Below, one piece after another: positions 1 to 64,000 of a stretch of DNA of 64,000 nucleotides. The notes under the pieces are model-generated. The model saw only the letters and a list, made by a program, of their open reading frames with translations, ran no database searches and was not told the origin of the DNA. Position numbers and translations under genes: made by a program. Each line of letters starts with the position of its first letter. Position 1 is the stretch's first letter. The stretch is from Amoeboaphelidium occidentale (Eukaryota > Aphelidiomycota > Aphelidea), in the NCBI GenBank assembly GCA_023515795.1, contig JALGPX010000048.1:1-64000 (forward strand), written 5' to 3'.

Positions 1-369
1 GCAGTAGCGTAGTTCTTGATTAGTTAATCGGAGTTGTCTGGTTCGCTTCAATATCACATCGTTTCAGTTAGGAACGGAGCTAAGCTTGATCAGACTGAGT
101 AAGTTAGCAACACTCTAAAATAAGCTTATCCGCGTGTTTCCAAGATATCCATGATGCCGTAGCTCAAAAATATTGTAATTCTGATGGACTGGGGATCATC
201 GTGTAATTAGGATTAGATGTAAAAATGACCTTAGACAGGTTTCTAACAATGCTAGATACGTTAAGATATTGCTACTGCTTGGTGGAAGCCTGATGTTTTG
301 TGTTATTTGCGAAGGTCTCCAGTAAAAGTCTAAGACAAAGCATACAGTGAAAGCGTAGAAAATTCAAAT
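1..369. other. Left-edge intergenic stretch
   Basis: No open frame of useful length, tRNA-like fold or repeat is visible here. It probably holds the 3' flank of the minus-strand gene that ends at 370 and the flank of a gene outside the window. Confidence 0.5.
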
Positions 370-2202
370 TTATTGAAGGGTCAATTTCTGTAAAGCGGGA
401 AAAGCATCCCATAAATCTTCAAGAATTATAACACGGTCATGAAAGTTCTTCGGCTTGCCTACACAGCTTTGGGGAATTATCCAGTAGATTTCCATCGGCT
501 TTTGAACCAAATCACCGTAACAGAAATCCAACCACAATTTACAATTGTCACTATTTCCATCGATTTTCGGATGCGACGTGAATGATCCTTTAACCGTTAC
601 TTGAAACGCCATTAATGTTTCATTATGAGGATTCCAAATGAAAAAATCCAAACCTGGATAGTTTGAAGATTTCGGAATAAACGAAGTTGTCAATCCGCGC
701 GCAAACAAGCTTCGTGAAGGGAGCTTATTTCCAGCGAACTTGATAACGCTTTCAATATCCAAGTTCTTTGAAACAGCATCGGTTGTTGAAAGGCCAGTGG
801 TCGTAGTCTTTTTGGATTGAAACGAAAATCTTTTAGTTACTTCCAACATCATCGTAATATAGCTCTCGACAGATCTTCCCTTAGTATCATTGGTAAAATA
901 TCCTCCTCTTCCGAGGACCACTTCCGTAACCAATCTGAAAGGATCAATAAGTAATTCACCATGGAAAGAAATTAAAGCGTCACGGGCAACAGGATTCAAA
1001 GCAACAATGGTCTGATGACCATCTGTGTCTTTTACAATGTCTAAAAGCTGACGATCCATTCCGATTGTGATATTAGGAGGAGCGACACCTAAAACCATTC
1101 TAGAGACACATTCCATGAGATTGCGTTTTTGTTGATCTGACAAACAGAGGTAAAACTTGTTGTGAGTAAACGCCATCTCTCGCACTCGATTTTCTTGATA
1201 GCATGCGGTCTTTGAGCCCAAAGTGGCAGCTGGTTGTCTCCACAACAAATCCAACTCATAAGGAACACCGCCAGTCCAGAACAAAGCATCAATGGCCTCG
1301 TCGGACTCATGATCAACTTTGTTGTTACCAAGCCAATAATGGTCACACCATGCTTTGAATTCTTCCTGATCAAACCGATGACTTGAGATATCATGAGTTC
1401 GCCAGCCCTGCATTTCGGTAGGATATCCCTCGTTATTAGCAGAAGCTGAAATAATAACTTTGATGTTTGAGCCACGGTGACTAGCAAGGAAATCAATAAC
1501 ATCGAAAGGACAATTCTTGATAACCGAAGGATTGAATAATGCATTGTGTTGATCACAGATAACAAGCCATTGAAGGTGATTCGATTTAACGTGGTCAATC
1601 AGAGCATGCATCATCAGCATCAAGTCCTCTCTCTTGTAACTATTAGCAAATTCTTCACACATTTCCACTATAGACTTGCCAAGTATAGAATCATCGTAGA
1701 AAGTCATTACAAGTTCATTGAACAAATAAGACCATGGATCACGTCTCCAATCTGCACAGTCGTTGATGTAGGTAACTCTGTACTGGCTTCGGTTCAAACG
1801 AAACTCGGCAGCTAAAATATATAACAAGTGGCTCTTCCCGACGCCTACAGGGCCTCTAACATATATTCCACGGAATCTTCTCATATCCAGCCTATCAACC
1901 TCATTCTTCAAGACAGGATATGGCTTTCTCATTACCACATAAACAGAGCTTTGTTCGACATAAAATCTATATTGCAACTCATGAGGAGTTATCAGGGGAA
2001 GGAACAGCGACTGTTGCTCCGATGAAAAGCCATCGAGTGATGTCAAAGCAAGCTGAGATTTTAAAGCAAACTCACGAGTGGTTTGCAAGGAGAGCTTCTC
2101 AGGACATTCCGGAAACTCAGGAGTTTTGGCATCTATATCCATTTCCCTTCCTTTGAAATTCGGTTGAAATGCTGTTGATGACGAGGACATAGCGGAAAGC
2201 AT
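370..2202 (-). CDS. Crinkler/RHS-like P-loop NTPase with C-terminal nuclease-like domain
   Basis: A single-exon frame gives about 610 residues from the first in-frame ATG (2202). The frame stays open upstream to 2298 without an ATG. A Walker A motif GPVGVGKS lies at residues 117-124 and a Walker B-like hydrophobic strand ending DQ lies near 217. About 90 residues from the C-terminus GLDFFIW is followed by MAFQVTVKG, the spacing of a PD-(D/E)XK-type core in which Q replaces E. This NTPase plus REase-like layout is known from Crinkler-RHS-type proteins of oomycetes, chytrids, Rhizophagus and trypanosome RHS families. No N-terminal ubiquitin-like header or signal peptide is seen, so an upstream exon may be missing. 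The fold is visible; an effector or selfish-element role is inference. Confidence 0.55.
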   Translation of the reverse strand: MLSAMSSSSTAFQPNFKGREMDIDAKTPEFPECPEKLSLQTTREFALKSQLALTSLDGFSSEQQSLFLPLITPHELQYRFYVEQSSVYVVMRKPYPVLKNEVDRLDMRRFRGIYVRGPVGVGKSHLLYILAAEFRLNRSQYRVTYINDCADWRRDPWSYLFNELVMTFYDDSILGKSIVEMCEEFANSYKREDLMLMMHALIDHVKSNHLQWLVICDQHNALFNPSVIKNCPFDVIDFLASHRGSNIKVIISASANNEGYPTEMQGWRTHDISSHRFDQEEFKAWCDHYWLGNNKVDHESDEAIDALFWTGGVPYELDLLWRQPAATLGSKTACYQENRVREMAFTHNKFYLCLSDQQKRNLMECVSRMVLGVAPPNITIGMDRQLLDIVKDTDGHQTIVALNPVARDALISFHGELLIDPFRLVTEVVLGRGGYFTNDTKGRSVESYITMMLEVTKRFSFQSKKTTTTGLSTTDAVSKNLDIESVIKFAGNKLPSRSLFARGLTTSFIPKSSNYPGLDFFIWNPHNETLMAFQVTVKGSFTSHPKIDGNSDNCKLWLDFCYGDLVQKPMEIYWIIPQSCVGKPKNFHDRVIILEDLWDAFPALQKLTLQ

Positions 2203-2682
2203 ATTGAGAAGATAAGTGCTTCCAATTTCAAGTCGTGCGGCTGATTGGTACTTGGTCGTCTGATTACCCACAGAGCGCGAATGATAGTGACTTTGCACCA
2301 GATTTTGAAGTTTTCCTTCAAGCTATCGCCACACACTGGCGTCATTGTCGAACATGTAAGCATACAAAACAACTATCCTTCGTGCCTTTATCCGACGTGC
2401 AAGACCTTCGTCAAGCTTAGTTGTGCTAGATATCACATTAGAAGGACAAGATGCTCCTTATGACATTTTTGTTTTTCATTGGTCACTACCCTGTTAAAAA
2501 ATCCAAAACCTAGATTTATCCGCACTTGGTTTCTCTTGATAGAACGTAAGTCAAGAAACACGTGTGATCAGGAAAGAAAGTTAAACCAGAAGTCGGCAGA
2601 GATTTCACCAGGCAAAACACCATTTTAGTTTGAGATATTCATTCTTGTCTATTGTGTAATTTGCCTCCAAAAATGCGAATGA
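2203..2682. other. Intergenic, 480 bp
   Basis: This is the shared 5' flank of the Crinkler-like gene and the 3' flank of the FNT transporter gene. Only short frames without ATG or similarity occur. I see no repeat or RNA fold. Confidence 0.5.
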
Positions 2683-3843
2683 TCATTTGCTTACGTTGAT
2701 TTCCATCTCCATCTCAGCTACATTTTCCTCTTGAGCTGCGGGTTTGTTGTTGGCTCCCGCTTTTCGAAGTTTACCGCAACCTGGAACGCATGAACAGAAA
2801 GTGTTCCACAAACATGCATTTACATTCTGGCGCATTTGGACAACCTCCTTGCTGTCTTCGTTTTGCATAATGACTCTAGCCGGTAGTCCCACTTTAACTT
2901 TACTGCTATTGAGAATCCGTGGACTTCTGCTATATTGCCAATGATAAAGATAATACTCACTACAACCCACAAGAAAGGCTCCGCCAACAATATTTCCGAG
3001 AGTGACCACAACGATATTTGTTGCAAACTGTCCGGCTGTAACAGGTGCTCCGTACAATAATCCCAGGGTAAAGTAAAACATATTAGCCACACAATGCTCG
3101 AAACCACACATTGCAAACATGAATACCGGAACCCACAAACCATAAAGTTTCCCAATTACGTCTCGAGCAGTTAAACCAAGAAATATTGCAAGGCAAACCA
3201 TACCATTCGCTGCAATCGCACGTACAAATGCAACTCCTAGTGGTAATGAAGCTTTCCTAACCAAGAAGTTCTGGACGTATAAAATAGCATTCGGTGTTGT
3301 GAACATCTCGCCCAAGTAGCCAAACACATACGCACCAAACGCACAACCGAGAAAGTTGAATGTGAAAACGAAAACCCAGTTCTTCAGTAAATCTGCTAAC
3401 GTTATCTTACCATGCAAATAGCTGACCGTCAGGAGCATAGTGTTACCCGTAAAAAGATCACCACCAAACAAAACGATAAAGAACAACCCACACGGAAATA
3501 TAGCAGAGAATATGAACCTTGGCACGAAAGGATTAGCAGCAGCAATAGCAGGATCTATCCCTGACGCAGCAACCATTGCAGTAATACCAGCGATAGATAC
3601 AAAAAGTCCCGCCAGAAAGCCAAGATAAATCGTCTTATCCAAAGTATTTGTAGATTTCTTCACACCAACATTAGCGACCATCTGTTCAACTTCGGCGGGC
3701 ATATTATAACCTCTTGGAAGTGTCGATTTTGAGTCGCGAGGGTTTGCCGGAACAGAATCATTGTCCTGATCAAGCGGCACTGTAGCACGAGTAGCTGTAT
3801 TAACAGATTCTCCCATGAGATTTTCCGAGGTAAGTTCACTCAT
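2683..3843 (-). CDS. Formate/nitrite transporter (FNT) family channel
   Basis: The 386-residue protein has six hydrophobic segments between residues about 75 and 300. It carries both FNT hallmarks: GGDLFTGNTM at 127-136 (the omega loop) and GFEHCVANMF at 247-256 with the central channel histidine H250. RAIAANGMVC at 208-217 is the third conserved block. FNT proteins are pentameric channels that move formate, nitrite, lactate or hydrosulfide with protons. The roughly 70-residue polar N-terminus and the 85-residue C-terminal tail are cytoplasmic extensions. No signal or targeting peptide is evident, so plasma or vacuolar membrane location is inferred. Substrate cannot be assigned from sequence. 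Confidence 0.9.
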   Translation of the reverse strand: MSELTSENLMGESVNTATRATVPLDQDNDSVPANPRDSKSTLPRGYNMPAEVEQMVANVGVKKSTNTLDKTIYLGFLAGLFVSIAGITAMVAASGIDPAIAAANPFVPRFIFSAIFPCGLFFIVLFGGDLFTGNTMLLTVSYLHGKITLADLLKNWVFVFTFNFLGCAFGAYVFGYLGEMFTTPNAILYVQNFLVRKASLPLGVAFVRAIAANGMVCLAIFLGLTARDVIGKLYGLWVPVFMFAMCGFEHCVANMFYFTLGLLYGAPVTAGQFATNIVVVTLGNIVGGAFLVGCSEYYLYHWQYSRSPRILNSSKVKVGLPARVIMQNEDSKEVVQMRQNVNACLWNTFCSCVPGCGKLRKAGANNKPAAQEENVAEMEMEINVSK

Positions 3844-4196
3844 AATAAATAATGCGTATCCTTCGGGAAGATATTCCGTAAATAAGGTTTAAGAAGATTC
3901 TAAACTGAGCCGTAACCAAAAAGCTTATCGATCTCCACAAATCTATAAATTGTTTCGAGCCATGCTGTCTTCACAATGCGAAGAGTGATCAGCATTAAAG
4001 GCTACAACATATTCATAAGAATAACGAAAGGTTTCATTGGACCACTCTTGGAAACAAAGACGTGCGTAATGTTTGAAGCCTTCAAGACGTACAAACTCTC
4101 TTAATCAAAGCACTTAACGGCAACTAAAGACCCCGTAGTTTGAGTATCGTGTTTATTGGATGCGCAATATGAGCACAAAAGTACATTTCGTATATC
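3844..4196. other. Intergenic, 353 bp
   Basis: It lies upstream of the FNT gene and downstream of RPS16, both on the minus strand. It is AT-rich with no supported coding frame, repeat or RNA fold. Confidence 0.5.
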
Positions 4197-4813
4197 TTAA
4201 CGATAAGACTTTTGGTATCTTGCACGAGCACCAGGACCACCAAACTTCTTTGGTTCACAACGTCTTGGATCTGCCACCAATAGAGTTCTGTCGTAATTCA
4301 ATAGCTTTTCCTTAATTTCCATCTTTGAAACTTCGTCAACGTATTTCTGGTAGAAAGCAACAACAGCCTTTGCGATAGCTTGACGAATAGCGTAGATTTG
4401 TGAAGTGTGACCACCTCCGCGAACACGGACTCTAATATCCAAGTTGGCAAACTTGTCTTTGCCCAAGATAAGGATAGGCTCAAAGACCTTGACACGAAGA
4501 ATCTCTGGTTGGACTAATTCCACAGGGCTTCCGTTGATCTTTAAAAGACCATTACCACGCTTGCAGAATGCAACAGCTGTAGCAGTTTTCTACAAATAAA
4601 AACAGTTAATAAGTTCCTTTCAGAAGGGCATGATGGATTTATAGACACCAAGAATCTCCGTGCAATGATTCGAGATAGACTTGTGCCTAGCTCTTAAATC
4701 TTCAGTAAAACTACGCGCGAACACGTTCAGAGACGGTCCTCCATAAATCCATCATGCCACACAATTCGCATTTAACTTACTTTCTTTCCAAAGCACTGAA
4801 CACTTTCTGCCAT
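4197..4813 (-). CDS. RPS16: 40S ribosomal protein S16 (uS9)
   Basis: Two exons (4781-4813 and 4197-4589) encode 141 residues: [11 protein letters not shown] joined to [14 protein letters not shown] and on to the universal uS9 tail [14 protein letters not shown]. uS9 sits in the head of the small subunit and its C-terminal arginine touches P-site tRNA. The intron 4590-4780 is 191 nt, far longer than any other I could place here, and contains a 16-bp inverted repeat (separate entry). The gene is divergent from the V-ATPase G gene with 127 bp between start codons, so a shared promoter is likely. Cytoplasmic rather than mitochondrial type is clear from the sequence. Confidence 0.97.
4627..4758 (-). 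ncRNA. Long-range stem inside the RPS16 intron (possible intronic RNA or splicing zipper)
   Basis: The arms 4627-4642 and 4743-4758 are perfect 16-bp reverse complements enclosing about 100 nt. On the mRNA strand the first arm contains AUGAUGG (box C-like) and CUGA lies just after the second arm and also internally. That is suggestive of, but not a clean match to, a box C/D snoRNA. Alternatively the stem simply shortens the intron: folding out 132 nt leaves 59 nt, within the usual size for this genome. Expression and type are not established. Confidence 0.4.
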
Positions 4814-4940
4814 TTTTCGATTTGGTAAAAAAATTTTCTGCTGATCGGACCGAAGCGATGCAACAAGAGCGCTGCGATTACGAAAAAATTCAATTCCGCT
4901 TCAGTGAAACAAGCAGCGACGCACAGAGGAACATTCGATC

Positions 4941-5439
4941 ATGGCGACTACGGCAAATTCAGGGATTCAGACTTTACTGGAAGCAGAAAAGGAAGCTGCA
5001 AAAGTTGTGGCAAAAGCTAGACAATGTTGGTTTCCTTCTTTTGAATGGTTCAAGTGGAGAACATTACTAACTTTTACTATTTAAGATCGAGTTCAAAGGT
5101 TAAAAGATGCAAAGACTGAAGCAGTTAAAGAGATCAACACTTTAAAGGCTCAGAAGGAGAAGGAATATGAGGATATTTCAAAGAAGGTTGGATTCTTCTA
5201 ATTTAAGTTGATTTCTGATGATTTATAGTTGTCTGCTTCGGATGCCACAAGCAAAGTCGATGTAGAAACTGATGAAAAAATTAAGGCACTTAAGGAGGCT
5301 TTCAATAAGAACAAAGATTCCGTAATTCAGAAGCTTCTTGATACCGTTTGCAGAGTAGAGCCAAGCATTCACGTAAGACCCATTTTATTGTCTTAATGTA
5401 TGCTTATCATTTACATTGTAGCCAAACTTGAGACAATAA
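4941..5439 (+). CDS. VMA10: V-type H+-ATPase subunit G
   Basis: Four exons (4941-5025, 5086-5186, 5229-5372, 5422-5439) give 115 residues beginning MATTANSGIQTLLEAEKEA and ending SIHPNLRQ. Length, the AEKEA..VVAKAR N-terminus and the continuous charged helix match subunit G, which forms the peripheral stalk of the V1 sector with subunit E. The exon 1/2 junction rebuilds AKARQYRVQRLKDAK. The introns are 60, 42 and 49 nt; the first has a TTACTAAC branch site. Divergent from RPS16. The role is acidification of vacuole and endosomes. Confidence 0.93.
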
Positions 5440-5711
5440 ATTCAATATCTTTACTTGTTCGATGTTGTAAATGGTTGCGAAGTCGTAAAAGTCAGTTCAG
5501 AATTTAAGAAGACTTGTCTTCAAATCATTATACGAGAATCAAACCTCCCTGTCTTCTCGATATTCTGACCTGGTTGGCTCTCTCCCGTTGAGCCTGATCC
5601 TCTGTGTAACAGCAGTCTGGGCCTGATTGGCCGTTTCACGGGTTGACATTTTGCAATGACACCAACCAGTGTTATTCCCCAACCATATTGTTCTCAAACT
5701 AACGAGCTCTC
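5440..5711. other. Short intergenic region with a doubtful 36-codon minus ORF
   Basis: An ATG at 5649 on the minus strand opens 36 codons (stop at 5539-5541) beginning MSTRETANQAQTAVTQR. It could be the first exon of a tiny spliced gene, but I could not recognise a family or a convincing continuation. Confidence 0.2.
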
Positions 5712-7547
5712 ATGGAATCATCCGAAGACAAGCTATCATCTTTACCAGAAAGAGTATACGCACAAGGCAAGAACGTGAAGCGTTTGTCAATAGGTCGTGA
5801 TAACCAACCTGTGTCATACATTCAAGCAAACGGTAAAGCACAGAAGTCACCAGATAGACCTCTTTCTGCTGATCCTATCAGAGGATTGCCTACATCAGGA
5901 TCTGGTGTTCATCGTCGTTCTCTAACAACAAACAACACTACTACTGGTTCTGGCTCCGGTCTTGGTTCTGGTTCTGGTCATTTAGCTCACGCTCACGCTA
6001 ACAGTCACACTAATCAGTATCTTGACTCTCCGCGTTATGAAACTGATTTGGCATCACCAAACTCACCAAACAATTACGCCAGACGCGTTCAAGATTGGCG
6101 TGCAGTTGGATCACCTAGACGTGCTTCCTATGCTCCTGGTTCTGCTTCTTTCAGTGCACAATCTCCGTTGTTTGGTCCTTCACCAATTGAAACGTTTAGT
6201 TTGAGAAATGGTTTCGGTAGTAATGGTCAAGGAATCACTAATCCTCCACCAGGTTTCGGTTCACCTTTGGATAAATCACCTCAACATCAACATCAACATT
6301 TGCAACAGCAACAACAGCATCCATTGCCTATTTTTCAATACTATCGTGGCAGAGAACATGGTACACGTTCATTCTCTTTATCATTGAAACCGCAAGATGG
6401 CGATGATCAAGATGATTACTTTTTATCATCACCACTACGTCAAGCTGTACATAATCATAACTCTGGTAGTCAGCAAAATCGAAATGGAAGCATTAGCAGT
6501 AATCGTCATGCTCAAAACAATTACGATTTCGATCAAGATGGCGAAGTTGATGAAGAAGATGCATTAGAATCAAAATCATGGGCTAGAAGAATGACATCTT
6601 ACTCGCCATCTCCATACAATACTTCAGGTGTAAATAGCTCGAATAATTCAAGAAGATTACAACAACAACAACACCAGCACCAAAATCTCGATCATCATCA
6701 TCATCATCAACATCAACAAGATCAACAACAACAACAACAACAACAATGGAACTTTCGTAGACAATCTTACTCTATTGGTGCACCAACAGCACTACCTCCT
6801 CTACCAAAACCAGTTCAATCTACTTCTACATCGAATGCTGATTACTCTCTTGTCGACTCAAAGATGAAGGATCTTTCTCTGAATTTCCAACTAGACACTG
6901 TCCCTAGTGGCTTCATGGAAAATTACGGAAATCTATTTGACAATACAACTCTAGGCAAAGACAATCCTAAACTCCGCATGTATGTTTCAAATAATCCCGT
7001 GGATCCTACTTCTGGTTCAGAAGAAGTTTCATACATTGTCGAATTCAAGCGAGGCAGAACCGATGTATTCCGCTGCAACAACACTGCTGGAGAAGGAGTA
7101 AAGTATAAAGAAGGAGATTTAGTAATTGTAGAAGCAGACAGAGGCGAAGACCTGGGCAAGATCATTGCAATAATTGACACTTTTACGAGTGCAACAACAA
7201 CAACAACAACGAATAAGAAACTTCTACTTAGACTTGCTTCTAGATCAGAGTGCAACATGCTACTGGATAAACACCGCGATGAATTGAAGGCTTTGAGTAT
7301 CTGCCAAACAAAAATCAGACAGAAACGCCTGGATGAAATAATGGAAGTTCTGGATGCAGAGTATCAATGGGACAGAAAACGCTTAACTTTCTTCTATCTA
7401 TCAGAAGATCGAATTGATTTTAGAGATTTAGTCAAGGATCTATTCAAAATCTACAAGACGCGTATATGGATGTGTTCAGTGGATAGACAATCACAGGGAC
7501 AGGGACAATCACAGGGACAATCACAGGGACAGGGACAGGGACAATAA
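5712..7547 (+). CDS. PSP1 C-terminal domain protein with long Q/N/H/S-rich N-terminus
   Basis: The 611-residue protein has about 420 residues of low-complexity sequence (Gly-Ser, His and Gln runs) followed by a PSP1/YaaT-type domain near residues 430-590 ([68 protein letters not shown]). Fungal and trypanosome PSP1 proteins are cytoplasmic RNA-linked factors. The exact role here is unknown. The tail is a run of QSQGQG repeats encoded by a 6-bp minisatellite. The copy of this tail after the N at 7607 has a different repeat number and an earlier TGA, so the C-terminus is polymorphic between haplotypes. Confidence 0.8.
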   Translation: MESSEDKLSSLPERVYAQGKNVKRLSIGRDNQPVSYIQANGKAQKSPDRPLSADPIRGLPTSGSGVHRRSLTTNNTTTGSGSGLGSGSGHLAHAHANSHTNQYLDSPRYETDLASPNSPNNYARRVQDWRAVGSPRRASYAPGSASFSAQSPLFGPSPIETFSLRNGFGSNGQGITNPPPGFGSPLDKSPQHQHQHLQQQQQHPLPIFQYYRGREHGTRSFSLSLKPQDGDDQDDYFLSSPLRQAVHNHNSGSQQNRNGSISSNRHAQNNYDFDQDGEVDEEDALESKSWARRMTSYSPSPYNTSGVNSSNNSRRLQQQQHQHQNLDHHHHHQHQQDQQQQQQQQWNFRRQSYSIGAPTALPPLPKPVQSTSTSNADYSLVDSKMKDLSLNFQLDTVPSGFMENYGNLFDNTTLGKDNPKLRMYVSNNPVDPTSGSEEVSYIVEFKRGRTDVFRCNNTAGEGVKYKEGDLVIVEADRGEDLGKIIAIIDTFTSATTTTTTNKKLLLRLASRSECNMLLDKHRDELKALSICQTKIRQKRLDEIMEVLDAEYQWDRKRLTFFYLSEDRIDFRDLVKDLFKIYKTRIWMCSVDRQSQGQGQSQGQSQGQGQGQ

Positions 7548-7808
7548 AGAAATAGAAAAGGAAAAAAGTAGATGAACAATACTAATAATACTAATAATAA
7601 TAATAANTTGATTTTAGAGATTTAGTCAAGGATCTATTCAAAATCTACAAGACGCGTATATGGATGTGTTCAGTGGATAGACAATCACAGGGACAATCAC
7701 AGGGACAGGGACAGTGACAATCACAGGGACAGGGACAGGGACAATAAAGAAATAGAAAAGGAAAAAAGTAGATGAACAATACTAATAATACTAATAATAA
7801 TAATAATA
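7414..7808. repeat. Duplicated contig-end overlap around the N at 7607
   Basis: Sequence 7414-7606 (end of the PSP1 gene plus 3' flank) is repeated from 7608 to about 7808 with a different number of ACAGGG units. The single N marks the join. The second copy is best read as the other haplotype of the same locus. Downstream, 7772-7961 is an Asn/Gln/Thr-codon-rich leader of the ISWI gene with no recognisable domain. Confidence 0.8.
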
Positions 7809-7961
7809 AAAGCATACATAAAAGATCTCTTCACAATAATACAACAACAACAACAACATCAACAATATCAACCAATCAGATGATGAATCACAACTACTAC
7901 AACAACCAACAACAAACAACAAACAACTCCAATCTTTTTTCTTTTCCAAAATTGAACAAGA

Positions 7962-10900
7962 ATGAACAGAAAGGAATTTAACTCACAAATTTCCTCTGAT
8001 TCCATAAACAGATTAAAATTTCTGTTGGGAGAATCTGAATTATTCCAACACTTTTTAAAAAAGACAACAGGAGACAAGGAAGAAGTAATTTCAGAGAAGA
8101 AATCTACAAAAGAAAAGAAGAGAAGAACTGAAAAGGAAGAAGATGAAGAATTACTACAACAAGAAACTGAACAGGAATTACCTTTTAATACTTCTAAAAC
8201 CGCTGTTATAACAAAATTTGATGAGTCACCTTCTTATATTCACAATGGAGTTTTGAGAGAGTATCAAATAGAAGGATTGAATTGGTTGATTTCTTTGTAT
8301 GAGAATGGCCTATCAGGAATATTAGCAGATGTATTTATAGATTCTATTTATAGATTTAACTATTTTATTTATAGGAAATGGGTTTGGGTAAAACACTACA
8401 GACAATATCATTCCTTGGTTATTTGAAACATTACAGAGGAATTAATGGTAAACATATGATTCTTGTTCCTAAGAGTACTCTTAATAATTGGTGTAATGAA
8501 ATTAAGAAGTGGTGTCCTTCTTTTAAAGTATTATTGTTGCAAGGAACAAAGGAAGAACGACAACAGATTTGTAAGACTCAGTTATTAGGAGGTGATGGTG
8601 GTGGTGATTGGGAAATATTGGTGACGTCATTTGAAGTATGTCTACTGGAAAAAGCATCTCTTAGAAAGATCATGTGGCAGTATATTTGTATTGATGAAGC
8701 ACACAGAATCAAGAATGAGAATTCCTTATTATCACAAATAATGAGAACGATTCAGTGTAGAAACAGATTATTATTAACAGGCACACCGTAAGTTGTTGTT
8801 GTTGTATTCTTAACTTTTAGATTGCAGAATAATTTAAAGGAGTTGTGGGCTCTTTTGAACTTTTTGGTTCCTGATGTGTTTTCTTCCTATGATGATTTTG
8901 ATGAGTATTTACAACAGACTTCTACTTCTACTTCTGCTTCTTCTAATTCTACTTCTGATGGTAGTGGTGGTGGTGGTGGTGGTGGTGGTGGTGACTCAGT
9001 TATTATTAGACAACTTCACTCCATCCTTCGTCCGTTTCTGTTGCGTAGATTGAAGTCACAGGTTGAAAAGAGTTTATTGCCAAAGAAGAGGATTAATTTG
9101 TATATTGGGATGAGTGATATGCAGAAGGAGTGGTATAAGAAGATATTGTCAAAGGATGTTGAGTCATTGAATGGGGTTGTTAAGGATACTAGGGAGGGGA
9201 AGACTAGACTGTTGAATATTGTTATGCAGTTGAGAAAGTGTTGTAATCATCCGTATCTGTTTGATGGGGCAGAACCACAGCCATTTACTACAGACCAGCA
9301 TTTGGTTGATAATGCAGGGAAGATGGTTCTGTTGGATAAGTTGTTGTTGTTGTTGAAGCAGCAGGGGTCCAGAGTTCTGTTGTTCTCGCAAATGTCTCGC
9401 ATGTTGGATATTCTTGAGGATTATATGGTATGGAAGGGTTATCAGTATTGTAGGATTGATGGGCAGACATCGCATGAGGATCGTGTTAGGGATATTGATG
9501 AATTCAATAGGGAAGGATCGGAAAAGTTCATTTTTCTGCTGACTACTAGAGCAGGTGGTTTGGGTATTAATTTGGCAACTGCTGATTCTGTTATAATGTA
9601 TGATTCAGATTGGAATCCGCAAGTTGATTTACAAGCTGAAGATCGTGCTCATCGTATTGGTCAAAAGAAACAGGTTGTTGTGTTTCGTTTTGTCACAGAG
9701 CATGCTATTGAAGAAAAAGTTATTGAGAGAGCAGCATCAAAGTTGAGATTGGATCAATTGGTTATACAACAACAATTGGCAAACAACAATGCTCAAATGT
9801 CTGTTGCGGAACAACAGAAATTGGGCAAGAATGATTTGGTTGGAATGATTAGACATGGTGCAGCAGATTTGTTCAAGAATAATTCTAGTGATGATCAATC
9901 ATCAAAGATTATGGAATTGTCCATTGAAGAAATTCTGAAGAAGGGTGAAGAACGTACAAGGACTCTGGAACAGAAATTCCAAAAGTTTGGTTTGGATGAT
10001 TTACAGAATTTCTCTTTGGATTCACAGAATATGTATCAGTTTGAAGGAAAGGATTTCAAATCAGGTGCAAATGATTCAGGAGCAGTTATTGCACAGGATT
10101 GGATTGCGCCAATTACAAAGAGAGATAAAGGTTTTAATGCAGATGGTGCATTAATGTCTACTGGTGGCGGCGGTGGTTATCAGAATGATTCCACAAGTAA
10201 CAACAAACAACCTAAACCTCCACGCTACATGAATGCACAAGAGTATCAATTGTATCCAAGCCGTTTGTATGAATTGCAAAAGAAGGAATTGTATGCTTAT
10301 TGGAATGAAGTTGGTTATAGATTGCCTAACTCCAGTCCAGAGAATGAATTGATTAGTGTTTCTATTCCTCTGACTGATGAAGAACGTACTGAATTTGAAC
10401 AATTGAAATTGGAAGGATTTCCTCACTGGACAAAACGTGAATATGGATTGTTTTTAAAAGCGTGTGAAAAGTATGGCAGAGATCAATTGGATGCAATCGC
10501 GCAGGAAATTGAAGGCAAGACTAAAGATGAAGTTATGAAATACTCTCAAGCTTTCTGGAAACTCTATAAACAATTGAGTGATTATCAAGCAATTATCGAA
10601 AAGATTGAAAAGGGTGAAGAAAAGATTAGAAAACGTCATGAAGTTCAACAATTGCTAACAAAATTATTGCGTCAGTACAAATTCCCAAAGGAACAATTGT
10701 ATATTCCTTATGGTACAAATACAAAAGGAAAGAACTACACTGAAGAAGAAGATAGATTTATGATTGTCCAATTGGAACGTTTTGGGTATCAGAATGAAGA
10801 TTCCTATGAACGCATCAGAGCAGAGTTCCGTAAGGATCCTTCCTTCAGATTCGATTGGTTTATCAAGTCAAGAACTGCTAGTGAATTGGCACGAAGATGT

Positions 10901-11107
10901 CAAACACTGATTAATATGTTGATGAAGGACCAATTGTTAAATGTAAGTGCTGCATCAAACGAAAATCAAGAAGATGGGATGGGATCAAAGGAATCTTTGG
11001 CATCCGCATCAACTGGTAATGCAACAAATAACAAGAGAAAAGTTGAAGATGTTGTTGAAGCAGCAAGCAATGTAGCTGTTACAGAAAGTTCAAAAAAGAA
11101 AAAGTAA
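7962..11107 (+). CDS. ISW1: ISWI-class chromatin remodeling ATPase
   Basis: Three exons (7962-8330, 8375-8787, 8821-11107; introns 44 and 33 nt) encode 1022 residues. The Snf2 ATPase starts at [13 protein letters not shown], with motif [11 protein letters not shown] rebuilt across the first intron, motif II DEAH and TGTPLQNN rebuilt across the second. The helicase C half contains [21 protein letters not shown]. The C-terminal third holds the HAND, SANT ([20 protein letters not shown]) and SLIDE ([18 protein letters not shown]) domains that define ISWI. It slides and spaces nucleosomes. A poly-Gly/Ser insert follows the ATPase midpoint, and TTG codons for Leu are unusually frequent. The N-terminus is shorter than animal ISWI; an extra upstream exon is possible. 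Confidence 0.95.
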
Positions 11108-11155
11108 TCAAATGAATGAATGTTTATCGACAGTTTTTTGTTTCTTTCTTCTTAT

Positions 11156-12469
11156 TTACCGTAATTCAACTTTCAAGTCCTCCTGCACACGCTCTCTCAA
11201 TCTTTCTTGTATTAAATCAACTTCCTTATTGCTCAGAGTACGTGACATGTGTCTGTACATTATCCTGTAGCAAACACTACGACGGCCAGTTTTCTTATTA
11301 GTGTAATCATCAACCAAACTGACACTCTCAACCCAATCGTTACCATCAACCTGTCGAATTAATTCAAATAAATCAGTCTCGTTAAAATTTTCTGTTCCAG
11401 AAGGTGTCCAGAAACTGAGATCCTTGTATGTGCCAGAGTAGTTGGAGAATGGCTTGAACTTCATACTCTGAATAGGATTAGAATCTTTGAATTGATCTAG
11501 AAATCTGGAGTCTGTGGACCAGAATAAACGAATGTCCGGTATTCCAAATGCAACCATGGCCAATCTCTCCAAACCAATACCAAAAGCCCAAGCAATTTCT
11601 TTATCTTTTCCAGCTGTATTGTTGGAAGAAGGCATAATGGCTTGTTGCACAATACCACACCCCAAGATTTCCATCCATTTATCATTATAGAATATTTCTA
11701 ATTCATAAGATGGTGAAGTGAAAGGAAAGTATGCATCTATCCAGCGCATCTGAATATCTGAACCAAGAACACTCGTAATTAGAGACTCAAGTGTTGATTT
11801 TAAATGCTGAGAAACTACAGCGACATGTTTACGCAAATGATCCTTGTGACAATCTTGAAGTACAGCAGTTGAATCTAACTCTGGTACATAACCTCTTATA
11901 CTCAAATCATCATCAGTACGGAATCTGTAAACACCTTCCATTTGATGAAATACAGGATAATGACTATGATCAATCTCATCCCTACGGTAAACATCACCAA
12001 CAACTGCGAAACCTTGTAAATCTTTTCTTAGTAAATCGTACTGATGAGCTGAAGTGTGCGTTCTTAGAACAGTATGCCTGTTGACGTAATAAGTATCAGA
12101 CTTTGAGCGGGAACAATGATCCTTCGGAACCAGCAGTCTATCAAAATTATCCTCAACAGAGACTATCGGTGATAAATCATTGAATACTTCAAAGCCCTTC
12201 AAATTCTTTTGTAAATGTTCCGTAATTGCGCGTGTTATAATTCCCAGGGGATGATTCTCTGAACGATGCAAGCCTTTGCGATTCAATTTATCAATAATCG
12301 TAGCAGGAACATTCGTGTAATCATCAGTCAAATGCTGAAGGCCTAGCAAATGGATATCATTTAATTTCTTTGATACACCAGCAGGAGGAGAAGCAGCAGA
12401 AGCAGCAGCAGCAGCACTGGAGAATTTCCTTGTGAATCCATAACGAATTAAAGCAGAGCGCAGCAACAT
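11156..12469 (-). CDS. FARS2: Mitochondrial phenylalanyl-tRNA synthetase
   Basis: The single-exon 437-residue protein starts MLLRSALIRYGFTRKFSS, a typical mitochondrial presequence. The frame stays open a further 12 codons without an ATG. The class II core shows VYRRDEIDHSHYPVFHQMEG (motif 2 and Phe pocket) and GIGLERLAMVAFGIPDIRLFW (motif 3). The last about 95 residues form the ferredoxin-like anticodon-binding domain (FSNYSGTYKDLSFW). This monomeric organellar form charges mitochondrial tRNA-Phe. Only 49 bp separate its start from that of the divergent PWWP gene. Confidence 0.95.
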   Translation of the reverse strand: MLLRSALIRYGFTRKFSSAAAAASAASPPAGVSKKLNDIHLLGLQHLTDDYTNVPATIIDKLNRKGLHRSENHPLGIITRAITEHLQKNLKGFEVFNDLSPIVSVEDNFDRLLVPKDHCSRSKSDTYYVNRHTVLRTHTSAHQYDLLRKDLQGFAVVGDVYRRDEIDHSHYPVFHQMEGVYRFRTDDDLSIRGYVPELDSTAVLQDCHKDHLRKHVAVVSQHLKSTLESLITSVLGSDIQMRWIDAYFPFTSPSYELEIFYNDKWMEILGCGIVQQAIMPSSNNTAGKDKEIAWAFGIGLERLAMVAFGIPDIRLFWSTDSRFLDQFKDSNPIQSMKFKPFSNYSGTYKDLSFWTPSGTENFNETDLFELIRQVDGNDWVESVSLVDDYTNKKTGRRSVCYRIMYRHMSRTLSNKEVDLIQERLRERVQEDLKVELR

Positions 12470-12518
12470 TTTTCGCTTTCGCCGTTTCTTTTTCGACACA
12501 GACAAAGAAGACAGAAGA

Positions 12519-13488
12519 ATGGAGCATCAGAATAACGCAGCAGCCCAATTATGGATTCAAAACTTTTTATTACAACAGCAACAGCAGCACCAGCAACTTC
12601 TTCTACAACAGCAGCAGCAACAGCAACAGCAGCAACAGCAGCAGCAGCAGCAGTTCCAACATCCTCATGCGCTTCCGAATTTCATGACACAACAGCGACC
12701 TTTTATGGTTGGAGAGATCGTATGGGCCAACCCAACCAGCACAGCTCACAAAGGCAACCGAAAGACTGGAACATTCTGGCCAACCCAAGTAACTTTTTCT
12801 AATGATTATGGCAATTTATCATGTAAAGGTGGTTGATCCTCATCAAAAGGAATCATTCAAACTTGTCCCTCTACCTCCACAATACCAAAAGGAAGTATCA
12901 GAATCAAAACTACAGAAATACTCTCCCCTGGTTCTGCTGCACTTCTTTGGCACTCATGATTTCGTTTATGTTCCTTACAAGAATATTCAGAGGGAAATTC
13001 CAGCGCACATCGTCTTGATGTTACAGCAGGGCATGGAAAGCGATGAATTTTATGCATCCGAAAAGGGAGAATTCCGGTCGAAAAAGATCAAGAAATTATA
13101 CGAAAAGGCGATGGAAGAATTTAAATTGTTCCAACAGACTGGAAAGTTACCAGCGAATTGGTACGATGAAGAATATTCAGTCGGTGGCAGTGGAAGCGGT
13201 TCAGGTGGTGCTGGTGCTGGTGGAATATCAAAAGTTAACGCATCGTCTTCATCTACTTTGAATGATCATGCGCATTATATAGAAATTGAGAATGATGAAT
13301 ACCTCAAACAGAAGTTGGATAATGGAAAGTTCTGGTTTGAAAGCGTTGAAACGATCGCACGGGATGATCAAACTGTTGCTAATTCAGAAAAGCTTTTAAA
13401 GAATGTTCCAAAGAATGATCATACAAAAGCTAAAAGAGATAAGCGATTGAAAGTTATGAGAAAATTGGGTTTAGTTTCAATACATTAA
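12519..13488 (+). CDS. PWWP-domain protein with polyglutamine N-terminus
   Basis: Two exons (12519-12788, 12829-13488; intron 40 nt) give 309 residues. An Ala/Gln-rich leader with a long CAG-repeat-encoded Gln tract precedes a PWWP fold: VGEIVWAN, FWPTQVVDP across the splice junction, then VLLHFFGTHDFVYVPYKNIQ. PWWP domains read methylated histone lysines together with DNA, so a chromatin role is likely. A charged linker, a Gly-Ser run and a basic C-terminus (KAKRDKRLKVMRKLG) follow. No catalytic domain is visible. The orthologue is not clear. Confidence 0.8.
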
Positions 13489-13539
13489 TTGTAATCTATT
13501 TTCTGTGTTTCTGATATGACTTCATTCCCTCCAGACCGA

Positions 13540-14313
13540 CTATGAACTTACACCAACTTGCGCTGCTCTGATCACAATACCATTCAGAGTGTATCCCTTC
13601 TTTAGAGTATTAACAATTATTCCAGCCTTTGCAATGCCTTTATATTCATCCTTTGGCACTTGGAACAAAGCCTCGTGTAGATTAGGATCAAAATCTTTCT
13701 TGTCCGTCTCAATTTCTACAAGGCCGTGTCTCTTGAAAACAGAATCCATTTCGCTTCTAGTCATTTTCAGTCCAGTGAAGAGATTATTAAGAGCTTTAAC
13801 AGCTGGCGATTCTTCAGCTTCCAAGTCTTCCTTCTTCACAGAGGTCAAAGCCAAATCAAGAATATCACTAATGCTCAATAGATCCTTAGCAAAAGATTTA
13901 ATTGCGAGTTGTTGTGCCAGTTCCTTCTCTTTTCTGGTTCTATCGCGTAGATTCTCCTGATCAGCCAAAGATCTCAAGTAAAGGTTCTACAAAAGAGGGA
14001 ATGAAATAATCGGGGCATTAGAGGTCTACGGGTAATAGGAAGAATTTACCTTTAATTCCGTGTGCTTTTGTTCAGATTCTTCTAATTGTGTTTTTAATTT
14101 TAAAAGCTCAGTATCATCAGATGTCTTGGTTGCCTGGTTATCCTCTGATGGTTTCTGTTCAGCATTACCACCATCAGCATCAGCATTAGCATTAGCATTA
14201 GCAGGATTCGATGGTGGGGTGGATATCCAACGATTTAAAGTGAACAGGAGGCGTTGATTTCGTGTATGTGTCGGCGTGTTTCTGAGTTGGAAAGCTGCTC
14301 GCAATGACAACAT
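13540..14313 (-). CDS. MGE1: Mitochondrial GrpE, nucleotide exchange factor of Hsp70
   Basis: Exons 14050-14313 and 13540-13986 (intron 63 nt) encode 236 residues. The first about 35 residues (MLSLRAAFQLRN...RWIST) look like a matrix presequence and are followed by an Ala/Asn/Asp repeat linker. A long helix with YLRSLADQENLRDRTRKE and the beta-domain signature HEALFQVPKDEYKGIAKAGIIVNTLKKGYTL are diagnostic of GrpE (given here as family landmarks). It releases ADP from mitochondrial Hsp70 in protein import and folding. It converges tail to tail with the PWWP gene. Confidence 0.95.
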
Positions 14314-14365
14314 CTTTTGATTCAAGACAAGAAGAAAAGAAGAATTTCATTGCAAGTTGAGTGGA

Positions 14366-15481
14366 ATGTTCTTTGCTAGCAGAATTTTATCTTCACAGCG
14401 TCTTCCGCAGACACTTCAGCAGCATTTTAATGTATGGAAGCCACGTACTCCCGGGCTTAGGAATAAACGGCTGGTGAAGACTGATCATTTATATCAAGGT
14501 ACCACTTGAAATTGTGTTTACGCGGAATAATTGCTAATGCACTCGCGATTTATAGGACCTCCCGTGCCATCACTTTTAGCTGCGTTCAGAAGGCATTCCG
14601 GTAGATGTAAAAAGACTGGGCAGATAACGTCACGACACCGCGGTGGTGGATTGAAGTATAATTACAGAATTATTGATTTTACACGGGATCAAGGTGCAGC
14701 TGGTAAATACACAGTTCTAAGACTGGAGAAGGATCCGAATAGGACTGCATGGATAGCGTTACTGAAGCGTGATGGAGATTCTGTGTTGAGTTATGTCTTG
14801 GCCTGGAGAGGTTGTGCTCCTGGGGATGTTGTGTACAATGGTGATACCGTATCTCCTTCACTGGGTAATTGTTTGCCTCTGAAGGCTATACCTCCTGGAA
14901 CTCTCGTGCACAATATCGGAATCAGGGCTGGTGAAGCTGGTAAATTGGCCAGAAGTGCCGGAACTTATGGACAGATTCTAAGTTCTTCTGGTTCTTATGT
15001 TCAGATTAAATTGTGTTCTGGTGAAATAAGATATATTCACTCTGAAGCACGGGCAACTGTTGGTGCTGTTTCTAATCCATTCCACAAATTGGAAATTCTC
15101 GGTACAGCCGGTGCAAACAGACGCAAAGGTATCAGGCCTCATGTTCGTGGTGTTGCCATGAATCCTTGTGATCATCCTATGGGTGGTAAGGGTAAAGGTA
15201 GAGGTATGCCATCTACTTCACCTTGGGGCAAAATTACAAAGGGTAAATTCACAGTGAAGAAACACTTGCAAAAGTATGTTATTAAACCAAGACCAACAAG
15301 AAATCCAAGAAAGAAACAGTTGACCAGTAGCAAGTATGGAAAGTTTGCGGTGGACAATGAAGAGTTAAAGAATTTAATGAATGGTAACAATGATGGTTTC
15401 TTTCCAGCATCCTCCAATAGCACAGGTCTTGTTGAGATAAACAAAAGCAGCAGCAACGGTGTCAGTAAAGTGAAGAATTAA
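14366..15481 (+). CDS. RML2: Mitochondrial large-subunit ribosomal protein uL2m
   Basis: Exons 14366-14498 and 14556-15481 (intron 57 nt) encode 352 residues with an N-terminal presequence MFFASRILSSQRLPQTLQQH. The L2 fold is marked by GRCKKTGQITSRHRGGG and VRGVAMNPCDHPMGGKGKGRG. In most L2 proteins the latter block reads DHPHGGG; the second His is Met here, near the peptidyl-transferase centre. A Ser/Asn-rich tail of about 50 residues follows the conserved part. The gene is divergent from GrpE with 52 bp between starts. Confidence 0.93.
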
Positions 15482-15505
15482 AAGTTTGCAATAATAATAA
15501 ACGTA

Positions 15506-17483
15506 TCATCGCTTGTTGATGTTCAGGAATACTTCTTTGTCCAGTTCCACTTTGCCTATCATTTTCATTCTCTTCTTTCCTTCCTTTTGTTTATCAAGAA
15601 GCTTTCTCTTTCTTGTTTGATCACCTCCGTACAATTTTGCGGTAACATCTTTCCTGTAAGCTTGAATTGTTTCTCGCGCCATGACTTTCCCATTGGCTTG
15701 AACCTGAATCGCTATTTCGAACTGCTGTCTTCTGATTAATGATTTTAACGATCTTGCTAAGCTTCCTGCTCTATCCTGAGCCTCCGAAGCGTGAGTTAAA
15801 TAAGATAATGCGTCAACAGGTTCTCGATTTATCAAAACATCAAGTTTGGATATTTTTGATTCTTTGAAGACTGGATCCTCGTAATCCAATGAAGCGTATC
15901 CGCTTGTGACTTGTTTTAATTCATTAAAGAATCCATTCTCTGCGACTTCTGCTAATGGAAGCTCATACTTTAGAACAACCCTCATCTCGCTTATAAATTC
16001 TGTGTCAACAAGTGTTCCTCTACGTTTCTCGCAAAGGCTCATCACATTTCCCAAGTAATCCTTTGGAACCATCATTCTGGACATTACAAAAGGTTCTTCA
16101 ACGCTCATGAGATTTGTATCATGTGGGTTGTAATCGTTGGGATTTTCAATGATAACGGATTCATTCTCAAAGTTCAATTTGTAAGGTACTGCCAGATTAG
16201 TCAGAATAATGTCAGCATCATACTCTTCTTCGAGTCTCTGCCTAAAAACATCCATATGTAGAACACCTAGAAATCCAAGTCTGAACCCAAGACCAAGTGC
16301 TGAACTGGATGTACGCTGACAAGTAACACTGGAATCATTTAAAAGTAATTTATCCAGTGCATCGCGCAAATGTTCAAAATCGTTTGTGTCAACAGGAAAA
16401 AGACCTGCATACACCATTGGTTGAACTTTTTGAAATCCCGGTAGAACTAACTTTTGCAAAGACAGTTCACCGATTTTATCGCAGTCTTTCTTTAAAAATA
16501 AAGTATCGCCAATATGTGCGTCTCTTGGATTCTTGATATTTAAAATCACATAGCCAACTTGACCAGCTTCCAAAGAATCGGTTTCAACAAGAGAAGGCGT
16601 AACAAGTCCTAATTGAAGTATCTCATAATTTCTTTTCGAATGCCATGAACTCACAATTTCATTCTTTGTGAGCGTTCCTTGTTTTACGGACACTAAAGAT
16701 ATGACACCTCGATATGTATCATACCAACTATCAAATAGTAATGCACGTGTGGTCTCGCCTCTCATTCCTGATGGACCAGGTATTCTCTTGATTATTGCCT
16801 CTAACACTTTTTCGACATTCAAACCGCTTTTGGCACTAATTTGTAGCACATAATCATCCGTAACATCATCAGGAACAATCAAATCTCCAAATACAGTTTT
16901 CAGTTCAGCAATGGTCTTGGGCACATCAGCATGAGCAAGATCAACTTTGTTAATAACAGGAACTACAGTTAATCCCATGTCTAACGCTAAGCAAGCGTGC
17001 GCCATTGTCTGAGCTTGAATTCCCTGTGTAGCATCCACCACTAGTAAAACACCTTCACATGCAGCCAAAGAACGTGATACTTCGTAAGAGAAGTCGACAT
17101 GCCCAGGGGTATCAATTAAATTTAGCAAGTATTTGTCTTTATCTCCTGGTAAGCTGTACACAAATGACGCTGTCTGCGCTTTGACCGTGATTCCACGTTC
17201 CTTCTCTATGGGTAAAGTATCTAACACCTGCTTGTTTTGCGATGAAGGTGACAATATACCTGCTTTCATTAGAGGGACCAAATTGCTCATATGAATTACC
17301 TGCGAGCTCCAATAAGCGATCAGCCAATGTCGATTTCCCGTGGTCCACATGCGCAATTATAGAAAAGTTTCGTATCCTCTCAGTTGGTATGTTATCCAAA
17401 GGCTCTTTTAATATCTCCCTAGTCGTTGCCCGTGAAGAAAACCTGCGTGCTGCTGTCAAATGATATCTCCGTATCAGCATCAT
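15506..17483 (-). CDS. GUF1: Mitochondrial translation GTPase LepA/EF4 (Guf1)
   Basis: Exons 17300-17483 and 15506-17262 (intron 37 nt) encode 646 residues. The start [20 protein letters not shown] is a presequence. G-domain motifs are [27 protein letters not shown] and NKVDL. The LepA-specific C-terminus ([22 protein letters not shown]) binds the A-site tRNA region. Guf1 remobilises stalled or mistranslocated mitochondrial ribosomes. It converges with uL2m, 24 bp apart. Confidence 0.96.
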
Positions 17484-17647
17484 ATCGTTATTCAGAATAG
17501 ACAAATTACGGAGGAGAACTTAAATATCTGTTCCACTGAAACATACTCGCGACCTTCCGTTAATGGCATGGCTACACCCTTCAAATGATAAATTAGGCTG
17601 GATGAAACATCTGTTGCAGCCACATGTGCAAAAGTTTCCCACAAATC

Positions 17648-19951
17648 ATGCTGGCTCGAAGACTGTTGCAACAATTATCAAAGAGGCGGTACTCAAAAGA
17701 TAAAGACACGCTGAATCCGGAATGGGAGAAGCTGGTCCGGAAAGAGCTCAAGGGGAAAGACCCAGCTGGCTTGTTTTGGAACACTGCGGAGGGAATCAAA
17801 GTCAAACCAGTTTATACAAAGTCAGATGTAGAGGATCTTGAAGACGAAATACCTGGAAAGTTCCCTTACACCAGAGGACCATACGCTTCAATGTATACCA
17901 ACAGGCCCTGGACTGTTAGACAGTACGCTGGTTTTTCCACTGTGGAGGAAAGTAATGCGTTTTACAAGAAGAACTTGGCAGCGGGACAACAGGGTTTATC
18001 GGTCGCTTTCGATCTTGCTACTCATAGAGGTTATGATTCTGATAATCCCCGTGTAACTGGTGATGTTGGTATGGCTGGTGTTGCTATTGATTCTGTTGAG
18101 GATATGAAGGTGCTTTTCGATTCTATTCCACTGAACAAAATGTCTGTTTCAATGACTATGAATGGTGCAGTGTTGCCTATATTGGCCATGTATATTGTTG
18201 CTGCAGAGGAACAGGTTTGCCGTTGTTTCTTAGGAGATTAATGTTTCGTTTTAGGGCGCTAAACAGGAAGAACTTAGTGGAACTATTCAGAATGATATTC
18301 TTAAGGAATTTATGGTCAGAAATACTTTTATATATCCACCGGAACCATCCATGAAGATCATAACACACATATTCCAGTATATCGCAGCGAACATGCCAAA
18401 GTACAACTCCATTTCTATTTCAGGTTATCACATTCAAGAAGCTGGAGCAGACAATGTTCTTGAACTTGCTTTTACTATCGCTGATGGTTTGGAATATGTT
18501 CGATATGGTATGAAAGCCGGTTTATCTGTTGATGAATTTGCACCAAGATTATCGTTCTTCTTCGGTATCGGAATGAATTTTTATATGGAAGTAGCGAAAC
18601 TGAGAGCAGCTAGGAGACTTTGGGCAAAGCTAATGCAGAAGAATTTCAGTCCAAAGAATCGTCGTTCGTTGTTGCTTCGAACTCATTGTCAAACTTCTGG
18701 TTGGTCTCTAACAGAACAAGATCCATACAACAATATTATCAGAACCACAGTTGAGGCTATGGCTGCTGTCCTCGGTGGAACGCAATCTCTTCATACAAAT
18801 AGTTTTGATGAAGCAGTTGGTTTGCCTACTGAATTCAGTGCTAGAATTGCTAGAAATACACAATTGATTCTTCAAACTGAAGCATTTGTTCCGAAAGTAG
18901 CTGATCCTTGGGGCGGCAGTTTTATGATGGAGTCTTTGACCAATGATTTGTGTGATGCAGCAGAGAAGCTGATTAATGAGATTGAAGAATTAGGCGGTAT
19001 GGCGAAAGCCGTTACTTCCGGAATGCCAAAATTGAAAATCGAAGAAAGTGCAGCTAAAAGACAAGCTCGTATCGATAGTGGTCAAGAAGTTATTATCGGT
19101 GTCAACAAGTTTCAGTTGGAGAATGAACAGCCAATTGATGTGCTTGCAATTGACAATACATCTGTTCGAAACGGTCAAGTCGAACGTTTGAGAAAAATCA
19201 GAGAAACTAGAGATCCAGAAAAGGTCAAAGATGCTTTGTCTAAGCTGACTGCTGTTGCTGAAGGAGAACTAGATGAAAACTTGCTGAAACTGTCAATTGA
19301 AGCTGCTCGTGCTCGTTGTACTGTTGGTGAAATTTCCTATGCATTAGAAAAGTCATGGGGAAGACATCAACCTCAAACAAGAGTGATAAGTGGTGCATAT
19401 AAATCTGCATATGGAGATAACGCTGATGATATTGAAAAGACTATAAGCCAAGTTGAGGTAAATCATTGAAAGTTTTAATCTAATCTCTAGGACTTTACGC
19501 ATGAAGAAGGAAGAAGGCCGCGTATCCTTGTAGCCAAAATGGGACAAGATGGTCATGATAGAGGAGCCAAAGTTATTGCTACCGGTTTCGGTGATCTTGG
19601 TTTCGATGTAGATATGTCACCTTTATTTCAGGTTTTGATTAAGACTCTTTCAGACTAATTTTCTTTTTTTAGACTCCAGAAGAAGTTGCTAGACAGGCTG
19701 TCGATAACGATGTTCACATTGTTGGCGTGTCTTCACAAGCAGCAGGACACAAAACTTTAGTTCCTGAATTGATTAAGGCCTTGAAAGCACTGAACGCTGG
19801 CGATAAAATGATTGTTTGTGGAGGTGTTATTCCACCACAAGATTATGATTTCCTCTACAAAGCAGGAGTTTCCTCGATATTTGGTCCTGGAACAAAGATC
19901 CCATTAGCAGCTCAAGAAGTATTAAGGAAATTACGAGAATCTAAAGCATGA
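17648..19951 (+). CDS. MMUT: Methylmalonyl-CoA mutase, mitochondrial
   Basis: Four exons (17648-18214, 18255-19457, 19491-19631, 19673-19951; introns 40, 33, 41 nt) encode 729 residues; an ATG 8 codons earlier is an alternative start. The presequence [16 protein letters not shown] leads into the TIM barrel ([44 protein letters not shown]). The C-terminal B12 domain has the DxHxxG motif GQDGHDRGA and the downstream [17 protein letters not shown] and [10 protein letters not shown]. The enzyme turns (R)-methylmalonyl-CoA into succinyl-CoA with adenosylcobalamin. It is absent from most Dikarya, so its presence argues for an early-diverging lineage that obtains B12. Confidence 0.97.
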
Positions 19952-19972
19952 AAATAAACTAATAGTATAATT

Positions 19973-20946
19973 TTATTTCTTCATCTTGAATACTTTGATG
20001 AAACCGTCATCGCCTCCTGTTGCTATTAGTCCTTCTTTTGAATGCATCGTAACAGAATTAATCTCTGTTTCATGAGCATTCTGAAAAGAACAAAGTAACT
20101 CCAGTTTCTGCGATGAGCCTTCCGGATTAAATCGAACAGCATTAAGCGATTTATCTTCCCCGACTGTAGCCACAATAAGCTCTCCATTCCACAAACCAAC
20201 ATCGAGAGCATAAACACTTCCTTCATGAAGATTCTCGTACGAAGTCAAGAATGCAAGCCGCTTAACTTCAGCATTAAATGTAAAAACTTTCAATGAACCA
20301 TCACTGCCACAAGCAAATAAATAATCACCATTATCACAATCAAATTTGATGTCCCACACAATACCATCCGCAGAAGGACAAACTCCATTGATGGTTTGAA
20401 CACAATTAAACTCATCATCATCGTCATAATCATAATCTTCATCAGCAGAAGTGTAAACTTTTATAGAATTATCATACGAACAAGAAACCAATACTCCTTG
20501 TTCTACTGGATGCCAACATATACTCTTCACATCTTGTGTATGTTCCTGTAGCACCGACAGCACGGAAACTTCGACATCATTAACATTATAAGAACCATAA
20601 TTCTCCAGCTGCCAAACCCAAACACTTTTATCTCGCGAGCATGTCGCAATCAAATCACCAGCTGGATTGAATACTGCAGATTTACACTCGCTCTCGTGCC
20701 CTTCCAGCGTTGCCGTAAATTCATAATCAAATTTCCCAGAGGTTCGTTTGTAGATGTTTACCAAAGAGTCAAATGAAGCTGTAATGATGTATTCCCCATC
20801 TGAAGAGAAATTGACTCTTCTAATTGTCTTTGTGTGCTGCTGTTCATCTAATTCTGATACTTTACGAATAGAATAATCCCTCTGTACTTCATACAATGCC
20901 ACTTTTCTATCTTCACCACATGCAGCCAACACAGGCGTCTTTATTA

Positions 20947-20978
<32 letters not shown>

Positions 20979-21052
20979 GATGGTGGCGGTGAAAACGCGA
21001 CATTCCAAGTTCTGCTCTCCGTGTCCAGCTCAGCCAATTTTGCGAGGATCAT
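19973..21052 (-). CDS. CIA1: Cytosolic iron-sulfur assembly WD40 protein
   Basis: The single-exon 359-residue WD40 protein begins MILAKLAELDTESRTWNVAF (first ATG). It shows about seven repeats including ACGEDRKVALYE, VNFSSDGEYIITASFDSLVNIY, ATCSRDKSVWVWQ, CWHPVEQGVLVSCSYDNSIKVY and ATGGDDGFIKVFK. Order and wording match Cia1/CIAO1, the platform that targets Fe-S clusters to nuclear and cytosolic apoproteins with Cia2 and Mms19. An alanine run near residues 26-36 is encoded by a CTG/CAG repeat. The gene ends 21 bp after MMUT, in convergent orientation. Confidence 0.93.
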
Positions 21053-21103
21053 CACAACGCTGAAGAACTTTTCGATTCTGTTCTTCCACAAATACGACAA
21101 AAA

Positions 21104-21661
21104 ATGGTCACCACAAACAAAATGCCGGAGAATGCGCTCTTGACGCCGACCGTTTTATGGGCGCAAAGACAAAATCGTTTATTTTTGACTTTGGAAGTTC
21201 CTGACGTTAAGAATGATGAATTGAACATTACAGAGAGCGGCTTAAGTTTCTTTGGGGAATCAGCAGAGAAGCATTACAAATTATCCTTCAACTTCTTTGC
21301 GCCTGTCGATGAGTCATCAAAGAAGATTGTGAAGACCGGACAGCATATTTGTATTGATTTGGACAAGAAGGAAACCAAATGGTGGGACAGATTACTGAAG
21401 GAAAGTGGAAAGAACGCGTGGCTTAAAACTGACTTTTCCAAATGGGTTGATGAGGATGAAGAAGAGGAGGATGAACAGGCTGAAGGTGCGATGGGGATGG
21501 ATCCTTATGCTCAAATGCAGGGAATGAATTTTGGAATGCCTGGCATGGAGGGAATGGGAATGGATCAGTTGCAGAATTTCGACTTTTCCGGAATGGGTGG
21601 AGAGGAAGGTGAAGAAGAGGACAGCGGAGATGAAGAAGAGGAACCGTCTGCAGCAAAGTAA
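21104..21661 (+). CDS. SBA1: Hsp90 co-chaperone p23
   Basis: The 185-residue protein (179 from the second Met) has a CS domain of about 110 residues: PTVLWAQRQNRLFLTLEVPD, FFGESAEKHYKLSFNFF and ETKWWDRLLKESGKNAWLKTDFSKW (landmarks within that span). An acidic, Met/Gly-rich tail follows, as in p23/Sba1. p23 binds ATP-bound Hsp90 and slows its ATPase. It is divergent from Cia1, 51 bp between starts. Confidence 0.93.
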   Translation: MVTTNKMPENALLTPTVLWAQRQNRLFLTLEVPDVKNDELNITESGLSFFGESAEKHYKLSFNFFAPVDESSKKIVKTGQHICIDLDKKETKWWDRLLKESGKNAWLKTDFSKWVDEDEEEEDEQAEGAMGMDPYAQMQGMNFGMPGMEGMGMDQLQNFDFSGMGGEEGEEEDSGDEEEEPSAAK

Positions 21662-21692
21662 ATCAATAAACTAAACAAAGGTAGTAATTTCT

Positions 21693-22748
21693 CTATGAAT
21701 TATCATTTGTAAAGTAATCTTCAATTATCTCATGATCAAGCCATCCTCTTGTTCGTTCTTTTAGAGGTAATTGTTTCAGAAAAGGATGTTCCAGTGCTTC
21801 ACCTGCAGTAGGTCTGTCTTCAGGTCGCCACGCCAACAGTTTTAGTAGAAAGTCTTTTCCATTATCAAAAAGCACTGATCCCTTTCTTATGGTTTTAGTA
21901 ACTTCATCGTATCTTGATGCATACTGGCTGTAATACCAAAGAGGATAATTTCTTCTACGTGGACCACTAATCTTGAACGGATCTATGTGGTAACAGAATC
22001 TGTACAGCACAACTCCAAGAGCCCAAATATCATTAGCCTTTGCAACTTCTATAGGATTATCAGGGCATTTACCAGTAACGTGTTGCTTTAGCATTTCTGG
22101 AGATACGTGTTTTCTGGTGCCATAGTTTAAACCACAATAGAAATGATTAGTGCCTCCAAGGCCAAAATCAATTAGCTTAACTTGTTCAATTACATTACTA
22201 CCATCATCTTGGGATAATTGTGTCACCAAGATATTATCTGTTTTGATATCATTATGTGGTAGATTAACAGCAGGATCATGAAGTGTACGCAATGCTACCA
22301 AAACATCTCTAGCAATAATAGCCATTTGGTATTCCACATCAAAGTAATTCCACGTATACAGAACATGTCCAAGATCACCGTAAGGATAATACGGGAATAG
22401 AATCTCTGCAGAAGATGCGTTCAACTTTATAGGCATAACGATATTCGTAGCATCAGGCGCAATACCAACAGAGAGAAGTCGAATCTTCAGTGCCACATAG
22501 AATTGTATTTCTCTGTTCAGAATTAATAGCTCGCTTTCTTTAGAATTCTTGGTAGCGTGTTTTATCACAAATTCTCTGCTGCTGCTATGATCATCATGAT
22601 CTTGCACTGTGCACTTTGTCACTGCGATATTGTGATTTCGTGATAATTCTTTGCAGTTTGTTGCGCGTGGTAGTATCACAAAAGAGGGTGTGCTACTGAC
22701 CGCGTAGAACGGCCAAAGGAAAGGCAGCAGAGACTTAATTGCAACCAT
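21693..22748 (-). CDS. Secreted HND-type protein kinase, array copy 1
   Basis: The 351-residue single-exon protein starts with a hydrophobic signal peptide (MVAIKSLLPFLWPFYAVSS). A protein-kinase fold follows without a recognisable Gly-rich loop: EFVIKHA (K63), hinge FPYYPYGDL, catalytic loop LPHNDIKTDNILV (H165, N166, D167), DFG 194-196, SPE, and NDIWALGVVLYR. Asn replaces the Arg of HRD, so this is a non-RD kinase that would not rely on activation-loop phosphorylation. No transmembrane segment follows the signal peptide and there is no ER-retention tail, so secretion or endomembrane lumen is inferred. It is one of four tandem genes in the same orientation. Confidence 0.8.
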   Translation of the reverse strand: MVAIKSLLPFLWPFYAVSSTPSFVILPRATNCKELSRNHNIAVTKCTVQDHDDHSSSREFVIKHATKNSKESELLILNREIQFYVALKIRLLSVGIAPDATNIVMPIKLNASSAEILFPYYPYGDLGHVLYTWNYFDVEYQMAIIARDVLVALRTLHDPAVNLPHNDIKTDNILVTQLSQDDGSNVIEQVKLIDFGLGGTNHFYCGLNYGTRKHVSPEMLKQHVTGKCPDNPIEVAKANDIWALGVVLYRFCYHIDPFKISGPRRRNYPLWYYSQYASRYDEVTKTIRKGSVLFDNGKDFLLKLLAWRPEDRPTAGEALEHPFLKQLPLKERTRGWLDHEIIEDYFTNDNS

Positions 22749-22877
22749 CTTCAATACCCCGCAACTGGAATTTTGACAGATGAAAATGAAAACTGGATAG
22801 TGGATACATTAAATGCTTTTCGAGATATTATCCGAGAGATAATTTTATCTTTCTATTTGTTCGCAGAGGTCCGAGGT

Positions 22878-23936
22878 TTAAGAATCTTCTTCGCCCTTGA
22901 AGCAATTGAAACAGCTGCCTAAAAGACTTTTCTTCTTGCGTTGATTTTGCTCCTCAATATACTGTCTACGCTCATGTTTTATCCGTATGAAGTAAGGATG
23001 CTGTCGAGCTTGCGCTGCAGAAAGGCGCGCTGTGTAGTCCCATTGTAGCAGTCCTAATAAGAATTCTTTGAAGTCTTCCCGAAGATATTTACTGTTTGAG
23101 ATCCTTTCACATATCGCGAAATGATCTTTCCGGTATTTTTCAATTACCCGCTTAGAAAGCCTATCCAAGTCTTCCTCAAACATAAAAGGCTCATGCAGAA
23201 AAATGAGCCTATAAAGTGTAACACCAAAAGCCCAAATGTCCGACTTTGTTACTGCCTCATCGTAGTTAGCATAGCACATATTTAAAGTGTAGCAAAGTAT
23301 TTCTTCTGGAGAAAAATATCCTACGGTTCCCTCGATTTGGAATCGTTCATTGTTTCGGTTTCCTGCTCTTTCAAAGTCAATCAGTTTCACCCTCGTGATC
23401 TGCTTTGTCTTACTCACAGAAGCCACAATAATATTGCTAGGTTTAATATCATTGTGATGTATTTGTAGTGGAGAATCATGAAGCACCACAAGAGCATTTA
23501 GAATATCTTGAACAATCACAGGAACTTCGTTTGGGATAGACATTGGTTGGGAGCTTTCAGCGGAGTAAGACTTTAAGTCGCCATGCGGATAATAAGGAAA
23601 TACGATAATTCCATCTTTGGCGCTGTAGTTCAGCGGCAAAGCGACTCCAAAATCTTCTGCATCAGTTTCGGTCTCAGCGAGTCTTTCTTCGATTCTACGC
23701 AGTGTTCTTAACTCCTTTCTCGTAGCCTCAAGTGTTTTTGCATCAGAAGGATTAGAAGGACTCTTGATAATGAAGAATTCGTCTCTAAGAGATCTAATCT
23801 TGCACTTTGAGATCAGGTTGAAGAAGCCGTGTTGTATCACCGAGCACTTATGAATATCACCATTCTCCAATAAAGGCACCGCAAGGAACAGCGGCAGTAG
23901 TATCAAGAGTAATAAAGCATGCTGAATTAAAGCCAT
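22878..23936 (-). CDS. Secreted HND-type kinase, array copy 2 (DFE variant)
   Basis: The protein has 352 residues in one exon. The signal peptide is strongly hydrophobic (MALIQHALLLLILLPLFLAV). Kinase landmarks are FFIIKSP (K58), FPYYPHGDL, HHNDIKPSNIIV (HND 161-163), SPEE and SDIWAFGVTLYRLIF. The metal-binding DFG is DFE (187-189), which often weakens or alters Mg binding, although Lys and catalytic Asp remain. It ends with a basic, Cys-containing tail (KKKSLLGSCFNCFKGEEDS). It is most like copy 3 in the DFE change. Confidence 0.78.
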   Translation of the reverse strand: MALIQHALLLLILLPLFLAVPLLENGDIHKCSVIQHGFFNLISKCKIRSLRDEFFIIKSPSNPSDAKTLEATRKELRTLRRIEERLAETETDAEDFGVALPLNYSAKDGIIVFPYYPHGDLKSYSAESSQPMSIPNEVPVIVQDILNALVVLHDSPLQIHHNDIKPSNIIVASVSKTKQITRVKLIDFERAGNRNNERFQIEGTVGYFSPEEILCYTLNMCYANYDEAVTKSDIWAFGVTLYRLIFLHEPFMFEEDLDRLSKRVIEKYRKDHFAICERISNSKYLREDFKEFLLGLLQWDYTARLSAAQARQHPYFIRIKHERRQYIEEQNQRKKKSLLGSCFNCFKGEEDS

Positions 23937-23980
23937 AAAGTCGTTTTGAAGAGAAAATATAGCGCGTTACATCGATCTTC

Positions 23981-24253
23981 ATGAACTTACCCCTGAAAAC
24001 TAGCAGCAACCACGTGGGCAAGCTTACGCCAAAAAAGGCTCTTAGAAAAAATTTCACAGACCTCTTCTTTAAAGAAAACGCGCTGATATTATTAAAGCTG
24101 CTGAGAACGCTTGGTAGAGCAAGAACGGGCCTTGGTTTGATTGTTTCAACGCTCGAGAAATATCTTCGTAAAGGCCTAAGCACATTTAAGAATTACACCA
24201 TTAATACTATGAGCGATGTTAGATTTATTGATATCTTGCGCCAAAAGCAATGA
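23981..24253 (+). CDS. Possible small basic protein between array copies 2 and 3
   Basis: An ATG-started 90-codon frame (MNLPLKTSSNHVGKLTPKKA...) fills most of the 334-bp gap between two minus-strand kinase genes. It is Lys/Arg/Leu rich and resembles no family I know. It may be chance, because the gap must also hold the promoter of copy 2. Low support. Confidence 0.25.
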   Translation: MNLPLKTSSNHVGKLTPKKALRKNFTDLFFKENALILLKLLRTLGRARTGLGLIVSTLEKYLRKGLSTFKNYTINTMSDVRFIDILRQKQ

Positions 24254-24269
24254 AGAGCGCAAACACCAA

Positions 24270-25271
24270 TTAAGCGGTCGTTTGTGCTGCAGATTCTTGG
24301 GAATTGATGAATTCTTGAATGAATGGATGATTTAATGCTTCGGAAGCAGTCAGACGCTTCCTAAAGTCCCATTCCAGAAGCATGAGTAGAAAATCCTTTG
24401 TGTTTGCACTTAATTTGGAGCTGAAACGTATTTTCCTCCAAACATGAATATACTGTCGTCTGTATTTCCAAATAGCTCGATGAAATCTGCTTGAAAAATC
24501 CTTGTTGGTAAGAGGAAAAATTTTCTCATTGAATATTAATCTGTAAAGAGTAATTCCCAGTGCCCAAATATCAGAAGCTTTTGAGACAACGCCGATTTCG
24601 CTGTAACGCTTAACATTAGTAGCACCTGATATTATTTCTGGCGACAAATAACCGATAGAACCGTAATCTCCGTCGTAAATATCCTCATGAATACCTGCTT
24701 GCTCAAAATCAATCAGTTTGACCTCTTGAATTCTTCCATCATCTCCGACCGAGGTCACGACTATGTTTTCCATTTTGAGATCGTTATGCACAAACTTAAT
24801 TCGACTGTCGTGTAGAACACTCAGAGTGCGCAGAACATCTCTGGCAATCTGTGCAACATCGTGATCGATCTTCACGCCATGCTGAGAATAGTACTGGTAT
24901 AGGTCACCATAAGGATAATAAGGGAAAGCGATTATTTCCTTAGGCGCTTCAAACTCCACCGGATAAACGACTCCCACATCTTGCGGATTGATGCCATTTT
25001 CTTCGAGAGTCTCTTTCAAATAGCTAAACTTCTTGACTTCATTAGCAATCACGCTCGCAGATCTTTCTTTGGAAGGATCTTTTGCGGCTTTAACCACATA
25101 ATAACCACCATCTAATGTGTCTATCTTGCACTTTTTCACGACAATTCTGCTGTTGCTTTGTAGATTCAGACAGTCTTTGAATACTTCAGGGTCTAACAGA
25201 GGAGTTGCATAGGCAAGAGCAACCAGGCATATCAACGCTAAGTATCTGATGGAAAGGAATCTTGAATTCAT
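24270..25271 (-). CDS. Secreted HND-type kinase, array copy 3 (DFE variant)
   Basis: The 333-residue single-exon protein begins with signal peptide MNSRFLSIRYLALICLVALA. It keeps GYYVVKAAK (K61), FPYYPYGDL, KFVHNDLKMENIVV (HND 162-164), LSPEI and SDIWALGITLYRLIF. The DFG triad is DFE (188-190). Two Cys at about 34 and 48 recur in copies 1 and 2 and could form a disulfide in an oxidising compartment. No Gly-rich loop is apparent. Confidence 0.8.
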   Translation of the reverse strand: MNSRFLSIRYLALICLVALAYATPLLDPEVFKDCLNLQSNSRIVVKKCKIDTLDGGYYVVKAAKDPSKERSASVIANEVKKFSYLKETLEENGINPQDVGVVYPVEFEAPKEIIAFPYYPYGDLYQYYSQHGVKIDHDVAQIARDVLRTLSVLHDSRIKFVHNDLKMENIVVTSVGDDGRIQEVKLIDFEQAGIHEDIYDGDYGSIGYLSPEIISGATNVKRYSEIGVVSKASDIWALGITLYRLIFNEKIFPLTNKDFSSRFHRAIWKYRRQYIHVWRKIRFSSKLSANTKDFLLMLLEWDFRKRLTASEALNHPFIQEFINSQESAAQTTA

Positions 25272-25408
25272 GAAGAAAAAAATATTTTGGAGATGTGACC
25301 TTGTAGATCAGGAGGTTTGAATTGCCCCTTGTTCCGTTAGCCACGTGAGATTAGGTTACATCCAAAAATTTTGAATTCAGTAAAAATAATCCCTCAGTTA
25401 AAGAATAT

Positions 25409-26464
25409 TTATGTTGCGGCTTTTGGTGTTGTTATGCAGCGTAGACACCTTTGCGTTATCCTTTTCTCCTTGTACTCTTGACCTCTCGGTGTATCGTGAT
25501 CATATGGTAGTTGTGTGATAAAAGGATGCTCAAGCGCTTCTGCTGCAGTAATTCGCTTGTTTCGATTCCATTTAAGAAGTTTGAGTAGAAAATCTTTGGT
25601 ATCCCGGTTAAGATTCTGGTCTTGTTTGATTTTCAAACGAACACGGTCGTAAGCATTTCTGTATCGCTGCAAAAACATGAACTGATCTTCCCCGTCCTCA
25701 TCATACAATAAATCAAATGGTTTATCTCGATAAATTAACCGATAAAGAGTAACACCAAGCGCCCAAATGTCTGCAGCTTTACCAACATCGGATAAAAACC
25801 TAGAACACTTCTTTCGAACAATTCTAGCGATGATATCTGGAGCATAATAGCCGGTCGTGCCGTACAATCTTCCACAAATGGTACGTTTAGAGCCAGCTAG
25901 TCCAAAGTCGATTAATTTAACTTGTTCAACATAACCAAAAGCAGACGTATCCGTGATGATAATATTTTCCAGTTTAATATCATTGTGAGGCATGTTAATT
26001 CTGGGATCGTGCAAGACCTCCAATGCCTGTAACACTCCACGAGCGATCCACGCAAGTTCTGTGTCGACATCGAATTCATTAGCATCATAATAATCCTTTA
26101 AATCCCCTAAAGGATAATAAGGAAAAGCCATTTCAGCCGTTTTAGATTCGAAGGCCACAGGGAAAACGATATTAACCAGTTTCTTGTCGATACCAGCCGC
26201 GTCTAGTCTCCATTCTATAGACCTGTACGCCCTGATTTCCTTGTATACTGCACTCCATTGCTCCTTATCAGTTTCATCGTTTGCGAACTTCAATATCAAT
26301 TTTATGCCTTCTGGACCTGCCAACTGACACTCTGCTACAGTTATTCCGTGATTAAAGCTGATAGTTTTGAATCTCCTCAAAGGCCCCACCAGTGATATAG
26401 GCCGGACACCAAAGACTAATTGAATAGCAAGAGGTAGCACGAGCAATAGCGAACTAAAATTCAT
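25409..26464 (-). CDS. Secreted HND-type kinase, array copy 4
   Basis: The 351-residue protein starts at the first ATG with signal peptide MNFSSLLLVLPLAIQLVFG. Landmarks are KLILKFAN (K59), FPYYPLGDL, MPHNDIKLENIII (HND 160-162), intact DFG (186-188), APD and ADIWALGVTLYRLIYRD. Copies 1 and 4 keep DFG while 2 and 3 have DFE, so the array mixes likely active and possibly altered members. It lies 137 bp upstream of copy 3. Confidence 0.8.
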   Translation of the reverse strand: MNFSSLLLVLPLAIQLVFGVRPISLVGPLRRFKTISFNHGITVAECQLAGPEGIKLILKFANDETDKEQWSAVYKEIRAYRSIEWRLDAAGIDKKLVNIVFPVAFESKTAEMAFPYYPLGDLKDYYDANEFDVDTELAWIARGVLQALEVLHDPRINMPHNDIKLENIIITDTSAFGYVEQVKLIDFGLAGSKRTICGRLYGTTGYYAPDIIARIVRKKCSRFLSDVGKAADIWALGVTLYRLIYRDKPFDLLYDEDGEDQFMFLQRYRNAYDRVRLKIKQDQNLNRDTKDFLLKLLKWNRNKRITAAEALEHPFITQLPYDHDTPRGQEYKEKRITQRCLRCITTPKAAT

Positions 26465-26619
26465 TTTGGTGAAGCAATGCAGGAGGCGCAACACTACGCC
26501 ACGCTTGTCTCAAGACAATCGCAAACAAAAAAATCTTTGACACTTCAAAATTAGGAGACAATGCACTTATTTAATCGAAGATAATTTATTCTCACAAGCA
26601 ACATATCATCCCAGAACAT

Positions 26620-27237
26620 TTAGAAGCCGATACTTGTCAACCAATAACGAACATTTCGACTCACGTTTCCTTTGATCCAAATATGATTGCTTGGCTTTCT
26701 AATAGCAACATCAACCTGCACTCCATGATGAGAACCCTCTGCTTCTAAATTCGCGCTACCAAATACCTTTCGTTCTAGATCATTGCGCAAAGACTCAATA
26801 TCTCCATCAATTCTTCTGATGATCGTTATTGCTCTGGATCTAGAGTTCTTGTATTCTGTGTATACAGGCAGGTTTCCATTTGCTGTCCTCTTAACGAGAT
26901 ACGGTAGAGATTCTACAATTAGCACCATTCAGAGTAGAATATTACCTTTCTGTAGAGAGATCGCCTCTTCAGTTAAAGGCTTCGGAGTAAAATCGCGCAC
27001 CACGTTATCACGACCCAATACGAACGGCTTGTGCTTCTGACGCCTTCGTAATCTTTGTTCTTCTGTGAGAGGTTCCTTGTGAGATCCGATATATCGTGAA
27101 GTCTTGTTTCTTTCGCTCTTGGATGACATGCCCCTTCGCGCCTGGATATCAAAGATGGCTGCTACTGAGCCAAATGAGCCATAGGAACGGGTCAGCGAGT
27201 TATCAATTATGCTTTTTGGCGTGAATAATCTGTACAT
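26620..27237 (-). CDS. IMG2: Mitochondrial ribosomal protein mL49
   Basis: Exons 26946-27237 and 26620-26912 (intron 33 nt) encode 194 residues. The start MYRLFTPKSIIDNSLTRS resembles a presequence. The mL49/Img2 signature is NLPVYTEYKNSRSRAITIIR followed by a GDIESLRNDL helix. The protein is a structural part of the mitochondrial large subunit. It is divergent from the LKB1-like gene with 73 bp between starts. Confidence 0.88.
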
Positions 27238-27310
27238 TGCTGTGATGATTGACAAAAATTGCTGTTTGTACACTTTAAAGAGATTGTTGCCTGTGCTTTG
27301 ATTTACGAGG

Positions 27311-29549
27311 ATGGAAGCTTCCCTTGGATTAAGGAGGAAGGGCATAGAGTCCGATTCTGCATTAGATGAGAAGTTGATACAAGCTCAGATATCATCAGCG
27401 TTTGAGAGACATAAGAAACAGTATCCATCAGCTCCAAAAGCCTTTACATACGACAAATCTGATCAGATCACTACAGCGATTCGGTACAAACTGATGATCA
27501 GGGGACAAGATCCAACTAATGCTATTACAGAGGAAGATGCAGATATAAGGCCTCGAGCCATCACAAGTGGTGGTCAGAATGAAGCCATGCTTCGAGCGAA
27601 AAAGGCTGCATCCAAAAAAGCATTCTACGCAGTAACAGCTGAAAAGAGTCCTTTAAAAACTGAAAATACACCCGATGCTCCTCATATTGTGGAGGGTTTG
27701 CCTGTAATTAGAAAGATATCAGCGGATATTGAACCCAAAACGAACAATGAAGACAAGCCATCCAAAAAGGAGGGCAAACCAGAGTTTCATAGTTTCAATG
27801 GGAAAGATAATAAGTTCAATGATGATAAAAGCAGTGGAACTGGCAGTGGAAAAAGTTTGGGATATAAGGAAAGACCACTTCAAACTCAAATTCATGGCGA
27901 TCGAATGGTCACAACGTCTTACACAGAGAGTCTGGATGCGATGCTTAGAAAACAGCAGCTCGAACAAGAACGGCTAGACAAGGAGAGATACGAGCAAGCT
28001 TTAGAAGAACGAAAGAGAATAAGTTTACTCACTGAAGAGCATATGTCAAGACCAACATCAGCTTTAGACTCCGATTACGGCGGTGGATCTTCAGTTGGAT
28101 CTCCTGAATACTTTGATGATTTCATACAGTACACCTCTCAAGATATCCTTTATGAACCAAAAAAGAAAGTCGCAAAGTTAATCGGGCGCTATGTTTTAGG
28201 TGAAGTATTAGGAGAAGGAAGCTATGGAAAAGTGAAAGAAGGGTTTTGCACAGAGACTTTGCGTCGCGTTGCTGTCAAAATCATGAAACACAGCAAGCTG
28301 AAGAAAATCCCAGGAGGTGAGCAAAATGTGAAAAGGGAGATACAATTGTTAAAGCGTCTACGGCATGAGAATATCGTGGAGCTCATGGATGTTATTTATA
28401 AAAAAGAGAAGAACAAAATTTACGTAGTCTTTGAATATTGTGCGACAACTTTACAAGAAATGATGTCAAGAGCACCACAAAAGAAGCTCCCCCAATGTCA
28501 GGCCCAAAGATATTTCAAGCAACTGATTAGTGGATTAGGTTATTTGCATGCCAATTCAGTTATCCATCGAGATATAAAACCAGGTAATCTTCTCATCACC
28601 ATAGACGAAACTGTCAAAATATCCGACTTTGGAGTCGCAGAAGTAAGATTTTGTTATTCAGAGTTCTCATTTTAGGGATTGGATCGATACTCGTGCTCAG
28701 ACATTATGACAACAAGCCAAGGATCACCAGCATTCCAGCCACCTGAAGTTGCTACAGGGAATGATAAATTCAGTGGAATGAAAGTTGATATTTGGGCAAC
28801 AGGAGTAACTTTATTCAACATGATCAGTGGGAAGTTTCCATTCGACGGCGATTCCATTTATAATTTATTCGAAAACATCGCAAAAGGAGTTTATACTGTT
28901 CCAGAAGAAGCTGATACGCTTCTGGCAGATTTAATATCAAAGATACTCGAAAAAGATCCCGCACAGCGCATGACGTTAGAGAAGATCGAAGGCCACAATT
29001 GGCTTAAAGCCGAGCTACCACGATGCCAGGATGAAATCAAAGTGATCCCTGTTCTAGATACTCCCATGAGCCAGGTGTCTCAAGGACAATTAAAAGAGGA
29101 GCTTCTTTTGGCTGAGGAGCAAAAGGCTGCCAGCGAAGTGGCAATAACCAACATCAGTAATCCTAACTTCTCTTACGACACAACTTTAATCCCATTCCTT
29201 GAAAACATGTTTGAAGATTTACCAAACAACTTGCGAAGAAGCTCTGCTGTAGAACAAGGATATTTTGAAGCACGAAAAAAGAAGAACAATCGAACATTTA
29301 GAAAGGGTGTTATTGCTGAGCGATTTCTCAAAAGGCTTTCAAAAACACCTTCTTCGACAGAAACTTCGGACAATACTCTAAAAGTTGAGGTAATCATTGA
29401 ATCTACTCTATTGACTTTTCTAGAAACCAAAAAGCAGGCCTTTAAGCTCATTGTCAGCAGACCAGAGATCAACAAAATCGCGGGCCTCAACTATTGCCAA
29501 TTCAGTCTTTTCCAAATCCGATTATGATAAATCATGCAAAATGCAATAG
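27311..29549 (+). CDS. STK11: LKB1/STK11-type serine/threonine kinase with long N-terminal extension
   Basis: Exons 27311-28642, 28676-29389 and 29424-29549 (introns 33 and 34 nt) encode 723 residues. Residues 1-285 are charged, with a helical QQLEQERLDKERYEQALEER stretch, and are not present in animal LKB1. The kinase starts at KLIGRYVLGEVLGEGSYGKV (from 290), with K323, HRD 419-421 and DFG 439-441 (animal LKB1 has DLG). TSQGSPAFQPPEVA in the activation loop is diagnostic of LKB1, which needs STRAD and MO25 and activates AMPK-family kinases. The last intron is inferred: reading through 29390-29423 also leaves an open frame, but the spliced tail (KPKSRPLSSLSADQRSTKSR) looks more natural. Confidence 0.9.
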
Positions 29550-29565
29550 ACTCACTGTAAAATAA

Positions 29566-30990
29566 TTACTCCAAACGCTGTTTCTTCATAACTCTCTCTT
29601 GTTGCATCTTTTCTAAGTGAATTTCTTGCAAACTCTTCTCCCCATCTCTGCTGAGCGCGGTAGGCAGCTTTTCATTTGAAGTCTCTAAACCTTCATTTCC
29701 TGTGCAATAAGCGCTCTTGAAAAGGGAATGACAGCAAGCATAGCCCCATCGCATCTTTTCTCTGTCGAACCAGCTGCCCCAAACAGAAGTATGTCCTGGA
29801 GCATATTTCTCATACTCGTCCTCTTCATACTCTCTTCTTTTCAAAACAGGAATCTCATTTGCAACAACTTGGCCAGCAGTGTTATACTCAACGTAAACTT
29901 CCGTTTGAGCAGGCAGCTCATCGATTGTTTCATTCTTGACCAAATGTTCTTCTCCGCCATACTTTTCCAATAAAGATTTTTCAAGTTCTTTCACTTGAGT
30001 TTCGTTCTCTTTTTTACTCTTCTTGTACATAATTTCAGCCAAAGTCGGATCTGCTTGCAAGTTTATACTGTTCCCTTTACGCTCAGCATCCCAAGCATAA
30101 ACTTGAGCATTTAACATTTTGCTTGTTTCTCCTGAAGCGGAAACAACGGTATCAGCAACATAAAGAACTTTGGAAGGATCTTTGTCAGATACGAGATTAG
30201 CATTCATTGACCGAGATTTCGGATTGTAACCATCATCAACGCGCAATGATCTTAAATACTTTGCCGTATCTTCTCTTATTCTAAGATTCTTCTGTCCAGC
30301 AGTGGATGTTGTCTGCTTCTGCTTGTTTGCTGAACCGTCTTCATTCGTTCCGTCTAAATTATCAGGAACCTCATCCGATTCAGAATCTGATAAAACATCC
30401 AGCAGACTATAAGAACCTTTAGACTCTTCCTTCTTTTTCTTTAATTCTTCCTCTATCTGCTTCTCCTTCAACCGTTGCCGTGCTTCTTCGGCTTCTTCCC
30501 ATTCTTTGACGACTCTATCGTGCTGCTTTGGATCATAATTGCTCCAGTGATCCCTCTTGGAATCGTATGAGTTAACTTTATCATTCACAATCTCATCGGA
30601 GCGTAAGTTTTTGCCGGTGTACTTTGCAGCAGCCTTCCGCGGTCTCTCCACACACTCTTTCGTCTTATGGCCCAATCCACCGCAATTCTCGCATGCGCCC
30701 TTAATGAACCTCTTTGGCGCAGGGATCACCACTGCAGTTTTGCTGGATGCGATATCAGCGGAAGTTTTCTTTTCATTTCCATTGTCGGTCTTAATTGCTA
30801 TTCCACTAGTTCGTTGGTGCATCAAATGATCTCCGGAATTTCCTGCTCCATCAGCACCAGCGCCACCTGCAACATACCAAGGCACACTCGAAATGAACAT
30901 GGGAATGTACGGGTTGATCGGCTCAACAGGAGGCTTCACTTCCTCTTCCTTTGGCACAACTCTTCTGGATTTAAAAGCCTGTTTTGGCAT
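29566..30990 (-). CDS. SLU7: Pre-mRNA splicing factor Slu7
   Basis: The single-exon 474-residue protein contains INPYIPMFISSVPWYV near its start, a CCHC zinc knuckle CENCGGLGHKTKEC and SNYDPKQHDRVVKEWEEAEE, in the order found in Slu7. C-terminal landmarks include YAPGHTSVWGSWFDREKMRWGYACC. Slu7 acts in the second splicing step and in 3' splice-site choice. It converges with LKB1 (16 bp apart) and is divergent from the CDK gene (19 bp between starts). Confidence 0.95.
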   Translation of the reverse strand: MPKQAFKSRRVVPKEEEVKPPVEPINPYIPMFISSVPWYVAGGAGADGAGNSGDHLMHQRTSGIAIKTDNGNEKKTSADIASSKTAVVIPAPKRFIKGACENCGGLGHKTKECVERPRKAAAKYTGKNLRSDEIVNDKVNSYDSKRDHWSNYDPKQHDRVVKEWEEAEEARQRLKEKQIEEELKKKKEESKGSYSLLDVLSDSESDEVPDNLDGTNEDGSANKQKQTTSTAGQKNLRIREDTAKYLRSLRVDDGYNPKSRSMNANLVSDKDPSKVLYVADTVVSASGETSKMLNAQVYAWDAERKGNSINLQADPTLAEIMYKKSKKENETQVKELEKSLLEKYGGEEHLVKNETIDELPAQTEVYVEYNTAGQVVANEIPVLKRREYEEDEYEKYAPGHTSVWGSWFDREKMRWGYACCHSLFKSAYCTGNEGLETSNEKLPTALSRDGEKSLQEIHLEKMQQERVMKKQRLE

Positions 30991-31009
30991 CGCAATTCAA
31001 TTCCGGAAA

Positions 31010-32233
31010 ATGAAAACAGCCAATTCAGTCGCTGCACCGAATATGCCACCGCTAAAGAGGAAACCAGACTTTGACAGCGCTGAATCTCTGACAGGCACTC
31101 CGAGCACACCGCCACAGCATCAGCCGTTCTTTGAGAGATTAGCGCAAGTTGGCGAAGGTTTACTTTTACACAAACGCAATGGAGATATACTAACACTTCC
31201 AAAGGAACTTACGGCAAAGTCTATAAAGTCAAATTATCCACAGGCGATAAATGCTTCTATGCTTTAAAGAAGATACGCATAGAATTCGAAAAGGAGGGAT
31301 TTCCGTTGACTTCCATGCGAGAGATTCGACTGCTGCAACGCTTAAATCACCCGAATATTCTGAACATCCACGATATCGTCTCAGAAAAGGACTGCGTTTA
31401 TATGGTTTTTGAGTATATGGAATATGATCTTACTGGTTTAATGAGTCATCCTTCCTTCGTATTTACAGAGGAATACACACGCTGCATAATGCGACAGTGT
31501 TTGCTTGGGCTGAGTTATCTTCATGGTTGCGGAATACTTCACAGAGATATAAAAGGCTCTAACATTTTAATGAACAGAATGGGACATGTCAAATTGGCTG
31601 ATTTTGGATTAGCACGAGTTGCTTCTTATGAGGGCGATTACACAAACAGAGTGATAACATTATGGTACAGGCCTACAGAGTTGCTGTTTGGTACGACAAA
31701 GTACGGTGCTGAGATTGACATTTGGGGAATGGGCTGTATAATGGTTGAGATGTTTTCTAAAGGAAAGCCTCTGTTTGCTGGTACTGATGAAGTCACACAG
31801 TTACAAATGATTATGAAGATCAAAGGAAGCGATATTGAGTCTGAATGGGAAGGTGTTACTCAACTGCCTTGGTATAGTTTTATGAAACCAAAAGAAGAAT
31901 ATCCAAATACTCTGCGACGGAGATTAAGGTACAAATTTACAGAAAGAATTGCATCTAACTTATCAAAGCCATTTACCTGACGACGCTTTCGAAGTTGTTG
32001 ACCAAATGCTTTCTTATAATCCTGAGAACAGAGTTTCAGCAGATAATGCTTTGCTTCTACCTTATTTCAAGAGTACAGTGGAATGTGCACCAGAAGATAT
32101 CAAATTACCAACAGAAGACTATCACGAGTATGAAGCAAAGAAGAAGCGAAGAGAAAGTAAAAGAGAAGCCTCCAAAGAAGTACAAAAACATAATCACAAC
32201 GTAAAACAAGAGCGACCGAATGTGTCTGCGTGA
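31010..32233 (+). CDS. CTK1: Cyclin-dependent kinase of the CTK1/CDK12 type
   Basis: Exons 31010-31157, 31205-31928 and 31969-32233 (introns 47 and 40 nt) encode 378 residues. The first splice rebuilds the Gly loop QVGEGTYGKVYK. The cyclin-binding helix reads PLTSMRE in place of PSTAIRE/PITAIRE. YMVFEYMEYDLTGL, HRDIKGSNILMN, DFGLAR and YTNRVITLWYRP point to the transcriptional CDK12/Ctk1 branch that phosphorylates Ser2 of the RNA polymerase II CTD. RPTELL replaces the usual RPPELL. A basic tail (KKKRRESKREASKE) follows. CDK9/Bur1 is the main alternative. Confidence 0.88.
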
Positions 32234-32269
32234 ATAGAAAAGCTTTTTTTGTTACGAAACTCTGAGCGA

Positions 32270-32978
32270 ATGACGGATAAATTGAGGCGATATGAAATAC
32301 TGACGGAATATAAAAACTTGGCCATGTTTAATCATTGTCCTCCGGGGCTTTACGTAATTCCTTTAGAGGTACGCCTGAGCATCCGTTTTAAGAATATTCT
32401 CATTTCCGTAGGACATCAGCAGTAACCCAATTTAAAATTCTCCGGAATCTAATTAATCACAACTTAGCATGGTACGGAATACTTTTTATTCACGAGGGAC
32501 TTTACCAGGGCGGAATATTTCGATTCCAATTTACTATACCTCAAAACTATCCACATGAACCTCCAATTGTTCAGTTTAAAACAGAACTCTTCCATCCATT
32601 GGTGAATCGAACTGGTTTATTTAATCTGAGTGGCATTAAGTGGGATTCTACACGGCGTAATTTTGCAGTAATTCAGATTTAACTGGTCTAGACTCAATTG
32701 GTCATGTTTTGAAGTATCTGCATCAGAGTTTCAATAATTCATTCATTACTGAACTACGAGAAGCGCTTTGCTTAAACAAAGACGCTTTAAGGATGTACCA
32801 TCAGGATCGTCTGTTATTTGTGAAATTGGCAAAGCAGTGCAGCATCATATCACAACAAGACCCTTCGCTCTTTGAGAAGGTTGGGCATGTCAAATTTGAA
32901 GATGTTTCATCACAGCGCGCAGAGGAAATCAAAATGAAGATGTTGAAGGATGCTCTGAAGCGCCAAAAGTATGTTTAA
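32270..32978 (+). CDS. AKTIP: FTS/AKTIP-like inactive E2 (UEV) protein
   Basis: My model has exons 32270-32368, 32412-32421 (10 nt), 32468-32656 and 32677-32978 with introns of 43, 46 and 20 nt, giving 199 residues in one frame. CPPGLYVIPLE joins through the microexon to WYGILFIHEGLYQGGIFRF, IPQNYPHEPPIVQF and LFHPLVN, the E2 fold of FTS/AKTIP proteins, with no catalytic Cys. The C-terminal helix region (ALRMYHQDRLLFVKLAKQC) also fits fungal FTS homologues. FTS joins Hook proteins in dynein-based transport of early endosomes. Without the microexon and 20-nt intron the frame breaks twice, so sequencing indels are the alternative. Confidence 0.75.
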
Positions 32979-33028
32979 GTGAATAAACTCCTTAAAGCTT
33001 TTGTTTGAGTTTAATCTCTTTGCATCGA

Positions 33029-35281
33029 ATGACAGACTGGTTCTTTGGTAATCCTGTTGAGGAGCAGCGAAGGAGGAAGTACAAAGAAGAGGCAGCGAAT
33101 GGACTTAAAGAACATCTCAGAAGGAGTTCTTTAGCTCCTGGACAAAATCAAGATCGTCTTGCTACGAATCAGGTTTGGTTTCAGTCTGGTAAGCATCTGA
33201 ATTTTAAGGCATTACAAGAAAAGCCGAATCCTTTGCTCGGCATAGGAGAGAAGCAAGTTATTAACAGGCCTAGGGCTCAGCCTATTATCCATGAGAATGT
33301 TCTACAGCCAAAGAAGATTGTCAATGATTCTATTGATCGTTTGGAACCTCAGAGGAATGTTACTGCGAGGAATGGCACTGAGGAATCTCCTCGAAGGGAT
33401 CATTATGAAGATCATTTAAAAGGAAAAGACTCTTTGGATTCTGATGAAGACAAGTTATTCTTGAGAAAGTTAAAGTCTTTGCTTGAAAGGGAAGATTACA
33501 TTGATCGTTTGGAGCGAAGATTACACCCGAAACGAGTGGTGCAGCGGAGACGACGAAAGGATTCATATGAATATGATGATTACGGAGATGATGATGATTA
33601 TGATTATGAGACGGATGATCGTTATACCACAAGCTCACGCAGACGAAAACCAAGGCAACGAGAAAGCTCAGTGCGCAGTAGTCGGGAACAGATAAGAAGC
33701 TCAAACGATGTAATTCAAAAGAGCAATAGTACCAAGAAACAAGAAGATAATTCTCAAACGTTCACGCGTGGTGCCAATGATACAAGATTGTCAAAACAAC
33801 AACAATATCAACTGGAATTACAAGAGCAGATCAGACTGAAGAAGGAAAGAGAGGCCCAAGAGAAACAACGAAGGATCGAGGAAGATCGAGCTAAAGAGAA
33901 GGAAATGTATTCTTACGATCCATTCAGGAAGAATTATCAGGAGCATGTTTCAAAGTTCACTCCTAGGCCATCTGTTGCGAAAGCATCTCCGGACAATCGG
34001 TATCAACTACCAGCAATTGGTAATAATTCTATAACTTCAGAGCCAGTTGAATATCAAAGCGGCGATTCTTCGCTGAAAAGCAATAATCGGCTATCTAGTC
34101 AAATGGGTGATGTAGCACAACCTTCTGTTCCCGTTCAGAATCCATCAACTCATCTTCCACCATTACAAGAAAAAAGATTTTTAAGAGGTGTGGTTGATGT
34201 TGATAAGATGCCAGAGTGGCAGAAACAGCAAATGCTACAAAAACAAATGCAAACGCAAACAGTTCAAGATATTCTAGCAAGGCAGATTCTCGAGAGGAAG
34301 GAGCTCAAGAAGATGGAAATCGAGAGGCAGAGACAAGAAGAAAGATTAGAGTTGGAGAGAATTGAGAAGGAGAGGATAGAAATGGAGAACAAGTTTAAAG
34401 CTGAGAGACAACAAGAAAAGGCAATAGCTTTGAACAAAGAATCTGACAATAAGAATGAAATGAGTGTAAAAGAAAACGTTAAAACATTAGTGAAGCAAGA
34501 GAACACATCAACTAAAACTGCAAAGGAAATCGCAGAGGAGAAATTCCTGCAAGCACAGCGCGAAGCTGAAGAAATGAAAAGAAACAAATTCAAGGCCAAG
34601 AGAGCTCATAAAGACCAAGAACAGCCTGCAAATGAGGAAAAGGCTGCTGAATATCGCTCGTCTAGCCCGCCGATACCCACGCTACAAGGCAAAGTCAAAC
34701 AAAGTAGCGATCATTTACCGAAGCTGGACTCAACGATAACAAAGAATACAACCAACGCAGAACAAGGAAATAGTGAAAACGCTGCTCCTGTTAAACCTAG
34801 ACCGCCGAGTTCCAAGCGAGAATCAGTAATTAAGCCAACAACGGTTAAGAAACACTTTGAAGACGATTCTAAAACATCTGAGATACTTGAACAACTCAGG
34901 TCGCTTAAATTGGTAATTCTTGAACCTTGAGTGACTAAATTGGATTAGGAACTGGAGAGAGATAGGAGAGCTATGAGAGAAGAGATGATGATGTTTAAAC
35001 ACTTGTCGCAGGCTAGATACACAAATGTTCCTTTGCAGATGTACACAGTTGATAAGCCGCGAAACGTAATGGTGCATGATAGCTTCAACGACTTGTCTGC
35101 AGGAGGTTTCAGTGGGAAGCAAATACGAAATATGGACAAAACCTCATTTAACACACGGCCGTTGGTGTCGATATCGACGCATGTTCCTCTTGATGGAATG
35201 CCAATGCATGATTTTTCAGAGAGAACTGACAGATTCCATGCTGAGTCGTTGCATGATCTGGTCACACTCGAGCATCTCTAG
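33029..35281 (+). CDS. Coiled-coil protein, possibly CSPP1-like centrosome/basal-body factor
   Basis: Exons 33029-34912 and 34949-35281 (intron 36 nt) encode 738 residues. The protein is highly charged, with helical stretches (SKQQQYQLELQEQIRLKKER, EIERQRQEERLELERIEKER) and the motif YSYDPFRKNYQEHV after the first. In CSPP1-type proteins a KQQQYQ..L..QI..KK helix is followed by a Y-N-P-W/F motif, which is why I suggest that family. If right, it implies centrioles and cilia. An Asp/Tyr-rich run lies near residue 190. The orthologue call is tentative. Confidence 0.55.
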
Positions 35282-35327
35282 AATCCAAGAAAGATATTCA
35301 GCCATAGATCATACTCAGACTTTAAGA

Positions 35328-38300
35328 CTAGAAATCTATTGAGGCGAGATATATTGACATTTCTTCGTAAAGAGAAATCTTTCGGTAAAGCTCTGAATCT
35401 TCCTGTTCGGAGAATTTCTTCAAGATATAACAGCAATAGAGACTATACGTGCCTTTACTACTTGTTTCGATCCGATATATTGCTTGCCTTTTATCCTGAG
35501 ACATGTCCAAAAGTCTTGTGGTAACTCTTGTAACAGCATTCAACTTCGAAATGACACTGATACCACAAATTTCAACACCGCTATCGTCCGTAGTTATCCG
35601 CACAACGTTATCTGAGAATTGAAACGAAAAAGTTGGCCTGTTAAGACACTGTTCCTCTAGAGAGGCATCGCTTATGTGTTTCAGCAGGTTTCCATTAGCG
35701 CCGCTGCTGGGACCAACTTTGGACCCGTAACTGACTTCTTCAAACTGTTCCTCAGAAACATTCGGGAGAGTGCCGACAGGAAATCCTGAGCGTAAATATG
35801 TAAATGAAAGTGTAGGTTGTCGAAGTAGCATTTTATCGTAACATAATCGCATAGTATTCGTCTCAGCGCCTTTCCGCTGACTTAAACTCTTAATATTTAA
35901 TTGAATAGCCCTCCGAATGCCATCCAAAGTGGATAGAAAAGAGTCTTTAGCGGTTAAGGCGTCTTGTTGTTTCCGTTTCAGCATGTTTCGTTGCTGTGAC
36001 GAAATGCAGAAACTCAGATTTATTTCGTGACCTTCATTAACTTGCTTATCAAAATAGCCAAACTAAACAAGTCTCCAGATAAGAGAATTGTTACAGAGTT
36101 TAATCTCGGAACGTCTCCCTTGAGAGCCATAAAGACCTCAGGAGCGACAAAATTAGCATTCTTCGCGTCGATCCTGTATTTAGGTAGAGCAGCTACAGCA
36201 TCATCATCGTAGAATGTCTGCTGTAGAGCGTAAAATGCAGCCAGATATGCTTTGATAGCACCAGTCGAGTCTACATCAATCATTACGTTTCTCAGCTAAA
36301 CCATTAGCAAAATTTTCAAATCAAAGGACAAATACCTTCAAGTTCCTGTGTGAAATGTTCTTCTCATGAAGAGCCTTTAGACCAAGACAAACACCTTTGA
36401 CAATGTTGAAGACATCTGTAGAAGACAGAGTTCTAACGTTGTTCGTGATAACTTGCTCAAGGTTTCCTAGTTTATAATGAGGAAATAAAATCGCAAAAGG
36501 GTCTGTTGAGTAGAACAACATTCTGGTTATTCCTTCTGCATCTTCCAAAGATTTTAGTAGTTCCACTTCTTTCCAGAAGGCATCTTCCACATTTGGTTTC
36601 ATCTGTTGTGAGGAAACTATAATCGTTAAATACTACATAATGCAAAGCTGCTACCTCCATAGATTTTAATTGTAGCCTTCTCTGTCATTGAAGACGAGCC
36701 TGAACCTTTATAAATACCATTGTAAATCGGTACACCGTTTTGTGTTCCAATTTGTTGGACTGCGTCAAAGTCCTCACCATTAATCTCCAAACTTTTAGGA
36801 GCATATTCTTTTGCTTTTTCCACAGCATTGAACGAGTACACAACAATAGGACTAGGAACCACTATAGACTTAAGATCAATAGTAGATGAACCCTTCTTTG
36901 GTCCATGATCCACACTTTCTACAACAGACTTATCTAAAACAGAGGAAGCGTCAGTTTCAGGCATATTAGCAATAATGGCCTCTTTAACACTCTGTCTTCT
37001 AACGTAACGCAAGAAAATTAGAACGGTAAGAACAACTACTAGCCCAATTCCAGCTGCAATTAAAACGATAGCGACAGGAGAAAGCGGTTCACTAACGTTG
37101 GACTCATCATAAACGAATTGAGGTCGACGGTTAGTTATCCTGTCAGGATTAACAGATGCTCTTGTACTAGTAACGACCTCTAAAGTCGTTTCAGTTGTAG
37201 TTGAATCCTCACTGTTTGAGATGCTTTGCTCAGGATAATCATCGACAAATTCCCAAACATGATTCATGACGCCGGTTGGAGCTAAAGGGTTATCAGAACT
37301 CATATAATCTTACCTATTTGACCGCCATGAATATACCAAATACCGGTTTCTCTGTTAAAAGCATTGCAATACGCTGAGAGACCTGGTGGAGAATTGGTTG
37401 CAGCTTTTACTCCAATTCGTCCATAGTTACCTCCATAATTAGGGGCTATGGTGCCAGCAATGAATGCCCACAAATAGTACTCAAGCGAGAATTTCCAAAC
37501 ATCACCAAGAATTTCATTTAAATTTCCAATAGGCCTTGCACCACCATACAAGTAGAGAGCATTCTTATTACGATCAATATAAATGTTAGCGTTGAATCTG
37601 GCTTTTGGATTGTTGCGACGATGATAAACGTTTTTGTCTCCTGGAAATCCTGCTGCACCAAAATCTTTCGTTCCGGCAATCCATTTCCATGTGTTGTTAT
37701 GAATGCTATAAACCCACAAATCATTCAAGGCACCTTCGCCCTCATCAACTCCACCAAACCCTGTCCCACCAAAAACATAAAGCAGCTTAGCTACTGGATC
37801 TGCTGCATAAGCAGAAAAGCCTCTTCCACCCGGGAAACTTTCTGGGCTTTCCTGTCTGAAAATTCCGTAGTCGCCTTTTTGATTTGCAGTCTGTGGACCA
37901 TGGAGCCATGTCCAATTGCCCGTGGTCATGTTGTATCTCCAGGTGCTTGACAATTTGTTTATGGTACTCGTACCTGGAGGTACACTCAACCCACCAAAAA
38001 CGTATAGACAGCGCTGATCTTGATCGTAATAGTTTGAGAAAGCGTAAATGGCAGGAATGTTGTTCTGAGGAGAATCGATACCCTTTGTCCCATAATTACC
38101 GACAGAGTTAAATTCGATTTCACCGCCGATCCATGTATACTGTAAAGCAAGGAAATCAAAACTGAACATGGAGTTTGTGACTTGGGAAGTTCTTATCAAA
38201 CCGCCAAAAATGTATAATCTCCCATCAAGACCATCGATAAACGAGGATGTATATGCCCTTCCACCAGGACGAACAGATCCATGTCTCACACCTCTGCGGA

Positions 38301-38672
38301 ACCCGAAAATCGGATCAGCATAAGCAGTTCCTGCTCCTCCAAACCATGTCCACAAACCTCCAGCAGGCTGAAACCACCATACATTATCAGCAAATGATCC
38401 TTCATTGAAATGATAACCACCTGTAATATACATGCGGTTCTGATACATGAAACAATTATGGAAGCTCATACCAGAAGTGTAAAGATAATCTGCTGTGACG
38501 TTCTTTACTCCAAGCTCTGTGATCCAAGTCTGTGGAGAGCTGAAACCTACAAAGATATTAGTCCCAGAACATATGATCATCACTTACCAGAGATCCATGT
38601 CCATCCTGCATGTGCCCTGTATGATAGTAGAGCGATCAGAGACAACAAGTGCAAGTATTTCATACTCGTCAT
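35328..38672 (-). CDS. Receptor-like protein: signal peptide, Kelch propeller, TM, pseudokinase
   Basis: Six exons (38588-38672, 37314-38546, 36655-37281, 36336-36616, 36032-36295, 35328-35993; introns 41, 32, 38, 40, 38 nt) give 1051 residues in one frame. Signal peptide MTSMKYLHLLSLIALLSYRA is followed by Kelch-like repeats (WTWISG, MYITGGY, LYIFGG, CLYVFGGL, LLYVFGG, ALYLYGG, WYIHGG). A TM segment lies near 508-531 (PVAIVLIAAGIGLVVVLTV). The cytoplasmic part has a kinase fold with TIKIYG, FWKEVELLKSL, FPHYKLGNL and ISHRNLKLRNVMID. HRD is HRN and no DFG is found, so catalysis is unlikely. A 220-residue tail follows. A sensor passing an outside signal to partner kinases is inference. Confidence 0.85.
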
Positions 38673-38742
38673 TTCTGGAATGGAATTTGCGTTTTGATCG
38701 GCAACAGAGAAGTGGCCTGCTTATTTCTTGTAGAGAACTACG

Positions 38743-41700
38743 ATGGAATCGGACGAGCTTGGCGCTGTAGAGCCGGAATTACAATTGGAATCTTATGATA
38801 ATTCATTCCCTGTGTATACTTCACAAATGGATCCTGAAGATTACATGGCAAAGAGTGAAGCGATAATCGCAACCGCGAACTTACAGCAACTCGATAATGA
38901 ATTCAGGAAGTCCACCTCCAATGATCTGAGCTCCGAGCCTCAAATGAAGTATGAACGACTTGGTTCTTCGTTCTTGGAAATTATACAAAAGGACACAGTT
39001 TCATGCTTAGCTTACAATCCCAAATTTATTGTCATTGGAACGCATTGGGGAATGGTGCATCTATTGGATATAAGTGGAAATGAAATCAAGCGTTATGCGA
39101 GTCATGCAGCATGTGTAAATTCAATCTGTATCGAAGAAAAGGGAGACTACTTTGCGAGCGCTGGTGACGATGGTAAAGTGGTCTTGTATCAGCTCGATAG
39201 CCAAGACATTTCTGTGTATTCTTTTAAGAGAGCCGTTAAAACTGTTTCACTTGCGCCAGATTATTCTAAATCATTCAAGTTTGTCGCGGCTGGAATGTCT
39301 GGTGAGTTAGTGATGAACTCCAAAGGCTGGTTCGGGAACAAGGGCGAGACTTTGGCAGAGGGAGATAGGCCTATATACATAACTTCCTGGTATGGAAGAT
39401 TCATCGCGTGGTGTGATGAACGTGGCGTTTCTTTATATGATACAACGTCAAAGAATGTCGTAAAAGCCGTAGTCAGTCCACCGGCTGATAGTCCAAGAAT
39501 TGATCTTTACAAACCACGAATTCTTTGGATATCAGATGACAAGTTTGCAGTTAGTTGGGCTAAGACTGTTACTTTGGTACAACTTAATTCTAGTTATTTA
39601 TCTGGTTACACGTTTCCAAGCTCTATAGAAGTTGTCGCAAAAGTTGAAGTATCTTATTTCATAACTGGCATTGCCTTCCACCGGAACCAGTTTCTTATAT
39701 TAGCTTTTACAGGAGAAGAATTAAAGGACAGCGATTCTGGCGAAATCCAGACAAGCCCTCCGCCAGAAATCAGGATATTAGATTCTTCACTCACGGAAGT
39801 TGTCTGCGATTCTCTGTCTTTGAGTGGTTACGAGTTATGTCAACCAAATGATTATGCGTTAGTACCTGGAGACGATTGCTTTTATGTAGTAAGCCCGAAA
39901 GACGTAATTATGGGAAGGTCTTTTGAATCTGAAGACAAAGTACGGTGGTATTTGGAACGGGAAGAATATTTACCAGCTTTTGAGCTTGTATTAAAAGAAC
40001 CATACTCAACTTTTAACAAATTCGAAATAGGAGAAGCGTACTTGTCTAGTTTAATTGAACAGGGAAATTTCTCCGAAGCAGCAAGTAAATTGAAATTGAT
40101 TTTTGGAGAAAATAAGGAATGGTGGGATAAGTGGGCTTTCATATTTGCAGAGCGCAAGCAACTATCGGCTCTACTTCCTTATATTCCGTTGAAATCGCCT
40201 ACTTTAGATCAGACTGTTTACGAGATGGTTCTCGCATACATGTTAAAAGAGTCTCCTGAGTCGTTTTATAATGCCATATCTTCTTGGGACTCGTCATTGT
40301 ATAACTCTGAGGCCATTCTCGANTTTCCAAGCTCTATAGAAGTTGTCGCAAAAGTTGAAGTATCTTATTTCATAACTGGCATTGTCTTCCACCGGAACCA
40401 GTTTCTTATATTAGCTTTTACAGGAGAAGAATTAAAGGACAACGATTCTGGCGAAATCCAGACAAGCCCTCCGCCAGAAATCAGGATATTAGATTCTTCA
40501 CTCACGGAAGTTGTCTGCGATTCTCTGTCTTTGAGTGGTTACGAGTTATGTCAACCAAATGATTATGCGTTAGTACCTGGAGACGATTGCTTTTATGTAG
40601 TAAGCCCGAAAGACGTAATTATGGGAAGGTCTTTTGAATCTGAAGACAAAGTACGGTGGTATTTGGAACGGGAAGAATATTTACCAGCTTTTGAGCTTGT
40701 ATTAAAAGAACCATACTCAACTTTTGACAAATTTGAAATAGGAGAAGCGTACTTGTCTAGTTTAATTGAACAGGGAAATTTCTCCGAGGCAGCAAGTAAA
40801 TTGAAGTTGATTTTTGGAGAAAATAAGGAATTGTGGGATAAGTGGGCTTTCATCTTTGCAGAGCGCAAGCAACTATCGGCTCTACTTCCTTATATTCCGT
40901 TGAAATCGCCTACTTTAGATCAGACTGTTTACGAGATGGTTCTCGCATACATGTTAAAAGAGTCTCCTGAGTCGTTTTATAATGCCATATCTTCTTGGGA
41001 CTCGTCATTGTATAACTCTGAGGCCATTCTCGAACTACTTGTCGACAAAACGGAGAAGGATTCTGCTGATGTTTTTGTTCTTGAAGCGGCTGCTACTTTG
41101 TACTTGAGAAAGAATGACATAGAATCTGCCTTAGATTGTTATTTACGAATTGGAAAAGATGATGCGCTGGAGTTCATCAGTAGCTATAACTTGTATTCTT
41201 CTATATCAAAGCATTTGGAATATTTACTACAATTTGACGAGAACAGAAAGTCACGCTCACTTAAACCGATTGTTTTCGATTTTCTGGCGAAGAATGTTGA
41301 ACAGATACCAGTCTCTAATATTGTTGATGAACTGAAAGGAAAGCCCAGAAAGCTGCATGAATATTTAGATACTGTGTTCCGCAAGGATCCTCGATTGACA
41401 TCTGATTATCATTCATTGCAGCTCGAACTTTACGCTGATTATGAGCCAGAGAAGTTGATGAACTTTCTTCGAGGTGGTAGTACGTATTCCTTGGAACGGG
41501 CTGCAAAAGTGTGCCAAGATAGAGGTTTAGTTCGTGAACATGTTTATCTGTTGGGAAAGATGGGCAACAACAAAGTAGCCATGAAAATAATTCTTCTACA
41601 ACTAAAGGATTATCGAATGGCGATAGAATTTGCAAAAGAGCAGAACGATCCAGAAATATGGGAAGACTTAGTGCAGGAATCTTTCAAAAGCCCTTCTTTA

Positions 41701-42108
41701 ACCCAGAATCTCTTGATGTTTGCAGCTTCAGAAGTCGATCCCGTTTCGCTGTTGGAAAGAATGCCAGAAAATCAACCTCTCTCACTATTGAAAGATGCCT
41801 TGTTACAAATTCTAAGTGATTACGTTCTTCAGTTGTCTCTGTATGAAGGCTGCAGGCGGATATTTCTTCACGATGAATTCAACTTACTGCAGCAAATTGT
41901 GAGCAGCAGCAAAAGATGTCTCAAGCTCTCTTTCGATTCCACATGCACAGTTTGCAGCCAGAGACTCATTGATATAACGCTGAATGATCCCGATAAGGAA
42001 GAATCAATTGTTCTGTTTTACTGCTTGCATTGCTTCCACGAGAAGTGCATGTCATTCACGGAAAATTCAAAAGTCTGTGGCGCCTGCTCTTCTGTTACAA
42101 GTAACTAG
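38743..42108 (+). CDS. VPS41: HOPS complex subunit Vps41 (contains an assembly duplication)
   Basis: The N-terminal WD-like region starts MKYERLGSSFLEIIQKDTVS after an acidic leader. The clathrin-heavy-chain-like repeat and C-terminal landmarks MGNNKVAMKIILLQLKDYRM, AIEFAKEQNDPEIWEDL and a RING-H2 (CTVC...CLHC...CGAC) match Vps41 throughout. HOPS tethers late endosomes and AP-3 vesicles to the vacuole. The frame as assembled encodes 1121 residues because 39613-40322 is repeated after the N at 40323. Removing one copy leaves about 884 residues, the usual family length. The gene is intronless here. Confidence 0.95.
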   Translation: MESDELGAVEPELQLESYDNSFPVYTSQMDPEDYMAKSEAIIATANLQQLDNEFRKSTSNDLSSEPQMKYERLGSSFLEIIQKDTVSCLAYNPKFIVIGTHWGMVHLLDISGNEIKRYASHAACVNSICIEEKGDYFASAGDDGKVVLYQLDSQDISVYSFKRAVKTVSLAPDYSKSFKFVAAGMSGELVMNSKGWFGNKGETLAEGDRPIYITSWYGRFIAWCDERGVSLYDTTSKNVVKAVVSPPADSPRIDLYKPRILWISDDKFAVSWAKTVTLVQLNSSYLSGYTFPSSIEVVAKVEVSYFITGIAFHRNQFLILAFTGEELKDSDSGEIQTSPPPEIRILDSSLTEVVCDSLSLSGYELCQPNDYALVPGDDCFYVVSPKDVIMGRSFESEDKVRWYLEREEYLPAFELVLKEPYSTFNKFEIGEAYLSSLIEQGNFSEAASKLKLIFGENKEWWDKWAFIFAERKQLSALLPYIPLKSPTLDQTVYEMVLAYMLKESPESFYNAISSWDSSLYNSEAILXFPSSIEVVAKVEVSYFITGIVFHRNQFLILAFTGEELKDNDSGEIQTSPPPEIRILDSSLTEVVCDSLSLSGYELCQPNDYALVPGDDCFYVVSPKDVIMGRSFESEDKVRWYLEREEYLPAFELVLKEPYSTFDKFEIGEAYLSSLIEQGNFSEAASKLKLIFGENKELWDKWAFIFAERKQLSALLPYIPLKSPTLDQTVYEMVLAYMLKESPESFYNAISSWDSSLYNSEAILELLVDKTEKDSADVFVLEAAATLYLRKNDIESALDCYLRIGKDDALEFISSYNLYSSISKHLEYLLQFDENRKSRSLKPIVFDFLAKNVEQIPVSNIVDELKGKPRKLHEYLDTVFRKDPRLTSDYHSLQLELYADYEPEKLMNFLRGGSTYSLERAAKVCQDRGLVREHVYLLGKMGNNKVAMKIILLQLKDYRMAIEFAKEQNDPEIWEDLVQESFKSPSLTQNLLMFAASEVDPVSLLERMPENQPLSLLKDALLQILSDYVLQLSLYEGCRRIFLHDEFNLLQQIVSSSKRCLKLSFDSTCTVCSQRLIDITLNDPDKEESIVLFYCLHCFHEKCMSFTENSKVCGACSSVTSN
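39613..41033. repeat. Direct 710-bp duplication across the N at 40323
   Basis: Copy 39613-40322 and copy 40324-41033 align without indels and differ at 8 sites (4 silent; A/V, S/N, N/D, W/L). The single N sits exactly at the join. This is best explained as two heterozygous contig ends placed end to end. Confidence 0.9.
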
Positions 42109-42437
42109 CAGCATTATACCACTCATACAATAGATATCCAACATTTCGGTTTCGCACAGTTGGAGAATGATGATATTTGTCACTGATCGACGCCGCGTTA
42201 GGATATGTGGGCTACAATGGATAATCAATGACTTAAAGCTTCAATTGACATGAAGAGATCAAGTGGGTCTCTGCTTTTCGAGGGCTCGGCTGTCGCTAAG
42301 AGATGGATCAAGCTGCTGTTGCAAGTCCGAAAATTGGATGGCTTATGAAGCAACATTAGAAAGCACTTAAAGACACAGTAATAGAACAAAGTTCTTTTAT
42401 TTTTCAAAAGTCCATTTGATTACATTGATGAAGATGC
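42109..42437. other. Intergenic, about 330 bp
   Basis: A short plus-strand frame from about 42249 (MKRSSGSLLFEGSAVAKRW...) of 32 codons and an ATGATGA...CTGA pair at about 42166 were inspected. Neither is convincing as a gene or snoRNA. No other structure is seen. Confidence 0.4.
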
Positions 42438-42660
42438 TTATTTGGTTGCACCAGACTTCTTCTCAGCCTACATCAGTTAGCCACCATCATACATCAAAAA
42501 GAAAGACTTACAGCAATATCTGCAGCAGATGGCAAAACCACCTTTTCAACAGGCTTATCAGTCTTCTTCAACTTTGCTTCCTTAAGACCTTGTAACTAGA
42601 GAAAGTCAGCGATCAGTGGGAAAGAGTTGGACTTACATGAGCAGGTGCGGTTCCAGACAT
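42438..42660 (-). CDS. Beta-thymosin-like actin-binding peptide
   Basis: Three exons (42637-42660, 42512-42595, 42438-42467; introns 41 and 44 nt, all phase 0) encode just 45 residues: MSGTAPAH, LQGLKEAKLKKTDKPVEK, VVLPSAADIA and AEKKSGATK in order. The core LKKT(D/E) followed about 10 residues later by LPS and an acidic/basic helix is the beta-thymosin/WH2 pattern (animal thymosin has LKKTE...LPSKETIEQEK). Such peptides sequester actin monomers. All splice sites are GT-AG. The gene is too short for routine ORF calling. Beta-thymosins are best known from animals, so this is notable. Confidence 0.72.
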
Positions 42661-42933
42661 TTCGATTTCGATTGAGTTAAGTGAATTGATAAAGATTCGG
42701 GTTTGGATAACTTTGATTTCTTTCTCTGAAAGATTTGAGAAAGAAAAGTGATTTCGCCTGAACAGCAGACGCTGAGACAGAAATGATGCCTTGTTTGACC
42801 TATCAGAGACGAGTTCTCAACTGGCGTTAGCAACCGACAAAGCACTGCAAAAATAAATGGGCAAAAGTGGCGTAAAGTCGTTCAATAACTTGGCCCTATG
42901 GGTTACACATTAAAGGATAATGGGGTTTCAGTC

Positions 42934-43207
42934 TTTGCCTTGAAACTGTAACATGATCTTCTGTTCCCAATGAGTCGCGTGATATCTCGCTCAATTATTC
43001 GATCACAAAGCTCGCGATTCTCTGTAAAGCTTCAGCCTAAGCCACAGGTTACGGCTAAATNNNNNNNNNNNNNNNNNNNNTTTGCCTTGAAACTGTAACA
43101 TGATCTTCTGTTCCCAATGAGTCGCGTGATTTCTCGCTCAATTATTCGATCACAAAGCTCGCGATTCTCTGTAAAGCTTCAGCCTAAGCCACAGGTTACG
43201 GCTAAAT
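42934..43207. repeat. Duplicated 127-bp overlap around the 20-N gap at 43061
   Basis: Sequence 42934-43060 recurs at 43081-43207 with one difference (GATATCTCG versus GATTTCTCG). It contains the ATP10 start codon and first codons. It is an unmerged contig overlap, so only the second copy belongs to the full gene. Confidence 0.85.
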
Positions 43208-43913
43208 CATCTGCACCCATCGGAGGTGGAATTAAATACACGGGATGGTGGTGGGAAATATTCACGAGTAACAAGACTAATTCCGAAAGAATCGCAGAAA
43301 AGTAATTACCATCGCTTTGCCCATTTTACAATTCCGTAGACAATTTGAAGACGACGCTGTGCAGTTCAAGAAGAATTGTGCTGATTTAAAAGCATTTGGA
43401 GCGAAGTATTACCCGGCACCACGAGGCTTTCTTGATAGCGTTGGTTATATGCCAGAGATCAAAGGAACTTTGTTGGCTGATGGAAAAGCCTCTTGTCTGA
43501 GTCAACTAATTAAAGACAGGCCTTCTCTGGTTCTGTTCAAATTAAAAGATAATGGCGAAAAGACACTCAAAGAGTACAGAGAACCTTTCCTGAAAGAATT
43601 TAAGGACGAGATTAATTCAGACAAAGTTGAATGCGTTGATGTTGTCGTAACGGAAAAGAATATTCACAAAATTTGGAGTTTCTTTGCTGCGAGAGTTCTA
43701 AAGTCTCAAATGCCTACTGAACTGCACTCGTCCACGCTGCTACATTATGGCCCAATTACGAAGGAGCGAATGAAACTGGGAATTATAAATGCCTTAGTTG
43801 GTTGGGTGTATTTAGTCGATAACCAGGGCAGAGTTAAGTGGGTGTCACACGCTGAGCCAACAGCTACAGAATTGGAAACTATGATCAATTTAACGCGACA
43901 GTTGATAAAATAG
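43117..43913 (+). CDS. ATP10: Mitochondrial ATP synthase assembly factor Atp10
   Basis: Exons 43117-43301 and 43340-43913 (intron 38 nt) encode 252 residues. The presequence MSRVISRSIIRSQSSRFSVK is typical for matrix import. Family landmarks are AKYYPAPRGFLDSVGYMPEI, FFAARVLKSQMP, YGPITKERMKLGIINALVGW and VYLVDNQGRVKWVSHAEPT. Atp10 associates with Atp6 and is needed to build the Fo sector. The gene start is duplicated upstream of the gap (42970) by the assembly. Confidence 0.93.
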
Positions 43914-43918
43914 AAGTT

Positions 43919-44752
43919 TTAATTTGCTTTAGTTCGTTTTGAATACTTCGTCTTGAAATATAAACAAGAAGGTATCAAAGCCAAAGAAATAAGAGCGAGT
44001 TGTAGTATCGTTTCAACTCTCAAGATATCATTGAAACTATCAATTTGTTGAATAAGTTGTCCAGCTCCAGTTGTAACAAAATTGTAAGGCGCCAAACCAA
44101 TTAAGAGAGCCAAAAAGAATTTAGAAATAGGAATATTCAAGTGAGGCGATGCGATGTTGATAAACCAGTTTGGAGTGAATGGGAACAATCTTGTCATTAA
44201 AAGGAAGTACAAAAGATCATCCTTATTGTCGTCGATGCTCTTCCGTAACGATACAAGACGATTTTTAAAGAAATAATTCACTAAATCTTGTCCCAATGCG
44301 TAACTCAAAAGGTAGCATAATGTGCTCCCTGTAGCAGTTAAGAAACTCACAAGCAACCAGCCCCAAACATGCCCGAACAACGCTCCTCCAAGCAAATTCA
44401 TCAAACCACTTCCCGGAATAGCATAAGCCTGTTTAATCAAGTAGCCACCGGAGTAAAGCAAGAATAGCGATGCTCCTTTGCCTTTGCCTTTCTCTTCAAT
44501 GTATCGAATAAGTTGCTTCACATCTTCAATCTCCAATGGAGGAAATCTTAATTCTGTTGCAGCGTCTTCGTTCAGTCCTAAAACTATCGGAACCAATTTG
44601 ATATATGCGTAGACTGACAGGATACAGGACAGCAATAGAAGAAATGCTCTAATTGTCCTTCCGGAAATCATTTTGCGACAAATTGCAGAAATCCCGGGCA
44701 TGGAAGAGTGATTCTGGTGTGGTTTTTTAGGGTAGTTTAAGCCGAGACCCAT
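43919..44752 (-). CDS. TMEM41B-like VTT-domain membrane protein
   Basis: The 277-residue single-exon protein has an N-terminal TM (about 35-55) and a VTT/DedA-type core: YAIPGSGLMNLLGGALFGHV, then helices ending TGSTLCYLLSYALG, the signature RLFPFTPNWFINIASPHLNI, and FVTTGAGQ. TMEM41B and VMP1 are ER lipid scramblases needed for autophagy and lipid droplets. Sequence order fits TMEM41 better than VMP1. It ends 5 bp from the convergent ATP10 stop. Confidence 0.9.
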   Translation of the reverse strand: MGLGLNYPKKPHQNHSSMPGISAICRKMISGRTIRAFLLLLSCILSVYAYIKLVPIVLGLNEDAATELRFPPLEIEDVKQLIRYIEEKGKGKGASLFLLYSGGYLIKQAYAIPGSGLMNLLGGALFGHVWGWLLVSFLTATGSTLCYLLSYALGQDLVNYFFKNRLVSLRKSIDDNKDDLLYFLLMTRLFPFTPNWFINIASPHLNIPISKFFLALLIGLAPYNFVTTGAGQLIQQIDSFNDILRVETILQLALISLALIPSCLYFKTKYSKRTKAN

Positions 44753-45014
44753 AAATCTTGCCTGGTTTGAGGGCTTTTAGCATTTCAAACCATTTTTATT
44801 CATTACAGTGCCTCACGCCTGTTACAAAGACTCAAAGTATTTGTAGCAGGCGTGTTACGAAGTTCATATTAGAAGCCTCCAATAGCATTCACCGTCCATT
44901 ATCTATCGAAGAGCGCCTCTCTTTTAAAGGTTCTAACAGGTCCCAGATTTCCACTAACAATTCGCAGCGCGATCATTTTTTTGACTTCAAACAGTTCAGT
45001 TGAAACTTACGGAA

Positions 45015-46178
45015 ATGGAACGAGAATTGCGTAGAAGCGCTGGTGTGTCGACTTACAATGAAAAAGTTTTAGCGGAAAGGCAGCAGGATGCCAGCGAAGA
45101 AGGTGGCAGTGAAAAAGAGAATGGACGCCCTTTTACGGAAGCGCAAGACATGGAAGTTGATGTAAGCCCAGAGGAGTTGGCACAAGAAATGGCAGTAGAC
45201 TCAACGCATGCTAAGCAACAGAGAGCCGTCCGTCAGAAGTATCGTCAGCTGTTGGATCGTACTCAGGAGCTCATGGAGAACAGAGAGTATCAAACCACTC
45301 AAGAAATGCTCCAGACTGTTTCTTCTGCCAATAATCTCTTCAACAAAGTTAAGACGACATCGGACGCCACTCTTGACGCCAAGTTACTTATGAACTCTGC
45401 TGAAATGGGATCGGCGATGGCCAGGCAGAACAGAAATGAGTTGCAGTTGTTTGACATTCAGGAATTCGTAAAGAGCATGTTGGTGCGATTTGAAACAACT
45501 CAATCTGATGGATTTACTATGCGAAACTGGAAGGACTTATCAGCTTTGGCTTATAGGTATTCTAATACTGCTTCTTGTCCGGAGTTCATGCTTGGTCCAT
45601 TGGATACTGAGTCAAAGAAGCGTGTTGCGACACAGAGACCTAAACGAGAGAAGGCTGGACCTGATGGTGTGGCGACAAAGGCTGAGGATTTAACTCAGGA
45701 GGAGCTGAATGTTGAGAAGAATGAAACAACCAGAAACATCATGAATGTCTTCAAAGCGTTAAATGAAACAGGTAATTTTTGCCTTATCGTTAGACTTAAC
45801 TTGAAGGCCCAACGCCATATTGGAAGTTTGTTATTAATCCCAATTCGTTTTCTCAGTCTATTGAGAATATTTTCTGTGTTGCGTTCTTGGTTAAAGATGG
45901 AAAAGTTTGTCTGTATGAAGATGATACTCTTGCCCCTGGAGATGCTATGATCGGTAAGCTTTATGGCACTGAGTTTGAGCTTATGGTTAGGCGCTCTTGA
46001 AGTAATTGATTCTGAAATTGGAGCTGTTGATCATTCCAAACGCCATCAGTATATGGTGTCAATAAGTTACGAAGAATGGAAGGAAATGATAAGAAAATAT
46101 GACATTACAGAAAGCTGCATACCAGACAGGCCGCCTGCAAAGGATGCTGAGCACGACCGTTTTGTCTATTGTATTTAA
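45015..46178 (+). CDS. NSE4: SMC5/6 complex kleisin Nse4
   Basis: Exons 45015-45771, 45807-45953 and 45991-46178 (introns 35 and 37 nt) encode 363 residues. [20 protein letters not shown] and [20 protein letters not shown] form the N-terminal Nse4 region that binds the Smc6 neck. The C-terminal winged helix reads [30 protein letters not shown] and [20 protein letters not shown]. Nse4 bridges Smc5-Smc6 in DNA repair and restriction of extrachromosomal DNA. The start is the first ATG in frame. Confidence 0.92.
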
Positions 46179-46221
46179 TTAAAGTCTATTTTACTATGAT
46201 CAGAATACTCATTTGTGTCTA

Positions 46222-47417
46222 ATGACTTTTGCATCTGAAACTCTCCAAGCGATTAAATTTAAAGAACACGATAACAAGTGCTCTTTAGAAATATTGGACC
46301 AGCTGCTTTTACCGCATAAATCAATCTATGAGCAGATTAAGAATGTTCAGGATGGTTGGGACGCAATAAGATCAATGAAGGTTCGTGTTTTCTTAGCATT
46401 TCTTACATATCAAAGGTCAGAGGAGCACCAGCCATCGCAATAGTTGGAATCCTGAGTATCTGCGTTGATATTCAAAAGCAAAACTTCAGCGATATGCCAA
46501 GCTTGGTGAAATGGGTTGAACAAGCTTGCGAGCATTTATCAACTTCTCGTCCAACAGCAGTGAATCTTTTTGAGGCTCTAGGTCGCTTGAAATTTCTTGT
46601 GAATGCGATGGTACTTAAAGATGGTGTGCAAATCGCTGACGTGGTTGGAGAAGTCATTAAGTTTGGTAAGGAATTGTTCCGTAAAGACGTTGAAGATAAC
46701 ATGAACATTGGCAAGTTTGGCTCTGAATGGATAATCAAGCAATGTGGTTCAGAAAAGAATATTCGTGTATTGACTCACTGTAATACAGGTTCTTTAGCTA
46801 CCGCTGGATACGGAACTGCACTCGGTATCGTGAGAGCGTTGAACTCCAGAGGCTCACTTGAACAAGTCTTTTGTACTGAGACACGTCCATATAATCAAGG
46901 AAGTCGCTTGACTGCTTATGAATTAGTCGTTGAGAATATGCCGCATGCAACATTGATTTGTGATTCTATGGCTGCTTATTTGATGTCTACACTGAAATCT
47001 AAAAATCAGGGCTTGACAGCTGTTATTGTGGGCGCTGACAGAGTTGCTCGAAACGGAGATACTGCCAACAAAATAGGGACTTATGCTCTTGCTCTAGCTG
47101 CAAAACATCATGGTGTCTTGTTTATTGTCGCTGCACCAACAACATCAATCGACTTGAACATTGCTGATGGAAGCAAGATCCCTGTCGAGGAACGCAAACC
47201 AGAAGAATTAACTCAAGTTCAAGGTGTTTCTGTGGAAGGTGACGATGAAAAGTTGATTAAAGTTTCGATTGCACCAAAGGCTATTGGGATCTGGAATCCT
47301 TCGTTCGATGTTACTCCAGCTTCGCTAATTGATGCCATAGTCACGGAAAAGGGTGTTCACGTCAAAGCTGAAGGCTCTAATTCTTTTGATCTTGGCTTAC
47401 TTGGAATAAACCAATAA
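46222..47417 (+). CDS. MRI1: Methylthioribose-1-phosphate isomerase
   Basis: Exons 46222-46380 and 46416-47417 (intron 35 nt) encode 386 residues. Substrate and catalytic blocks are [17 protein letters not shown] (built across the junction), [19 protein letters not shown] with the catalytic Cys, [15 protein letters not shown] and [20 protein letters not shown] with the catalytic Asp. It converts MTR-1-P to MTRu-1-P in the methionine salvage pathway. It resembles eIF2B subunits, but NTGSLAT and GADRV are those of Mri1. Confidence 0.95.
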
Positions 47418-47478
47418 GTCTATAACTTGAAACCATTTTTTTGTGTTGGAAAATCAATTGCAGCCTGGACGATCGAGA

Positions 47479-50380
47479 ATGAATTGGCTGCTGAGGCTTT
47501 TCGAGTCGGACTTCTTTAATGCATGGATAGCAGTCTCATACTTATTTAAATACATTCATACTCCCGGCATTCAGTTTTATCTCTGCGAAAGACTCAAAGA
47601 GTTCAATATTGAGGAAATCCAATTCTTCTTGCCCCAGCTCTGGTAACTTTTATTTATGGTTAAGGCGGATTAATTGGCCTGTAGTCATTTGCTGCTTTTT
47701 CATGGGGTTTCTGTGGCTGCGTTGGAGGACTTGATCATGTTTTGCTGCGGAAAGTCGACTCATTTTGCTATTCTTATGTATTGGCAATTAGATGCGTATT
47801 TGGACGATTTATCTGATCGCCCCATGTCTTCATCGTTTCAGGTCTGTAAGAGAGTTCATTCGAAATGTTTAAAGTTGATTTTGCCACAATTTGACGGGAC
47901 TGCAGATTTAACGGAGGATGAAGCAGCATCGTTTTATCCCAACATCGAAGCTAGTCTTGTTTTTATGGGTGCTAAGATTGGTTCTTTGCTTGGGCGCCAG
48001 GAACGCATGGATCCGTTGAATATGGCCTCTTTGTTCTTGAAACAACCAATGGTCACGTCAAATTGGAGTCGATCGTCTTCTTACAAAAGTTTTAGTTTAA
48101 CGGGGCAAATTTCCAAGAGAAACTCTTCTTACAGTGCAGTACCAGCAGCTGATCAACCTCGCAGGGTTTCTGACTCCGAAGAACCGAGAAACAAGAATTC
48201 TAGGTGGTTTAAACGAAAGGGAAAGTTTTCCGCTTCTTCGATAATTCCTGATGTTTCCATGGAGGAGCTTCATACTGGTGATGCTTTTTCGCTTGGGAGG
48301 TTTTTACAGAAGGCTAACTCGGGGAGATCATTGAGCTCAGAACTATTACGGCCGGAATCTGCACCTGCCAACAACATCCAAAGTAGTAATAGTGAAAGTC
48401 CTTTTAAAGTGAACCTACGAACTACTGCTATACTAAACAATATCAAAGACGCATTAAATTTCAAGCTACCTGAACGAATAGGCTCGAACGACGAAATTGT
48501 GGATCTGAATGGTGAAAATCGACCTCAAACTGCCGAAAGTCAGCACGAACATTACTTTCACTCGGAAGTTCAGTTTATTAAAGCATTGGATGGAATAACT
48601 AGAAGGCTTATGGTATTGCCAAAGTCGGCTAGGCAGAGTTCTTTAAGAGCCGAATTGTCTCTTTTAAACCATAACCTGCCTGCAAAGGTTTGTATACCTC
48701 TTTGGTGCTCTGCATCTGAAGAAACTCCTCTTCATCACGTTCTTGTCAGAATTGTTGTTAATGAAGGTGTTGTTTTGAATAGTGCTGAGAAGGTGCCGTT
48801 TTTAATTTTAGTGGAAGTTCTTGAAGTTCAGTCAGAAGCTGAAATCCATGAAATTATGGCGAAACGTTCTGAATTGGGGGATGCAGATAATTCTGTTAGT
48901 TCAAGTAATTTCGTTGATTTGGGCATGTCTTCTAGTGCTGTATCTGATCGAGACATTTCCTCTGTGATATCAAAGAGTGGTTTTGTGACAAAAACTAGTT
49001 TATCAAGGGTTTCTAATATCTCAGGAACGAGTATAGGAAATGAAAAGGATCTTCTTAATGGGGATAAAGCAGCATTGATGGAAAGCAGTACCAACAACGA
49101 CGAATTCTTTCCTAAAATGAGAGCTGCTGCGATAATGTTAGCACAGCTGTCTCACTCATCCCCAAAGATACAATCCTCTGTTGCTGATGTTATTCGACAA
49201 AGGATCTTGAAAGAAATGGCATTGTTGGAAGAAGATAGAATGAAACTAGTTGTTCAAGAGAGAATGGAGAAATCCGATTCACGAAACAGTATGAGACCTT
49301 CCATTCATGATTTGCAACCAATTAATTTGAATGACTCTACCTCTGCTGAAGAGCAGTTGATGGCGGATCAAAAATTGATGGACTCCATGCTTAAAGAAGA
49401 TCCGTCTGCATCTGTTTTTAAAGAACCATGGAGTTCGAAACAGGAGCGAGTGCGACAAGCGTCTCCATTTGGCAAGTATCCTGGCTGGAATCTAGTTTCT
49501 GTTATTTTTAAGACAGGTAGCGATCTAAGGCAAGAGCAGCTGGCTTGTCAGTTGATAAGAGAATTCAAAGTGATATGGAAGCAGGAGAATGTAGATGTTT
49601 GGGTTTATTATTATCGAGTTCTAATCACATCATCCTCGACAGGTCTTATAGAGACGATATCCAACTCTGTATCAGTGCATTCCATCAAGAAAGAAGCTCA
49701 TGCTCGTGGTTTGGGTTCTGAAGCTAAAGTCTATTCTCTCTATGATCATTTTTTGAGGGAGTTTGGTCCAGTTTCCTCTGATGCTTTCAAAAATGCTCAA
49801 AAGAACTTTGTTAAATCATTGGCGGCATACTCTCTTATAACATACTTTCTATCAATTAAGGACAGGTATGTAGTTTCTGTGTAAGAGTTTCTAATTTTAG
49901 GCATAATGGAAACATCTTAGTTGATCATGAAGGACACATTATTCATATTGATTTTGGTTTTATGCTGCTTAATTCTCCAGGTTCAGTTGGTTTTGAAGCT
50001 GCCCCATTCAAGCTCTCACAAGAGTACATCGACATAATGGGAGGACTTAATTCCCCTACATTTTATTTGTTCAAAGAGTTACTGCACAAAGGCTTCATGT
50101 CCGCTAGAAAACATGCTGATAAAATAATCTTGCTTGTAGAAATGATGACAAAGGGTAAGTATTAATTTGGCTCTCAAATAATTTTTTAGACTCCTCTTTT
50201 CCGTGTTTCGCAGGAAATGGACAGGCGGCTGTTGCTGCACTACGAAATCGGTTTGAAACTACGCTAACTGAGAGACAAGTGGAAGGTTTTATTGATGGCC
50301 TCATAATCAAGAGTCATAATAATATGTTTACTAGATTATATGATACTTTCCAGTGGTACAGTAATGGAATACTCTATTAG
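47479..50380 (+). CDS. PIK1: Phosphatidylinositol 4-kinase, beta/Pik1 type
   Basis: Exons 47479-47642, 47685-49865, 49901-50154 and 50214-50380 (introns 42, 35, 59 nt) encode 921 residues. An N-terminal helical lipid-kinase-unique region (MNWLLRLFESDFFNAWIAVS) and a Ser-rich centre precede the catalytic domain: LVSVIFKTGSDLRQEQLACQ, SSTGLIETI, DRHNGNIL across an intron, IHIDFGFML (DFG) and the final YDTFQWYSNGILY. It makes PI4P at the Golgi for vesicle formation. Its TAG stop (50378-50380) overlaps the stop of the convergent TMA16 gene. Confidence 0.94.
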
Positions 50381-51005
50381 GCGCTTTCTGTCACTCTTGT
50401 CATGGTAATTTTATCCAGAGCATTTGGATCACCTTCCCATTTTCTACAAGTATTATCAAAAGTTAATTGGTAATAGATCATTAGACGTACCTTAGTTTCT
50501 GTACATTCTCTTTATCACCAAGATCTGGCAAAAGGAATCCAGAATTGAACTCAAGACTTTCCTTTTCCTTAATGAGCATGATAGCGTCCTCTCGTGATGC
50601 TTTAGGGCGAGGTCTTCCCTTTCTGTGTAGCGACTGTAACTCTTCTAATTCATCATCGTTCCGTCCAATATATACTTTGATCAAATCACGAACTTCATCT
50701 TCTGTAAAGCTCTCCTTCTCAGGATCCATAGCGTGTTTAAAGAATAAATATCTTTCGACTATGAAGTATAAGCAAGAGGTATAATACGGTAGAATTACTT
50801 TTTGGATTAACAATTTCACTCTGCCTCTGTTTCTTCAACATTGACATCCTCTGATCACGGTGCAAAGCGCGATGCAACTGAGTAGCCTTTCGTGAGTACG
50901 GATGAAAATCGCGGCCTTTAATCTTCTTTACAGTTCTTTTAATGTTACCAGGCTAAACACAAAGAGTTATAGAATGCTTTCAATTGAAGTAAATCTTACA
51001 GCCAT
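50377..51005 (-). CDS. TMA16: Ribosome-associated protein Tma16
   Basis: Four exons (51000-51005, 50799-50952... precisely 50799 to 50952, 50491-50758, 50377-50443; introns 47, 40 and 47 nt) encode 164 residues. The first exon is only ATGGCT (Met-Ala). HPYSRKATQLHRALHR, YLFFKHAMDPEKESFTEDEV, HRKGRPRPKASREDAIMLIK and KLRKWEGDPNALDKI follow the Tma16 order. Tma16 joins nascent 60S particles. Its TAA (50377-50379) overlaps PIK1's TAG by two bases. It is divergent from ARL2 with 42 bp between starts. Confidence 0.9.
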
Positions 51006-51047
51006 GTCAAATCCACCAAAAGAAGATCTTGTTTCGACACTGATCAC

Positions 51048-51735
51048 ATGGGACTGCTGAGCATTCTTAGAAAGCTGCGCCAGAAAGAAAAGGAAATGCG
51101 CGTGCTGATACTGTAATGATTCTTCGCCTTTTATGGTTAACCCTTGGAAATGCTTTAGTGGGCTGGATAATGCAGGAAAGACAACGATTCTGAAGAAAGT
51201 AATTGGTGAGCCAATAGATAAAATCAGCCCTACGCTGGGATTTAACATAAAAACCATCGAATACAACGGGTACGACTTGTTAGAGTATTCCGTAATGATC
51301 CTGTTACGCTGTAGTTTCAAAGTAAATCTGTGGGATGTCGGAGGACAGAAGTCAATTAGAAGTTACTGGAGGAACTATTTCGAGCAGACTGATGCTCTCA
51401 TTTGGGTTGTAGACAGCGCAGATAAAGTGCGTCTGGAGGATTGTCGTGTGGAATTGTTTTCTTTACTTAAAGAGGAACGATTAGCTGGAGCATCGTTACT
51501 CGTCTTTGCGAATAAGCAAGATCTTAATGGAGCGTATTCTTTAGAGGAAATCCGAGAGGTACGAAGCAGACGATCTTCTAATCTTTTATATTTTTTATAG
51601 TTTCTCAGCCTTGAAAGCATTGCAACGCATCACTGGGCCATATTTGCATGTTCAGCTGTGACAGGTGATAAGTTGATTGATGGTTTCGACTGGCTCATAA
51701 ACGACGTTGGCCAGCGTGTATTTTCACAGGAATGA
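51048..51735 (+). CDS. ARL2: ARL2 small GTPase
   Basis: Four exons (51048-51112, 51159-51269, 51315-51558, 51601-51735; introns 46, 45, 42 nt) encode 184 residues, the exact usual Arl2 length. [20 protein letters not shown] begins it; GLDNAGKTT (P-loop, split by intron 1), [35 protein letters not shown] and FACSAVTG follow. Arl2 binds tubulin cofactor D and has roles in mitochondria. Confidence 0.95.
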
Positions 51736-51882
51736 AACGAAGTAGCGGAGTGCGGCGCGGTGATGGAGTTTAAGTGGGGTTGCGTGGTTCGTTCTAAAGT
51801 TCTCAGTTATATCATAAAGGCTTAATTAACTCAGTGACAAGCACAGCGCAAATGTACAAGATTAAGTCTCAACTTTCCTTTA

Positions 51883-52601
<719 letters not shown>

Positions 52602-52722
52602 CTAAAATCAAACTTGATGATGAGGAAAACTCCTGTTCGGTCGGCAAGAGAGCGGTTTGGCTTGTCACAAAAATACTTTTGCTTTTAAGCAACTATGATG
52701 ATATCATTTTAGCGTGGTGATA

Positions 52723-52868
52723 TTAGAAGAATATGAATGATCTAATGGGTTTAGAGGTACTTGGATAAGTGCAATCGATTCCTTCTTTGAGTCGCAAGCT
52801 TTTACCTTCAGCCTCAGCGATACGAAGCAGGGCTTCAACACGATCATTACAAATGGTCCTGTAGGCGC
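52723..52868 (-). CDS. Orphan exon-like frame upstream of BUB3
   Basis: After a possible 3' splice site (TTTAG at 52869-52873 on the minus strand) an open frame of 48 codons reads AYRTICNDRVEALLRIAEAE, then GKSLRLKEGIDCTYP, and stops at 52723-52725. Composition and codon choice look coding, but I found no consistent upstream exon with an ATG; BUB3 begins on the other strand at 52969. The rest of the 385-bp gap between ARF1 and BUB3 shows nothing. Unidentified. Confidence 0.3.
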
Positions 52869-52968
52869 CTAAATGGAGTCATCTTTAGATTTCGGTCTGG
52901 CCAATAAGTTATACGATGTCTTCGATCAGCCCTAACTGCGTGCAAATGTTTTTGACAAAGTGAAACCT

Positions 52969-54273
52969 ATGGCAACATCGCACGAATTCCAATTGAGGGA
53001 TCCGCCTTTGGATGGCATAAGCTCAGTTAAGTTCAGCAACACAGAAAGTAATCTTTTAATTTCTTGCTCTTGGGATAAGGTTCTGTTTATGGATTTATGT
53101 TCTGTTTCTAATTTGTGCAGAGTGTTCGGTTGTATGATGCAGAGGCTAATCAACTACTGGGCGATTACGAGCACGACTGTCCTGTTCTGGATGGTGTTCT
53201 GAATGGTAAAGGTTTGGTTTACAGTGGCGGTTTAGATGGTGTTTTATTATCGTAATTTTGAAAGTGCAATAGCAATTTCTTATCGTTTCGTAGTTATGAT
53301 TTCGAAAGTGGCACTCGTAATTCCTTATTGGAACATGAAGATGCTGTTCGATCTATTCTTTACTCCAATGGTTTGGTTTACTCTGGTAGTTGGGACAGGA
53401 CCATGAAAACTTACGATCCAAATAGTGGCACGATTAATTCTTATGATCTTGGTGACAAAGTGTTCTCTATGAGTTGTACCAAGAATCTGGTTGTAGCTGC
53501 ACTCGCTGAGCGGAGAATTGTTGTTTATGATGATCGAANNNNNNNNNNNNNNNNNCGATTAATTCTTATGATCTTGGTGACAAGGTGTTCTCTATGAGTT
53601 GTACCAAGAATCTGGTTGTAGCTGCACTCGCTGAGCGGAGAATTGTTGTTTATGATGATCGAAATATGTCAAAGCCTCTCTATGACAGAGAATCCGCATT
53701 GAAATATCAGACACGCTGCATTGCATGTTTTCCATCTGGTGAAGGTTCGACTGGAATTCTGTATTTAAGTCTGATTTTTCTTAGGCTTTGCTGTTTCGTC
53801 TATTGAAGGCCGTGTCTCGGTGGAGTATTTTGAGATCAATGAAGAAACGAGAGCCAAGAAGTACGCCTTTAAATGCCATAGACAAGCAGGAGATGATGGT
53901 ACCGATATCGTTTATCCTGTGCATTCTCTGGCATTCCATCCAAAGTACGTTTAACCTAATGACATAATTGACGTAAAATAGGTTTGGAACATTTTGCTCT
54001 GGCGGAGGTGATGGTACTGTTTGCGTATGGGACGGGTATAACAAGAAGCGACTAAGACAATATCCAAAATATCCGACATCCATAAGTTCAATGTGTTTCA
54101 ACTCTGACGGTACGAAATTAGCGATTGCATCAAGTTATGCATACGAGGAGGGTGAAAAGAGGTAAATCAACATTTGCGTTATTGATTAAGTGTTTATTAG
54201 CCATCCTGCTGATGCGATATACGTGCGCAATATTTCTGATTCTGAAGTGAGACCAAAGACTATAGCAAAGTAA
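52969..54273 (+). CDS. BUB3: Spindle checkpoint WD40 protein Bub3 (interrupted by assembly gap)
   Basis: The N-terminus [68 protein letters not shown] and [20 protein letters not shown] match Bub3 repeat by repeat. Introns: 53080-53120, 53252-53293, 53745-53784, 53945-53981 and 54162-54200. The 17 N at 53539-53555 are followed by a repeat of 53431-53538, so a true gene would drop one copy. Bub3 brings Bub1 and BubR1/Mad3 to phosphorylated MELT motifs of kinetochores. Confidence 0.93.
53431..53663. repeat. Duplicated 108-bp overlap around the 17-N gap
   Basis: Sequence 53431-53538 recurs at 53556-53663 with one silent difference (GACAAAGTG versus GACAAGGTG). As at the other gaps, this is an unmerged contig end within BUB3. 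Confidence 0.88.
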
Positions 54274-54279
54274 TAAAGA

Positions 54280-55346
54280 ATGAGTGACTTCTTGCAGGAG
54301 GGCATAGAGAAAGCTTCATTGTCAGAGACTGGCGCTAGTACACATAAAGCAAGCAGAGCTGTTCTCCAAACTGATATCTGCTTCACGAGTCAGAAATTGA
54401 TTAAATTGGATAATGGAGACGAGTTTAACATCTACGAGTATTCGGATGAGACTTCAATGCGAGAACGCAAAGAGGATGATTTAATTCCATTGGTCATATG
54501 TCATCATGGTGCAGGGCTCACTGCATTGTCTTTTGCCCTGATGGCCGAGCACCTCATCAAATTGTTTGGAAAGAAACTGATAGTTCTTGCTTATGATGCA
54601 CGGGGCCATGGACAAACTAAAGTCTCAGATGATAATAACTATTCATTGGAAGCTTTTTCCGATGATTTAGTTCGCATTTACAACCATTTGTATCGCGATG
54701 AGACGTTTGATGTTATTCTGGTTGGCCATAGGTATTATTTCTTTTAGGGGGAATAGCTAATCTTTAAAGCATGGGAGGTGCTGTTGTTTGTGAAGCTGCG
54801 AAATCTATACCCAACCTACTGGGTGTCGTCTTGATGGATATTGTCGAGGGTACCGCTTTGGAGGCTCTGTCTCACATGAAACAAGTGATTTCTGGAAGGC
54901 CAAAATCATTCAGGAGCATTGAAGAGGCGACTGAGTGGGCTTTTAGATCTGGAACTGTGCGCAACAAACAGTCTGCACAGATTTCTATTGCTTCTCAACT
55001 GAAGTTAATTGAAACGGAAGGCAATAGTCGTTTTACATGGATTACAGACCTGAAAAGAACTGAACCGTATTGGGACGGCTGGTTTCAAGGATTATCAGAA
55101 AAGTTCTTACGCGTTAAAGCTGCTAAATTGTTAATTTTGGCTGGAAAAGATAGGCTCGATAGAGATAAAACGCTTACTATTGCTCAAATTCAAGGAAAGT
55201 TCCAATTAGTAGTTCTAGCAGAGGTTGGTCACACTTTACACGAAGATGATCCGAACAAAGTTGCAACCATACTATTTGAATTCTGGAAGCGCAACTCCAA
55301 GATGTTCCTCCCTCCTGCCATAAGGAAAAAGTTGCGTACTAAATGA
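54280..55346 (+). CDS. PPME1: Protein phosphatase methylesterase 1
   Basis: Exons 54280-54731 and 54770-55346 (intron 38 nt) encode 342 residues. The alpha/beta hydrolase shows CHHGAGLTALSFALMAEHL, DARGHGQT, the nucleophile elbow VGHSMGGAVV rebuilt across the splice junction (Ser about 151) and the catalytic His in VGHTLHEDDP. FRSIEEATEWAFRSGTVRN is specific to PME-1, which removes the methyl ester from the PP2A catalytic C-terminus. It starts 6 bp after the BUB3 stop on the same strand, and its TGA overlaps the possible next start in an ATGA. Confidence 0.94.
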
Positions 55347-57076
55347 AATATATTATCCCGCTTAAGGATTTTATTTTTGCTCAAGTGCCGTTACCTTTTC
55401 CTTTTTCTGAAGATCTGACTCAAACATTGGTTGTTGAGAACGGCGCCAAGGCATTTACAGTCGCCAGTAGTCATTCCATGTTTAAACCTACGAACAGGTT
55501 TTCTATTAAAAAGCGCGGTATCTAATTTCTGTAGTAAGCACGAACCTATAGAAAACAACCAAGACAATTCTTCATCCAAGAAGCACAACCGGCGCCTATC
55601 CCTACCACAGACAACAGCCCCAAAGAGTGACCAGGAATCCAACTCAGATACATCGAGCATACGGAAAATTCACTCATTTAACGTTCCTCAGAGTAATTTT
55701 ATTTCTTTTTGGACGCGGATTGATTTTTTGCATAGCAGCTCACAATAACCTAGGCGCTAGCGGCACAGGAAATTCGACTTCTATATTTTCACAAATAGCG
55801 GAAAAGATTGCGGAAACAGCGATTAATTCGGTTCCATCAAAAACTAGCACATCAGGAAATACGGTTAATACCGACGAGGCGGCTGCACCTTCGAAAACAT
55901 CAAACAACTTTTTGGCTAATTTGTTCTCCAGGCTCACGTCAAAGTCAAACGCTTCAAGTAACGCAATAATTGCTAGCAACGAAGAACAAATTGTCGCATC
56001 AGAGATTCAGTCTAATTCTAATCTCTTTGCAAGGAAAACATTAAGTGTCAAACCTGCTACAGGCATCTCAACTTCTTCAAACTCTGATCAGCGACCTTCA
56101 ATGATAGGAAATACGATAGGCACAGCTGGAACTTCCGCAGAAGATCTCGGAGAAAATGATAGCATAATGAAAATGGATGAAGATCAGGATAGCACGCAAG
56201 AGGAATCTGAAAGTTTCGATGAGTATGATGACTCTGAAAATCCGGAGGACCTTTCTGCTGGTAATTCTTCAGTGCCTATTATTTATTTACTATTAAGATG
56301 AAATCTCATGGGTGGAATGGTATTGTAGTTTGCCTGGTCACGAATACTTTGTCGAGGTGGAAGAGGCATTTATCGATGATGCATTTAACTTAACTGGGCT
56401 TCCTTCGGTTGTGCCATACTTCCAAGAAGCTCTTGACATGATTCAGGACGTCGGTCCAGGTAAATCCTGATTTACAGTTTCATTTAACGTCGTAGACGGA
56501 ACATACACAAAATCAGAGTTGCAACTTATAGAATCATCAGCAGAAATGCTTTATTCTTTAATTCACCAAAGATTTTTGATTACAAAACAAGGACTCGCTC
56601 TGCTGGTTTGCCTTTAATGCTGTTGATATTTAATGTTTTTTTAGCATGAGAAGTACAATAAGAAAGAATTTGGTGTTTGTCCTCGAGTGTTCTGTGAGAA
56701 TCATGCAGTATTGCCTATAGGACTATCTGATTTACCTAATCGACATACAGTCAGGGTCTTTTGTCCCAAATGCATTGATGTGTATCAGCCAGCCATACAA
56801 AATCACCAACACATTGACGGTTGCGCTTTTGGAACCACTGCTGCTCCTTTTCTTTTCGTCTCATATCCTGATTTATTTTCGGAGTTGAATGAGAATTGGG
56901 TCCGAATGTTTACAAATTCATATGATACAAATGGTGTACAACAGACAGGGATCTTTCAGCCGAAAATTTATGGATTCAAGATTCACCCATCGTCGCCTTG
57001 TGGACCACGGATGCAATGGCTCAGGCGGAATAAACCACCAATGGTGATGGAGTTGACGGACTCTGAAGAAGACTAA
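55343..57076 (+). CDS. CKB1: Casein kinase II regulatory (beta) subunit with long N-terminal extension
   Basis: Six exons (55343-55497, 55535-55692, 55736-56260, 56298-56459, 56496-56605, 56645-57076; introns 37, 43, 37, 36, 39 nt) keep one frame for 513 residues. The CK2-beta core begins DEISWVEWYCSLPGHEYFVE, with DDAFNLTGL, AEMLYSLIHQRFLITKQGL, and the zinc cluster VCPRVFCENHAVLPIGLSD...FCPKCIDVY. The 275 residues before it are Ser/Asn-rich and acidic (ESESFDEYDDSENPED); fungal Ckb1 also has extensions but shorter. The first exon starts inside the PPME1 stop (ATGA), so a later start is possible. Confidence 0.85.
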
Positions 57077-57111
57077 TAAAATATCAGTTTTTTTATTGTG
57101 GCTGTTCAGTT

Positions 57112-59373
57112 TCATCGAGAAACTTCATCGGAGTTTAAGATCAGCAAATCCGACAATTTAACGCACATTTGGTTGTCCGGATACTTTCGCTCGCCGATTC
57201 TTGAAATTGAACGCAAAGCAGCAGCTGCAGTTGTTGCTTTAATCCCATCAGCGAGATGTTCGATCTCACGCGCCCTTGTAACAAAGGCCACAACGTATTC
57301 AGCCATGACATTGAAACATCTTTCGTCTAGTGCCACTCGCTGGCCGAGCGATGACTGACTCATACTTCTATATCCCTCTTCTAAACATTGTAATTCATCA
57401 GCAAAACTGTTTGTTTTTTGATAAAGCAAAGCCAAGTTATTCCATGCTTCGCAAACCTCTGATTCTTTCATGCAAAACTCCTTCAATACCTTTTCTAGTC
57501 TGTTCAATTTCCTTTGATCAGCATTTTCTTCATCCGCTGTTATTAGCTCAACCACAGCTCTTACTGAATCCGTGTTAAGTTTAGATTTAAGCGACCAATT
57601 CAAAGCACACAATTTTTCAAGAGAAGTTAAAGCGTAAGAGCGTTCTTCCAAGTCAATACTTAAATATAGCAAATTCTGCCATATTCTAACGCTATCCTGT
57701 TTCTCTTTTACACTTTGCTTGAAACACTCAAAAGCCTCCAACCTAAAATAAGATTGATAACAAAGAAAACATTACTTTTTAGAAAGCTTGAGGTTCATGG
57801 CTGCCAAGTTGTTCCAAGCTTCTCCATTACTGCTATCCAAACTAACACATTTCAAAAAGGCTTCTCGTGCATCTTCCCATTTGCTTAATTCCATCAAAGC
57901 ACACCCATAAGAGAACCAAACACCCTCAAAAAGAGAGTTGACTCTCAATGCAAGATGGAAACATTCACAACATTCCTCTAGTCGTTTCTTCCTTAAGTAA
58001 TGGAAACCCAACATTCTCATGGCTCGAGCGTAACGATTTCCCGAAACTTGCCATGATTTCTTCCATAATTCTTCGTCCTGCTTGAGCTCAGCCAGTACAC
58101 AGTAATATTTAGGATTGTTAGGATCTTTCTCTAAAAATTCATGGAAAAGGTTTACAGCCTTGTTGGTTTCGTTCATTGCTGCTGAACACAAAGCTACATT
58201 TTCCCAGTCTTCTAATTTCTCATAAATTTGTTGGGCGCTCTTTATCAAGCCACATTGTTTGTACTGCTCAGCAAGATGTGATATCACGTCGTACTTAGAC
58301 GGCATCATGAAGCTCCAAAACAAAGCTAATCCTTCTTCACAGCCGCCTTCTTCATAGAACTTAATCAAGCTTTCTAACTGACCCATACTCCTTGCCATTT
58401 TTCTGGTTTTTTTGATTTCTAGAATACTTCTGTAATATAATGCTGTGACCTGAATCGCTGCATTTTGAGGGGAACTTATGATGTAGTAAATAATGGCGGT
58501 CATTTCTTCCTCATCCAGTTCACTAATAGCTTTTCCGAAACGCAACCACGCGCATTGAGACAATAACGCGCACTGTATTTTAGCAGAAGAAACTCTCTGT
58601 GTCTGAACGTTTTCTAACTGAACCTCATCAAGAACAGTGTCATCATCCAACTTGACATTTTCAGGTAAAACAAGCCCGTTATTTCTTGTATCATTAGAAT
58701 CTGCAGAGTATTCTTCTACTTCCAACGACAACTGAGACACATAATGCTCTTGGAACTTTGTTCGCTTGCCAAGAGATCCAGAAAACTTCCATTTCAACCC
58801 CAATTTTTGTTCTGCTGCTTTAAGCGCGACCTGTGCATCCTTTGTATGATTATAGTATATCAGTACATTGCTCTTGAATAAATAATATTCGACATTATCA
58901 GAAATGTCTTGAGCATTAATTAACGAATCGATATCGGAAAACACTTCTATCAAAGTTCCATGGAACACATCCGAAGGAGAAGACATACATCTCTGAATTA
59001 AGAACACACACTTTGCCTTGCACATAAGTAACTCCAAATCTTGAGTCTCTGCAGAAAATATGTCCAAAATACGCCACGAAATCAGTACAAAGCAAGGCCT
59101 GATGTATGATTTTATGCAATCTTCACCACTTAGTAACTCGAGGTGTTTTCTGGTCAATTCATCAAGCTCATCCAGACATTCATTAGATTCCAATTTATAC
59201 TTGCCCCCATAATTCAGCTGCACAAACGCTTTACACAAAGAAATCGCGAAAGCTACAACATCTTGTCGTCCATGTTCTTTCACGTAAAACGACACGTCGG
59301 GAAAGCGCGGGCTTCCATTGTTGCCGTTAGTGTGGTAATCTTCAAGTATGCGGTGAAAGAATGATAAATCCAT
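57112..59373 (-). CDS. TTC27: TPR protein TTC27
   Basis: Exons 57776-59373 and 57112-57742 (intron 33 nt) encode 742 residues from the first ATG (MDLSFFHRILEDY). The C-terminal half is tandem TPRs: GLIKSAQQIYEKLEDWENVA, KSWQVSGNRYARAMRMLGFH, YCECFH-type helices, FEGVWFSYGCALMELSKWED and VSLDSSNGEAWNNLAAMNLK. The GN.YARA.R.LG and W.SYG.AL..L..W blocks are the TTC27/Emw1 signatures. The yeast relative is linked to cell-wall integrity. It converges with CK2-beta, 35 bp apart. Confidence 0.88.
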
Positions 59374-59386
59374 AACGAGCGTTTTA

Positions 59387-59638
59387 TTACGCAGATATTT
59401 TTCCCTTCCCTTTTGAAAGCCGAGTTTCAGCCAGAAGAAAATCACTAAAATTCAATACTGCAATACTCTCTTAAAATTACCTCCGCGCTTTTTGCAACAT
59501 GTAATACTTTTTCTTTTCAAATGCGTCCTTACGTTGCTGTGCATCATCGTACCAAACATTCGGTGGCTTTTCGGGAACAACGATCATGCTGGGATCCGTA
59601 GGAGCAACACCCACGTTATCGACTTTGAGGTTACTCAT
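59387..59638 (-). CDS. Small unknown protein (about 71 residues)
   Basis: The start ATG at 59638 gives MSNLKVDNVGVAPTDPSMIV, then PEKPPNVWYDDAQQRKDAF and EKKKYYMLQKAR. Without splicing it stops at 59477 after 53 residues. A 36-nt GT-AG intron (59445-59480) would extend it to 71 residues ending KGKGKISA at 59387, 13 bp before the TTC27 start. The N-terminal codon composition looks coding. I do not recognise the family, and no TM or signal sequence is seen. Confidence 0.5.
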
Positions 59639-59703
59639 AGTGCTTGTAGTAGCGTCATTGATCTTTTTATCTGCTGGAATCTACCATACAGTTAGAACTT
59701 AGC

Positions 59704-59997
59704 TCAAGGTCTAGCTTTACTTTTCCTTCTAATAACCTCTCCATAGTCTTCTCGAATGACCTCGTACTTATCATGTCCTTCTCTATCGAAGCCCGCGAGA
59801 CTTGAGGGAATAATTCGCATAGCTGGTTGAGTTCCGTTTGATTTACTCGATAGTAAGAATCTTAAGTTATAGCAATTGTATTCAAACTTACGCCTTCCAG
59901 GCCTCCGAGAATCCTGTCCTTCCTTCTGAGAAAATATTGCTGTGTATAAAAAGTAAACAATTATGCAGAGGATCGCAAGAGTTAGAAACGTTTCCAT
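59704..59997 (-). CDS. Small single-pass membrane protein, unknown
   Basis: Exons 59892-59997 and 59704-59822 (intron 69 nt) encode 74 residues. METFLTLAILCIIVYFLYTA forms an N-terminal membrane anchor, followed by a short basic/Pro stretch and a polar tail (GFDREGHDKYEVIREDYGEV ending RRKSKARP). Reading through the intron also stays open (about 98 residues). Family unknown; ER or other endomembrane location is inferred. Divergent from PSMG4 with 24 bp between starts. Confidence 0.5.
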   Translation of the reverse strand: METFLTLAILCIIVYFLYTAIFSQKEGQDSRRPGRRKFEYNCYNLRFLLSSKSNGTQPAMRIIPSSLAGFDREGHDKYEVIREDYGEVIRRKSKARP

Positions 59998-60021
59998 TTT
60001 GGTTGCAGTGATTTTCGACAA

Positions 60022-60375
60022 ATGATATTCGAAAGCTGGACATTTACGCCGTCAACTGGACTGCAAAATCACCCGATAAAAGCATTCTGTATCTTTATGA
60101 CCGATTCCGCGTTCTTATGGTGCAACCATGCGGATAGAATCGATCAGCTCAGTGTCGCAACTAATCTTTTGAATGGACAGGGCGCTGCGACATCTGCTTT
60201 ACTTGGAAAGGATGATAATCTTTCGGTTAATGCCTTCACAAACAAACTACAACGCAAGTTTCCGTTTCTAAGGCAGCTTTTCGTCTCCATTAATATCGAA
60301 GAAGAGGAATGTAAGAACGAGATTGAGAATTATCTCATGTCGATGATGGAAAAGAGTATTTCGAGTAATAAATAA
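60022..60375 (+). CDS. PSMG4: Proteasome assembly chaperone 4
   Basis: The 117-residue intronless protein shows the PAC4 pattern: SAFLWCNHADRIDQLSVATN, a DNLSVNAFTNKLQRKFP segment and QLFVSINIEEEE near the C-terminus. With PSMG3 it helps arrange alpha-subunits of the 20S proteasome. Length fits the family (about 120). It stops 4 bp before the convergent IP6-kinase stop. Confidence 0.8.
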   Translation: MIFESWTFTPSTGLQNHPIKAFCIFMTDSAFLWCNHADRIDQLSVATNLLNGQGAATSALLGKDDNLSVNAFTNKLQRKFPFLRQLFVSINIEEEECKNEIENYLMSMMEKSISSNK

Positions 60376-60379
60376 TTAT

Positions 60380-61774
60380 CTAATGACGTTCTTCAAATTG
60401 TTTCCTTGCGTCGGCAAATTTGAATGATCTCGCTCTTATTAAATGCGACTCGGGCGTGTGTTGTTTGAATCCAAGCTCCGCTAGATTCTCCTGAAAAGCA
60501 GCATGCATTCCCAAAGGCATCTTCCTTAGTATGTTGATCAACGTTTCCAAACCTGTCAAGTATCCTTGATCAGGCCCATCCATGCCATCTCCTTCGTGTT
60601 CCAGCAGGTATTTTGTAACAGCCTCATCATTACTGCCAACTCCGAGTTTAGATGCGATGCTCACTTTTAAATCTTCCAAGCTGGACTTGGTGAGAGTATG
60701 TGCAAAGTCAACGATTTTTACCATAATTTCAGGCTTTGCATTCTGATTTCCATCAAAAATCAAGAGCAAACTGGATGAATAGAACCTGAAACCATACAAT
60801 CGTTTTATGCAACTATGAAGTCGTTCTAAAGAGTTCAACAGAGTGTTGTAAGTCTGCACTGCAGAATCCTTAATAGTTGGATGAGAAAGGAAAACATAAA
60901 TATTGCAGGCAAGTTCCTCTAATCCTTTCATGCGTCGTCCATGATATTTGTCTTTGTAATAAAATTGTCCATCCTGCGGACTGTATATCTGCATACCGCA
61001 TAGCCTTAGACCGTGCTCCCCACTTGTAGATTCAGACACTTTCTTCATTTGACTGTGGCATTTAGATGTTGATGCGCCGATTCCATGTTGACGAGTTCCC
61101 ATTTTTAGATCAAGGATGCAGGGATTTTTGAGATGCGCAGTCAGATCCTCCAACAATAGAAAATCGTTCTCCACTGGGCACTGATAAGAAGTTATAAATC
61201 CAGGATAAATGCTTCCATTAAGATCCAGATCAGATATTTTGGCCGTGCTAGTCAACTTATAAAATTTCAATGACCAAGGGTTTAAGTAAGGGGTATTTTC
61301 TCTTTCCAGCTCTTCAGATATATTCAATAAGCTGTCTTTATCTGTTCCATTGATTTCCTCCGGCATTCTAGTTGCGATTCTTTGTTCATCTCCGTCCATT
61401 TCGAAGACATCATCTGGACCGTCGGAAAGCACGGTTCTCCAGAATTCGTCATGAAGTCTTGATGATACATCGGACTGATGGAAAGCTTCTATCGCCAATG
61501 CATTTCTCCCTTCTGTAGGTTTTGCTCTGATTACTCCAAGATAAAGCGGTATAAACTCTTTCAATTCTCTCAACTCTATCTGCTCCGTAGCCTGTAAATT
61601 TTCATAAAAAGACTTCTCCCATAGGGACAATGGCTTGCATACTGCCTCTTCGGAGACTTTCAAGAATCTGGCATGTCCACCGACTTGATTGTTGAACGGA
61701 AGGATCTGAATAAGCGGGGAACTGTTGGATTTCGACTTTGCCGATGGGACAGATGTTCCATGCAGCCTTTTCAT
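60380..61774 (-). CDS. KCS1: Inositol hexakisphosphate kinase (IP6K/Kcs1 type)
   Basis: The 464-residue single-exon protein contains the inositol-kinase signature PCILDLKMG at 218-226 followed by TRQHG and KKVSESTSGEHGLRLCGMQI. SSSLLLIFDGN and VKIVDFAHT complete the ATP/substrate site, and YLTGLETLINIL ends the fold. The S-T-S-x-x-x-G-x-R-x-C-G-M pattern is that of IP6-kinases rather than IPMK or IP3K. It makes 5-PP-InsP5 (IP7), which signals phosphate status. Much shorter than yeast Kcs1, close to animal IP6K. Confidence 0.92.
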   Translation of the reverse strand: MKRLHGTSVPSAKSKSNSSPLIQILPFNNQVGGHARFLKVSEEAVCKPLSLWEKSFYENLQATEQIELRELKEFIPLYLGVIRAKPTEGRNALAIEAFHQSDVSSRLHDEFWRTVLSDGPDDVFEMDGDEQRIATRMPEEINGTDKDSLLNISEELERENTPYLNPWSLKFYKLTSTAKISDLDLNGSIYPGFITSYQCPVENDFLLLEDLTAHLKNPCILDLKMGTRQHGIGASTSKCHSQMKKVSESTSGEHGLRLCGMQIYSPQDGQFYYKDKYHGRRMKGLEELACNIYVFLSHPTIKDSAVQTYNTLLNSLERLHSCIKRLYGFRFYSSSLLLIFDGNQNAKPEIMVKIVDFAHTLTKSSLEDLKVSIASKLGVGSNDEAVTKYLLEHEGDGMDGPDQGYLTGLETLINILRKMPLGMHAAFQENLAELGFKQHTPESHLIRARSFKFADARKQFEERH

Positions 61775-61915
61775 AATGGTAATGTAATCAGAATGTTCTT
61801 GAAGCAGTTTAAATCGAACTTTATGGCAATGCTACAGTTCAAAGTCAAATCCACAGTGATTGATAAGAATGAAAAGGAATCAAGAGCTGCTACGTAAAAA
61901 GCTTAAATAGGTGTT

Positions 61916-61974
61916 AGTAGTATATGAAGAGCACCGAATAATGCCGTTTTTTCTTGAATGAGAATCTGTGCTAA
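61916..61974 (+). repeat. Left terminal inverted repeat (59 bp)
   Basis: It matches the reverse complement of 63260-63318 at 58 of 59 positions; the difference is G (left) versus A (right) about halfway along. Outer end AGTAGTATATG, inner end CTGTGCTAA. Confidence 0.92.
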
Positions 61975-61995
61975 TAGCATCTCCACGCCTCAAAA

Positions 61996-62062
61996 TTACA
62001 ATTGTAAACAATGGAAATTACAATTGTAACGTATGCTCAGTGCCTCGATATTACAATTGTAT
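61996..62062. promoter_or_regulatory. Three phased copies of palindrome TTACAATTGTAA
   Basis: Perfect 12-bp palindromes start at 61996 and 62018, and a one-base variant (TTACAATTGTAT) at 62051. The spacings are 22 and 33 bp, two and three turns of the helix, so all sites face the same side. They lie between the left TIR and the 3' end of the cargo gene. A binding site for a transposase or regulator is inferred. Confidence 0.55.
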
Positions 62063-62125
62063 ATCCCCTAATAAGAACTCCTAGCAATGAAAAAAGCACA
62101 AAAAGAAAGCCAGTTCATATATTTC

Positions 62126-63145
62126 TCAAGACTTCATTAGAACGTCGACTGTTTCCTTGACGTCCTTGACATAGTTGTGTAAATCATCTTCAAACTGCAT
62201 CTTGCCATCACATCTTTTGACCAATTCAACAATCTCCAATCCAACCCTTTCTATACTCTCCAACAATTTCCACTCCTGCAGCGACTTTTTCATAATATCC
62301 ATTTTGACCTCCTTTGGAGTCTTGACTGCGGCTTCCATCAATCCCGAATAGTGAAATTCGCTGTTTCCTTCGCAGAACTTGGCCACGATGTCGGGTTTTG
62401 CGTAGCCCCAAGACAGTTTTTCAATGCGAAAGTCAACAATCATTGCCTTATCACCGACTTGACCACAATTTGAGGAGTTGGTAGTGCAATCACGAAGGCA
62501 GAGAATGCGAGATATCAAATCCAATTGCAGTAGAGCAGTATTGTTTACTGTTTCCTTGGTCAGGTTGGACAGCAAGGTCAAACAGCAATCCTTGGTGGCG
62601 ATGTAGATAGTCCTCTTTGTACCGTGAGATGGTATGATGAACTGAACTTGAGGACCGATTCCAATATAGTGCAACAGCTTGTAGACGAACAGCTCTTTTG
62701 TGTCCGGTGACTTCAGACTTTTCGGATTATCTTCCGTTGGGCCATACTGATGCGTCTTAATGAAATAGCGAGCAGTTTGAGTTCCATTGCTGACATGACA
62801 AATAAAGCCGGTTTGGACGCCGCTTCTCTTTGGTGCGAACGAAATGTCATAGAGACTTTCGTCAAGGCCAGACTTGCAGTGTTGAGCGAGAAAGTGTTCC
62901 CTGACAGCAGCTTGAATAACTTCAGCGTTTCCGTCCAGATACTCTGCTATTTTGTGTAGAAGGGTCTCATAGAGTTGCTGGTCTTTGATGGGCAAATTGG
63001 GGATGAACTCGTTTTCAATCAGCTGCTTTGCAAATACAAGAGCTCTTTTTGCTTCAAGGATACGGACTTGTCCTCGCATTTTGTGAATGGTGTTTCCGAT
63101 CTCCACAAACTTGTCCCATTTCCAGCGGTTTTCTTCGTCAGCCAT
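62126..63145 (-). CDS. Transposon-borne kinase-like protein of unknown family
   Basis: The 339-residue intronless protein is the only gene between the inverted repeats. Its N-terminus is helical and charged (MADEENRWKWDKFVEIGNTI). The middle has TARYFIKTHQYGPTEDN, DTKELFVYKLLHYIGIGP, TIYIATKDC and KAMIVDFRIEKLSWGY. The order Lys on a strand, Glu in a helix and a late hydrophobic-Asp-Phe is that of protein-kinase-like folds (as in HipA or PI3/4-kinase relatives), but HRD-like and P-loop motifs are not evident, so this is only a fold suggestion. The C-terminus is helical. Function unknown; it is not a recognisable transposase. Confidence 0.75.
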   Translation of the reverse strand: MADEENRWKWDKFVEIGNTIHKMRGQVRILEAKRALVFAKQLIENEFIPNLPIKDQQLYETLLHKIAEYLDGNAEVIQAAVREHFLAQHCKSGLDESLYDISFAPKRSGVQTGFICHVSNGTQTARYFIKTHQYGPTEDNPKSLKSPDTKELFVYKLLHYIGIGPQVQFIIPSHGTKRTIYIATKDCCLTLLSNLTKETVNNTALLQLDLISRILCLRDCTTNSSNCGQVGDKAMIVDFRIEKLSWGYAKPDIVAKFCEGNSEFHYSGLMEAAVKTPKEVKMDIMKKSLQEWKLLESIERVGLEIVELVKRCDGKMQFEDDLHNYVKDVKETVDVLMKS

Positions 63146-63259
63146 CTATCTGGTTTGTCGCGATGGAGAAAAATGATGTGAAAAACGCAAAATCCATGTC
63201 CTTACACCCTCTGTCCTCTTAAAAGAGTCCATCGGGCATTTATATTTCTCCAAATTGAT

Positions 63260-63318
63260 TTAGCACAGATTCTCATTCAAGAAAAAACGGTATTATTCGG
63301 TGCTCTTCATATACTACT
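63260..63318 (-). repeat. Right terminal inverted repeat (59 bp)
   Basis: It is the partner of 61916-61974 in inverted orientation with one mismatch. The outer end (63318) abuts GGTGTT at 63319-63324. Confidence 0.92.
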
Positions 63319-63479
63319 GGTGTTCAAATACAGCGAAAAGCATGTGAATGAAATCATTGCCGTCCCACAGTTTAGCAGAAAATTGCCTCGAAAAACTCTA
63401 TTGCATTGTTTGGCTAAGCATGTTTGTTTCAGTTCGAGAGACGATTGCTATTTCACACTGAAGCAAAACATCCAGTAAA

Positions 63480-64000
63480 TTAAAACTCGTCAGACGCACC
63501 AATTAATTGCCTTGCACGAATTTCCACCATATCTATGCATCCAGACTTTAAATCAAAGAATGATACACTCTCCTCAGTCAAATATACGCATATACCCATC
63601 AATCTCAACATGCAACGATTCCCACTGAACTCAAAACAATCATCCGCAGTTTCCTTTATCCGTTTTAATGATTCTGTAGATAGTTGAGTAGTATCCGTGA
63701 ACATGTACTGTGTAAGTTTGCCTTTGAACGCAAAATAATCTTCATAAGGCAAGATAGAAGCAAAATCGTTTGAACCAGAAACGACGTTATCCAACAAGAA
63801 CCTTCTATCAGCGAAACCGTGAAACTTACGCATGAAAGACCATAGTTTCTCGGTATTAAAAGCTGTTAGCTGATCTCGAAATTCAAGCATACGATACCGC
63901 GAGACAAGTTCACTCCTCATGTTCATTAATTCTCCTTCTTTTCGTAAATTCTGAAAGGCTTTGTCCAGAACTACAAATCCGTCAGATGATTTCAAAGTTT
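63480..64000 (-). CDS. Partial unknown gene running off the right edge
   Basis: The frame is open from the window edge to a stop at 63480-63482, covering at least 171 C-terminal residues, with no usable ATG near 64000. It reads helical (LRKEGELMNMRSELVSRYRM) then mixed (YFAFKGKLTQYMFTD, FEFSGNRCMLRLMGICVYLT) and ends ARQLIGASDEF. I do not recognise it. It lies 155 bp beyond the right target-site duplication of the mobile element, so the element inserted into the flank of this gene. Confidence 0.6.
   Translation of the reverse strand, partial: TLKSSDGFVVLDKAFQNLRKEGELMNMRSELVSRYRMLEFRDQLTAFNTEKLWSFMRKFHGFADRRFLLDNVVSGSNDFASILPYEDYFAFKGKLTQYMFTDTTQLSTESLKRIKETADDCFEFSGNRCMLRLMGICVYLTEESVSFFDLKSGCIDMVEIRARQLIGASDEF

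Follow-up and report, generated by a model that had tools for sequence, protein, structure and literature searches.

The aphelid Amoeboaphelidium occidentale carries a structurally complete insertion bounded by terminal inverted repeats (TIRs), with a kinase-like gene as its cargo. We consider it probable that this insertion is a non-autonomous transposon mobilised in trans, whose kinase cargo has been passed on horizontally and contains an exchanged recognition cassette. The insertion lies in contig JALGPX010000048.1, of which we analysed a stretch of 64,000 nucleotides (hereafter, the window). The insert spans 1,403 bp (61916-63318) and its ends read AG...CT. The left TIR (59 bp, 61916-61974, plus strand) starts with AGTAGTATATG, and the final letters of the right TIR (59 bp, 63260-63318, minus strand) are CATATACTACT. 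Both arms are complementary at 58 of 59 positions (98%, one mismatch), with a spacing of 1,285 nt. Directly outside them lie two unstranded copies of GGTGTT (61910-61915 and 63319-63324), which constitute the left and right target-site duplications; a simple estimate puts the chance of an exact 6-bp match abutting both ends at about 1 in 4,096. A first-pass annotation of this DNA had reported the 59-bp inverted repeat, the GGTGTT flanks and a single non-transposase gene of 339 residues. All three were recovered when the sequence was re-read, the gene as the sole long ORF inside the insert, intact and encoding 339 aa plus a stop (62126-63145, minus strand).

The TIR pair was unique within the window. 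Using the first 21 nt of the TIR and allowing up to three mismatches, we found only two sites in the 64 kb, corresponding to both arms (0.00 expected from 100 shuffles). Likewise, the 24 exact 18-mer inverted pairs located between 30 bp and 5 kb apart all derived from the TIR pair. The insert occupies about 300 bp of intergenic DNA between an ORF identified as IPK by Pfam (60380-61774, start codon at 61774) and an ORF whose 3′ end is at 63480, both on the same minus strand as the cargo gene. Inward of the left TIR and 3′ of the gene, there are three unstranded palindromes TTACAATTGTAA (61996-62062), two of them exact (61996-62007 and 62018-62029) and the third with one mismatch (62051-62062). 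With up to one mismatch, this motif matched five times in the window, two of them outside the element, while 0.30 matches were expected and none of the 100 shuffles reached five. The palindromes are possible protein-binding sites. The insertion itself is apparently recent.

The cargo protein had no Pfam match at E≤1, no PADLOC match and, when used as a single query, no match by sequence in the PDB. NCBIfam returned one weak match (E 0.012, 15.1 bits versus a cut-off of 220) and PHROGs a weak match only (E 0.037). The best PDB match with a profile, a dynein chain (E 0.047), was taken as chance. The kinase-like fold was predicted with confidence, and the model comprises an N-terminal helical domain (1-92) followed by an atypical kinase domain (about 93-339). 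The nearest folds were actin-fragmin kinase, CtkA and HipA, which stood above the other rows in a second look at the PDB that only re-aligns Foldseek's own candidates and says little on the N-terminal domain (1-69). We preferred this second look to the plain Foldseek search, where p38 came first against the PDB with a TM of 0.24 and an rmsd of 14.6. In a viral fold library, the best matches included giant-virus kinases along with two phage proteins of uncharacterised function (TM ≤0.43). The candidate catalytic residues K130, E151, D219, N226 and D238 are conserved, and their putative roles would follow the same order as in HipA, CtkA and actin-fragmin kinase, with which the predicted fold is shared. 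The protein differs from the HipA class in the N-terminal helical domain with its exchanged cassette, and the stretch from D219 to N226 is two residues longer than in HipA. The cargo protein is thus predicted to be an atypical kinase of the HipA/CtkA/actin-fragmin-kinase fold class, in an unnamed family. The earlier label of 'kinase-like' agrees with the predicted fold and finds no counterpart in Pfam at the threshold given above.

The kinase-like fold, together with the conserved kinase residues, indicates that the gene is cargo and not a transposase. It could be argued that the encoded protein is a recombinase that moves the element, given that it is the only long gene within it; with a kinase fold and conserved residues of the kinase type, we regard this as extremely improbable. 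To our knowledge, target-site duplications are not produced by any kinase. The cargo gene also stood out by its GC3 (0.512), the highest among 37 window ORFs; the mean of the other 36 was 0.371 (sd 0.046, maximum 0.484; z 3.06), with two of the 39 ORFs omitted from the comparison (1089-1544 and 7962-8426). Elsewhere in the window, at 21693-26464, four adjacent ORFs (333-352 aa) look kinase-like by eye and have hydrophobic N-termini, forming a local array that resembles secreted kinases. In addition, in the ORF at 38743-42108 the segment ahead of an undetermined residue recurs almost unchanged after it, which looks like a gap scaffolding artefact.

The nearest named relatives of the window protein belong to chytrids and a blastoclad and are 68-78% identical to it. 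The best copies were 68% identical in Obelidium, 69% in Gorgonomyces, 73% in Globomyces sp. JEL0801 and 52% in Homolaphlyctis (our reading of the label Hompol1); for the adjacent IPK, the corresponding values were 44% (over 31% of its length), 33%, 34% and 36%. Less similar copies were also present in Globomyces pollinis-pini (48%), Obelidium (49%) and Phlyctochytrium (46%). Another window protein, the conserved GUF1, reached 52% at best, bar one unnamed 98% match, among the best 120 of 7,999 candidates. In global alignments, the window protein was 73.1% identical to the Batrachochytrium dendrobatidis copy, which in turn was 48.4% identical to that of Homolaphlyctis, and the copies of Globomyces pollinis-pini and Coelomomyces shared 89.6% over 308 residues. 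A FastTree tree built with the cassette removed (117 of 121 rows, leaving out those with less than 60% of the backbone) nested A. occidentale among sequences from chytrids and blastoclads; several of its nodes were weak. The window copy lies on a 73-kb contig amid other aphelid genes. We infer from this pattern that the kinase family has been transferred horizontally between aphelids, chytrids and blastoclads; part of the signal could stem from old paralogy or from contaminated fungal assemblies.

Among GTDB contigs, two of 53 pattern matches were confirmed. One of them, L031, is labelled as a Proteobacteria MAG and was taken to be eukaryotic. Compared with this relative over 307 codons, excluding the cassette, the window gene gave a dS of 0.56, which by itself provides no date, and a dN of 0.113; the resulting ratio of 0.20 indicates purifying selection. 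The other, on a contig labelled Cytophagales (L032, 6765-8864), encodes a 699-aa protein with a signal-like N-terminus and a distant version of the kinase domain, located, as judged by eye, between elongation-factor-4-like and methyltransferase-like ORFs. None of the 1 and 151 pattern matches in viral contigs was confirmed as a kinase relative, and plasmids gave no match. A thymidylate synthase of one phage, represented by two records, matched with an E of 8e-3 and was taken as chance. Within the collection and words searched, we found no literature on this kinase family.

Beyond what the first-pass annotation had noticed, protein comparisons revealed an exchanged cassette corresponding to codons 29-57 of the cargo gene (62975-63061, minus strand). 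A second A. occidentale copy, protein MP638_007192 (P0001), lies on a 1,355-bp contig; its locus-tag prefix, MP638, is that of A. occidentale in PMC10608142. This copy and the window protein agree at every one of the first 28 and the last 282 residues (310/310), and the difference is confined to residues 29-57, where identity is 21%. Conversely, P0027, P0029 and P0061 carry the 29 cassette residues of the window protein unchanged in backbones that are 61-65% identical to its own; those of P0027 and P0029 are 96% identical to each other and hence not independent. A metagenome pair close to A. occidentale (P0002 and P0080) shared 94% of the backbone (169 positions) and 25% of the cassette. When we scanned 6,302 of the 7,260 pairs formed by 121 proteins, namely those with at least 200 common positions, 279 pairs from 49 proteins showed ≤45% identity in residues 29-57 and ≥80% elsewhere, compared with no more than eight such pairs in any window, taken every four residues, that did not overlap the cassette. 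The borders were sharp: in 105 pairs picked by a backbone identity of at least 85% and a cassette identity of at most 45%, identity dropped at residues 26-29 and rose again at 58, while cassette positions 36, 42 and 51 were constant.

Similar results were obtained with 76 nearly complete non-redundant proteins (77 of the 121 rows passed the coverage filter). Segment 26-55 had the lowest correlation with the rest of the protein (0.41), versus 0.77 for 1-30, 0.76 for 6-35 and 0.72-0.86 for windows from 51-80 on, and segments 26-55 and 31-60 had the lowest mean identity (0.38). Windows that were ≥93% identical while the rest was ≤70% peaked in the catalytic core (up to 75 pairs at 211-240, mean identity 0.80); the cassette accounted for 12 such pairs, which was not the maximum. 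Judging from these alignments, the cassette is singular in being the most variable segment and yet shared intact, and in differing between copies that are otherwise alike. The protein database was clustered at 90%, so that copies with the same backbone stay as separate entries only if they differ otherwise; the position scan makes no distinction between positions, and the bias does not touch the cases in which one cassette recurs unchanged in divergent backbones. At the level of protein comparison, the cassette and the backbone are therefore decoupled.

In L031, both cassette classes were found in tandem within one uninterrupted frame, accompanied by a 30-bp direct repeat with a spacing of 126 bp. 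This arrangement, together with cassettes that differ between like backbones and recur unchanged in divergent ones, indicates that it is most likely DNA in which the cassette is moved, as a module. If cassettes were alternative exons, the exchange would take place in RNA or in gene models instead of DNA. Several gene calls start at the left cassette border (P0008, P0026 and P0033 at MRG; P0053 at MRR), as they would with an intron, and an intron may be present in some hosts. However, the window gene has a single cassette within a continuous reading frame, P0001 lies on a separate contig and L031 holds both classes without interruption. Moreover, no second cassette stored elsewhere was found in the 204 genome contigs searched, where the other cassette as a query met only this locus. 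Altogether, this makes alternative exons an improbable explanation. Reading the cassette DNA in other frames or antisense did not yield the other cassette. In the model, the cassette runs from helix 2 through the loop that follows into the beginning of helix 3, and a three-residue insertion (NPQ) just before it is found in P0002, P0003, P0013 and P0018, which belong to two clades.

The movement of the cassette as a DNA module would fit a changeable recognition part of the kinase, directed to a partner, a target or a rival allele. A comparable exchange is described in PMC3077401 for type I restriction specificity subunits (DOMO), where recognition segments are swapped between conserved borders; those subunits are bacterial and recognise DNA, whereas the segment exchanged here is a 29-residue helix-loop cassette of a eukaryotic kinase-like protein. 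The coexistence of like backbones with two cassette types (100% and 21% for the window protein and P0001; 94% and 25% for P0002 and P0080) would also suit a single-gene selfish driver, in which the kinase protects or poisons by matching cassettes and competition between versions keeps diversity, as with toxin-antidote and spore-killer genes. HipA, one of the nearest folds, is a toxin kinase. According to PMC6660238, the Spok genes of fungi are selfish, encode a kinase domain and are inferred to have crossed between species; their proteins unite killing with resistance, for which the kinase domain is required. Compared by description, Spok proteins have a nuclease domain and about 700 residues or more, versus 339 in the window protein. 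The latter was discarded as a Spok, as the pair of nuclease and kinase is absent: Pfam gave no match and the model shows an all-helical N-terminal part, then a kinase-like domain. We judge the selfish driver unlikely, since no killing domain, antidote gene or phenotype is known and a fold match is not equivalent to a function.

Whether TIRs and kinase travel together was addressed at the genome scale. The A. occidentale assembly comprises 951 scaffolds and 13,559,732 bp with a GC of 39.93, according to PMC10608142. Our searches covered 204 contigs (11,314,846 bases), so that counts are lower bounds (about 747 mostly small scaffolds presumably lie outside). In this set there was one copy of the TIR pair and one of the cargo gene, the 1,355-bp contig of P0001 being outside it. 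The first-pass annotation had looked to several loci with the same TIR ends as a sign of mobility and would have counted a single genomic copy against it; one pair was found in this set, which is smaller than the 951 scaffolds. A further TIR site with three mismatches on another contig (C34) was taken as chance, given that a reversed-pattern control gave three sites. Viral contigs contained no exact 19-mer of the TIR. In L031, the one close relative compared at the DNA level, no such TIRs surround the gene, the best inverted pair being 19 nt at 84%, so the TIR packaging is not generalised beyond the A. occidentale element. Both the single TIR copy in 204 contigs and the gene without such TIRs in L031 would agree with a one-off capture, in A. 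occidentale, of a mobile kinase gene that spreads otherwise. Against this, P0001, identical at 310/310 positions outside the cassette when compared as protein, lies on a contig of about the length of the element. A one-off capture is a serious possibility, although it falls short of being probable. The earlier idea of a gene-spreading unit is hence retained for the kinase family, which apparently spreads horizontally. We still favour a non-autonomous transposon; for the TIR element as a unit, with one pair in this set and a relative without TIRs, mobility is no more than likely.

The element also contains a piece of another repeat. Upstream of the start codon, a stretch of about 60 bp (63180-63239, minus strand) matches 16 other places in the 204 contigs (76-100% over 35-75 bp) and corresponds to the left end of a Helentron-like repeat. 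Seven of these loci were read further, and in each the match is where a repeat has its left end. Three of these repeats measure about 1.56 kb, a fourth contains an internal duplication and reaches 1.85 kb, and the remaining three range from 0.28 to 1.2 kb. They start with T/GCCCGATGGAC or a similar sequence; in six, GTCCATCGGGC or a variant of it lies some 55 bp short of the right end, and five terminate in CTAGT. The dispersed repeat looks like a Helentron/Helitron2 family, to which we assign it by appearance. Its members (L007-L022 and L024-L030) repeat the left end internally in inverted orientation, roughly 55 bp away from the right end; as judged by eye, they also show small hairpins in that region and have no long ORF in common. 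The presence of a host-repeat piece inside the element indicates that the element was probably resident in this lineage when the piece was gained.

Regarding the mobilising enzyme, we compared the insert with known systems. Polinton ends read AG..CT. The insert agrees with Polinton/Maverick elements in these ends and in the 6-bp duplication, and integrase and PolB are present in this genome; it differs in its size (1.4 kb) and in having 59-bp TIRs instead of hundreds of bp. It was rejected as a Polinton itself, since it contains a single kinase-like ORF and no integrase, polymerase or capsid gene. Duplications of 6 bp are typical of the rve integrases of polinton-like viruses (PMC12220804). 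They are also usual in IS3EU, whose complete families end in TA..TA, while GingerRoot termini are mostly TA..TA and occasionally TG..CA (PMC10045372). The insert shares the 6-bp duplication with these groups and differs by its AG..CT ends and the lack of a transposase inside. Membership was rejected on the terminus rule, and IS3EU, suggested in the first-pass annotation as a mobiliser, was dropped on the same grounds. hAT6 is a 6-bp duplication group according to a reference title cited in PMC12730594; six hAT dimerisation-domain matches were found in the genome and none in the element. The same article describes fungal DNA transposons that carry TET/JBP, a non-transposase gene (dioxygenase), alongside transposase genes. 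The insert resembles them in its non-transposase gene and differs in having no transposase.

The 204 contigs contained nine rve matches, seven of them over the cut-off, PolB at two places and three MULE matches. On C12, an rve integrase and PolB were less than 1 kb apart, and in the piece 66001-76000 of that contig (L050), which has large runs of N, a Polinton-type integrase adjoins the PolB gene. Integrase copies 85-90% alike were found on C104, C183 and C71; their common breakpoint was discarded as a Polinton end because it coincides with the end of the coding region, not of the element. BLAST of the TIR against ten pieces, in part Polinton-bearing, gave matches of up to 20 nt, at chance level. 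With chance-level matches and Polinton ends not identified, the enzyme is unlinked to the element. A Polinton-type integrase nevertheless ranks first among the candidate mobilisers, as a tentative choice. Separately, an 8.4-kb stretch on C21 (10173-18545; L054 173-8545) between 35-bp inverted repeats (94%) gave PolB-type and MULE-type transposase matches and, by eye, GNAT-like and helicase-like ORFs, with no recognised target-site duplication. It may be an element that replicates itself and encodes a MULE transposase.

Taken together, the favoured mechanism would proceed as follows. A DDE/rve-type enzyme would act in trans on the 59-bp ends of a non-autonomous DNA transposon, which would insert between two aphelid genes and leave a 6-bp duplication. 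Its single cargo gene would encode an atypical kinase of the HipA/CtkA/actin-fragmin-kinase fold class, from a family moving horizontally among aphelids, chytrids and blastoclads and maintained by purifying selection. In the N-terminal helical domain, the 29-residue cassette would be replaced by recombination between copies and would presumably set the recognition of the kinase. From the evidence as a whole, we infer that transposition takes place in trans, most likely through a Polinton-type integrase, that the cassette serves recognition, and that the history of the family is horizontal rather than paralogous. A bolder version, which we consider speculative and unlikely, is that of a selfish, horizontally moving eukaryotic kinase gene with an allele-specific recognition cassette traded between copies and species as a piece of DNA; cassette type would then decide which versions compete or pair, and virus-like integrases, acting in trans, would move the small transposons that carry the gene.

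In our judgement, little is known about genes that move between phyla in zoosporic fungi or about their carriers. The insertion described here provides a single-gene unit with readable ends, whose conserved kinase-like protein is covered by none of four family libraries. The larger point is the apparently horizontal kinase family with its sharply bounded, exchanged cassette. As the probable seat of specificity, the cassette offers a handle with which a partner or target could be searched for. If it is true that the cassette sets the compatibility of copies, this family would represent a eukaryotic analogue of the swapping of specificity segments in bacterial restriction systems.
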